From positions 682,001-746,000 of the forward strand of contig JH720322.1 of assembly GCA_000231825.2 (NCBI GenBank): a stretch of DNA of 64,000 nucleotides. The letters run 5' to 3'. This stretch comes from Tetrahymena elliotti 4EA. Lineage: Eukaryota; Ciliophora; Oligohymenophorea; Hymenostomatida; Tetrahymenidae. Position 1 is the first letter of the stretch, and each line of letters opens with the position of its first letter. This document shows positions 1 through 64,000 of this stretch, piece by piece. The position numbers and the translations under genes were made by a program. The notes below the pieces were generated by a model that did no database searches, was not told the DNA's origin, and saw only the letters and a program-made list of their open reading frames with translations.

Positions 1-1555
1 TTATTAGCTTTGTGTTTGAGTAAAATTAATTAATTTTTATTTGGAAATTTAAGATAATTAAATACCATTAATTTTAATTATTAAAAATCAAAGATAAATA
101 TTTTACTTTTATTGATAAATAGTTAGTTATACAATATAAAAAGGAAATAAACAAAAATAATCTATTTACTAAAAATATAATTTAGAGCATTATCACTTGA
201 TAGAAATTAGTTCATTAACTCTGAGAAATCTGAGAGATTAATTGTATTAATATTGATTTATACAAAATAATCAACGAAAGATTTATTAAATTCAAAAGGA
301 GTTAGGCAATATTATTTCAGGTGATTTTTTGCTAATTATTGTTACCAAAAAATATTTAAAATGAATTAATTTTCTCCAAGAGTTACAAATAAATAAATAT
401 TTCAAAAAATGGAAAAAAAAAAGATACATTAGTTGTAGAATTATCTAATTTTTATTTTTAAAGGCAGTAAAAAATAAACTGAATGAGTCAAATATAAATC
501 CAATTAATTGGAAATTAAGAGTTATTCTGTAAGACAAAATAAATATACTTTCTTCATTTTATTTATTTAGATTAGCCCTGTCAAATATATTTCTATTCGA
601 ATGGAATAATTACTCTCGAATTTCGAATTTGAGAGAAATGGTAAGCCAGACAAATATTTTTAATTTAGAGAGGTATCAAATACAATATTGTGAAAAATGC
701 AGGTTGCTTAAAAAGTTATTGTTTCAGTATTTTGTGGAATAAATCCAGTTAATTTTGATTTAGGTATCAATTGTTTAAAGAAACAAAAAAGATAAAAATT
801 GGCTTTCTAATTATTTTGAAATTGAGGTGAAATATTAATAATAATTTTACATTAATTCCTTTTTATATTTTGGAAGTAAAATTTTTTTTGGTTTTTAGAC
901 TTGTTTTCTTCTTTCTTTCTTTTTTTGTGCGATTAAATAATAAATATGTTCAACATAGACTTAAAATATAGATTCCATCACCAGAATAAGGGAAACAAAT
1001 GATTTATTAATGGATGATCTACAAATAAAGATAGCAATCAAAATAACATGTATGCAAGAAGCAAATGCAAGCTCTTGAGAAAACAAATGAAATTAATAAA
1101 AATACGACTTACAAACTAAAAAAAAAAGAATGATTAATTAATGTTCTGTAATTTTTATTCATTCACATATTACATACCTAAACCACTTTTTTTAGCACGA
1201 CCTAACTTAAATTAAAAAATCACTAAAAAATATAATTAAAAATAATTAAAATCTAATAGAAATACATCCATCCTTCATTTAATATAAAAGAAGAAGAAAG
1301 CAAGCAAACTAATTAATTATTAACTTATATTAGATTATATCAAAAACTTATTATAAAAACGAGTCAATTTCGATAATATTTCGTTTGAGAATTAATATCC
1401 TTTTCTCTCCTACTCATTTCAGATTCCTCTAACTAGAAAATTATTTTAGTACCATTTTCTCTGCTTCAAAAGCTTACTAATTAAACATAATTATTTGCTA
1501 ACAAGTGCAATAAGAATAATAACAATAAGCCTAATAATATTGAGATAATAGATTT
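1..1555. other. Left-edge spacer with possible exons of an unidentified + strand gene (about 190-750)
   Basis: Mostly AT-rich sequence upstream of the kinesin gene. Between roughly 190 and 750 several short code-6 reading frames look protein-like and are separated by plausible GT..AG introns, for example donor GTAAGACAAA near 530 with an acceptor near 570, and donor GTGATTTTTT near 320 with an acceptor near 380. One exon reads NPINWKLRVIL. I could not chain them into one convincing product or find a start, so they may be exons of a small gene, a relic, or chance. The remainder, about 750-1555, holds nothing I recognise and should contain the kinesin promoter and 5' UTR. Confidence 0.3.
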
Positions 1556-4500
1556 ATGTCAAAAAAGAATCAAGCTGAGTCAAATAATATTAGAGTTGTC
1601 TTGCGTTGCAGACCTCTAAACAAATTAGAAATTGAATAAGGTGGTGAATAATGCGTCAAGATAGTAGATGATTAGACTGTTTAAGTTTCAGTATATACAT
1701 TATTCATAATAATTTGATAAGCTAATTAATTCAAGCGAACTTTTACCAAGCTAAGCTTTCAATATAAGTGAAATTTTATTTTTATAATAATAAGGTCAAT
1801 GGTGATGAACAACCACATTAATTTAGTTTTGATAAAATATTTCCTTCTAACACTCGTTAGGTAGATGTTTTTAAAGAAGTAGGATAACCTGTACTTGAAT
1901 GTAAATTATTATTTACTATAAATACACTTTTAGCTAGCTAGAGCAAAAGGGCATAGCACTCCAATGAAACAAAAAAAAGAAAATTTTAAGCTAATGTAAT
2001 TTAATTTATTATAAAAAAAGGTATTATGTAAGGTATAAATTCAACAATATTTGCATATGGTTAGACTTCATCAGGAAAAACTCACACAATGGAAGTAAGG
2101 AATTCATTCATTCTTTTAAATTTGCATATATTTAATAGAATAAACTATAGTGTTAATATTTATATCTAACGAACTATTTTATAAAAATAGGGAAAGCATG
2201 ATGACCCCGAATATATGGGTAGGCTAATTTTTATAATCTATTTCTTTTTGTTATTTAGATTCTTTAATTTGACATAAAAAAATGAAAATTTCATCTAATA
2301 TGTTAGCTATAATATTCAATTTAAATCATCTTCAGATTATGCTGCTTTATTAACTTTATTTTACTTGTTATTTATTTCATAGGTCTTATTCCGCGTATGA
2401 TGGATAAATTATTTGATATGATAGCTGAAGCTCCCAGCACTATTGAATTTAGTATCAAGGCATCCTTTTTGGAAATTTATAATGAAAAGATTCATGATTT
2501 ACTTGATCGTAAGAAAAATTATTTGAATATTTTAAGAGATGTTTTATGGATTAAATTATTAAATAAAAAAAGCCTCAAAAACTAATTTAAATGTTAAAGA
2601 AGATAAATTGAGAGGAATATTTGTTTAGGATGCAACAGAAGCTTTTGTTGTTAAAGCATAAGATATGATGAAAGTTATGAGAAAAGGAGCTGAAAATCGT
2701 TCAGTAGCTGCTACTCGTATGAATGAAAGATCTTCTAGGTCTCATTCTATTTTTTTATTAACTTTAATTTAAAAAAATACTGAAACTGAAACTAGTCGTT
2801 TGAGTAAACTTTATTTTGTCGATCTAGCAGGAAGTGAAAAAGTAATTTTTTATTAAAGAGAAAAAATATTTTATTAACCAAAAAAATATATTAAATTAAA
2901 TGTTGATTGGATATTAATTTTTATCAATTAAATTAAAGATTGCTAAAACTCATGTGTCTGGTTAATAATTGGAAGAAGCTAAGAATATTAATAAGAGTTT
3001 AACATGTTTGGGTATAGTTATTAACTCTCTTTCAGAAAAGAAAGAGCACATCCCTTACAGAGATTCTAAATTAACAAGAATTTTATAGGAGTCTATTGGT
3101 GGTAACTCAAAGACTACTCTTATTATTGCTTGTTCTATGTGTTCATATAATGATAAAGAAACAATTGGTACTTTAAGATTTGGGTAAAGAGCTAAGAGTA
3201 TTAAAAACTAGGCTAAGGTGAATGAAGAAAAAAGTGCAAAAGAATTAATGCAGCTCTTAGCAAAGGCTGAAAATATGATTAAATATAAAGATGAAATAAT
3301 TGCTGCTTTGCAATAACAGCTAGGATAAGAAAATATTACTTCGGGAAATTCAAATAAATAACTTTCTAAATCTAGTAATATTTTCAAGATTAATTATAAT
3401 TGTTATAATTTTGACTTTAAAATAAAATAATAGGCTCAGTTTCTGATATCAGTTTTGGTTTCAATCGTTAAATGACTAGATCAGAAACAGAAATAGAAGA
3501 AAATACAAGAAATATAGAAAATGAATCTCTTAATATTTAAATAAAAGCTATTCCATCTCAAGAGTAGCAATAAGAAACAGCAAAACCAAAAAAATCTTCC
3601 CCATCAAATAAATTGGGAGGTGCTCAGAAGCAAAACAATGCAAACACTTCAAGAAAACTGCTAGAATAACATTTAGAGATAATTAAGCTAAAAGAAAAAA
3701 TTGAAAAATTAGAGGGAGAGAAGCATGATCTCGAAATAGATCTAGCAAATAAAAATTCTGAACTCTAAATGGTAATTTTTTTTAACTGAGAAATTAATTT
3801 ATCTTATAATTCATTTTTAGTCCAACGAAAAATGTAAATCTATGGCTGATGCTATGGAATAGACTTACACTGATTGTGAATCATAACTTAAGAAGTATTA
3901 AGATTAGATTGAAAATATGCAAGTTGATACTTTAGAATGGAATACCTACACAAGAGAGTTAAAAAAATCAACTAATCGTCTTTAATCAGATTTAAATTAT
4001 TTACTTCTTTCAACTGAAATCAAATCTATGGACATCAAAAATGTTGATTCAAGTAAACAAACAATTAAAATTTAACATTAATTTTTACTTAATTTAATTT
4101 AATGAAAAAATATTTTTAATAAAAAGATGGATTCGAAACACAAGAAGGAAAGATATGTTAAACTATAAAGAAGACATTGGATTAAATAGATGCTATTAAT
4201 AGCTATATTGGTAGATTTGAACAAGTGTAAAGTCTACGCACTATGACAGAAGGAAGTGAGAATGATGAAAGAAAAATGAAAACAGTAGGGGATGAAGATA
4301 AACCTCATAAGAAAAAAGAAGATATGAAAGTAAAGAAAATATTTAGATTTGATTATTAAAATAATTATTTATTTAAAATCAGTTGAAATCATTTGTTTCT
4401 CCCAGATCAAAGCATGGAGGATTTATCCGTCTTCAACGTAATAATTCAACTCTAATTAAACTTGAACAGGTAAAATAACATTTTTATCCATAACCAGAAA

Positions 4501-6022
4501 GTACTTCAGATTACAATGAGGTTTTATCAACTGAAGCTGATGACGTTATATTCACAGAAGACTCTATTCCATCTACAACCAGCAATAACGGTACAAATGG
4601 CAGCAATTACTTGAAAGACAACAATATGCAACAGCCTACAGATCAATTGATTATGGAGAGGAATGAGAGTGAAGATGAAGATAACACAGAGGAGGAAGAA
4701 GACATCAAAGATATTATTGAAATAACGAAATCAATTACAAGTCTTGATGAAACACAAAGAGAAGAACTCATGACATACATTGTTTCCATTAAAAGATAAG
4801 TTAGAAAACTTACACAACAAAATAAAGAATATGTTCTAAATGTAAAAATCTTTAAATATTTAAACACAAAATTTAATTCTTTTTTTTTAAAAAAAGATTG
4901 AAAGCTAATAATCATCAAGTGATTGCTAAATCCAAAAGTACAAAAAGAAAATCTAAGAAATCAAAAAGACTTTAAATCAAAAATTAAAAGATTAAGAAAT
5001 AAAACTTCTTAACTTTAACACCAAATTGGTAAATAAATCTTTGTTTTTTGCTTTGAGAATTCTTTACTGACTTATTTTTTAATAAAAGAATGAAAAAGCT
5101 ACTGAAATAAAGAATCTTACTTTAAAGCATGAAAAAGAGTTGATTGATAAAAATCAAGCTTATGCTAACCTTAAAGTTGAATTCGAGAACTTGAAGAAGT
5201 AGATTTAGATTTTATATTTATAATTTTTTATTTTATCAAAATTTTATTCCTAAAAGGGTCATTTCTTCTAATCATCCAGTTTCCAAAATTGCTGAATTAT
5301 AATAAAAAATCAAAGAGCTTGGTACTGATAGACAAAAATTATTCAATGAGTTATTTGCAGCGCGTAATGAACTTGATTAGAAAGAGATTGTATTAAAAGA
5401 AAAAGATTCTTAAATTCAATTGATGCGTAAAACTATGTAAAAACAAAACGGAGAGTTTAATAATATAAAATCTGGAGGAGATTTCCTTGTTTCTTCAAGA
5501 GGAGCTCTCCTCGAAAGAAAAACAACAGTCAATGATTTAGATTCAAGTGGATAAAAATAAAAATCTATCTCTTTAAAATCCCACATTGCTCCTTCTATCA
5601 GAGGAGGTATGATTCGAAATTATTTTTATTCTATTTTAAAACTAATTATTTTATTTAATTAAAATTAAGGTGGGGGAGATTTTGCCTCATTTTAAAAGAA
5701 TAATTAATACTTGTTAAGTGATGAAACAAACGAAGATAATGATGATAATTTTGATACAAATTCACGCAATTCAAAATAATAAGAAATTAGCAAGAGCATA
5801 AATACATTTGATTAAAAAATGAAGAATACTCAGCTTTCAAGTGCTAAAAAGGTTATGAATCGCATAGACGAAGAAGATGACATGGCTAATGATTTTGCAC
5901 AAATTGAACCTTCTGCTTTCGAACTAGAAAAGAAATTTAATATTATTGGATAAAAAAAGATAGAAATAGAAAAATCTACCACATCTTCAATCTTTGGAGC
6001 TGTAAAAAAGATTTTTATGTGA
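1556..6022 (+). CDS. Kinesin-1-like heavy chain (N-terminal motor, coiled-coil tail)
   Basis: Predicted microtubule plus-end motor. The motor domain is N-terminal, and the first residues run directly into the RCRPL strand typical of kinesins. The P-loop [12 protein letters not shown] lies near 2059-2095, switch [10 protein letters not shown] near 2720-2745, and switch [10 protein letters not shown] near 2818-2841. A neck-like segment FGQRAKSIKNQAKVNEE near 3180-3230 matches kinesin-1 better than other classes. The rest is lysine/glutamate-rich and coiled-coil-like, with poly-acidic patches near 4670-4710. Several AT-rich GT..AG introns interrupt the gene, including one just after the P-loop and one just after switch II. 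The first ATG in frame with the motor is at 1556 and the only stop is TGA at 6020-6022. Exact tail exon borders were not all fixed. Family assignment is firm; kinesin-1 versus a ciliate-specific relative is likely but unproven. Confidence 0.9.
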
Positions 6023-7279
6023 TCAAATCAAACAAAAAAATAATAAATAACTGATTTTAATAGATCAAAATTTTCATTTCAGCATAGATGAATCAATCAA
6101 TTAATTAATTAATTAAAATAATTTGTCACAAATTTTTCCGCAAAAACTTTCTTAAAAAGATACCTTCTAGTTAAAAATGTAAAAATTATCTATCAGGTAG
6201 TCCTAACCCGAGTATTTAATGTAGTAAATTTAAGCTGTTATTAAACAAGAAAAGGCAAATAAAATTAAAACTTCTGAAAAATTGCCTAACTAATAATTAA
6301 AATTTAAAAATTTTAAATGTTAAAGGGTAATATTGGTAATGAATAAATGAATAAGCAGAATATATGGAAAGTAGTAATTCCATATGTTGGTATGTTGGTT
6401 AAGTCTAATTACTAGTAACATAAATACCTATCTAAATTAAATCTGAATTTTTATAAACTAACCTTAAAATCATTATAATTATTATAAATAATAAATAAAT
6501 TCTCTCATAATATAAATAAATAAATAAAAAAATTGATTATTAATAAACTTATATTACTTTTAATACTAATTGTATATAAAAAACTTGTACTTTCTATTTA
6601 TCTCAATAGTGCCATCTAACTAACTAATTAACATATTAATTACTTTACACCAAATATAATTTTAAGTGTAATTTTTAAAATTAAAATATTTGTTTAAATT
6701 TAAACGCATTTTTATTTGAGTTGCAGATCGTTTGGAATAAAAAATAAATTTAAATTTATAAATTTGTTTCAATCAAAAAATAATGGAAAGAGAATAAAAA
6801 ATAAGCCAGAATTCAATATTTAAAAAATTTTTAAATAGAAAACCAAAGATTAAGTTCAAAACTTAGATGATATTTAAATGAGAAGATTTTTTTAAAAAGA
6901 AGTAAAAGCATAATCACATAATATATTATTGATCAAATTGAAAAGATTCTTATAAAGTTTATTAGAATCAATCACTAAATTTTATAATAATTATTGCAAT
7001 CAATTTAAATCCAGCAGTGATTGAAAAAAACGAGCTATCAAAAATTTATTATAAAAACAAACTATTACAAAAAATATTACCTATTTTACTAAAAAAAAAG
7101 CAAAAATATTATACAATTTTCTGTAGATTCTTTTGCTCAAGCAACATACTAAATTACAAACTAACTATCTAAAAAACACACTAGAAAGAAAGAAAAAATG
7201 GCTAGCAGATAGAGATAATTTGCTCGTAAAATATTATCATTGTACATAACATATTTATGCGGTTTTATAAATAGTTTAA
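6023..7279. other. AT-rich intergenic spacer
   Basis: Contains short direct TTAATTAA/AATTAATT runs near 6095-6115 and long A/T tracts. No frame with protein-like composition was found on either strand. It should include the kinesin 3' end and the promoter of the downstream PRA1-family gene. Confidence 0.6.
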
Positions 7280-8154
7280 ATGAAAAACTTTATTGATCAG
7301 AACTTTAAGCCATTTAGCGAATTAATTGATTGTAGAAGATATAATTTTCCTAAGTAGAGTATTTTAAAGCGCTTTCTTAAGAACATGGATTATTTCAGCT
7401 ATAATTATTTAGCTATGGCTCTTTTAACTACTATATTTTATCTGTAATTAATTTTTACTGCTTTCTTTGATAATTATCAAAGTTTCTTCATTTTTTATAT
7501 TTAACTAAATATAATTTTTTAAAATTCATGTAGAGTTTACAATATTCTGTTCGTCATAGGGTGGATTATCACATTAGGATTGTAATATAGTATATTCAAT
7601 TTTAGTATAGTAATACATTTTTAAAAAAACTATAAAAAGCTGGGGAGTAGCATACAAGTTTAGACAGAAAATAATAGAAGAAAGTCCTAATGATATGTGC
7701 TACAATGTTAAAATGACATTCTTTTTAGTAATTAATATTTCTTTCATATGGGTAGCATATGGAGTTTAATTTATTGAGTATATTGGGTTCATGTAAGTTT
7801 ATTTATTCACTTTATTCATATTTTAACATTCTTATAATTTAAATAAAAAGAACTTTACCTATAATATTGCATTCAATATTATTTGAACCTGTTGACACCT
7901 CTAATCATTAGCCACAAATTTTAAATAACCCTTCATTAGATGTAGAAGCTTAATAAGCAATATAGATACCAATATCATCTTAAAATAACTCTGTAAATTA
8001 TAATTAGATTTCCGTATAGGAAAGCTCCTCATAAATTATAAATGTAAATAATAAATAATTGAGTGATGAATAAGTCTAGGCTTACTAACATGTAATTTAA
8101 GTAGACAAATCTACATCTTAAAGTAATGAAGAATCACAAAACTCTGCTCAGTGA
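7280..8154 (+). CDS. PRA1-family (prenylated Rab acceptor) membrane protein
   Basis: Small membrane protein expected in ER/Golgi membranes, where PRA1/Yip3 proteins act on prenylated Rab GTPases. The N-terminal half has the family pattern of a short amphipathic segment, then NMDYFSYNYLAMALL (compare the PRA1 'NL.YF..NY' signature), followed by a first hydrophobic hairpin. After an intron (about 7608-7639) comes WGVAYKFRQKIIEESPND and a second hydrophobic stretch. A second intron starts at GTAAGTTTAT near 7795. The last exon carries the IILHSILFEP segment and a glutamine/serine-rich tail ending in TGA at 8152-8154. The start is the first ATG ahead of the conserved block. The call rests on motif pattern and topology, not an alignment. 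Confidence 0.7.
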
Positions 8155-9653
8155 TTCAAATTATAAAAAAAGCAATTGCTTTTTAAATTATTTAAAAATA
8201 AAAAAGAAATGAATGAATTTTTAATTTACAAAATATTAAAGAAAAAAAGTATAAAATAAATAAAATTATTTTATGTTTGATTAAATGTATGTAGTTCATA
8301 TATATTTATATCTTTTAATGTTACTTCTACATTTAATTTTTCATAAACAAAAATCTTCATCTAAGTTATTTCATAAATAAACATATACCCTATCATATCT
8401 ACAAGAAAATAATTAATCAGAAACTCTTACTTTTAATAATTGTTTTTTAAAAGAATTCTTAAATTTCATTTATTCCCATGAATTTATGCAACTTTAAAAA
8501 GAATTTATTAAGTATTTGCATTTTTTTGTTGGATATTATTTTAGTCTTAGTTAAGCTTAATCAGTATTTGACAATCAGTTTTTGTTGAATTTTATGAAGA
8601 AATTGGTATTAATTTGATGATTTGAAAAAATGGATATAGAATTTGCTTTAAATTAAGTTCAATCCAAATTTAAAAATCACTTTTTTAAGAATTTTATGGA
8701 CAAATAAACATTTATTAATTTGACTATTTCTGTTTTTTTATTGGATATGCTTTAAATCAAGCTCAATAAACATACATTTCATGAATCCTAATGTAAAAGG
8801 GTGTATTGGTTTGTTTATTTAAGAATTCGTTTATTAGGTATTTTATAAGCTGCAAATTAGTTTAATCAATATTTATTTATGAATATTTGAAGAGGAAATT
8901 GATATTGAAGAGAATAAAAACAGTTATTTTAGAATATATTATTTTATAAATACATTTAAATAAAAGATGGTAAAAATTATTTTTTGGAAAATTAAAAGAA
9001 AGTCGTAAAATTAAAATACTTTGATACCAAAAATTATACATGGTCAAAGAAAGATACAGTTTAGTAAGTAAAATAAAGTCTAAAATTAATTTGAACAACA
9101 AAATAAAATAAAAGATAAAGTATGAGTATTCATTTAAAATGGCTCAACAATAAAGTAACTTTAAAGTATTAAATAGAGATTAAGCTATCAATAAGTTTAA
9201 GTAAGTTGCTGAAATATTTTAATATTTGATCAAATCATTGCCCAAGAAATTATATATTTGTTACTAATCAAATGAAACCCCATTATTTACAATATAATAT
9301 CTTCTATATTATTTTATTGTTGTTAGAAATACTCTATTTTTGAATATTAATATTAAGAAATCTGATAATATTAAATAAAAATAGAAAAAGTATTATCAAA
9401 TTTTTTTCAAAATTGTTTGATAAAAAATTAAATCTTGAATTTCTAAGTATTTAATATTAATTTTAACAAATATTAATCATATAATTATTAAAATTAAATA
9501 AAGAGTTTGTGAAATTTTTATTGTAACAATATGAAATATTAATTGCTTAATTAATTTATCTACCAAAAGATAAAATTTTTATGAGTTTCAAAACAATAAT
9601 TTTTAAAAAATTTTTTGACAAAAATAGCACTTTATGAAAGAAATAAACTGTTT
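8155..9653. other. AT-rich spacer with one weak short ORF
   Basis: Largely A/T. Two loosely similar segments occur near 8641-8669 and 8747-8775, built around GCTTTAAAT.AAG. A code-6 ORF of 93 codons lies at 9139-9420 on the + strand. It begins MAQQQSNFKVLNRDQAINKF, but its second half is low-complexity. I do not consider it supported as a gene without transcript data. Confidence 0.4.
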
Positions 9654-11105
9654 TCAACACATATAAAAAAGAGTCATATTCATTTTAGAGTCTTTGATTT
9701 GATTGCCTTTTTACATTTAATCTATTCTAAAAGTCTAAAACGGTTGGAATAGAACCTCCTCCTCTTCTTAGAAATGTGATATTTTTTTGAGATATTTTGG
9801 TCTGAATTTATTTTTATAATCCATTTTAGTGTTTATTAAAATAAGCAGTTTATATTTATGAGAAAACTCACCGCTTTTAAGATATCTGAAGGACTCTTAG
9901 GAATAATGTTAGTTTATATTTAATCTTGAATCTTCTTACTTTTATACTTGAATACTACGAAGATCTTAAAATTATTTTGCATTTTTTTCATATAAAGTTG
10001 TAGATAAAAATTGTGGGAAGCAAATATAAGTACTTATTCCTATATTTTAATTGTATAAGTATTCTTAATAAAGAGTATCGTACTGATATTATGATACACA
10101 GCATCCTCTGTATAATGTTTGTTCAGATTTATTAAATTTGTCATTGTACTCGAACAAACATTTTGAAAAAAGCTAATACATATTTTTTAAATGTTTGTAA
10201 AGAATCAAATTCATTGTATTCATTGAATAATTAATTATTTTGTATAAATCAGTTTCCTTGGTATATAAATTAAGAACATTTTCTATTAATTATTCTTTCG
10301 AATATTATTATTTATTATATAAGCTGCATTTATCGCAAAGTGCTTTTAGATTTTAAATATGATTATCTTTCATACTAAAATCTAATGGATATTTAATTTC
10401 TGCTATTTTCGAGTACTCTACAACCTTTTTCCAATTTTTTTATTCCTTACTAAAATCAAATTCAGGAAAGGATCTATTTTCATGACATTAAAATAGCCTT
10501 AAGACATTTTTAACATAAGACCCAAAATAAAAATCTAAACTCTTATTTTAGACGAAAGACTGATAGACTCTATTATTTATCATTTTATCAAATGCATGAA
10601 CCAACTAATCATATTCTACTGTTAGTTAGGTTACATACTTAAATTTAGATTAAAGATTTTCTATTGTCCAGTTATGTTTTGAGATTTACTTATAACCCGT
10701 AAATAAAATTATTGCCTTAGAATGTACTTTTTGTTACCTGATTTAGTCGTCTAGCCATTCCAGATTGGTCACACCGTCTAATTTATCTGTTGCAAAGCTT
10801 CCACTCATTAAAAATAAAATATTTTTGTGCGACAAATTTACTGTGACAAATCTAAAAATTAAGCTTTCTGTAAACTAAATAATTCTATTTTTTAAGAAAG
10901 GAAACTGTTAAACTATGAATTTCTAGGCTTATTGAGTATCTTAGTTTACACTAAAGCATCCCCATACTATCATATACTATTGTTAATTATTTTTTACCAA
11001 TTAATCAGTTTGACTATAGATACTTTCTGTAAAGCTATCAAATTCATCATGTTTTTTTAAATTTGATTTTTAGTAAATCTCTGCAAAAGTCCCTTATGTA
11101 CACAT
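9654..11105 (-). CDS. ART-superfamily mono-ADP-ribosyltransferase-like protein
   Basis: Uninterrupted code-6 frame of 483 aa from ATG (11103-11105) to TGA (9654-9656). The C-terminal half shows the R-S-E signature of arginine-type ADP-ribosyltransferases in order: LYRGCC near residue 325, CFPQFLSTTLYEKNA near residue 360, and FQEEEEVLFQPFQTFRI near residue 450. The last of these supplies the catalytic E-x-E. These proteins transfer ADP-ribose from NAD+ to target proteins. The N-terminal 200 residues look like an alpha/beta fold: hydrophobic strands MIVWG, ILFLMSG and AIILFTGY alternate with helices. This could be a nucleotide-binding or receiver-like module, but that is inference. No signal peptide or membrane segment was seen, so it is probably cytosolic. 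It is convergent with the PRA1-family gene. Confidence 0.8.
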
Positions 11106-11957
11106 TTCAAAAAAATTTATTAGATTTTTTATTTTTATAAATATTATCATAATCACCTAAATTTTTGTTTTTATTTAAAAAAATTTTAATTCTCTTTTTT
11201 TCTAAAATTTAAAATAGAAAATAATTAAAAACAATGAGGTGAATAGTGTGTGAGTGATTTACCACAAAAATTCAAAAATATTTCAAATTTGGATGGCTCT
11301 AAGATTGTTTAAAAAACTGATTAATACCTTCTATTCATTTGTTAAAAAATCTTAGATAAATAGTTTATGTAAAGATAATTTAATTTTTGAATAGATAATT
11401 TAAAAATGTTTGCTGAAAATTTTTTGATTAATTTCTAAAATATTTAAGGCTTTGAAGCAAAAGGTTAAAAATAAGGGTTTTAGTGTTTTACTAATGAAAT
11501 CTAACTGTAAAAAATAAGCAAAATTTATATGAAATTAAATCTCAAATATTTGAGGATAATGAATGAAGGAATTTTATTTTTATTAATTTTTAATAATTTA
11601 AAGACAGAAAAATAGTTATTTAAATGATTTACATTTTATTGTAGCTATATGTATAAATAGCAATTAAAATTAAGTTGTTAAATGAAATTAACGACCAAAA
11701 TAGAAGCAAGATGTATGAATACATTATTTTAAATAAAATTATGTTGATTAATTAATTCTTGATAAGTTTAGAAGCTGAATTTAACTAATTGCTTTAAATA
11801 ATTAAATACTATACATATTTATGATAGACTTAGTTATTGTATCTATTTAACAACTTTTTAGATAAGCAAGTTCCTTATTGTATTTATTTTTCATTATTCA
11901 TTCATCCTATTTTCAATTTTTTATTGGTCTCATTTTTTGATTATATTTTATACTAAT
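11106..11957. other. AT-rich intergenic spacer
   Basis: Separates two minus-strand genes, the ADP-ribosyltransferase-like gene and bS16m. Expected contents are the 5' region of the former and the 3' end of the latter. No conserved frame or structured element was recognised on either strand. Confidence 0.6.
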
Positions 11958-14365
11958 TCAGTTTTTGAAGATTCCAGTGTATCTCAAGTAATCAAAGCTA
12001 GACATATAGTATGGTGTATTGACAGTAGAAAAATTATTGTAACCCTTCTTGAAAAAGGCGGGAGGATTTTAAGTTCTGGCTCTGGTAGGTTTTTTACGAC
12101 CCATAACGTTTTTGAACATAAAGTGAGCATATTCTCTTTTAACAGGGTTAAGCTTATCAGTAACACTAGTAAGATTGTAAGCTTTTTTCAATAAAAAATC
12201 AATAAATAAAACATGTATTTAATATTATTTAATTTAAACCTTTATTGGCTTAAGTAGCAGGATCATAAATCTAAGGAATTTCATAATAATCTGCAGCATC
12301 GTAACTGTTAAGATCAGGTCTAGGAGTAATTGAATTAGGAAGAGGGAGAATAACTTAACTATTTTAAAAAATTAGTTAGATCTATTTCAAATATTTAAAA
12401 TAATTTTATATATTACTCGCCCTTTCTTAAGTATTCTAAGTGCAATTGATTTTCATGTTCGATTTCAGGAACATCAGTAGTGGCTTCGATAGCATGAATT
12501 TTCAAGACAACAACTTGTTCAGTGAAATATTTTCTAGTAGTCTAATTTAAAGTATTTAGAAATAAATATAATTTGTTTAAGCAAAATTAATTGAATAACT
12601 TTTTCAGCTTTAGCTTCATGGAAACCTTTGGTTAATAAGTAGTCCTTAAATTCTTCTTTGGTGATGGGCTTTAAAGCTTTTTTTTTGAATCAGATAAAAA
12701 TCATGTTAAATTAAATTTATTAAATTTAATATATTATTTACCTTCAATTTAATCTTCGAAATTTTTTTCTGAAGCTTCAAGAGTTTGTTTAAAACTGGCT
12801 TCTTCAAGGCTTCTTCTTAAAAACTTTTCAGAGCCTATCTTTTCTTTTAAGACGTCCTTGTTTTACAAAATTTTTTGCTTATAAATTTCATGTTATTCAG
12901 CCTTAGTTAATTGAGAGAAAAGAACATTGATTCTCTTTATAACAAATTGTCTTCTCTTTTAGTCAACTTAGTTAATTTAAGCATTAATTTGATTGAGTTC
13001 AGCTTAGAGATCCTTTAATTCTTCTTTAATAAGTTAAGGATCAAGAGAATCCTTCAAATCAGAAGTAGCAATTTATTTAACAAGTTCATTTTTCATTCTT
13101 TATTGCTTAAGGAACTTAACTTCTTCTTCTTATTAAATGAACTTTAATTTTTAAAATAATTGAATTAATATTGTGTGAAAAATGGTGAAAATAAATCATC
13201 TGCTAAAAATAATTGTTTAAATTCTAAAATAGGTAGAATGAATAATTAGTTAGCTAGATATAAATGGCCCAAATTTAGTTTTAAATTGAAAAAAATTAAG
13301 AACTGCTTTTTTATCATAAATAAAAATTTAATCAAATTATGATGATTTGCTTGCAGTCTAAAACTAAATTAATTAACAAATAATTTATTTATTTGTTTAG
13401 TTAGGTAGCTTTCTTATTATTTTAGTTGAATTTGTATATCCTTTCTATTCATTCAAAGATACTTCTATATAATCATTTTAAGCAAACAATCTAATTGATT
13501 AATAAATAAATTTGTTTACATCATGGAGACTATTGTCGAAATTCTTGATTTTATATGGATTTAAATTCAAGTAATCTTTAGGGGTTACTTCGGGTTTTTC
13601 GTAAAGAGTTTTAAAACCTTTTTTTTACCAAATAAAAGATTTAATTTTATTATTGCTTTCTTTTGAGTCAAATTTTCAAAAATTAAATTATCAATCAATC
13701 ATAAATTAAAGCAAGAGTTAAAGAGCATACCATATTTAATCAAAGGCTTAGGAGCTAAGTCGAAATAAGAAAAGAATCTTTATACTTTTTCAGAGGGCTT
13801 TGCTCCCATCTAATTAATATTTTCAAATATGAATTAAAAAACATGCTCTTGAGTAGAATATTCTATGAATTAATATCTAAGGAGAAATAAATGTAAATCT
13901 AATTTTATACAGCAATCCAATATCTGACACGTTCCTTATTAACTACAATTTCTCTTTAATTAATTTTTCCTTGTCTAGGGCACCACCAACCAACATGTTC
14001 AAGGAATCTACCTCTAGGGTTCTTCTTTTAGGGCATGACAACTATTTTCCTATATATAATATTTCATTGTAATTTAGAGCTTTGAGTTCTATTTGTTTGT
14101 AGATATATTTTTCCTTTATTTCTAACAATGTGAAAAATAATCAAAGAAACTTTGAATATGAAATATGGCGAGTAATCTGAAAACTCAAAATATCAAATGC
14201 AAATTTGATTCATTTTAAACGTTTCACTCTAAAATCACAAACTGCGCTATATCTTAATTTGAGTTTCCCTTATTTTTGCTTGCTAACTATAAAATATTTT
14301 ATAAATTATTACCATCTTGGATGATTTTTAAAGCCTGCTTGCTAAAGTCTAATAACAACTCTCAT
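11958..14365 (-). CDS. Mitochondrial small-subunit ribosomal protein bS16m with long C-terminal extension
   Basis: Nine exons splice to 437 codons plus TGA with consistent phase: 14365-14313, 14049-13911, 13809-13731, 13617-13520, 13141-12742, 12676-12600, 12541-12417, 12358-12240 and 12181-11958. The first 80-90 residues are classical bS16: MRVVIRL, then IVVMPQ, RGRFLEHVGWW, VVNKERVRYW and GAKPSEKVQRFF. Bacterial bS16 is only about 80-90 aa. Here about 340 residues follow, including a charged coiled-coil-like helix block (exon 5) and a basic, aromatic C-terminus ending in YLRYTGIFKN. Large extensions are known for ciliate mitoribosomal proteins. The tryptophan codon before IVV is split by the first intron, so a start at the downstream ATG (14034-14036) would lose the conserved N-terminus. 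No obvious separate mitochondrial presequence was seen. Confidence 0.93.
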
Positions 14366-14757
14366 AATTCAATTCCTTTTATAAAATAATGAATCAAAGC
14401 TTTTTTATCTTTTCTTATTTTTTTTAGAGAGAATAAAAGCGTATAAAAACTATTTGTTTTACTTTTGAAAAGATTATAATTTAATGTATTAGTGTTATTT
14501 TTAATTAATTTAAAATTCACACGTAAAATTTTACTTTGTATTTTTACAAGCAAAATAAAAAAATATTAAAGATATTTTGCTTTCTTATTTAATCAGAATT
14601 ATTCATTTATCAAAACAATTTGTCAATCAATTAACTAATATAAGCTCATTTCTTTAATTGCTTATTTATAATAATTTATTAGGAATTATATTGGTTATCA
14701 ATAAATAAATAAACAAATCAAAAGCATATTTTAGCTAGAGTTTTATCAGTTTTAGCA
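14366..14757. promoter_or_regulatory. Divergent promoter region between bS16m and coatomer gamma
   Basis: Roughly 390 bp separate the start codons of the two diverging genes, so it must hold both promoters and 5' UTRs. The sequence is AT-rich with poly-T and poly-A runs. I see no specific factor-binding motif. Confidence 0.5.
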
Positions 14758-17700
14758 ATGGCTCACCTCATTAAATAAGTTTCAGAGAAATTCTAAAAGC
14801 TTCAAAATGATTTTAGAAGAAATACTATTGGTACTTTACACATTATATCTCAATTAATTATCGGAAAATAATTATCATCAATCAATATATTTTAACATAA
14901 ATGCAATTACTTACCAATAAAAAAAAGCTATTAAGTTCATACAGTTTCTTCATGCAAAAAAAAGAGAAAGCATAAAATCAGCAAAATTTTTTCAAGATGA
15001 TAACAAAGAAATAAAGCTTTAAAATATATTTTTAATTATTTTATAATAAAATTTTATAGAAGCTGATGCATTTAGTAAAATAAACAAATCATAGGTCCTT
15101 CAAGATTGTAAATAATTTACTAGCGTATAATTAAATGATCGTTAATGCAGACAATTATTGTCTCAATTGATCTACCTTATCAACTAAGTAAAAAATAACT
15201 TTATTACTCTATTAATGTTGAATTGGCTTGAATTAAAAATATGCTAACATAAAACGAGAATTTAATCTAAGCAAATTCATATTTAATTTTTGTAAATAGG
15301 GAAATAAATTCAGCGACTAAGAATAATCAACTCTCTTTTTCTAAGTGACTAGATTATTTTAATCTAACAACAAAGAATTACGTAGAATGGTCTACTTGAT
15401 GATTAAAGTAAAAGACATTTAAAGATAATATTTGTCAATATTAATTTGAAATTAATTAAAAATGATTGAAGTTAACTTACTATATTTTTTTTACTTCTAA
15501 AAGGAATTTAAAGACGAAAAGATGGTCTATGTTGTTACATAATCATTAATGAAGGATATTACTTCCACTGTTGATTTATATAAAATGAATGCTTTGAGAA
15601 TCATTCCTGTTGTTTTAGATCCTTCTAATTTGATTCAAGTTGAACGTTATATCAAAAACGTAAAATATTATTTTTTCAGGATAAAAACATGTTTATATTT
15701 TATAATAAATAATCTTAAAGGCTATCCTTGATAAAAATACTGCTGTAGCAAGTGCAGCTATACTAGCAGCAATTTAATTATTCCCTTAGCATGGTGAATC
15801 CTTAAAAAAGTTAAGTTCTGATGTTACTGCAGCTCTTTAAAATAATAAAACTTAATCAACAATCCATTTCCATGCCTAAATTCTCCTTCATGAAATCAAA
15901 AAATAAGATAGAAACTCTTATATTAAGGTAAAAATTATCAAATTTTATTTATTATTTTAGGCTAACATTTAAACAAATAAACAGATCTTGTTAGAATAGA
16001 CTAAGGATGCTATTGGTAACTCTGGTCATTTCTCTACTATTCAGCTTATTAGATTTATTAAGGAAGTTCTCTTAAGTTCTGATTTAGATCCAACTACAGA
16101 AAGAACATTTGTTGAGTATTTGACAAGATAAACCAATAAATCAAATGAGATGGTTATTATTGAAAGCTGTAAAGCTATTTGTGAACTTAAAAATATTTCC
16201 AATAAAGATTTGACCCAACCTGTCACTGTTTTAGGTATTTTCCTTGTTGGAAGCAGTACAGTTAGCAAATATGCTGCCTTAAAGATCATTAATAAAGTAC
16301 AAAAAATTAAATTAGCAAATAATTCATTTTAAAATATAATTTTTAAATAAAATAAAAGCTTGTTTCTAATCCTGCAAGAAAAACTATCATCAGCAATAAA
16401 TCTGATATACAATATCTTCTCACAGATAACAACAAGTAAAAAAAATTAAAACATTTTCGAAAAAAAATTTTAAAATAAAATTTTCATTTTTTAGGAGTAT
16501 TTCATCATTAGCTGTTTCTATCTTACTTAAGTTGTGCAATGAAGAAGACATTGAAGGTTTACTTAATTAAATATACGATAACTTATAGGACATGTCTGAT
16601 GAATTTAAAGTTGATATTCTCAATTCAATTAAGGGATTAGTTAAGCAAATTCCTAAAAAATATAGAATCATTTTAATCTTCTTATTCAACTGTATGAAAA
16701 ATGAAGGTAATTCTGACTTCAAAGCTTAATGCATTGATATTGTAGAAGATATTATTAAATAATTCCCTACCGAAGATGTTAGAGAATCAGGTAAAAATTT
16801 ATTTGATCAATATTGTTGAAGTTAATATTAATATAAATTAAATTAAATAGGTTTATAAGTCTTATCTGAATACATTGAAGATTGTTTAGTTAAAAGCTTA
16901 TAATTAAAGTGTCTGAGTATTATTAATAAGGAATCTTCTAAGAACACAGCCTCTCTTAAAATGATTAGACTCATTAACAACAGAATTCACTTAGAAGATT
17001 CTGAAGTTAGAGCAGCTGCTGTTGGTACAATTTCTAAATTTGCAAGCAAGCAATAATCAGTTAGAGCACAAGTTATTTAGCTCTTAAAACAGTATATTTT
17101 ATTTTAAAATAAAAATTTTTTTAAAAGTTCAAATAAAATTTTATTAGTGCCTTGAGTGATCCTGATGAGGAAGTCAGAGAAAGAGCTTTCTAAAGTATTA
17201 GTACTTTCAGTGAATAGGTTACTTCATACTTAGAAGACTAAGTAAAAGAAGCTTCAAATATAGATTTTTAAGAAATTACTTATATTGAAAAATATATTGA
17301 AATGAATAAAAATTAAATCGAAGAATCTGAAGATATTGAAGCTCTCTCTAAAGATAAAATTTACGAATTCGCTTAAACTTAAAATATTCAAGTTACCGAA
17401 GTACAAGAAAGTTAAGCATAATCAAATTATGATGACTACACAGCTGATGCTTCTTAAGAAAAGGATGACTCATAAGCCTCTGCTAGTTTACCCGTTGTTA
17501 AAAAAGATAATGAAAAATTCTAAAAAATAGCACAATAATTCGCTTCAAGTGCTATTTTCTAGAGCTATGGACCTCTTAGACATATTTGTAATGGAGGAGT
17601 AAGTTTCTTTAGCTTAATTAATATTCTTTAAATTTACTATTTTGTTTAATTAAAACTTAGGATCTTACTGACAAAAACTCTAGTTATATTGTAAGCTACG

Positions 17701-18609
17701 TTAAGTACTTCTTTGATGACTACGTTGTCTTAGAATTTTTAGTCAAAAACAAATCTCAAGATCAAGTAAAGATAGATAAATAAATGAATTGATTAAAAGT
17801 ATTAATGTTTATTTATTTTATATATTAGATTCTTAAGGATGTTAAAGTTAAATTGGATTTAAATAATGAAAATATTCAAGTTGAAAAGATAGTTGCTGCT
17901 ACTGAAATTAAGGAAGATGAAGCCAGTAACATTTTTGTCGCTTTGGCTAGAAATCCTGAATTTAAAGTTATTTCTTTCTCTTCTTAATGTTTCTTAACTT
18001 TCTAAGCTTAGGATATTGGTGCTGGTGGTAAAATTTTATCTGAATATGCTGATGAATACTAGCTTGAAGATGTTTAAGTTAATATTTCTGATCACTTAAC
18101 TGAATGGGAAGTACCTAAAGGAAAATATGAAACTGAATTAAATTACTTAGAAGGTGAAATTGCAACATAAAAGTTTAAGTTATCTTATAAAAGTGTAGAC
18201 TTTGCCATCCAAGAAATCATTAAACATTTCAGTATTTTCATTTTATTCATCTCAATTAATTCTAACTATTTTTATCTTAATTAATAGGTATTAGCGTATG
18301 TGATGGAACCAATCACATTCCTTAAGTACAAACTGAAAAATTCCATACACTTAAGTTAGCTGGTAAATACTTAGATAAAGAGAAGGTAAATTATTTTTGC
18401 TGCATTATCCAATTTATTTTTCTGATATCTAAACTAAGAAATAATTTTTTATTCATATGATTTCATGAATATTTTTTCAATTCATAAAATAGTTTTTGTT
18501 AAGCTGCATGATTGCTATGGATGCTAAACAAGGTTGCTTCTTGCAAATGAATGTTAAAAGTGCTGATGAAGAATTAAACCAAGATCTTATCAACACCTTT
18601 AACAATTGA
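14758..18609 (+). CDS. Coatomer subunit gamma (COPI coat)
   Basis: Gamma-COP is part of the F-subcomplex of COPI, which coats vesicles for Golgi-to-ER and intra-Golgi transport. Recognisable blocks are TRLFQSNNKELRRMVYLMIK, RIIPVVLDPSNLIQVERYIK, HFHALILLHEIKKQD, LSDPDEEVRERAF and, at the end, MIAMDAKQGCFLQMNVKS from the appendage platform. The order is an adaptin-N-type HEAT solenoid, an acidic/serine hinge near 17300-17510, then the appendage sandwich. Many short introns interrupt it, for example one starting GTAAAAAATA near 15188 and the one preceding exon GGAAATAAATTC near 15300. The extreme N-terminus is uncertain: the ATG at 14758 fits a first exon ending near 14830, but the residues before about 15060 do not match the family clearly. 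The stop is TGA at 18607-18609. Confidence 0.93.
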
Positions 18610-19469
18610 AATTGAAATACAAATTTAATTTATTAGCATTTTATTGGTAGATAGATAATGTTAAATTAATTTTATGTTATCTCTACAAAAATTGTAAAAG
18701 CTTCTAAAATGAATTACAAATTCATAATTTAATTTAATTTTAATAAAAAGATAAAAATATATCAAATATTATAATATTCATTTAACATTTTTAAGTTTGA
18801 TTTTCCTTTTTAAACTCAAAAAAAACACAGATTTAAAAATATTTAAAATTAATTTTGACTCAACTGTATCATCTGCTTTTATGAAAAAGATATTCATTTA
18901 TTATTTAATTTCAATTTTAGTAATATTAAATTAATATTATGCTATTTCAACTCCAATAATTTAAAGCAATTAAAAAAAATAATCATATGCAAAATATCAA
19001 TTTATAAGAATTAAATAAATTTAATTTCTACTATCCTTGCAAACAGATTTTTATTTGTTTATCAACCAATAGATAATATTTAACGAGTTTTAAATTATTT
19101 CTACAAAAAAGTAGTAAAATTATACTAAATAAAATTAAATTAAATCTACAAAAAAAACAGAAAATTAATTCTTAATAAAATAGTTTTGTTAATATTATTT
19201 CTTTATTAAATCAATTCTGAAAATTTATGTTATTTTTTATGTGTTATATTTTAACTAAATAATAATAAAATGGTAAAATCTAAAAATAAAAAAAAATAAA
19301 TTTACAAAAAATAAACTTAAGATAAAAATTAGAACAAACAATAGAAGATATATTTTAATTAAAAATTAAATTAACATTTTTAATATTTTTAATGATATTA
19401 TTTAATTAATATAAATTTTTAAAATAAAAAAAAATACTCGTATTAAAAAATAATTCTTTAATTTTATTT
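18610..19469. other. AT-rich spacer between convergent coatomer gamma and DHX8 genes
   Basis: Almost pure A/T with few G or C. A frame starting at 18881 has a hydrophobic signal-peptide-like start (MKKIFIYYLISILVILNQ) but then dissolves into low-complexity sequence that stays open only because TGA is rare. I regard it as unsupported. Two near-repeats of the motif AGATAATRTT(A)AAT occur near 18652 and 19070. Confidence 0.5.
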
Positions 19470-23321
<3,852 letters not shown>

Positions 23322-23999
23322 TATCCCTAAATTATTTGAAATATTAATTAAAAATAAATAAAATTAATTATTGTAAATATTAATTTCGGTGTCTAGAATG
23401 AATTTAATCTTTGATTTTTAATTAATTATTACAATGATATTGATTTTAAAATTGTATTTTTTATACAAATTTATTAAAAAATTAAATTAGAATAGTTTTT
23501 TAATAATTTTAAATTATTCTAAAAATAATCTAATAAAAAATGTAATGTAAAAATATTTTAAATTTATCCAAATATTTACCAATCTGTATTTAGAATTTTT
23601 TTCAATTTTGTAGAAATTCACTACTACATACATAAATGACTATCACTTCTTTTAATAATTAATTTAATATAACAATAATCAAGTCAAAAAAAACCAAAAA
23701 AATATTGTTCAAAAAAAAAAATGCTAAGCCACAATGGTATTAAATTATTTGGTCGAAAAGCATTTTAAAGTAAATTTTTGTAGTAATAAATATTTAATAA
23801 CTTTTGTATTTTTGTTACTCTTTTTATTAGAAAAGAGTTTAGTCGGTTTAATTATCATACACGAGCAAGTAAATATAAAAATTAATCAATTGTTATTCTA
23901 GATATTTGTTCAAAATTTGTATAAACTTTTTTTTACTTACTACTCAAGTGAAATTGAAAAAAAATTTAGTTAAATTTATTATTATTAATTAATTATTGA
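23322..23999. other. AT-rich divergent promoter spacer (DHX8 / K+ channel)
   Basis: About 680 bp between two divergent start codons. Long A tracts occur, notably near 23686-23722. No coding frame was recognised. It should carry both promoters. Confidence 0.5.
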
Positions 24000-24000
24000 G

Positions 24001-27000
24001 ATGAACGTTAAAATGAATGAAAACGAAAATGATTCAGCACTTGAGACTGATAACTAGATAATTAAAAAATCCAAAAATGAATTAAGTAATATAGACAATG
24101 TTCAGCTAACTTTTAATGGTGACTAAGAGTATTTTATTAATATTTAAACATGTATTTTTAAAAATTATGTTCCCTTTTTTATCATTATGATTAATCATTA
24201 CAAATGTGCACACCCAAAAATTATAGTTTTGAAGTAAAAAAATGCAAATCCATAAGAATTATTTTTCATAAAAAGTGATAACTCATACATGTACTAAATT
24301 TAGGAATAAGGCGCTTTAAATAGAAGAGAGTACTTTCAGTCAAGCATGATCGAATAAAAAGAGTATAGAAAATCTTTATCTAGCTTTAGTAGCTTTTAAG
24401 AAATGAAGGAAGGTTAGAGTAACTAGTATTAATCCCCAATAAATAAAGATATCAGCTTACTATAAAATGCCTTAGAATAGACTAACATAAATACTAAAGA
24501 TAAGTAAACAAGCATTTAAAGAACATCACAATTAAATTCATCTAACAATTTTAAATTATTACCTTCTTAATTGACTACTTTTGATGAAAAAAAAACTCAA
24601 AATCAAGATAAATAATCTTTTATCTCTGAAGAACAGCATAACTACTTCAAAGGTAACACTAAAAAGAAGCAAATTTTATAAGAAAGTAGAACTTAATAAG
24701 AAATACAAAGCAATCAATAGATTTTTAGCAAATTTACATAAAAAGGGTTTCTAGGATCATAAACTAAAAATATTACCTATTTTGAAAAAAATGATTTACA
24801 AAATTCTGTTTAGCTTATGGAAAACAACTAAAACAAGAATGATTAAACCTTTAAGAAGAATTATCTTGTAATTATAACCTACATGAAAAAGTTTGCAAAT
24901 AAATTGCTTTTAAAAGTTGCTTACAAAGATAATAGGCTATTGAACTCTACCCACTTAGATATTATTAGAGATAAATCAATATTTGATTATTAAAACTATT
25001 TTAAAGAAATATTTAAATCTCAAAAGTATGTTTATCCTTTAAAATATTAAGATCATCTATTAGAAAATAAAAAGTATTAAATCTTACTAAGGAACTCTAA
25101 CACTAATACCATGAAATAAAATTCAAATATATTTTGCTTCATTTCTAAAATTTTATATGCTGGATTTATTTATGCTAATAATATAATAGGCATTATATCT
25201 CCTAATTCTATCATAATTGCAATAATATAGGCAATTATAGTAGTCCTTATTTTTTATTTTATATTTATTTTATCTATTTAGTCTTGCTTTCTTGACTATG
25301 AACAGAAATAGGTGAAGAATATTCAGTATGCTTATATTAGTGGTATATGCTATACTGTAATCGATATTTATATTGGATTTTATTAGGGATTTTATGAATT
25401 TGGTTTTATTTAATTCAAATAAATACATATTGCTAAAAGATATTTAAGAAACAGATTTTATATTGATCTCATTATGCTAATATTATATATTTTAAATTAT
25501 TGCTGTAGCATCAATCTAACTATTTTATTAACAGTTTTTTTCAGTGTAATTTAGGTAATTTTTTCAGATTTTTTAATAAATAAAATAGCTTTTATTTTTA
25601 TTTTATGATAAGGTTCGCAATAAAGTTAAGTAAATTAATGACTACTTTAAGTTATCTAGTAGATTTCCTATATGGTTTGATATATTTAAATTATTGGTTA
25701 CTATTCTGATTATTGCTCATTTATGTGGATGTGGATTTCATTATGTAAGTTAGGTTTCATAAAATGAATATTTTGATCAAAATTTTAGAAATGATAACAA
25801 TAATTGGATAAGTTATTAAGGCCTTACAAATTCCAGTTGGTAAACGAGATATGTATATTCATTATATTTTTCTGTAATAACTATGGCTACAGTGGGATTT
25901 GGTGATGTGTATCCTGTAAATTTAAATGAAAGAATATATGTAATTGGAATGACATTAGTGTCTTGTGGTGCATTTGCTTACTCTATTAATTATATAGGAT
26001 AGATTTTTACTTAAATTTTATAGGAAAGTTAGAGCTTTTAGTAAAAGCAGTATGACCTCTTAAATTATATGAGACTAAAACATATTACTAAAGAAACTTA
26101 AGCAAGAATCTTAAAATATTTAGAATACTTAGAAGATAAAACAGATTAAATTGCAACCAAAGGTAAGTTAATTACATTTATGATCAAAAATTATAATATT
26201 TGTTCTATCATTCATCAAAAGGTTAAGAAATATTAGAGAATTATCCCCCCGAGTTGAGAGATGAAGTCATGAAAGAAAATTTCTTAAAGCTGTTAAATTA
26301 AGCTCCTTTTTTAAAGAATACATTTAGTTAAGATTTTTTGATTTAACTTTGCCTTAAATTCAAGGAAAAGAGAATTGGACCTGGTGAAATTTTAGTCAGA
26401 AAAAATCAAAAACTGGAGATCTTGTATATATTAACTAAAGGAATAGCAGAATATGTCAATTTTGATGGAGTAGAAAAACTACCTTTGTATCAAATAAAAG
26501 TAATTTTCTTTTTTGGTTGAAAATTTTTTTTAATTTTTTTTATATGAAAAAAGAATGTATAAAGTGAGTAGACTTTAATTGATGTTAGATTATTTTTTAC
26601 TGGGATTGAAGCAGATGTTTCAATTTAGAGTAAAATAGTTTGTTGTGTGGCTTATGTTACCTTTGAAGACTTTTATTAAGTTCTTAAATAATTTCCAAGT
26701 GATTATGTAAGCTTATTAAATGAAAATTATTTAAAATGAAATCTTTTGTTTATTAATTAAAGGAAGTATTTTGTATGCTAAAAGATTAATTTTTAAATGA
26801 CAAGAGATAGTATTTAAAGTGCTAAAGCTGTAGCTAGATTGGTCATTCTTTTACAAACTGTGGATAATTACATTATGATTTAGATAATTAACTCTTTCTG
26901 TAAAGACTTTTAAAGTCCATAGAATAAAAAAGGTTTTTCATAAGTAGATCAAGACAAAAAAAATATAATTCGATATTTTAAAAGCTATTAACATCTCAGA

Positions 27001-28415
27001 ATCTCAAACTCTTAAGATGGGTTTTAGTATAAAAACATTTATAAAATTACTCTCATATAGATCCTACTGCTGAAGCAAGTGTAATTGAAAGCGAAAAATA
27101 ATTTTTTAAAAGATGCCCAAAACTTAATAATAAAATTACATACTCTTAATCTTAAACAATAATTTAAAGAAAACATACTGGATATTCTACTAGTGATAGC
27201 TAATCTGAATGTTCCCTATCATCTGATTCATCATCTAAATCTTAATCTTCAATTCATAGTCCTTCACATGTTTCTTAATCTTTATAGTCAGAATAAAAAT
27301 TAAAGAATCCTGTATCTGAGATTTCTATCAAGACATATGAAAATATAAGGAGCAGTAAGAGGACTTTAACTTTAAAAAAAAAAACAGTAGATCTTGAAAA
27401 CTAAACAATTACTGGAAAAGACATACCAATAAATGATAGTCCAAATGACTATAATTTTCAAAACTTAGATATAGAAAATTAGTAAAAATAAATAAATTAG
27501 GAATCATTTTTAAAATTAGATACAATTGACCGGATTGCAGATAACTAAATACCTGATATTAGGATACAGTATTTTTAAAAAAATAATCATAAAAAAAGTT
27601 CTCTAAATTTCGAAAGTAAGCATACTGATGATTCAAATTCTCAAAATAGTAATACTCTTAAAGCAGGATCAATTAAAAATAAATCAGATGCAATGAGATT
27701 ACAAAATCTAGAAACAGAAAATAAATAAAATGAATTCATGTAATCTGAAATAAAAAATACAATAAACTCTTAATTATAAAATTTGCTTTCTTAAAACCCT
27801 GTCTATCAAATATTCTAAAAGATTCTTAATGAATCAATTTAAAAACCTAGAAAATCATCTTCCCATAATAATTCAATTTAATCTATACCTTAAGAATCAT
27901 TAGATCTTACAAGAGAGCAAATGGATTCAATGCAAAAATTTAAAAAGAGATAAAACATAATTCTGAATAATTTAAATATTTAACAACACTTCAAGAGAAT
28001 TCCATCAATAAATACTATTGTTTAAAAACAAGAATAATCAACTCACAAAAATTAACCAACAAAAGATGAAAGTCATATTTTTGGTAAATTAGAATTCTCT
28101 TTTGATCAAATTTAAGAATATGAAAAATATTATCCTAAAAATAATTGGACAAAAGTGATCAAATCTTACAAAAAATAGCAAGCTCTTGATAAAACATTCT
28201 AATCTAAAAACCTTAAAAGGATGAATAGAGTAGTATAAAAAATAAAATTATTTGATTTTTCAAAAAATTTGTTAATTAGTCGTGCTTAACCTTCTCAAAC
28301 AAATAGCTAATTTAAATGTAAAATTTATTTAGAAAAAAACATATATTTTTTTATTTTTAATAAAGTAATTAATTAGGATAGATAATAAAGCTCAGAAAAT
28401 TCTTATTTTAAATGA
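24001..28415 (+). CDS. Voltage-gated-type K+ channel with cyclic-nucleotide-binding domain
   Basis: Predicted plasma or ciliary membrane K+ channel of the CNBD (EAG/HCN/CNG-like) group. A long hydrophilic glutamine/asparagine-rich N-terminus (to about 25130) precedes six hydrophobic segments (about 25130-26010). The pore loop TMATVGFGDVYP near 25882 contains the K+ filter GFGD. A C-linker (HITKETQARILKYLEYL) leads into a cyclic-nucleotide-binding fold: GPGEILVRKNQKLEILYIL near 26377, then after an intron VAYVTFEDFYQVLKQFPSDY near 26648. The last third is a very long polar tail, rich in Ser, Asn, Gln and Lys, with no recognised domain. Introns include about 25556-25613, 26164-26220 and one near 26502-26552. 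TGA lies at 28413-28415; the last intron candidate (48 nt near 28320) is phase-neutral, so its use is undecided. Confidence 0.9.
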
Positions 28416-29333
28416 AAAAAGTGGAACAATTGCTTGTTTTAAAATAAAAATTTATTTTGTTTTTGCAAGATAAATATAAATAATAAATAAAAATGTATTA
28501 AATAAAAAATTAGTATCTTATCACCAAAAGAAAAGCATATAAATTATTTGTATGTAAAAAAGCCTGTAAAAGATCAGAAATCTTATAAATCAAAATATAT
28601 TTATAAAAAAGAAAAAAAGTACAAAAGATTTAAATTAAAAGAAATTAACATTCAGCAATCTAAAAAAATTAAAATCTAAGAAAAAAGTAGAGCTCACCAA
28701 GAATAATTAATAATTTATATAAAATAATTATTATATTTTTTCTATTTTATTTGAAGTGTTTGATAGATTATTTTATTTTAATATTTGTAATTATCATTTT
28801 TATTAAATGAGTTATGTTTTCTAGAAATAAAGAATCTACTAAAATCATATTGATAAGAGCTGCCTTTTTAAAATAGAATAGTATTTGTAAAATAATAAAA
28901 CAATTTTTTTATATTACTTAAAAAAGTAATGAGCCATAAAAAAATGTTGAAAATTAGCTTTACTTTTTCAAGTAAATCTTGCAATTATTTTTAAACTCAA
29001 AATCAGAGGTTAAATTTAAATAGATTTTGAATTTAGCTTAAAATAATATTTTTTCATATTTTAATTAAATTTATATTGAATATATCTACTACATATTGTG
29101 TTTACTTCAGATTTACATGAATTTGTTTTTGATTAAATAATGGATATAAATCATTATCCTCATTTTAAAATGTTGTCATTAACTTTTCATAAACAAAACA
29201 ATATTTAAACAAAATTATGAGAAATTGATATATTTTTTTTTCTTTTCACAAAAATTATTATCTAAATTTGATTCTTGATTTTTGTGGATAATTGAGCTTA
29301 AAAGGATTTAGTTCAATCATTATTTAAGTTGCC
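28416..29333. other. AT-rich intergenic spacer
   Basis: Lysine-codon-rich A tracts between 28440 and 28720 keep several frames open but show no conserved pattern. I see no gene, RNA or repeat that can be supported. Confidence 0.5.
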
Positions 29334-29963
29334 ATGAAATACAGTATAATCTGTCTAATTTTGGCAATCTTTCTTTTTGGGTAAAATCTTCAGTCCTTCA
29401 AAGAATTAAAGTAATATTACAAATAAATCTTTCAAAAAAATAGTGTCCCAAAACATTTTACTCGTGCTATGTTATAAATAATGTAGAAGAGCTTGATTAC
29501 AAAAAGAAGATTCAAAATTTCAAAAGAAAACTATTTGGCAGATTAGATTAATTTAAAGGAATACAGTTTCTAACTAATGTTTTTTCAAGAGAGAAAATAT
29601 GACTCAATTGTATAATCTCTGACAATATCCTTGATCTTGGCTTCATTACTTGAGCATCATATCAAACAATTATTTTCAGATATTCATCAAAATAACCAGA
29701 AAGAGGATAAATATTTTTACTTTCTAAAGGATTAACTCTAATCACAGATGTGCTTTTAGTAATATATATATGAGCATGGTTTAATGATGCTCAAATTGAT
29801 ATAGTAACTTTTAAAAATCTTTAGAGAAATAATAATTTTACTAAATAAAGATTAAGTGTAATATATAACAAATATAACTAAGACTTAGGTTAACAATCCA
29901 ACAACAAATTTATCTCAAGAAAATTTAAAAAGGAAAGGAAGATAAGATAAGAGAGATTTATGA
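29334..29963 (+). CDS. Candidate secreted protein, unknown function (low confidence)
   Basis: Code-6 ORF of 209 aa with a good signal-peptide-like start (MKYSIICLILAIFLFGQN), then a polar helical body with no recognised domain. The stop is TGA at 29961-29963. A second + strand ORF of 102 aa (29960-30268) starts at an ATG overlapping this stop (ATGA), and further coding-looking + frames continue to about 30780. One spliced gene is therefore possible. Against this, protein-like frames are also present on the minus strand across 30030-30740, for example a start at MDLEIIDNNADPAF (near 30738). The island is less AT-rich than its surroundings. It may be a real gene, a degenerate one, or a mobile-element relic. 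Confidence 0.35.
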
Positions 29964-30780
29964 TGAAAATAGGTATTTTCAATAAGAGAGAATTAAGAAA
30001 AGAAGAATATCTAAAGACAGGAAAAATAATATTTATAATCTTTCTTAGGTGGATATAGTTGAGAGACAAATCAGAGATAATTAGTTTTCTAACTATCAGT
30101 AAATCAACATTGGTGTCAAGATCAGCTCCATCAAAAAAATGGCAAATAGAATCTAAAGAGGTTTTAGATGTTAGAAAACCTAGAATAATGAAAGAAACTC
30201 TGAGTAGCTTAAATCATTAAGAAAAATAGATCATGCTGTAAGAAGCCCTCAATAAAAAATATGGTTGACTTAACATCAAAGAGAAATAAGAGAGATATAA
30301 TAATCTATTTAGGAAAGAAATAAGATGAAATAAAGAGAAAATTCTTTATATCTCATAAGGGTTTTCATATAGGATCTTAGCATATAAACCACTTGCAATC
30401 CCCTTGCAACAGTATCTAATAGAAATAAAGAATAGGTAATGAAATCTTCTATTCACTTTTTAGAGGGGTTTGAAACTTGAAGATATCCTGGCCATAGATG
30501 AGAGTGACAGTGTTTCTAAACCTTCTTCTGGGCTCCTATATGAATTAATAATAAAATTATCAAAGATGTTCATCTCTAAAACCATTCTCTTTAGTAAAAA
30601 CTACTGTATTATTTCATATTAAATCAAGATGACATTTTATCATACTTCTTCAATTTTCTGATCTGGTCTTCAAACCAATACACATGTATGATAGAAAAGG
30701 CAGGATCTGCATTATTATCGATAATTTCAAGATCCATAAGATTGAGGCAATAAAATTATCATCTCTTATTTTATTTTAAA
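29964..30780. other. Unresolved coding-looking island, both strands
   Basis: Continues from the candidate secreted ORF. Plus-strand pieces include a 102-aa frame (29960-30268) and a frame around 30460-30660 reading GLKLEDILAIDESDSVSKPS. Minus-strand pieces include MDLEIIDNNADPAF (near 30738 downwards), NTVTLIYGQDIFKFQTPLK (about 30460-30515) and DGADLDTNVDLLIVRKL (about 30080-30145). No single frame runs through, and no family was recognised. Because only TGA terminates, chance ORFs are long in such DNA, so strand and coding status are left open. Confidence 0.35.
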
Positions 30781-32240
30781 GTTTTTATTATTTAAATTTA
30801 CAAACCTAATATAAATTACATATAAAAAAGTGGCTTAATTTATGAAATAAATAAATATTTTTTCACAGCTTTTATTTAAGTAAAAATTGTAAGATTTCTA
30901 TTTCGTAACAAATAAATTAATTTTTAAAGAGCACATAATTTTTTTTAACAAATTTATTTAATTTATTGTCATAAAATATCTTTCTTTCATCCTGTTACTC
31001 TGTGTGAAATATCTGTATTTTATTAATATTAATTTCTTAAATTTTCATATAATAAATTCTACATTAATACAAATGGAAGTAGATGAAGTAGGAGATGATC
31101 AATACAAACAAATTACTACCTAAAAAATAAAATGGGCAACCACTATTTATATAAAATATGAGTAATTATTAGAGATCGACTGAATATTTGGTTTTTGCTA
31201 AATAAATTCTGCCTAACCAAATAATTTAATATTAGGAATACTGCCAAATAGAATTAAAAAAATAAAATTTTTAGGTATATGGTTTAGGATAATAATTAGC
31301 CAAATAAAAAGTTATTAATTTTCTTATCTATTTTTTCTACCCAAATTAAAAATTTTTGCATCCAAAACCTAATTAATAATATGATCAAATTTTAGATTAA
31401 AGAATTTTTAGTATAAATATAATTCAATTTTTTTCTAATTTCACAACAAAAAATTAATATTCTCTTCTTCTCTCAATAGAATATTAAAAATCAAATAAAA
31501 GGCGAAAATATATTAAGAGTCTTCAAAAAAAAAATATAAATATATGCATTACTTCATGCTTTGTTTTTAATTTGGCTGAATTGGGGGAATAGTTTAAAAT
31601 TCATCAATTTACAAATAGTAAGATTTTTATTTTATACTCAAAATTATTTATTTACTTTCGTTTCCTCATATCGGTTGATATTGAGCTTGATTATTTAAAT
31701 TTAATCTACTATTCATATTTGGATTTTGATGATATAAAAAGAAAAATTCTATAATAAATTCACTTAATTTTGTAAGTTAATTCAAATTTAGTATTGAGTA
31801 TTCAAAGTTGAGATAAAGAGCTAAATCTTTTTAATTTTTTACATCCCTAATTTTTATCAATAAAGTGAAGTTAAATATAAAGAAGTAGATTCATTGAATT
31901 TAATTTATTCTAGAATTGTTCTATTAATAAAAGAATAAAAATAGAACCAAGATTCTTCTTTTTTTAAATTTTGGATTAGTAGTAAATTATATAAATTTAT
32001 TTCAGTGTTTATTTTCTTAATTACTTTTAACTTTGCTTTAATCTGAAAAAGATGGGATATGAAAAAATTAGAAGGATATTCTTTTTTGATTTTAATTATA
32101 GCAGAAAAACTAATAAAGAAGAAGAAGAAGAAAAAAAAGTATTTTATTTATTTGATGTTAAGGGTTCTTTAATTTAAAAATTATTAATCTTTTTGTTTTT
32201 TATAATTTATTTTAGAAACATTATTTAATTACTCTTACAA
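30781..32240. other. AT-rich spacer upstream of giant gene copy 1
   Basis: Contains a 36-codon ORF (about 31074-31184) beginning MEVDEVGDDQYKQ, too short to support. A GAA-rich microsatellite lies near 32116-32140. The last stretch (32161-32216) is similar to the sequence just upstream of copy 2. An in-frame ATG at 32052 would add 63 residues to copy 1, but this addition includes a low-complexity glutamate run and hydrophobic sequence not matched at copy 2, so I did not use it. Confidence 0.5.
32161..32216 (+). repeat. Duplicated 5' flank, copy 1
   Basis: About 56 bp that closely match 44938-44993, both ending shortly before the start of a giant paralog. The shared core reads TTCTTTAATTTAAAAATT followed by TATAATTTATTTTA. 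This indicates that the duplicated unit included part of the 5' UTR or promoter. Confidence 0.7.
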
Positions 32241-35200
32241 ATGCTTTAAAAAACAAACAATTTAAAAAATAATAGAAACAATTAGCAAGTTAGTTATCCA
32301 TTTTTATTAAAGAATGGATTTGAATCAGTAATTAATTCAAAATAAGTGAATGAGATTGATGAAAAATAATAATTAGAAAGTCTAATTGAGAATAAGAATT
32401 TAGATTAAATTTGTAAGGATACCTTAATTTAAGTATAAACCAAGGTTAAAATTAAATTATATAAATATCTCAAAATATCAATAAGAAAAGGATAATAGGT
32501 TGAATTTTATTCACTTATTAACTTATTAAAAAAATCTAATCATTCTGATCTCTTATATGCATTAGCTTATAAAATAAAAAACTGCATAGAGCAAGTAGAT
32601 ATAACAATTATTAAAGAGATAGAAGAATTAATAAACTAAAATTCTAATATTGAAGCGAAATGCTTTTTAGATAAATAAATCAAAATTTAAAAGAATCTTT
32701 TAAATGATAAACACTATTTTAGTAATAGATTTTTTGAAGAAAATAAAAAATTCTATATTTATCAACCTAAAAGACCTTAAGCAGCTGTTACCAAAACTCA
32801 ATAGGTCAATAAAACCCATCATAAACAGAATTATTCAGAAGTTGTAGATGTTAACATATTGAATTTAACTGAAGCTTTAAAAAAGAAAAAAAAAGAAAAC
32901 TAAATAATACCCTTAGCCCAAAAAGCTCCTTAAATCATACAAGATGAGGATGGTGATGATAGAATATTTTGGAAAGGTACTTATACTAATGTCAAAATAT
33001 TATATAATATCGCAATTTAAAATGGAGTTTTGAAAGCTAATGACAAAGATAGATATTTAGTAGAAAAATTTCTTGATGGTAATGAATAATTTTTTACTAA
33101 CACCATTGAGGATATTTGGAATGGGAATAAGCTCTTTGGTAACTTTTTAACAGATCGTCTAATATCTGCTATCTATTGCAAAATTTCTAAGAAATAGCAT
33201 TTATGCTTTGATACCATTAAAAAATTGGAAAAATTCTTTGGTGGTATAGAGAGCACAACAAAATAAATATTAGGAATATCAGATCCTAAAATAATTGCAA
33301 AGAGTTTAATATAGAGTAAAAGTTTAGTAAATAAAGTCTTTTAAAATTCTGATGAACCAAAAATAATCTAAAAAATTGCTTAAGATCTCATATAAAATAT
33401 ATAAAATGGTACATTCGATACTAAATACATCAATCATGTTAATCATGTTATATAAATTCAAATATAAGAAATGAGAATAGAAGCTGCTCAAGCTTTTTAT
33501 AACTGTGCATTAAGAGATAATTCTTTGTTAAGTTAGAAGAGCATTGAACTCTTAGAGAAAAATCTTAATGATGAAGATGCTAAATTTCATGAATTAATAA
33601 TTAAAATACTGTCATTAAAGAAGAATTTAGAGGTAGACAAAACCATGTTTTTGTAATGTTTATGTGATTTAGAATAAAATAAGAATACTGAATTGGCTAT
33701 TTCATTTATAGTTAATTAAACTAAAGATAGTAAAAGAGTTTAAGAGTTATTTAATGATGACATAAAAGCAAGGTTAATAATGATATTGTTTTAGTAAAAT
33801 ATTAATGACAAAATAAAAATTCAATGTTGTGAGGCAATTAATAACTATCTTGTATGTGTTTGGAGTAAAGGTTTGACTGATTAGGAGTAAATTAATTATT
33901 GTAGATTGATTTTAAATACAGAAACTTAATAAGAACTTAAAGATAAAATTTTGAAGTCATTGCTACTTACATCAGAAAAAACAAAATTATCTCAAACAGT
34001 AATTTTATTATTAGTAGATAAATTTGAAACATTCAATGATGATTATACTGTTAGACTGGTAATCTTAGTATTAGGGAAGGCTGCCTAAAGTGGTTCTACC
34101 ATTAATCTAGATAAATTATCAAATAAACTTTCAGATGATCACATAGCAATAATTGAAGATACTGATATAAAATTTGAATCTTAGTATAGAGAAGATACAG
34201 ATTTTCTTTCGATCTCATAAATTGTTGCTAAAATATTTGTTGATACATAGCCAAATGAAAACATTTCAGAATCTGGAATTTTTAGCTTGGTTCAAGCTCT
34301 TAATAGTATTAATTAGTAAACAAGAATATAATCAGCTAAAGCTTTATATTTATTAGCTCATACAAAAAAACTAAGTGATTCTGTATTAATTAGTATTAGA
34401 AATTATATTAGCAATAATATTACTGAGGTATCATCTTACTCTACATTAGCCTATATAATAGGAATAAATACCCTAATTATATAAAATATTTCAGTATCTC
34501 CATCTCATCTTGAATATATTTTTTAAATATCAACTTTAGACGAATTAAATATTGAAGGATAAGATTTCACAGACTTGTTATTTGAAATTATTAGTTCAAT
34601 TCTGCTGAACTGGGATTTTGAAGGAATTTTAGATCAAAATGTGATTAAATTTTTGGATCATATTTTTTCTTATGAAAATGAAAAAATTCAAATAGGAGCA
34701 GCAAAAATACTCTAAAAATATACAAAAATGAAATAATAAATACCTCTTAATTTAATTTAATCAATAGAAAGTATACTTGACAAACCAGAAGCCTATTCTA
34801 TCACAATTAATGTACTTGAAAATATAATCAATAATGGCCAACCAGTTAATGAAAGATCTTTGTAAGCGTTTAGCGATATTCTCTACTTTTCAGATGATGA
34901 AACATTGAGACTTAATTCTTTAAAACTATTAGAAGTTGCTGATAACAATTAGGAGTTATCTGATGAAATATTTGTAAAATTAGAAATATAAAGATCAATT
35001 TAAAACATAAATTCTAACTAAAATGGGAGGAAAGACTCTTTTTCTTACTTAGTAACTAAAACCGAAGAAGGGTAAAAGCTACCAATCGATGGTTTCTTAA
35101 TGCTAAATAACAATATAGAGAATTATCATTCTTTATTAATTTTAAGCAATATATCTGAAAATGAATAATCGATTCCTGATTTTATAATAGAATAGCTTGT

Positions 35201-38200
35201 AGAAGAACTTAACCACTAATACCGTACCATACTAATTCAAATTTTTGCAAAAATGGCAAAAAATAATTAAAATCTACCATAAGAACTCTTACAAAAATTA
35301 GAAAATTCTTTAGAAGAAGAATTATTAACTGAAGAAGTATTGTCAATATTCGCTTATTAAATAAAATATGTTTAAAGTTTTTCAAATAACGTTGTAAATA
35401 AGATGTGTAAAATTTTCTTAACAACTAAAAATGAAAATTTATAATATGAATTACTCTTCGTTATTATCAATCTTATTGGAGAGGACAAGATAACTTAAGA
35501 TCTCATAAAAAAAGTATTAATTCATGGAATTACAAGATAAAACAATAAAATCATTATGAAAAGTATTGATGGATTTATCAAATATTCCTAATAATATAAT
35601 TTTGATAGTGAATGTACAAATTCTCTTGTAGAATTAGCAATTTAATAATCAAAAGAAGAACCTTTATATTAGGAAAACCTGAAATAATTACTTAGATCTT
35701 GTTAGCTTAATAATAAATAGTTAGCTAAATTAGAGCTAGCTAAATTAAATATTTAAAATTTTATTTTCAATTAAAGTGAATTTTTGAAGTAAATATCCAT
35801 ATTATAAAGTAAAAATCAATTGAATGAACTACTTCAATAAAATTTTGATATTTTAAATTAAATTATGAATGGTAAAGAAATTAAATTACAACAACAAGTC
35901 CTCAATATTTTACTTTAGTGTTAAAACAAGCAAGATATGCCTGATAAATTAATTAATAGCGTGGTTGTATTATCTGTCAGTACTAAAACAATTGAAATAA
36001 AAATATAATGTTAGAATTTAATCAATTTAATAAGTAAAACTGGTAAAAAACTTAATAAAGAAATTCTATAACTTGTAATTAGTGATGAAAGTGTTGATCT
36101 CCAATAAGATAAATCATAAATAATAGCTCAATATCAATAAATATAATTATAGACTGCTTTATCTTAGATGATTAATAATATTAGAGTATAAGGTAATAAT
36201 AGTGAGTTAGGAGTATTACTTAATGATATTTATCATAAATTTAGTTAGCCTTTCTTTCAATTTTGTAGTTAAGACATAGAGAATTTGCTAGACCTTTAAT
36301 TAAAATTTAAAAATTATTATGAGAGAAAGTTTTTAAAAATATTTTCATAAATTTTAATATATCATCCTTAGTATTGTTTTAACAAAAGAATTGTATCGAT
36401 AATTGAAGAAGCAATACTTTCCAGAATAATAAATGAAGATTTTATCATTATTATTAAAGCCTATAATAATGTTGTTAGATAGAAGTGTTTTCTAAACTTA
36501 GAAAAAGTATTAGATTTTTTGGTTGATAAATTACAAGAAAATGATCAAGAAAAAAACATAAATTTGGCTTTTCTTGAATGTTTAAGTAAAGCCGCAGTAG
36601 TATACAAAATAAAATAAAATTACTTATCTATCTTTGTAGCAAATATAAATAACAAAAAAATAATTGATAGAAGAGAATTAAGCTTATCATTTAAAGGATT
36701 GCTTGCCGCCTAAAATAGGGGTTGGAAATTAAGCAGTTTTAATGATTGGTGTAAATTTTACTTAAATTTTAATATTGGAGTATCAACTAATCAGGATTAT
36801 GAATTAATTGATTTAGTAATTTAATCTGAGTATGAGGATTTTAAACAGCTTCATCTTATACCTCAAAAAGAATGGAAGAGAGAAATATTGCTTTATGGCT
36901 TGCTAAAAAAATACCAATAAGATGAAAAAGATTTAATCCTTTCTCAGTTGCTCAAATTCAAAAAAGATCGCTCTAACTAAATTTTGAAATCTCTTTTAAA
37001 TGCTCAAGATGACTATGACCTATCCTTTCAGTAATTAAGTGAAATTATTTAATTTATTTAAATCATTGATCTTGAAACTACAAATAATTTGTTACTTAAT
37101 GGTGTTAATTGCCATTATCACCTTAAACTTAAGTGGATAGAGAAATTACTTTTAACAAAATTATAACATGAATTAAATCAATAATATTTAGAAAAACTAA
37201 TTTCTAAAATTTTCAATACATTTAACACTTAAGTAATTGAAAAATTGTTAAATTCAATAATAGAAATCGATAACTTCAGTGAATTTTCAGAATTATTAGA
37301 TTTTGCAGGACGAAATTTGATTGAAATTCATGATATAAATAATATCTAAAATGTTAGTGTGAATGAATTAAAAAGATCATTTGAGATATTATTTTTAATC
37401 AAACTTTTTAAAATATCAGCTAGAACTAATAAACTTCAAAAAACTAAAAAATATTTTGATCATCTTTTAGAAAGGGGATGGACTTATGAGCAACTAAATT
37501 CACTCTTTAATTAGCTTAAATCACAGAATGACTAAGAAAAAGTCTTCAAAGAAAAAACTCTCATCTAAATAATAGAAATTTTAGATGAATATAAAATACC
37601 TAAAAATAATTATTAAGAAATTTTAGCTTTGATGAAGATCGAAAATCCCATGAATTGGCTAAAAAAAGTTAATATGATTGCAGTTAAAAGTAATTTTCAA
37701 AGTGTAAGCCATGTCAAAAGTTTGAAAGAATTAATTGAAGAATTAAGAAGTTAAAATATTTAGAGCTAACTTATTGTAAATTTGTAAGATGATGTCTTAA
37801 TTAGATAAATTGAGTAAATCTAGAGCACTAGCTTAAATGAAAAAGTATCTATTTGGGATAGATAAAAAATTTTAGAATGGTCTCATTATGCTTAATCTAA
37901 TAAGGATAGCTTTAAAGATCCAGATTTTTAAATATAAGCCCTTGCTGTAATTAATAGAGCAAATTATTTGTAAACCAAATTTTATATGACAGACTCTTAA
38001 ATACTAACCTGCTTAATAATATTGAGTAGAAGCAGCTAAAAAGGAATGTTACTGTAAGTAGCTACTGGAGAAGGTAAATCTACTATAATTAGTGTACTTG
38101 CTATTTTAAATAGATTATTAGGTTAAAAAGTTGATATAATTACTAGTTCACCTGTACTTGCTGAAAGAGATGCTAAGGAAAAAGCAGGGCTTTATAATAT

Positions 38201-41200
38201 GTTTGGATTTAGTTGTGCAGATAATAATGATAAAAAATAATATTTTATGGGTGCTAAAGATTGTTATAAAAAAGATATTGTTTATGGAGAAGCTTCTTAA
38301 TTTCAGTTTGAAATTTTAAGAGATAATTACAGCTCACTTGGTACCTTAGCTGAAAGAAAATTTGAAGTAGCAATAGTAGATGAAGTTGACAGTATGCTTA
38401 TAGATGATAGCTCTAAAATAGCAAGACTTAGCTCTACTATTGCAGGCATAGATTAATTGTAGATTGTATATTACTTTATATGGTACAGATTGGTTGAAAT
38501 TAAGGATTATTTGATTGAAATAAATAATAAAATGTATTTTCTTATTGGTGAAATAAATTATGAGGAAAATAAATATATTTTAGTCTATACAGATTAAAGA
38601 GGATAAGAAAAAAAGATATCAGATTTAAAAGGCTATATTTAATAGAATTAAGATATAAGTGAGATCGGTTATTTCATTGAAAAAGATATTTTCACATTTA
38701 TCAAAGAAAATTTAGAGATATATATTGAAGAAATGATTGATTCAAAAAAAATCAAAATTCCCAAAAATTTTGAAGAATTTGTAAAAAAGCAGAGATCAGT
38801 ATGGATTCACAATGCTATCTTAGCATTACAATACCAAGAAAATATCCATTACATTATTCATGAGGGGCTAATAAAACCAGTAGATTATTTCAGTACTGGA
38901 ATTATTCAAAGCTCTACTCATTGGTCTGATGGTTTACATCAGTTTTTATAGATTAAGCACTCACTAAAAGTGACTTCCGAGACTTTGACAACAAATTTCA
39001 TTTCAAACATGGCTTTTTTTAAAAAATACTCTAGTAATCTAATAGGGCTTACTGGTACTCTTGGATCAGATAAATCAAAAGAGGTTTTATCTAAAGTTTA
39101 TAATGTAGACCTGATATTTATACCTAGTTAAAGAAAAAAATAGTTTTTAGAGTTATCAGAAATATCTGTTGCTAGTGAAATATAATGGCTTGAAGAAATA
39201 AAATCTTCTGCTATTAATGAAGTCTAAAAAGATAGAGGAGTATTAATTATTTGTGAAACTATTGAGGATGTGAAAAGAGTAGCAAATAATATCTAATTAA
39301 AATATAAATAAAATGCAGTGAAACTCTACACAATGAATAATATGAACCAAGAAAGAGGAATAGAAAAAATATATCCTGGAGAGATTATAATTGCTACAAA
39401 TTTAGCTGGTAGAGGTACAGATATTAAAACTGATACCATAGAATAGTTTGGTGGTCTTCATGTGATTCTCACCTTTATGCCATCTAACTAAAGGGTAGAA
39501 GAGTAAGCATTTGGTAGAACAGCAAGGCAAGGAAGATGCGGAACAGGTTAAATGATTTTATGTAATAAAATTAATAATAAAGCAACTAAAAAACTAAGAG
39601 ATAATTTAGAAGCACAAATATTAGATGAATTCATGCATAAAGAATTAAAGGCTATAGAAGTAAAAGATAAATTATTTGAACAATTTTGTAAATTAATAAA
39701 TACAATTCGTGATGACATAAGACATAATACTGGAATATTTGACAAATTTAAAAATTCAGTGATAAAAAATATTATGCCATCAGTTTATGAGATAAATTTA
39801 ATTGCGCTATTGAAGAATAGTGGTCTATGTTCTTACACATGATAAATGATAGTACTTTTCCTATTGATAAAGCGTTAGAGAGGTATTAACAGTTTAGTTA
39901 AAATATTGATTATGATTATAAAAATAAAAAAATTATAAAAAATCCTTATTATCATATTGCAATTGCATTTGATTTAGTTGTTGATGATTCTACTTTTAAT
40001 GACAATTACGAAAAAGCTATGGAACATTTTGATGAAGCAATTAAGCTAGATGAAGATTTTAGTGCTGCTGCTTTTGCAGGTAAGGCATGGCTTCTGCTTA
40101 AAGGTAGAGAAAGGATCATTGTTTCAAATAATTAGATCTAAGGTTATAAATAATAAGCCTTAGAATTATTAAAAAAGTCTTTAACTTTATTAAATGATGA
40201 AATGGCTTCTCTTTCTGCTACATTATAAATATTACAGCTTGCTAATACAGACACAAAAAGCGATTTATTTCTATAACTAGTTTATAAAACCAATATTTTA
40301 GGCTCATATGTAAATTGTTTAGAAAATACTGCAAAAGTTACAAAGTAATCACTTCTAATATTTGATATAACAATTATTTAAATAGATCATAGTTATTTTT
40401 CCAAAAGTAAAAAACTTGAATTTTTAGCAGGTACTTCATATTTTGATATGGATAAAAATAAATTAAGCGAAATTAAAGATAAGATGAATTTAGGCAAATA
40501 ATTTGAAATAACATTTAACGATTTAAGCTTAATCAAAAAAACAAAAGATTAAGCGATTGAGACTATTGAGGCTGGATTTTCTAACTTTATCTTAAATGAA
40601 GATTATAATAATATTAGCATTTATCTATTAGATTTAGATTCATAAATATTGTAATAAATGCTAAGTCCTGATATTGAAGTAAAAGATTTAAATAAAGAAG
40701 AAGCTCTTGCTTAACTTTAAGACAAATTTTTCTTTTTAAGTAGGCATCTTTTGCCTATACAATTTTAGCCTAATTCTTGTTTAATTAATTTAACGGTCAA
40801 AGATAACAATAAAGTGCTATGTGAACATAATAATTTGGAATTAAGTAAAGTAATTGACATTATTAAAAACAATTAAAATGATGGATCAAGTTTTAATTTG
40901 AATTTCAAAAATATAAATGAAATATCTAAATCTTTAAACTAAGAACTTTCAAATCAAGCATTAATCTTAGAGTTCCAAAACTTAGATCTAAATGCAGTTA
41001 GAAAAAAGATAGTTGATATAAAATATAATAATATAAGTATAGAAATATATGGGAAGAAAGATTAATTGCAAGCTGTTATGAATCTATTTAAAGATCCTAA
41101 AGTTAATAAAGTTCAATTATTAAACTATGGTAAAGATAATAATATTGTAGATATATCTTATTTAGTTAAAGAAATAAATGAAAAACTTAATAAAAGTTAA

Positions 41201-44200
41201 GAAAATAGTTTTTGCTTAAAATTAGAGAATTTGAATAAAGAATAAATAAATTAAATCTTAAATGTATGTGAAAATGCTATTTTCACTATTAGCTTTAAAT
41301 ATTTAATTCCTTTTGAAAATATTAATAAATTGAGAGAAGGAAAAATTAATGTAATCTTTGATAAATTAGAAAAAAATCATTCAATAAAACTTATTTCTCT
41401 TTTAAGAAAATAAAATTTAGATTTCAGTTTAAAATTTAAGAATTTAAGCTATGATTAGTTTAATAAATTAATCTAAAATGCGTAATTAGACCAAGAGAAT
41501 ATTGAAATAACTAAAATTAGAAATTTAAATTAATTGTTTAATAATGAAACTTAATTAACCTTAGAATTATCAGAATTTGCTTTAAGAGGAATTTATTATT
41601 TATTTGAGATTAATGAAAAAGGATTTATCCCTTGGTTAAATGTTGGAATTATTTTTTTGTTAGCTGGTATATAAATTGGAGCAGGTATTTATTTGAAGTC
41701 TACTGGTTTTGGAGTAATGATTGGTTAGGCTTTAATTACTGAGGGGGCATCAGATATTTTGAATGGCATTAGAATTATTTAAACTAGGAAATTTAATTGG
41801 AAAGATTACATGATTTAGAAATCAATAAGCTTGCTAATATCAGCTGTTAGTTTTGGATTTTAAAGTATTAATAATCAAACTAATACTATTTATAATGCTG
41901 CAAAAACTGAAATATATGAATAGGAAGCCATCTAAATTGCTAAAAATGGCAAAATAGTAACTAAAGTTATAGCTGAAACTGGAAAAAAGTTAATGTAATT
42001 TAATTAACTTAAACAGGCTGCATTTGAGATAGGTGAACATGGAGTAAGAGAAGTATTAAACAATATTTCACATTCTTTATGTAATTTAGGAATCGAGTAA
42101 TTCAAACCATAAATATTTGGATTCATATAAAAATAAGTTAAAAAAAAATTTTACAATTAAAATTTAAACAATTTAATTAGAAAAATGTATTGGTTAGATA
42201 ATTTAAGTAAATCCAATAATTATAACTAGAAGATACAAGATATTATTATTGAAATCACAAATCCATAAAACAGTTTTTTAAAAAGGACTTGGGAATCTAT
42301 TGGTCTTCCTTTATGTAAAGGTGTTTTGTCAGATAAAAGTTAATTAGAATCTAATTTAGGTATGTTAGTCAGAATAGGAGGTACAATAAAAGGAATTAAA
42401 GAGATTTTTATTTTAATTGATTAGATTTGTGATCAACTATTAAAAAAACTTTCATAAATTTCTTATGATGAATTAAAAATATCTTAACTTTTAAGCAAAT
42501 ACTGCCAAATTGAATAGTCTGATTCTAATTAAATTGTTGAAATATTAAAAAAGGAAGATATTATTCTTGTATAAGAAATTGATCATAAAAATAATCTTGA
42601 GTATGTTAATCCCTCAACTTATGAAATTGATTCAAATATATATTTATCTATGCAAAAATAAATCAAAAGTTTTAATGAGATTGATTTTGGTATCTATCAA
42701 AAATATAAAGATAGTGTAAATACCTTTTTAAAGTAATTGAGTGAAGGCACATCATCCATAAAAATTGAGGAAATTACTCCTGTAATAACATTAATATCTA
42801 ACTAAGTAACCTAGCAAATGATTTCCATCTTAAATTAGTAAATAATCTAACCATGGAGTAGTTATGGTATAGGTATTCTGACAGCTAAAATCTCAAATAG
42901 TATTCAAAATAATATGATAAAAAAAGAAATTATAAAAGATATAGATTATTAGAAAAAAAAGTTAGAAAATTTAAAAGAGAATGAAAATTTAACATAAGAA
43001 TAGTAGCTAGAAATAAATGAGATAGAAAATTATATTTAAAAAAGATATGATGAACTAAAATAATAACAAACATACTCAAAATAGATTTAAGGTGAATTCA
43101 ATAAATAAATTAATCATTAAAACTAGAGAGCAAATATATCAATTACTATTAAAGAATTAGTTAGTTGTGCTAATTGCATTATTGAAGTTTTACCAAACGA
43201 ATACAAATAAGGAACTGTTTTTAAAGATATTTTATCACTTCAATAAATTTATACTATGGATTAGATATTAAAACCATTTTTAAATATATTCTGGAAAATC
43301 ATCTAAATTAAAATAGATAATATTTTAGAATTAGAGCAAAAAAGAACAAGTTTGTATAAAAAAACTGAAAACATAAAAATTTCAAAAGATACTATTAATT
43401 TAGCCAGTTTAATCTATGAAGAAGATTATTAGTAAAAAATGGAAGAAAAGGGTTTTAAAGTAATTTAAAAAATTGATAGTTGGATAACTTAAAAATATGG
43501 TATAGTGGCAGCATTTATATAAAAAAATCATAAAATATATATAGCTACTTAAGGAACTAATTTAAAAAACATACAAACAATACTAGCTCAAATCATATTA
43601 GACATCAAAATTGGTGTTGGACTTTCTAATGAAGAAGCTATTAACGCTTTTAGTGATTGGATTTTAAGGGCTATACATAATCTAAATTTAGACTAAAGTC
43701 ATATAGAAGGGGTTGGACATTCTTTAGGGGGATATTTAATTATATCTGCTGCTATAAAAATAAAATAATTTTTTCAAAGAGTAGTGAGTTTTGATTCACC
43801 TAGACTAGAAGATAAAATGATAAATAAGTATGGTGAACCTAATTTTGAAATAATTAACTTTTAATCATCAATAATTGGTGTTATTAATTATAATTCTGAT
43901 CATAAAAATATAAAATTGATATAAATACCAAAATCCAATTAAAATGAATTAGAAAAACTTGAAGAAAAAAATTGTTTAGATTTCTTGAAATCTTTCTTTT
44001 TTGATGTTTGTTAAATTATTTTCTTAAACTAATTAGGATAAGATATATGTCAAAAAGTATTTTAGTTTATTTGCTCAAATGTCTTTAAAGAAAAAGGAGA
44101 GTTTTTGAAGATATATGAGAAAGCAAGTGAATATTTTTCATTCTTAATAACAAATTACAAATGTCACATAATGGAATATATTGAAAAAAACTTGGATTAA

Positions 44201-44215
44201 TATTTAGAAATTTGA
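32241..44215 (+). CDS. Giant SecA-like ATPase / TPR / alpha-beta hydrolase fusion, copy 1 (one frameshift)
   Basis: Length and frame give about 3990 codons if one missing base near 39801-39810 is allowed for. As written, the first ORF is 2533 aa and stops at TGA 39840-39842. A second frame of 1458 aa opens at an ATG overlapping that stop (39839-39841) and runs to TGA 44213-44215. Residues 1 to about 1880 are long helical, repeat-like sequence without a named domain. A SecA-type DEAD motor follows: ATGEGKST near 38061 (residue 1941), VDEVDSM near 38376, GLTGTLGS near 39049, ATNLAGRGTDIK near 39393 and GRTARQGR near 39513. Next come a TPR-like segment (EKAMEHFDEAIKLDEDF, near 40012), a hydrophobic glycine-rich hairpin (about 41630-41740), coiled coil, and a C-terminal alpha/beta hydrolase with GHSLGG at 43715-43732. 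No signal peptide was seen. Function is unknown. Confidence 0.88.
39801..39842 (+). other. Single-base frameshift in giant gene copy 1 with ATGA stop/start overlap
   Basis: Copy 2 reads ...AATGTAATTAGTGCTATAG (Ile-Ser-Ala) where copy 1 reads ...AATTTAATTGCGCTATTG, one base shorter. The shift leads to TGA at 39840-39842. An ATG at 39839-39841 in the distal frame overlaps it. In copy 2 that ATG is an internal methionine. Confidence 0.85.
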
Positions 44216-45031
44216 GAAATTATCAAAGATAAAAGGATATGATAAACAATATATTCATCAAAGAAAATGTTGTCCCTTACTTTATTAAAATTTTAAATTA
44301 CTTTCAAAACAATAATAAATGATTTATACAAAATTATGTAGGGTCTGTAACTATTTTTTTGTTGTTTAATCGTAAAAAATATGTAACTTAATATACTAAA
44401 AATCATAAAAAATTTAAGAATATGATTTCCCATTCCCCCACTTAACTAAATTAAAATATTTTTTATTATTTTTAAAATCATATAAAATTTAAGAATATAA
44501 TTCCAATTAACTAAATTAGAATATTTAATTTAATTAGGATATATTAAGAGTGAATATTATAAAAATTTACTTTTAATGTAGATGATGATTATTTTTCTTT
44601 CTAAAATAAAAAAATTTTTTGGAATATCATTCCTGATCACAATCAAATTAGAATAATTTATGCAATTAGAATATACAATAAGTGAATTGAATAAATTCTT
44701 AAGAAGTATAGATGGCTACTTTTGTTTCAAATAATCTACTTTCATGTTTTATTTAAATTTTATTGAATGATTCTTACTAATTACATGCTCTGTTTATTAG
44801 ATAAATTAGCTTATCCTCATTTCTTTCTGTAAATATTAATAAATCAACAATATATAAATACAATTAAATTGATAAGTTTTTATTCTAAACATTTAGAAAA
44901 CTAACAAAAAAGAGTTTTATTTCTTTACTTTGATAGAAGGATTCTTTAATTTAAAAATTGAAATCTTTTTTGATTTTTATAATTTATTTTATAATCAATA
45001 ATTGAGATTTCTGAAAAATAATCTAAGAAAA
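44216..45031. other. AT-rich spacer between the tandem giant genes
   Basis: About 815 bp. No coding frame was recognised. The final part (44938-44993) is homologous to the 5' flank of copy 1. It should hold the 3' end of copy 1 and the promoter of copy 2. Confidence 0.6.
44938..44993 (+). repeat. Duplicated 5' flank, copy 2
   Basis: Counterpart of 32161-32216, lying about 40 bp before the copy 2 start codon. It has a few substitutions and small length differences. Confidence 0.7.
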
Positions 45032-48000
45032 ATGGATTTATAAATTCAAAAAAATAAAAATATCAATTCATAAAGTTATAATCCAAAATACATAAGTGGT
45101 GAATTTAAACCAGCTTATAATTCAATTTAAAAGAATGATATTGATGAGAAATAATCACTAGAAAGGCTAATCGAGAATAAGAATTTGGATTAAATTTGCA
45201 ACAACATCCTTAATCTTTAAGTTTAAAATGTAATTAAAGTTAAAGTTTTTAAATTTCTTAAATAGTCAATAAGAAAAGGATAGTAGGTAGAATATTATTC
45301 CCTCATAAACTTATTAAAAAAATTTAATCATTTCTATATTTTGTATGCGTTAGCTTATAAAATAAAAAATTGCATAGAACCAGTAGATATAATAATTATT
45401 TAGGAGATAGAGGAATTAATAAGTTAAAATTCTAATATTGAAGCTAAATGCTTTTTAGATAAAGAAATAAAAATTTAAAAGAATCTTTTAAACGATAAAT
45501 GGCTTGAAAGAAAAAATAGATTTTTTGAAGAAAAAGAGAAATTCAAAGTTTATTAACCAAAAAGACTTTAAGTAGCTGTTACAAAAACTCAATAAGTTAA
45601 TAAGACTCATTATAAACAAAATTATTCTGAAGAGGTAAATGTAAACATATTGAATTTAACTGAAGCTTTAAAAAATAAAAAATAAAAAAAGAAAATAATT
45701 CCATAAGCTGAGAAAGTTCCTGAATTAATAAAGGATGAAGCTGGTAATGATGAATCGTTTTGGAGTGGTACTTATACTAATGTCAAACTATTATATAATA
45801 TCGCAAATTAAAAAGGAGTTTTGAAAGCTAGTGACAAAAATACATATTTAGCAGAAAAATATTTTGGCGGGAATAATTTTTGGTTTACTAGCAACATTTT
45901 AGACACCATTTTTAGAGACACTCTCTTCGGTATCTTCATAACAAATCGTCTTATATCTGCTATTTATTGCAAAATATCATAGAAATAAGATTTATGTGAT
46001 AAAGTCATACAGAAACTGGAATTATGGTTTAGTGATTTAGAGAGCTTAAAAAAGTAAATACTTGGAACCTCAGATCCTATACTAATTGCATAGAATTTAG
46101 CAAAGTGTAGAAGTTTAGTAAACAGATACTATTAGAATTCTAATGAACCACTCATAATCTAAAGAATTGCTAAAAATCTCATTTCAAATGGTACAAGAGA
46201 TACTGATTATATCAATAATTTTATATAAATTCAAATATAAGAGATGAGAATAGAGGCTGCTCATGCTTTTTACAACTGTGCGTTAAGAAATAATACATTG
46301 TTAAATAAGGATAGGATACTGCTCTTAGAGAGAAGAGTTAATGATCCAGATACAAAATTTAGAGCATAAATAATGAAAATATTATGTTTAAATGATAACT
46401 TAGGAGTAGACTATAAAGTCTTATTCTAGTAATGTCTTAGTGACTTAGAATAAAATACAAATACTACATTTGCTATTTCATTTATAATTAACTAAACTAA
46501 AGATATTAAAAGGTGCTAAGAGTTATTTAATGATGAGATAAAAGAAAGGCTATGTAAGATTTTATTTTAGTAAAATTTTGATGTCTAAATAAAAATGTAA
46601 TGTTGCGAGGCAATTAATAACTATCTTGAATATTTTTGGAGCTAAGGTTTGACTGATTAAGAACAAATTAATTTCTGTGGTTTGATTTTAAATATAGAAA
46701 CAAATGAGGAACTTAAATTTGAAGCTTTGAAGTCTATACTACTTACATCAGAAAAGAGAAATTAATTAACCTAAACAATAATTATACTATTAGTAGATAA
46801 TATGGAAATATTCAATGATTATATTGTTAGACTTATAATCTTAGTTTTAGGGAAGGTTGTAAAAAATAGTTGCAATATAAGTCTAGATAAATTATCAAAT
46901 AAGCTTTTAGATGATGATATAGCTATAATTGAAGGAGCTGATATCAAATTTGAACCTTGGTCAAAAGAAAATCAAGATTTTCCTTCTATCTCATAAATCG
47001 TTGCAAAGATATTCGTGGAAACATAGCCAAATGAAAACGTTTCCGAAATTGGATTTTTTGGATTGATTTAAGCTCTGAATAGTATAAATAAGCAAACAAG
47101 AATATAATCAGCTAAAGCTTTATATTTATTAGCCCCATCAAAAAAAGTAAGTGATTTAGTTTTAATCAGTATTAGAGATTATGTTAATGATCAGATTACT
47201 GATGTCTCTACTTACTCTATATTAGCATATATTATAGGAATAAATACCCTATTGATGGAAAAAATTTCTGTTTCTCCTTGCCATCTCGAATATATTTCTA
47301 AAATATCCACTTTGGAAGAACTGAAGATTGGAGAAGAGGATTTCACAGACTTATTATACTAAAATATTTTATCAACTCTACTTCAATGGAATATCAAAGA
47401 AACTTTTGATCAAAATGTTATTGAATTTTTGTATCATATTTTTTCAAATGAAAATGGAAAATTTTTAATTGAAGCTGCAAAAATACTCCAAAAATATACA
47501 GAACTAAAATTTTAAATCCCTGCTAATTTAATTTTATCAATAGAAAATTTACTTGAAAAACCAGAAGTCTATTCTATCTCAATTAATATTCTTGAAAAAA
47601 TAATCCATAATGGCCAAGCAGTTAATGAAAGATCTTTGTAAGCATTTAGTGATATTCTCTACTTTTCAGATGATGAAACATTGAGACTTAATTCTTTAAA
47701 ACTATTAGAAGTTGCTGATAACAATTAGGAGTTATCTGATGAAATATTTGTAAAATTAGAAATATAAAGATCAATTTAAAACATAAATTCTAACAAAAAT
47801 GGGAGGAAAGACTCTTTTTCTTACTTAATAACTAAAACCGAAGAAGGGTAAAAACTACCAATCGATGGTTTCTTAATGCTAAATAACAATATAAAAAATT
47901 ATCATTCTTTATTAATAATAAGCAATATTTCTGAAAATGAATAATCAGTACCTGATTATATAATAGACTAGCTTGTATAAGAATTTAACCCTAATCACTA

Positions 48001-51000
48001 ATACCATTCCATACTAATTCAAATTTTTGCAAAAATGGCAAAAAATAATTAAAATCTACCAAAGGAACTCTTGCATAAATTAGAAAATTCTTTAGAAGAA
48101 GAATCATTATCTGAAGAAGTATTATCAATATTTGTTTATTCAATAAAATGTGTTAAAAATTATTCAATAACTGTTTTAAATAAGATGTGTAAAATTTTCT
48201 TAATAACTAAAAATGAAAATCTTTAATATGAATTATTATTCGTTATTATAAATCTTATTGGAGAGAACAAAATAACTTAAGACCAAATAAAAAAAGTATT
48301 AATTAATGGAATTACAAGATAAAACAGTAAAGTTATAATGAAAAGTGTTGATGGATTTATCAAATATTCCTAATTGAATAATCTTGATAGCGAATGTTTA
48401 GATTTTCTTGTAAACTTAGCAATTTCACAATCAAGTGAAGAACCTTAATATTTCGAAAACCTCAATAAATTACTTAGATCTTGCTAGCTTAATAATAAAT
48501 AGTCAACTAAATTGGAGCTAGCTAAATTAAATACCTAAAATTATATTAATAGTCAAAGTGAATTTTTGAAGTAAATATCTAAATTATAAAGTAAAAATGA
48601 ATCTAATGAACTACTTCAATAAAATTTTGATATTTTAAATTAAATTATGAATAGTAAAGAAATTAAATTATAACAGTAAGTACTCAATATTTTACTTTAG
48701 TGTTAAAACAAGAAAGATATACCTGAAAAATTAATTAATAGCTTGGCCGTTTTATCTGTCAGCACTAAAGTAATTGAAGTAAAAAGATAATGTTAAAATT
48801 TAATCAATTTAATAAGTAAAGCTGGTAAAAAGTTTAATAATGAAATTCTATAACTTATGATTAGTGATGAAAGTGTTGAAATACAATAAGGTAAATCATA
48901 ATATGAATAAATATCATTACAGACTGCTTTATCTTAGACGATTAACAATATTAAAGTATAAAGTAATAATAATGATTTAGAAATATTATTTAATGATATT
49001 TATCATAAATTTAGATAACCTTTCTTTCAATTTTGTAGTTAAGATATAGATGATTTGCTCAATCTTTAATTACAATTTAAAAATTCTTATAAGAAAGAGT
49101 TTTTAAAAATATTTTCATAAATTTTAATTTATCATCCTTTTTATTGCTTTAACAAAAGAATTGTTTAAAAAATTGAAGAGTAAATACTTAAAAAAGTGAT
49201 AAATGAAGATTTTATAATTATTATCAAAGCCTATAATAATGTTGTGAGATAAAAATGTGTTTTAAACTTAGAAAAAGTTTTAGATTTTTTGGCTGATAAA
49301 TTATAAAGAAATAATCAAGAAAAAAATATAAATTTAGTTATACTTGAATGTATAAGCAAAGCTGCAGAAGTCTACTAAATAAAATAAAATTGTTTATCTA
49401 TTTTTGAAGCAAATATAAATAATCAAAAAAAAATTAATAGAAGAGAATTAAGCTTGTCAATAAAAGGTTTGCTTGCAGCATAAAAATGGGGTTATTAATC
49501 AAACAGTTTTAATGAATGGTGTAGGTTTTATTTAAATTCCTGCTTTGGAGTATAATAAATTAATCACGACTTTGAATTAATTGATTTATTAATTTAATCA
49601 GAGTATTAGAATTTTAAATAGCTTCTTCTTAAACCTCAAAAAGAATGGAATAGAGAAATATTGCTTTATGGCTTACTAAAAAAATACCAATAAGACGAAA
49701 AAGAGTTAATTTGTTAAAAATTGCTCAAATTTTAAAGCAATCCATCTAACTAAATTCTGAAATCTCTTTTAAATATTCAAGATGATTAAAATTTACCCTT
49801 TGAGTAGCTAAGTGAAATAATTTAGTTTATTTAAATCATAGATATTTAAATAACAAAAAATTTGTTACTTAATAATGTGAATTACCATTAAAATCTTAAG
49901 TTAAAGTGGATAGAGAAATTACTTCAAACAAAGCTGTAACATGAAATAAATCAATTCTATTTAGAAAAGCTAATTTCGAAAATTTTCTATAAATTTAATA
50001 CACAATTAATCCAAAAATTGTTGAATTCAATATTAGAAATCAATAACCTCAGTGAATTCTCAGAATTACTAGATTTTGTTAATTAGAATTAAATTGAAAT
50101 ACATGAAATAAATATTTAAAATGCTAGCGTCAATTAATTAAAAAGATCATTTGAGATATCATTTTTATTTAAATAAATAAAGATATCAACACAGACTTCT
50201 TTTTTTAAAAAGATAAAAAATATTTTGGATCATCTTTTAGAAAGGGGATGGACATATGAGCAACTAAATTCACTATTTAGTTAGCTTAAATCACTGAATG
50301 ACTAAGAAAAAATCTTCAAAGAGAAAACTCTCATATAAATAATAGAAATTTTAGATGAATATAAAATACCTAAAAATAATTACTAAGATATTTTAGCTTT
50401 GATGTAGTTCGAAAATCCCACGAATTGGCTAAAAAAAGTTAATATGATTGCAGTTAAAAATAATTTTCAAAGTGTAGGCCATGTTAAAAATTCGAAAGAA
50501 TTAATTGAAGAATTAAAAAGTTAAAATATTAAGAGCTAACTTATTCTAAATTTGTAAGATGATGTCTTAGTTAGATAAATAGAGTAAATCTAGAGCATCA
50601 GCTCAAATGACAAAGTTAATTTTTATAATAAATTTTAGAGAATAAATTATGTAATTTCTATTTGGGATAGATAAAACATTTTAGAATGGTCTCATTACGC
50701 TTAATCTAATAAGGATAGCTTTAAAGATCCTGATTTTTCAATAATAGCACTTGCTGTGATTAATAGAGCAAATTATTTATAAACCAAATTTTATATGACA
50801 GACTCTTAAATACTAACCTGCTTAATCATTTTGAGAAGAAATAACTAAAAAGGAATGTTATTGCAAGTAGCTACTGGAGAAGGTAAATCTACTATAATTA
50901 GTGTACTTGCTATTTTAAATAGATTATTAGGTTAAAAAGTTGATATAATTACTAGTTCACTGTACTTGCTGAAAGAGATGCTAAGGAAAAAGCAGGGCTT

Positions 51001-54000
51001 TATAATATGTTTGGATTTAGTTGTGCAGATAATAATGATAAAAAATAATATTTTATGGGTGCTAAAGATTGTTATAAAAAAGATATTGTTTATGGAGAAG
51101 CTTCTTAATTTCAGTTTGAAATTTTAAGAGATAATTATAGCTCACTTGGTACTCTGGCTGAAAGAAAATTTGAAGTAGCAATAGTAGATGAAGTTGATAG
51201 TATGCTTATAGATGATAGCTCTAAAATAGCAAGGCTTAGTTCTACTATTGCAGGTATTGATTAATTACAGGTTTTATATTACTTTATATGGTACAAATTG
51301 GTTGAAATTAAAGATTATTTGATTGAAATAAATAATAAAATGTATATTTTTATAGATAAAATCAATTACGTGGAAGATAAGTATGTTTTAGTATACATTA
51401 ATGAAAAAGGATAAGAAAAAAAGATATCTGACTTAAAAAGCTATATTGAAGAGAATTAAGATATTAGTGAAATAGGGAAGTTAATTGAAAAGGATATTTT
51501 CACATTTCTTCAAGAACATTTAGAGAGATTTATTTAAGAAATACTTGAATCAAAAAAAATAAAAATTCCCAAAAATTTTGAAGAATTTGTAAAAAAGTAG
51601 AAACCAGCTTGGATAGAAAATGCTATTTTAGCAGTGCAATATAAAGAAAATATCCATTATGTTATCCATGAAGGTTTAATAAAACCAGTGGATTATGTCA
51701 GTACAGGAATTGTTCAAAGTTCTACTAATTGGCCTGATGGCTTACATCAGTTTTTATAAATAAAGCACTCACTGAAAGTGACTTCGGAGACTATGACAAC
51801 AAATTTCATATCAAACATGGTTTTTTTTAAAAAATACTCTAGTAATCTAATAGGACTTACTGGTACTCTTGGATCAGAAAAATCAAAAGATGTGCTATCT
51901 AAAGTTTATAATGTAGACCTAATATTTATACCTAGTTAAAGAAAAAAATAATTTATTGAGTTAACAACTGTATTGACTGCAAATGAAAAAGAATGGCTTG
52001 AAGAAATAAATACTTCTGCAATTAATGAAGTCTAAAAAGATAGAGGCGTTTTAATAATTTGTGAAACTATTGAAGATGCAAAAATAGTTGCAAATAATAT
52101 TTAATTATAATATAGACAAAAAGCAGTTAAACTCTACACAATGAATAATATGAACCAAGAAAGAGGAATAGAAAAAATATATCCTGGAGAGATTATAATT
52201 GCTACAAATTTAGCTGGTAGAGGTACAGATATTAAAACTGATACCATAGAATAGTTTGGTGGTCTTCATGTGATTCTCACCTTTATGCCATCTAACTAAA
52301 GGGTAGAAGAGTAAGCATTTGGTAGAACAGCAAGGCAAGGAAGATGCGGAACAGGTTAAATGATTTTATGTAATAAAATTAATAATAAAGCAACTAAAAA
52401 ACTAAGAGATAATTTAGAAGCACAAATGTTAGATGAATTCATGCATAAAGAGTTAAAGGCTATAGAAGTAAAAGATAAATTATTTGAATAATTTTGTAAA
52501 TTAATAAATACAATTCGTGATGACATTAGACAAAATATTGGAATATATGACAAATTTAAGAATTCAGTAAAAAGTTTGATAAAAAATATGATGCCATCAG
52601 TTTATGAGATAAATGTAATTAGTGCTATAGAAGAATAGTGGTCTATGTTCTTACACATGATAAATGATAGTACTATTCCTATTGATAAAGCACTAGAGAG
52701 GTATTAACAGTTTAGTTAAAATATTGATAATGACTATAAAAATAAAAAAATTATAAAAAATCCTTATTATCATATTGCAATTGCATTTGATTTAGTTGTT
52801 GATGATTCTACTTTTAATGACAATTACGAAAAAGCTATGGAACATTTTGATGAAGCAATTAAGCTAGATGAAGATTTTAGTGCTGCTGCTTTTGCAGGTA
52901 AGGCATGGCTTCTACTTAAAGGTAGAGAAAATTTTATTTTTTCAAATAATTAGATCTAAGGTTATAAATAATAAGCTTTAGAATTATTAAAAAAATCCTT
53001 AACTTTATTAAATGATGAAATTGCTTCTCTTTAAGCTATTTTATAAATATTATAATTTATTTCCACAGATACAAAAAGTGATTTATTTAAATAATTAGTT
53101 AATAAAATTAATATTTTAGGCTCATATGTAAATAGTTTAGAAAATACTGCTTTGGTAACTAAGAAATCGCTAAGATTATTTGATATAACAGTTATTAAAA
53201 AATAATTGAAATCTCAATTAGCTACTTCTTATTTTGATATGGATAAAAACAAATTATGTATAATTGAAGATAAGATTAATTTAGGTAATGAATTTGAAAT
53301 ATAATTTAATGATTTAAGCATAATAAAAGAAAAGACTGATTAAGCTATTGAGACTATTGAGGCTGCTTATTCTAAAAATTTCTTATTTTAATCTATCTTA
53401 AAAGAGAAATACGATGATATTAGCATTCATTTATAAGATTTAGATTCATAAAAATTTCAATAAATGCTAAATCCTGATATTGAAGTAAAAGATTTAAATA
53501 AAGAAGATGCTATTGCTTAACTTTAAGACAAATTTTTCTTTTTAAGTAAGAATCTTTTGCATAAAGAATTTTAGGGTAATTCTTATAAAATAAATTTAGT
53601 TATCAAAGACAGCGATAGGCTGATAAATACATATAATAATTTAGATGTAATCTAAGCAATAAATATTATTTAAAATGATGAAAATGACTTTTCACAATTT
53701 AGCTTAAACTTCAAGAATATAAATAAAAGATCTAAATAGTTAAACAAAAAACTTTCAAATTAAACTATTATCATTGAGTTTCCTAACTTAGATTCTAATG
53801 AAGTAAGGCAAAAGATTTATGATATAAGGTAAAATAGTATTAGTCTAGAAATCTAGGGAAATAAAAATTAATTGCAAGCTGCTATGAATCTTTCCGAAGG
53901 TGATATTGTTCAATTATTAAGTAATGAAAAAGATAAAATTATTATTGAAACATTATATCGAGACGAAGCAAATGAAAGGCTAAATAATAGTCAATAAACT

Positions 54001-56907
54001 AGTTTTTGTTTAAAATTAGAGAATTTAAATAAAGATAAGATAAATTAAATCTTAAATGTAAGTGGAAATGCTATTTTCGCTATTAGCTTTAAAGATTAGA
54101 TTCCTTTTAAAAATTTTAATTTATTGATTGAAGGAAAGGTGAATATAACGTTTGATAAATTAGGAGAAAGTAATTCAAAAAAGCTTATTCCTATTCTGAG
54201 AAAATAAAATTTAGATTTTAGCTTTAAATTTATAAATTTAAGTCATAATTAATTGTATAATTTAATCTAAAGAGCTTAATTAGACCAAGAAAATATTGAA
54301 ATAATTAAACTAAGAACTTTAAGTGAGTTATTCACTAATGAAACTCAATTAACCTTAGAATTATAAGAATTTAATTTTAGAGGTTTTCATTATTTATTTG
54401 AGATTAATGAAAAAAGATTTACTCCTTGGTCAAGTATTGCAATTGTTTTTGCATTAGCTGGGATACAAATTGCGGCAGGTATTTTTTTAACCTCTACTGG
54501 TGTTGGAGTAATGATCGGTTAAGCTTTAATTACTGAGGGTGCAGCAGATATTATAACTGGTTTAAGAGCTATTTACACAAGGAAATTTAGTTGGACAGAT
54601 TATATGACTTAGAAAGCAATAAGCTTAGTGATATCAACTGTAAGTATTGGAGTTTCAAAAATTAAAAGTGAAATAAAAGCTCTTTATGGTGCTGCTAAAA
54701 CTGAAGCATGTTAGAATGTAGGTACCTAATTTATTTAAAAATCTACTAAAATAACTAAAACCTTCGCTTCCTAAACTGGAAAGAATTTAACATAAAATGC
54801 ACTCAAACAGACTGCATTTAAGATAGGGGAACATGGGCTAAGAGAAGGATTAAATAATATATCCCATTCTTTATGTAATCTAGGAATAGAGTAATTCAGA
54901 CCATAAATATTTGAATATGTATCAGAAAATGTTAACTAACAATTTTGTAATGAAAATTTAAATAATCTAATCAGAAAAATGTATTGTTTAGATAATTTAA
55001 GTAAATCCAATAATTACAACTAGATGATAGAAAATATTGTTATTGAAATTACTAATCCATCATCCAGCTTTTTATAAAGTACTTGGGAGTCTATAGGTCT
55101 TCCTTTATGTTAAGGTATTTTGTCAAAAAATAGCTAATAAAATTAAAATTTAGGTATGCAAGTAAGAATAATGGCTACTTTAAAAAGTATTTATGGGATT
55201 ATAAATTTAATTAATAAGATTTGTAATTAGCTATTATTAAAACTATCCTAAATTTCCCATAATAAATTAAAAATATCTTAACTTTTAAGCAAACATTGCC
55301 AAATAAAATAGTCTGATTCTAATTAAATTGTTGAGATATTAAAAAAGGAAGATGTTATTCTTGTATAAGAAATTTATCATAAAAATTATCTTGAATATGT
55401 TAATCCCTCAGCTTATGAAACTGATTTAAATCAATAAATATCTTTGTAAAAATCAATAAAAAGTGTTAGTTAGATTAATTTTGGTTATTATCAAAAATAT
55501 AAGAATAAGGTAGATTCTTTTTTAAAAGAATTAAATAATGGTACACTATCAATAAAATATGAGGAGATGAGTCCTATAATTACATTAATATCAAACTAAA
55601 TTACCTAGTAATTAATAGCCATCTTAAATTAGTAAATAATATAACCATGGAGTAGTTATGGTATAGGTATTCTGATCACTAATATCTCAAATAAAATTCA
55701 AAATAAGATGATAAATAATGAAATTAAAAAAGATATAGAAGATTAGAAAAATGAATTATAAAATTTAAATGAAAACTAAATTTTAACATAAGAATAGCAG
55801 AATCAAATAAAAGATATAGAAGCTCATATTTAAGAAAGATAAAATTAACTTAAAGAGTAGTAAAAATACTCAAAATAAATTGAGTATATATCTAAGAAAT
55901 GTATTAATCATTAAAAATAGGAAACAAAGAAACAAAACAATAATTAAGATTAGGATAGTAAATAAGGAAAAATTTTTGAGGATATTTAGTATTTTTTATC
56001 GTTTTAAAAAAATTTTAGTTAAGATGAAACATTAAAAGTTTTTAAAAATATCTTTTGGGAATTTGTTCAAAGTAAATTAGATAAAAATGAAGAAATTGAG
56101 GAAAAAATGATTTATTTTTAATAAAATTAAAACATAAAAATTTCTAAAGAAACTATTAATTTAGCCAGTTTAATCTATGAAGAAGATTATTAGCAAAAAA
56201 TGGAAAAAAAGGGTTTTATAGTACTTGAAAAGATTGATCCAAAAATAACTAAAAAATATGATATAGTGGCAGTATTTGTTAAAAAAGATGATAAAATATA
56301 TATAGTTACTAAAGAAACTAAATACAAAATATAACATTTGATAATGGATTTCAAAATTTACTTTGGAAATTCTAATGAAAAAGCTATTAATGCTTTGAGC
56401 AATTGGATTTAAAGAACTATAGATAGGCTAAATTTAGATTAAAGTCATATAATAGGGGTTGGACATTCTTTAGGAGGTTATTTAATAATGTCTGCTGCAA
56501 TACAAATAAAATAATTTTTTCAAAGAGTAGTTTGTTTTGATTCTCCTAGATCAGATGAAATGATAATTTAGTATGGAGAACCTAATTTTGAAATAATTAA
56601 CTTTTAATCATCAGTAATTGGTGCTATTAATTATAATTGTGATCTTAAAAATATAAAGTTGATATAAATACAAAAATCTAATTCTGAAAATAAATAAAAT
56701 AAAATTAACTTGAAACCTATCATACTAACTACTTGTCAATTTTTTTTGGATAATTATTTAGAAAAGGGGAAAATCTAAAAATTATTTTCTTTGATTTGCT
56801 AAAATTATGAACAAGGAGAAGAGGTAATTAATTATATCTCAGATAACTTAAATAAACACAAAATGGAGTACTTTCATAAAAATTTGGATTAGTATTTAGA
56901 GAATTGA
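45032..56907 (+). CDS. Giant SecA-like ATPase / TPR / alpha-beta hydrolase fusion, copy 2 (one frameshift)
   Basis: Tandem paralog of the preceding gene, same orientation and domain order, about 3958 codons if one missing base near 50960 is allowed for. As written, the first frame stops at TGA 51320-51322 (2096 aa), just after the SecA Walker A motif ATGEGKST (50870-50893). The remaining domains lie in another frame, open from about 50960 to TGA 56905-56907 (first ATG 51007). They include VDEVDSM (near 51186), ATNLAGRGTDIK (near 52203), GRTARQGR (near 52323), the TPR-like block (near 52840), the hydrophobic hairpin (near 54430-54540) and hydrolase GHSLGG (56461-56478). A 39-nt in-frame insertion relative to copy 1 lies near 50612-50655, and the coiled-coil region before the hydrolase is shorter. 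Preserved coding downstream of the shift argues against old decay. Confidence 0.86.
50950..50966 (+). other. Single-base deletion in giant gene copy 2
   Basis: Copy 1 has AGTTCACCTGTACTTGC where copy 2 has AGTTCACTGTACTTGC, one C fewer, in an otherwise near-identical stretch between SecA motifs I and Ia. The shifted frame ends at TGA 51320-51322. Confidence 0.9.
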
Positions 56908-57533
56908 GAAATAATTATCGACAGTAGAATATAAACTATTTTAAATATCTTGCTGTTTAACTATCTTATAACTTTTAGCATTAAATACCATCTACTTTGA
57001 GTGAAATTCACAATAAATTGATATTCAAAGAAAATATTTTATCTTATTTTATTTAATAAAATTATAAATTGATTATTTAGAACAATAAATATTTTTTTTT
57101 AACTTGTGATGGCTTATAATTATTTTTTTGCGGATTAATAATTAATATTTTTTATTTAAGATAGAAGATTGTTTTTTTAATAGTAGTTTGATAATTTAAA
57201 ATGAATAATTAATTTTGTCAACTTTATTTTTATTTATTATTATTCTATTATTTTTCTAATTTTTTTTTTACTTTGCGATTGGCATCTTTGGGATACAAAT
57301 AATTAAATTTTATTTTTTATAATTAAATGATAAAAATTTTTTTAAGTATTGTTTTTAATACTAAAACATAAAAAATAAAACTAATTCAACAAGAAATAAA
57401 ATTAATTTAATATTTTTTTTATTAAAGAGAAAAAAAATTATCCGAATACTCATATAATTAAAAAATATATCAAAATAAATAATATTCTTCCATTTAATAT
57501 ATTATTTATTTTTTCATGGCATGTAAAATACTA
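56908..57533. other. AT-rich spacer between convergent giant gene copy 2 and RNase T2
   Basis: Very T-rich, with runs of T near 57090 and 57255-57270. No coding frame recognised. Confidence 0.6.
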
Positions 57534-58212
57534 TCAGTTTTATATATATTCTGGAATAATAACTGGCTTCTAAACATTACATTAGTTACATAAACTCTTT
57601 GAGCATGGAGCTTAAATAGGAGTAGTTAAGTCTTTAGTTAAAAATAAATCAATTTTTTAAAGCATTTGTACACCTTTAATTGATGTGTATTTAAGTAAAA
57701 CTGGACCTTCAAATTCATACTCTAAAGTTTACTTAATAAATGATACTGAGTAAGTTTTGTTATTACTGGGATAGATGTTCCTCTTAGCCAAAGCAGATAT
57801 AGGATTATATTATTTATGAAGATTAATTACAGTATTGTAAAATTAAGTTTAGCTTCCTTCATAGCAAGTTCCATGCTTTTCCCATTCATTAACTCTAAAG
57901 CCTTCTGTGTCGTTATAAAAACTTTTCCAGTAGAGTTGTATGTATTGAATATCAGATTTATCAATAAGAGAATAATCTAATTTTTCATGAGTGCAATCAC
58001 TGGGGTATTCACAATCATTCATTTCTGAGCCAGAAGTCCATAAACCATGTATATTAAAATTTTTAACATCAAAATTACCTGAATTAGCATAACTGCATTC
58101 TTGTTAAGCAATTTGTAGCTGGCCATTCAACTTCAAAAACCAAAAAAGTGTATGCAGAGCAACAAGTCAAAATTAAGAAAATAGTGAAAAGCGATTTAAG
58201 TATTAAAGCCAT
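57534..58212 (-). CDS. Secreted RNase T2-family ribonuclease (one apparent frameshift)
   Basis: RNase T2 enzymes cleave RNA endonucleolytically in lysosomes, vacuoles or outside the cell. In Tetrahymena the family has been linked to starvation-induced tRNA cleavage. A signal peptide is evident (MALILKSLFTIFLILTCCSA), followed by FEVEWPATNC as in the family's N-terminal 'QWP..C' motif. Catalytic motif CAS I is FNIHGLW (HGLW at 58038-58049) and CAS II is EWEKHGTC (57864-57887), each supplying an active-site histidine. Many paired cysteines follow, with a CXXC-containing C-terminus. The frame before about 58112 and the frame after about 58100 differ by one base (TTGTTAAGCAATTT region), and the total length is 3n+1. 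The one-base excess is an assembly error or a genuine lesion. The expected product is about 225 aa. Confidence 0.88.
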
Positions 58213-59623
58213 TTTTTTAATATCTGCCTGTTGTTATTATTATTTTTATTAGTTGATTGATTTTTGTATTATTAAAAAAAATCCATTTCAATATTTGAGT
58301 TGACATGACCCCCCTTTTAATTTGAAAAATATTCAAATACTATTACAGATTTGTTAAGTGATGAACTTTGTGCTTGATAAGGGGGCTTAAAAATAAATAA
58401 TTTAAGTTATTCTAAAATAATCTACTTTTATAAATCCTTAAAGTATTTTTTATCCTTTCCTTTTTTGACATATATCTAATTTATATATTAATTTTTAAAC
58501 TTAATTTTTTTTGAATATGATAGATTTATAAATAATTTATACTAACACACTCATTTTTTGTGTGTTTTGAGATATGATTTAGAAGGTAAGAAACTTGATA
58601 TTTTGAAGAAAATAAAGTTTGCTTAACTTAGTGTTTTATTTATCTAGTTTAATTTAAATTAAATTGTTTATTCAAATATTTTTAAAAATAAAAGAAAGAA
58701 ATATATTTCTAAAAATTGAAAACTAAATTGATAATAAATAAAGCTGATGAACTCTTTTCATTTTTAAATATGAATAATATAAAAATTTAATATTTTTTAT
58801 TCAAATGTAAGTATAAAAAATATTGATACTACTTTGATTAAACTAGCAGAATACTAACTAGAATATTAGCATTCAATAAGAATAATTTTAACATTCAAAT
58901 CGATATACCCCCTCCTAATTTATTTAGTTATAGTTAATTAAAGCTTAATTTTCAAATTTAAAAAACAAAAAATAGTTGGTTTCTTAGCTATTTATTACTT
59001 TATGAATTTACAATTATGTTTCACTAAAAATTACTGATTTTTATGTATTCTTTAACTAAATAATATAAAAATATAAATAAAATATTGATAAAAAAGGTAA
59101 ATAATATAATTATTAACTTCAATAAAAAATTAAATTTAAGCTAAATAATGAAAATAATTGAATTTCATACTAAAGATTTTTTTTTAATATTTAAAACTTT
59201 ATAAGAATGTATTTCCATTCATACTCTAAGATATTGTTTTCAAGTTTTATCCAAATTAATTTCTATCATTTCTTGTAATCACTTTATCCCACTTTTTGAG
59301 GTAGAAGCTTCTAGATAAAATATATTAAGCTTATAAGATTAATAGGGTCTGAGCTAACAATAATTTATTTTCTTTTTTACAATTAAAAACTTACCATAGT
59401 ACCTTAAAAATAGAAAAGCAAAAAATACAGTCAGAATAACATAAGAAAACTGATAAAATATTTATATTTTTTTAGTACAAAAAATTAATTTTAATATAAT
59501 TACCATATTTATTTATTCCAATTTTATGTTAGGGAAAATGATAGGATCTGTTTTTCAGTAACTGTAAAAGTTGAAATTGTAAAATCGGATTAAAATATAA
59601 TAGGAATAAATTAAACATTAAAA
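58213..59623. other. AT-rich intergenic spacer
   Basis: Includes short C-rich islands near 58308-58315 and 58905-58915. No coding frame or RNA gene was recognised. The first few hundred bases should include the RNase T2 promoter. Confidence 0.5.
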
Positions 59624-60148
59624 ATGAACACCGTCTAAGATAACTATTAAAAATCTACATTTAAAGCAGAAAACAAATTAGAAGTAAAAATAAATTAAAT
59701 AAATTTTTCAAAAGAATAAATTAGAATTTAAACATAAACTAAAAAAAATTAATTTGTAGATGATGATGATAAATAATTCCTCTCATATTTAAAACTTGAA
59801 TAAAAAACTTTATTTGAGTTTAAAAATTAAAAATTTATTTTAAATAAAATGAATAAATATGATTTTTTTCTCATTAAATATTATAATAAAACTAATTTTT
59901 TAAAGTTATTTATTTTAAGATTTTAAGATTAATAATCAATCAACCAACAAGGTAACAAAAAATAAATAGTTTTGACTACAAACAAATAATCTGTTAGTAT
60001 ATTTTATTTTCAATCTAAAAGTTCTAAAAAGGGTTAATATATTTTACTTTATCTTTCTGAAATCATAATTTTCGCTACTGTTTCCCAAAAATGTGGTAAA
60101 ATAATTTTACATTTATCAATATTCTCAAAATCTGATTTATTAAACTGA
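59624..60148 (+). CDS. Weak candidate ORF, unknown (low confidence)
   Basis: Code-6 frame of 174 aa starting MNTVQDNYQKSTFKAENKL. The first 70-80 residues have a charged, gene-like composition with an acidic FVDDDDKQFL patch; the rest is less convincing. Its end overlaps the 3' part of the minus-strand gene that follows, so at most the first portion, perhaps spliced, is real. No family recognised. Confidence 0.25.
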
Positions 60149-60863
60149 TAGTTCTCATCTTCTGCTATAAATTCAAGTAATTTATCCAAAATTTAATGTT
60201 CTAATTGTTGAGATTCTTGGAAGCCCTTATAATATTCATCTGTTTAAAGCTTAATATTTTCACAAAAATTATACAGTCTGTACTTTATATCATCATATAT
60301 CATTTTTTTTTCTTCAATTCTTTTGCTTAAGTCTTCTAAGTTCTCTATTAAATAATTTTAAAAATATTTTTTAGACAGTTATGAAATAATGGAAAATGAT
60401 TACCTTTTGTAAAGTAAGATTTATTGTTTTTTTTGCCATATTACGAAAACAAATCATTAAACTAATATTAATTTGCTGGGTCATTATTTCCATAGCACAT
60501 AACATTTTATCTAAATTCTACTGAAAAAGCTGATATGTTATAGCTAGTAGTTGTAAATTAAAATGTAAGATTTTCCAAGCTCACTTCATTTTTTTTAGGT
60601 CTACCTGCATTTGACTTTGGTTATTTATCTTCTGAGTTCTCTCTATATTTTAGTAATTGATTGGAAAACATATTTTTTTAAAAATAAATTCATTTAATAA
60701 AGCAAATAGTAAGAAGCTTAAAATATTTTTTCTATCATAAATATTACGGGTTTTAGACTGGTTCTTTTTTTGTTTTAGGTTTTTTTGGTTCCTTTTTAGT
60801 TATAGGCTTATTTTCGATTTGTGTTTAATTTTCTACTTCTGATTCGCCTGCTTACTTTACCAT
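60010..60863 (-). CDS. Small lysine-rich coiled-coil protein with AT-hook-like motif
   Basis: Spliced model from ATG (60861-60863) to TGA (60010-60012). Exon 1 is lysine/proline-rich (KKEPKKPKTKKEPVQNP). After an intron a short exon carries NAGRPKKNE, which resembles an AT-hook or basic nuclear signal. Further exons encode helical, heptad-like sequence (LFQQNLDKMLCAMEIM, then DLSKRIEEKKMIYDDIKY and a final helix ending ISERQSKIYQPFLELLD). Two of the acceptor choices were made to keep the frame open and are provisional. Composition suggests a chromatin- or nucleic-acid-associated protein, but that is inference; I do not recognise the family. Confidence 0.55.
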
Positions 60864-62029
60864 TTTAGAATAAATTATTTGTTTGTGTACAAATATTCTT
60901 TAATCTCTTTTCAAATTATTAATATAATTTGTTTATATGATTAGATAAAACTTGAAAATATATAAGACTAAGAAAAGCTAAAATTTTAGAAAATATAGGG
61001 TTGTTAATATAAATCTTCCTTCTATTTTATTAAGGTATTTGATCAATATTCTAAATTTTTAAATTAATAATTAAACCCCATTTTTTTATTCTAATAATTC
61101 AATTATATATACTTTCAATATTTTTATTAAAATTTTGATATTCTAAAAACAATTATCATGTGATTAGGGAGATGTAAACTTTTCAACAAAGCAAATAAAT
61201 CATACAGTTTCAAATCAATAAATTATATTTGAGTTATTAATTTTATCATAGTAAATTTAAGTTAAAGATGAAAATTATTTAAAATACTTTAGGACTTTAA
61301 GTAAATTTATAAACTAGTTTTTAGTTGTTTTCTAGCTTTAAATTGATGAACTGTAAATAGATAAAATTTTAGAATAAAAGAAATTAAATTATTATTTAAA
61401 TAACTATTTTATTAATGCTAAACTATGTTTTTCATTCAAATAATAAGACTTAATTCACTTTCTCTCTTACTGTAAAATATATTAAATATTAATTATGTAA
61501 TTATGGATATTACATAGTAGTACAAATGCTTTTAAATTTCCTTGTTATAAAATAAAAAAAGATATATTTATCAAAATGATTTTATCACAGAGAAGGTTTA
61601 AGATGGTTAAAATTATTTAAAAAGTTCTAAGAACTATTTGATAATTTTAATAAAATTTATTTTAAGTTTAAAATGATAAAATTAATTCATAAACACAATT
61701 ACTTTATATCCTCATTAATTCAGGCTCAAACAAATTCACTAACACATATCTTTTAAAATTTTTATTTTTTAATGTCAAGGTCTCCTCACTTATCTACTCA
61801 CTTGTGGGAATTTAGCTGAAAATTTACAGTAAATTTTGTGGGGATTTGTTGATTTAATTTAATTAATTTTTTGATAAAAGGAATAGTTATATGTTAAAGT
61901 CCTAAAGAACAATGTTATAATATATATTAGAATATTTAAGTAATCTGAATTTATAAATATTCCTAAAAAATAAATAGATTTTCCTTAACTAATTTAAATA
62001 TAATTAATAAAAATACATAATATTTAATT
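60864..62029. other. AT-rich intergenic spacer
   Basis: No coding frame recognised. A less AT-rich patch lies near 61770-61850 (CCTCACTTATCTACTCACTTGTGGG) but shows no clear structure. Confidence 0.5.
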
Positions 62030-63025
62030 AATTAATTACTAAGATTGCTAAGAAAAACAAAAGTGTTTTAGATCAGATAAGAAGAATTTAGTATATTTTT
62101 ATCATTTTCAAAATTCCATTTTTTAAACTGTCAATTTAAATATGGAATCAAGAGTTTCTAGATAAGCTTCTGCTGTGGAACAATAATATTACAAATTTTG
62201 TTGGAAAAGCTTTAAAGACAGTATGGACAATGACTTATAAAGTTATTAATAGAATTTTTAATTAAGCTTCTCCAGTTGGTAGATTTTTAAATAAAATATT
62301 ACTTATAATGACTATTGGAGTCTATTATCTCAGTGTAATTGGAAGATTTATTAGAAAAGCCTTTTACTAAGCTTAAAAATTATATTAATTAACTTCATCC
62401 ATTATAAAAAAAATTACCAAAGATGCCAAATATTGCAGATAATTTTTAGAAGATAAACTGCCTCTGTTGATATTTAAAGGTGAAAAGATAGTAAAATTTA
62501 TCAAAAAATAAAGCTGGATTGGATCTGATGGAAAATTCCTTTAAGATTTTACCACTATGAAATAGAGCAAGCAAAATCTATTCCTATTATTGAAAAATTC
62601 TTAAAGTATTACAATGCCAATTTGTCTAAAAGCCTTAATAATAATCTCTTTAAACCAACTAGTTGGTTTTACAACAAAGTTGCCAAACCTGTGATAAAGA
62701 CATTATTTAATCTGTTTAAAAAGTTAATTTCTTCAACAAGTTTATAAAAAAATATAAACAAATTTCTAAATGCTTTACGTGCTGGAGAAAGATTGATACA
62801 AATAATACCAGAAATACAAAATTTAATATATAAAGAGCAAAATATTCCAAATACATCATCTAAAATAGTAATTGATAGCTACATTAAAAATTTTCTTCAA
62901 ATAATTATGAAGAAGGATGTAAAAAGTTTGTGAAAACTTTTGAAATTATTGATACTCAACAAGAAGAGAGTACAAAGAGTACAAAGTTAAATTCTCTTCT
63001 GAAGGATAAGATACTTGAAATTCTT

Positions 63026-63068
63026 AGAGAATATAACACCCACCACTTATTGTTACCACGAATTACCC
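63026..63068 (+). repeat. Inverted repeat, left arm
   Basis: A 43-nt segment whose reverse complement matches 63178-63220 with one mismatch. It abuts the N gap and lies in the reading frame of the disrupted gene. Confidence 0.9.
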
Positions 63069-63168
63069 NNNNNNNNNNNNNNNNNNNNNNNNNNNNNNNN
63101 NNNNNNNNNNNNNNNNNNNNNNNNNNNNNNNNNNNNNNNNNNNNNNNNNNNNNNNNNNNNNNNNNNNN
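63069..63168. other. Assembly gap (100 N)
   Basis: Exactly 100 Ns, the usual placeholder for a gap of unknown size. Frame continuity across it means nothing. Confidence 1.
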
Positions 63169-63177
63169 TACCCATAA

Positions 63178-63220
63178 GGGTAATTCGGGGTAACAATAAG
63201 TGGTGGGTGTTATATTCTCT
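63178..63220 (-). repeat. Inverted repeat, right arm
   Basis: Reverse complement of 63026-63068 except for one base. A short internal palindrome, TACCCATAAGGGTA (63169-63182), sits at its inner edge next to the gap. Confidence 0.9.
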
Positions 63221-63716
63221 ATTCTTTCAATTTGTTTTGACAAAAATGAAACAGATTATAATTGTTCAAAAGAGCACTCTATTGATGGATTTATTACTTA
63301 GAAGAATAACACAACAGATAAAATTTAGTTTAAAATAGTTGATGGATAGATATTTGGTCACAAAATTCCAAATACTTCGTAACACACTGTTGTTAGAAGT
63401 ATGTAGAGTGAATTGGGTCCTCTTGAAACAAAATAATTCAATCTTCAAGCATTTTGTGGAGATATAAAATTAAGTTGGTCAAGAAATGAAAGTGAGTATG
63501 AATTTTCTTCTATAAAATTAAAAAATTGTGATAACCAAACTGATCAATTAATAATATGGAAGGAGACATCTTGATATTTTACTTTAATTAAATTGCTTAT
63601 GTCAAAAGGAATTTTCTTTTATTATATTGTATTCACTGTAAAACTTATTAATATATAAATATTTGAGTTTGTTCTAAAATTAAAATAAAATCCTGTACTA
63701 AAAAAAATTGCTTTAT

Positions 63717-64000
63717 TCAAAAACTTCCATAAGTAAATTACAGAGTTACAAAACAAGGACCTTCATCTAAAACAAAATTCTGATAGCTGTCAAAATTAGA
63801 GCCTTGTGTAATTTTGAAGCTAATGAATTTGAACCATACCCAATACAAAGTATTAAAATTAAAATTATTTTGAAATTTTAATAACTTGAGAATTATTAGT
63901 TCCTATTTCTTTCTTCATTAAATTTTATTCCAAAAATTAAATATTAATAGATCCTGCCATAAAAATAGCAGCCTAAATGGTTAAGTCATTACAGGCATCT
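63717..64000 (-). CDS. 3' end of an unidentified minus-strand gene (partial)
   Basis: The C-terminus reads YWVWFKFISFKITQG then NFDSYQNFVLDEGPCFVTL and ends at TGA (63717-63719). Upstream, a different frame near 63880-64000 (TIQAAIFMAGSINIQFLEQ) also looks coding, so an intron or a frame error lies between them near 63860-63900. The gene continues beyond the window. It is convergent with the disrupted gene to its left. No family recognised. Confidence 0.45.

Follow-up and report, generated by a model that had tools for sequence, protein, structure and literature searches.

The window, a stretch of 64,000 nucleotides of contig JH720322.1 from Tetrahymena elliotti 4EA, holds a tandem pair of giant genes in which a SecA-type motor is joined to a lipase-like tip. 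Relatives of this carrier differ in their C-terminal tip, and the join seen here is one instance. It is an evenly balanced proposition that the pair encodes eukaryotic SecA-motored giants whose carrier is homologous to the polymorphic-toxin carrier of intracellular bacteria; the motor and, in part, the hairpin and the mid-region are shared.

Architecture of the gene pair

Read with code 6, gene 1 spans positions 32241-44215 (11,975 nt) and gene 2 positions 45032-56907 (11,876 nt) of the forward strand. The two genes comprise about 3960-3990 codons each, are separated by a spacer of 816 bases and are 83-85% identical at the DNA level. These are the coordinates and sizes that the first-pass annotation had given for two adjacent giant genes, and they hold, except that no single open frame covers either gene as assembled. 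Each assembled copy contains a single frame break. The first frame of gene 1 (32241-39842) encodes the helical N-terminus and the motor and stops being homologous near 39.8 kb; the second (39827-44215, 1462 amino acids) runs from the TPR to the hydrolase tip. The first frame of gene 2 (45032-51322) covers the N-terminus and the start of the motor, with homologous reading up to about 50.95 kb, and the second (51007-56907, 1966 amino acids) the remaining motor and everything up to the tip. An intron at these places is unsupported, since inspection of both joints by eye showed no GT-AG intron, and the breaks may be assembly errors. On another contig (C10), two paralogues of 3782 and 3859 codons, counted from stop to stop, each read through in one open frame; they possess the carrier and end in tips other than the hydrolase. 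The stretches counted contain 246 in-frame stops in gene 1 (196 TAA and 50 TAG) and 251 in gene 2 (201 TAA and 50 TAG), TGA being absent from both. These in-frame TAA and TAG codons, together with ordinary nuclear neighbours, rule out contamination.

Both genes follow the same order of helical N-terminus, SecA-type motor, TPR, beta/alpha solenoid, hydrophobic hairpin and lipase-like tip, and this anatomy and the family membership of the pair are close to certain. The N-terminal helical region of gene 1 (32241-37583) appears HEAT-like by eye. The TPR domain of gene 2 (52600-53169, model residues 28-217) scores under the Pfam cut-off, yet is visible in the predicted model (mean pLDDT 78), and is followed by the beta/alpha repeat solenoid (53179-54411, residues 221-631) and the two-helix hairpin (54427-54579, residues 637-687). 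The hairpin of gene 1 (41630-41782) was located by its motif and by its likeness to gene 2. In correctly read frames, the hairpin is the sole stretch over the hydropathy threshold, and the model folds it into two helices. The TPR-like and membrane-like segments proposed at first reading are thus borne out. A Foldseek search with the mid-region model returned 306 matches, none at E<=0.001.

A SecA-type motor, with no wing/scaffold domain detected

The motor of gene 1 (37584-39536) carries the motifs ATGEGKS (38061), DEVDSM (38379), TNLAGRGTD (39396) and GRTARQGR (39513). That of gene 2 extends across the frame break, from ATGEGKS at 50870 to GRTARQGR at 52321-52344. For gene 1, the Pfam matches SecA_DEAD (1.4e-37), P-loop_SecA (5.6e-9) and Helicase_C (3.8e-8) all exceed their cut-offs, as do the bit scores of the DEAD motor lobe PF07517 (129.9) and the second lobe PF21090 (36.3). 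All 24 PDB matches to the motor at E<=0.01 are SecA. The initial assignment to SecA is confirmed by these matches and survives the proposed check for a non-SecA helicase family; a generic helicase is thereby ruled out.

The preprotein cross-linking domain PF01043 reaches 21.4 bits in gene 1 (cut-off 23.5), is unlisted for gene 2 and lies over the cut-off in the relatives P0007, P0012 and P0066. The wing/scaffold domain PF07516 is not among the Pfam matches of the pair at E<=1. It has no match at E<=0.001 in the whole genome, in a search whose controls were positive in 10 of 14 genomes and which a very diverged copy could escape. The wing/scaffold domain is the part of SecA that acts on the preprotein. 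Because it was not detected, a role of the pair as SecA translocase is unsupported and threading finds no support from homology. The pair resembles bacterial SecA in the DEAD motor, the second ATPase lobe and the key motifs, but this domain was not detected in it. The best NCBIfam SecA model scores 187 bits against a cut-off of 862, all cut-offs being at least 725; these low scores and the lack of a detectable wing/scaffold domain in the genome rule out a housekeeping SecA. Two sites in the genome carry three SecY-family matches between them, read here as the expected Sec61.

The lipase-like tip

The tips lie at 43370-44215 in gene 1 (GHSLGG at 43715, FDSPR at 43790, histidine at 44165) and at 56131-56907 in gene 2 (GHSLGG at 56461, FDSPR at 56536, histidine at 56857). 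The nucleophile elbow GHSLGG is followed by F-x-SPR, a feature of class 3 lipases, and the aspartate of FDSPR and the C-terminal histidine are conserved in both copies. A DIVP-like motif, whose aspartate marks class 3 lipases, was not seen by eye in either. No Pfam family passes its cut-off for the tip; Lipase_3 scores 11.6 bits in gene 1 (cut-off 22) and is unlisted for gene 2. Profile-profile comparison with seven Lipase_3 proteins of the same genome gave a probability of 96.3 (E 2e-9, 47 columns), compared to 0.15% for the control comparison. The earlier claim of a hydrolase-like tip in the same gene as the motor is borne out by this match, at a Pfam score under the cut-off.

A profile built from the two tips yielded 13 matches with E values of 0.03-0.93, too weak to count alone, all of which we take to carry alpha/beta-hydrolase domains. 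Against the PDB, it gave five matches at E<=5, of which the best is a non-hydrolase and three others are hydrolases. The AlphaFold model of the tip, computed from two sequences, has a pLDDT of 43 and 59 Foldseek matches, none at E<=0.001. The region search for the tip retrieved none of 7209 candidates at E<=0.01, and the genome holds no orphan tip cassette at that threshold, the two window copies being the only matches.

Relatives share the carrier and differ in the tip

The 153 relatives were collected by their motor, so that the motor match in 151 of them is by construction. At E<=1e-4, the mid-region is matched in 112 and the hairpin region in 113 of them, the tip in none. The N-terminal helical region is found in 45 of the 153, and in none of the 25 bacterial or viral-contig rows. 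Eukaryotic relatives come from other ciliates, from rotifers, from a tardigrade and from arthropods (crustaceans, a springtail and a sandfly). Single-linkage clustering of tips at E<=1e-3 placed 70 of 83 in one group, which we attribute to a shared linker; the window tips are assigned to this group since they were seen in no other. The tip comparison consequently rests on segment matches instead of these clusters, and cutting tips by motif, which gave only 20 rows, was replaced. The ciliate pair thus shows a conserved carrier with an exchanged C-terminal tip, among relatives gathered by motor and with a linker likeness that joins many tips. Selection weakens toward the tip, with a dN/dS of 0.215 (95% 0.15-0.31) for the motor and 0.695 (0.46-1.05) for the hydrolase. 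An Otu-like reading of the animal tips is a guess: Pfam OTU occurs in one of six animal-tip members (5.8e-4) and is absent from the three PDB matches at E<=1. Four animal C-termini that look nuclease-like have no Pfam match at E<=0.1.

A quick tree of 86 rows, including 8 canonical SecA rows and 17 bacterial or viral-contig rows, separates the family from canonical SecA with a support of 100. The window motor falls inside a clade of 40 rows (support 100) made up of animals, ciliates and environmental rows, from which all 17 bacterial or viral-contig rows are absent. In its giant length and its place in a clade apart from housekeeping SecA, the gene pair fits the eukaryotic SecA-like giants.

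Neither the family nor the presence of a SecA motor in a ciliate is novel, because SecA-like giants were described in eukaryotes in 2013, with Tetrahymena thermophila among the matches named in the available part of that account (PMC3639933). Like the window pair, the eukaryotic and Wolbachia giants wBol1_1091 and wBol1_1092 are there very long, contain a SecA domain and belong to a eukaryotic clade apart from prokaryotic SecA, and wBol1_1092 is under purifying selection; unlike for the window pair, the same excerpt mentions no tip exchange, toxin or hydrolase (PMC3639933). As here, SecA-like domains occur in effectors of intracellular bacteria: the accessible portions report SecA-like helicase-related domains in Amoebophilus effectors (PMC3482391) and SecA in the phage WO module (PMC5062602), and list lipase-like hydrolases and Otu peptidases among the same effectors. 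In these portions, SecA figures among the C-terminal domains; it is not presented as a carrier whose tips can be exchanged (PMC3482391; PMC5062602). No report of the toxin-carrier logic or of this particular lipase-like tip came to light.

Toxin tips on bacterial carriers

A scan of 84,980 prokaryotic species (GTDB) unveiled 20 loci with relatives, 16 of them in groups known as intracellular. A colicin-D or WHH toxin domain ends 3 of 16 scanned bacterial C-termini. The Pfam matches are Colicin_D in L039 (2.7e-18) and WHH in L040 (1.5e-13), L049 (1.7e-16) and P0107 (5.6e-12). The other 13 C-termini from bacterial or viral contigs, one of which (L032) is cut by the contig end, hold no Pfam toxin over the cut-off. 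Loci L049 and L050 are 96% identical over 10.3 kb up to a partly shared junction, past which the last ~160 residues are unrelated and the next genes differ. Both WHH loci of known context are followed by a SUKH-1 gene (3.7e-23 for L049, 1.9e-19 for L040); among ten genes scanned after tips, four have a family over the cut-off, two of these being SUKH. The unrelated tips, and next genes that differ and of which one encodes a SUKH immunity protein, point to a polymorphic toxin layout at L049/L050, and the carrier probably serves as a toxin carrier in some bacteria.

These two loci show the conserved carrier, variable C-terminal tip, adjoining immunity gene and orphan-cassette layout of Rhs/CDI-type polymorphic toxins. 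In contrast to those systems, the carrier here is a SecA-motor protein, and the ciliate pair comes without a recognised immunity gene or orphan tip. For the open reading frame after gene 2, in which introns are possible, no family was detected. Neither of the two pieces submitted to PADLOC matched a known anti-phage model at E<=0.01.

Possible function and alternative explanations

It is tentatively conceivable that the pair delivers its own tip, and that eukaryotes (ciliates, rotifers, arthropods, a tardigrade) have domesticated a toxin-delivery machine with an ATP motor, of the sort seen in rickettsial and chlamydia-like bacteria, whose C-terminal payloads are swapped and of which the window pair would be the version with a lipase-like payload; each of these two readings falls somewhat short of an even chance. 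The solenoids and the TPR would hold a target or chaperone and the hairpin would enter a membrane. ATP cycles of the SecA motor could then drive the C-terminal tip into or through it, a delivery step that we infer, and the hydrolase might attack lipid or ester bonds. In the ciliate, such a machine would most likely be directed against bacteria that are taken up or reside inside it, or against competing cells. The first-pass reading was right to link the pair to horizontal transfer and conflict; it was incomplete in that SecA giants were already known in eukaryotes and PF07516 was not detected. A testable role is offered for the SecA-domain giants of animals and protists, which databases name 'protein translocase subunit SecA'. 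Should the carrier indeed deliver its tip, intracellular bacteria and their hosts would have in common a single-chain toxin injector driven by ATP, a direct case of hosts adopting their symbionts' weapons.

A domesticated ATP-driven unfoldase or remodeller, with a lipid-handling tip, a place in ordinary trafficking or phagosome work and the attack function lost, is less likely than not. A housekeeping part should be conserved, and the tip was not found in the T. thermophila relative P0004, whose record stops where the tip region starts and whose gene model may be short; within this genome, P0004 matches the window genes best, with 52-55% over the motor-holding segments. An action of the motor on nucleic acid, in the manner of superfamily-2 helicases, is highly improbable: Helicase_C is common to such helicases, but SecA_DEAD outranks every other Pfam match by a wide margin and the PDB matches are uniformly SecA. 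The frame break in each copy would suit decaying, laterally acquired genes without present function, an improbable explanation given that no TGA stop occurs in the stretches read, that the C10 paralogues each keep a single frame, and that dN/dS of the motor is 0.215 (95% 0.15-0.31).

Tandem pair and its surroundings

The two giant genes lie in a 90 Mb genome of 134 contigs, in a stretch of about 23% GC, with TAA and TAG read as glutamine. Gene 1 (32241-44215) and gene 2 (45032-56907) share 83-85% DNA identity across most of their length. Pfam families were found in three of ten neighbouring ORFs scanned, namely a Prp22-like helicase (so named here for its S1, DEAD and HA2 domains), an ion channel and part of an adaptin. 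The first-pass annotation had described two adjacent genes, each joining a SecA-type motor to a hydrolase in one chain. The tandem arrangement was confirmed and in both copies one reading frame takes in the TPR, solenoid and hairpin parts and the hydrolase tip, but each assembled copy contains one frame change, at differing sites (39800-39842 in gene 1 and 50945-51007 in gene 2), which may be an assembly error or real. Because of these breaks, the window copies cannot decide between one protein and two. Two paralogues on contig C10 with the same carrier (the protein minus its tip) each read through as one open frame from stop to stop (3782 and 3859 codons).

Relatives and motor phylogeny

With the second half of gene 2 as query, 3783 proteins matched at E<=1e-3 (7986 candidates scored). 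Animals among the 120 matches listed include bdelloid rotifers, an ostracod, an amphipod, a springtail, a tardigrade and a sandfly; the list also holds Paramecium, two Tetrahymena species and a Rickettsia endosymbiont. In this genome the closest counterpart of the T. thermophila protein P0004 lies in the window itself, at only 52-55% identity, so that the DNA looks to come from a relative of Tetrahymena other than T. thermophila. Among 84,980 prokaryote species, 57 pattern matches gave 20 loci, some sitting in one genome, an undercount since only two short patterns were used. They comprise 12 Rickettsiales (Arcanobacter counted among them), three Amoebophilaceae, two uncultured Alphaproteobacteria, and one each from Coxiella, Neisseriaceae and a Gammaproteobacteria bin. 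All nine bacterial genomes checked, behind 9 of the 20 loci, also carry a normal SecA. The viral collection yielded two polymorphic toxin loci, L049 and L050, on contigs filed as viral; given a gene for a Protochlamydia outer membrane protein on L050 (3.3e-19), these contigs look like chlamydia-like bacteria, not viruses.

For a quick tree, 159 motors were cut out, freed of duplicates and thinned at 70% identity to 86 rows. Eight canonical SecA rows split from the family rows with support 100. The window motor falls in a 40-row clade (support 100) of animals, ciliates and environmental rows, with none of the 17 bacterial or viral-contig rows; the C10 paralogues group with T. utriculariae at another place in it. 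Outside this clade, the sandfly motor pairs with Megaira and the Amoebophilaceae are joined by a rotifer-bearing group (support 100 each). This pattern fits several transfers, in either direction, between eukaryotes and bacteria living inside cells. The sandfly record (P0066, Lutzomyia longipalpis) holds two SecA motors, and its pairing with a Megaira endosymbiont protein may reflect recent transfer or contamination.

Exchange of the tip

Segments of the genes were compared at E<=1e-4 with 153 partly redundant relatives (120 listed proteins, 25 bacterial or viral-contig rows and eight own paralogues). The motor matched in 151, a count given by construction because relatives were collected via motors; the other two are pieces not containing it. 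The mid-region matched in 112, the hairpin region in 113 and the N-terminus in 45 (0/25 bacterial or viral-contig rows), and the tip in none of the 153. No further copy of the hydrolase tip was found in the genome. P0004 stops where the tip region starts, possibly through a short gene model.

Other tips were identified in the bacterial and viral-contig rows, where 3 of 16 C-termini scanned gave toxin families above cut-off (Colicin_D, WHH and WHH) and one a Cytotoxic family just under it; WHH is likewise found at the end of P0107, an environmental protein. L049 and L050 are 96% identical across 10.3 kb up to a partly shared junction, beyond which the last ~160 residues and the next genes diverge. 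In L049 the junction is present twice, the second copy with another tip, an orphan-cassette layout. Four of ten genes scanned after tips had a family above cut-off: SUKH-1, of a known immunity family, behind both WHH tips (L049 and L040), DUF6980 at L049 (third gene) and DUF7674 at L044. Counting against a simple C-terminal-tip picture, rotifer P0090 has its Ulp1/RickCE-like peptidase N-terminal to the motor instead of at the C-terminal end.

Between gene 1 and gene 2, dN/dS was lowest in the motor part compared (0.215, 95% 0.15-0.31) and highest in the hydrolase (0.695, 95% 0.46-1.05). The values between were 0.40 (N-terminus), 0.41 (TPR plus solenoid), 0.50 (hairpin region) and 0.62 (linker). 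Such a constrained carrier and fast tip would be expected of a protein that delivers a variable payload; relaxed constraint on the tip would give the same pattern.

Proposed mechanism and published work

Carrier, motor, hairpin and differing tips are directly seen. We infer that the ATP-driven motor would push the tip into, or across, a membrane contacted by the hairpin; as a SecA wing/scaffold domain was not detected, homology alone is no proof of threading. The immunity genes suggest that bacterial tips harm their maker or its kin. For the ciliate, our best guess is that the protein is turned on rivals or on bacteria that the cell has ingested or that reside in it.

PMC3639933 describes two secA-domain genes of Wolbachia wBol1 (4,488 and 11,829 nt) that match insect sequences over their full length, and a eukaryotic secA clade with Tetrahymena thermophila among the matches. 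Other papers list SecA-like domains in Amoebophilus effectors (PMC3482391), SecA in phage WO (PMC5062602) and a SecA-DEAD protein in a Legionella (PMC4256840); in PMC9111745, on Rickettsia polymorphic toxins, SecA figures just as an adjacent gene. Of the published work found, the closest to SecA in toxin delivery are giant actinobacterial toxins with SecA-like ATPase domains predicted to aid toxin secretion (PMC8195603). No report of these SecA giants as carriers with exchangeable tips, or of the hydrolase tip, was found in the open-licence literature.

SecA-like genes elsewhere in the genome

SecA_DEAD has 25 matches in the genome at E<=0.001, spread over 11 contigs; regions outside the window contig were taken from four of the other ten. 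At C7:1176618-1243428 (L019-L026) there are at least three giant genes differing in architecture from the window pair, with a P-loop GTPase-like N-terminus (of two scanned, one scores above cut-off for MMR_HSR1 and both below it for AIG1), a long helical middle and a C-terminal SecA-like motor. Contigs C32 and C8 (L013-L018) carry SecA-like genes that are shorter and have an N-terminus of low complexity, a motor and no hydrolase tip; TPR- or hairpin-like parts were judged by eye. Five spaced partial SecA_DEAD matches at C76:327162-380400 are perhaps another tandem array.
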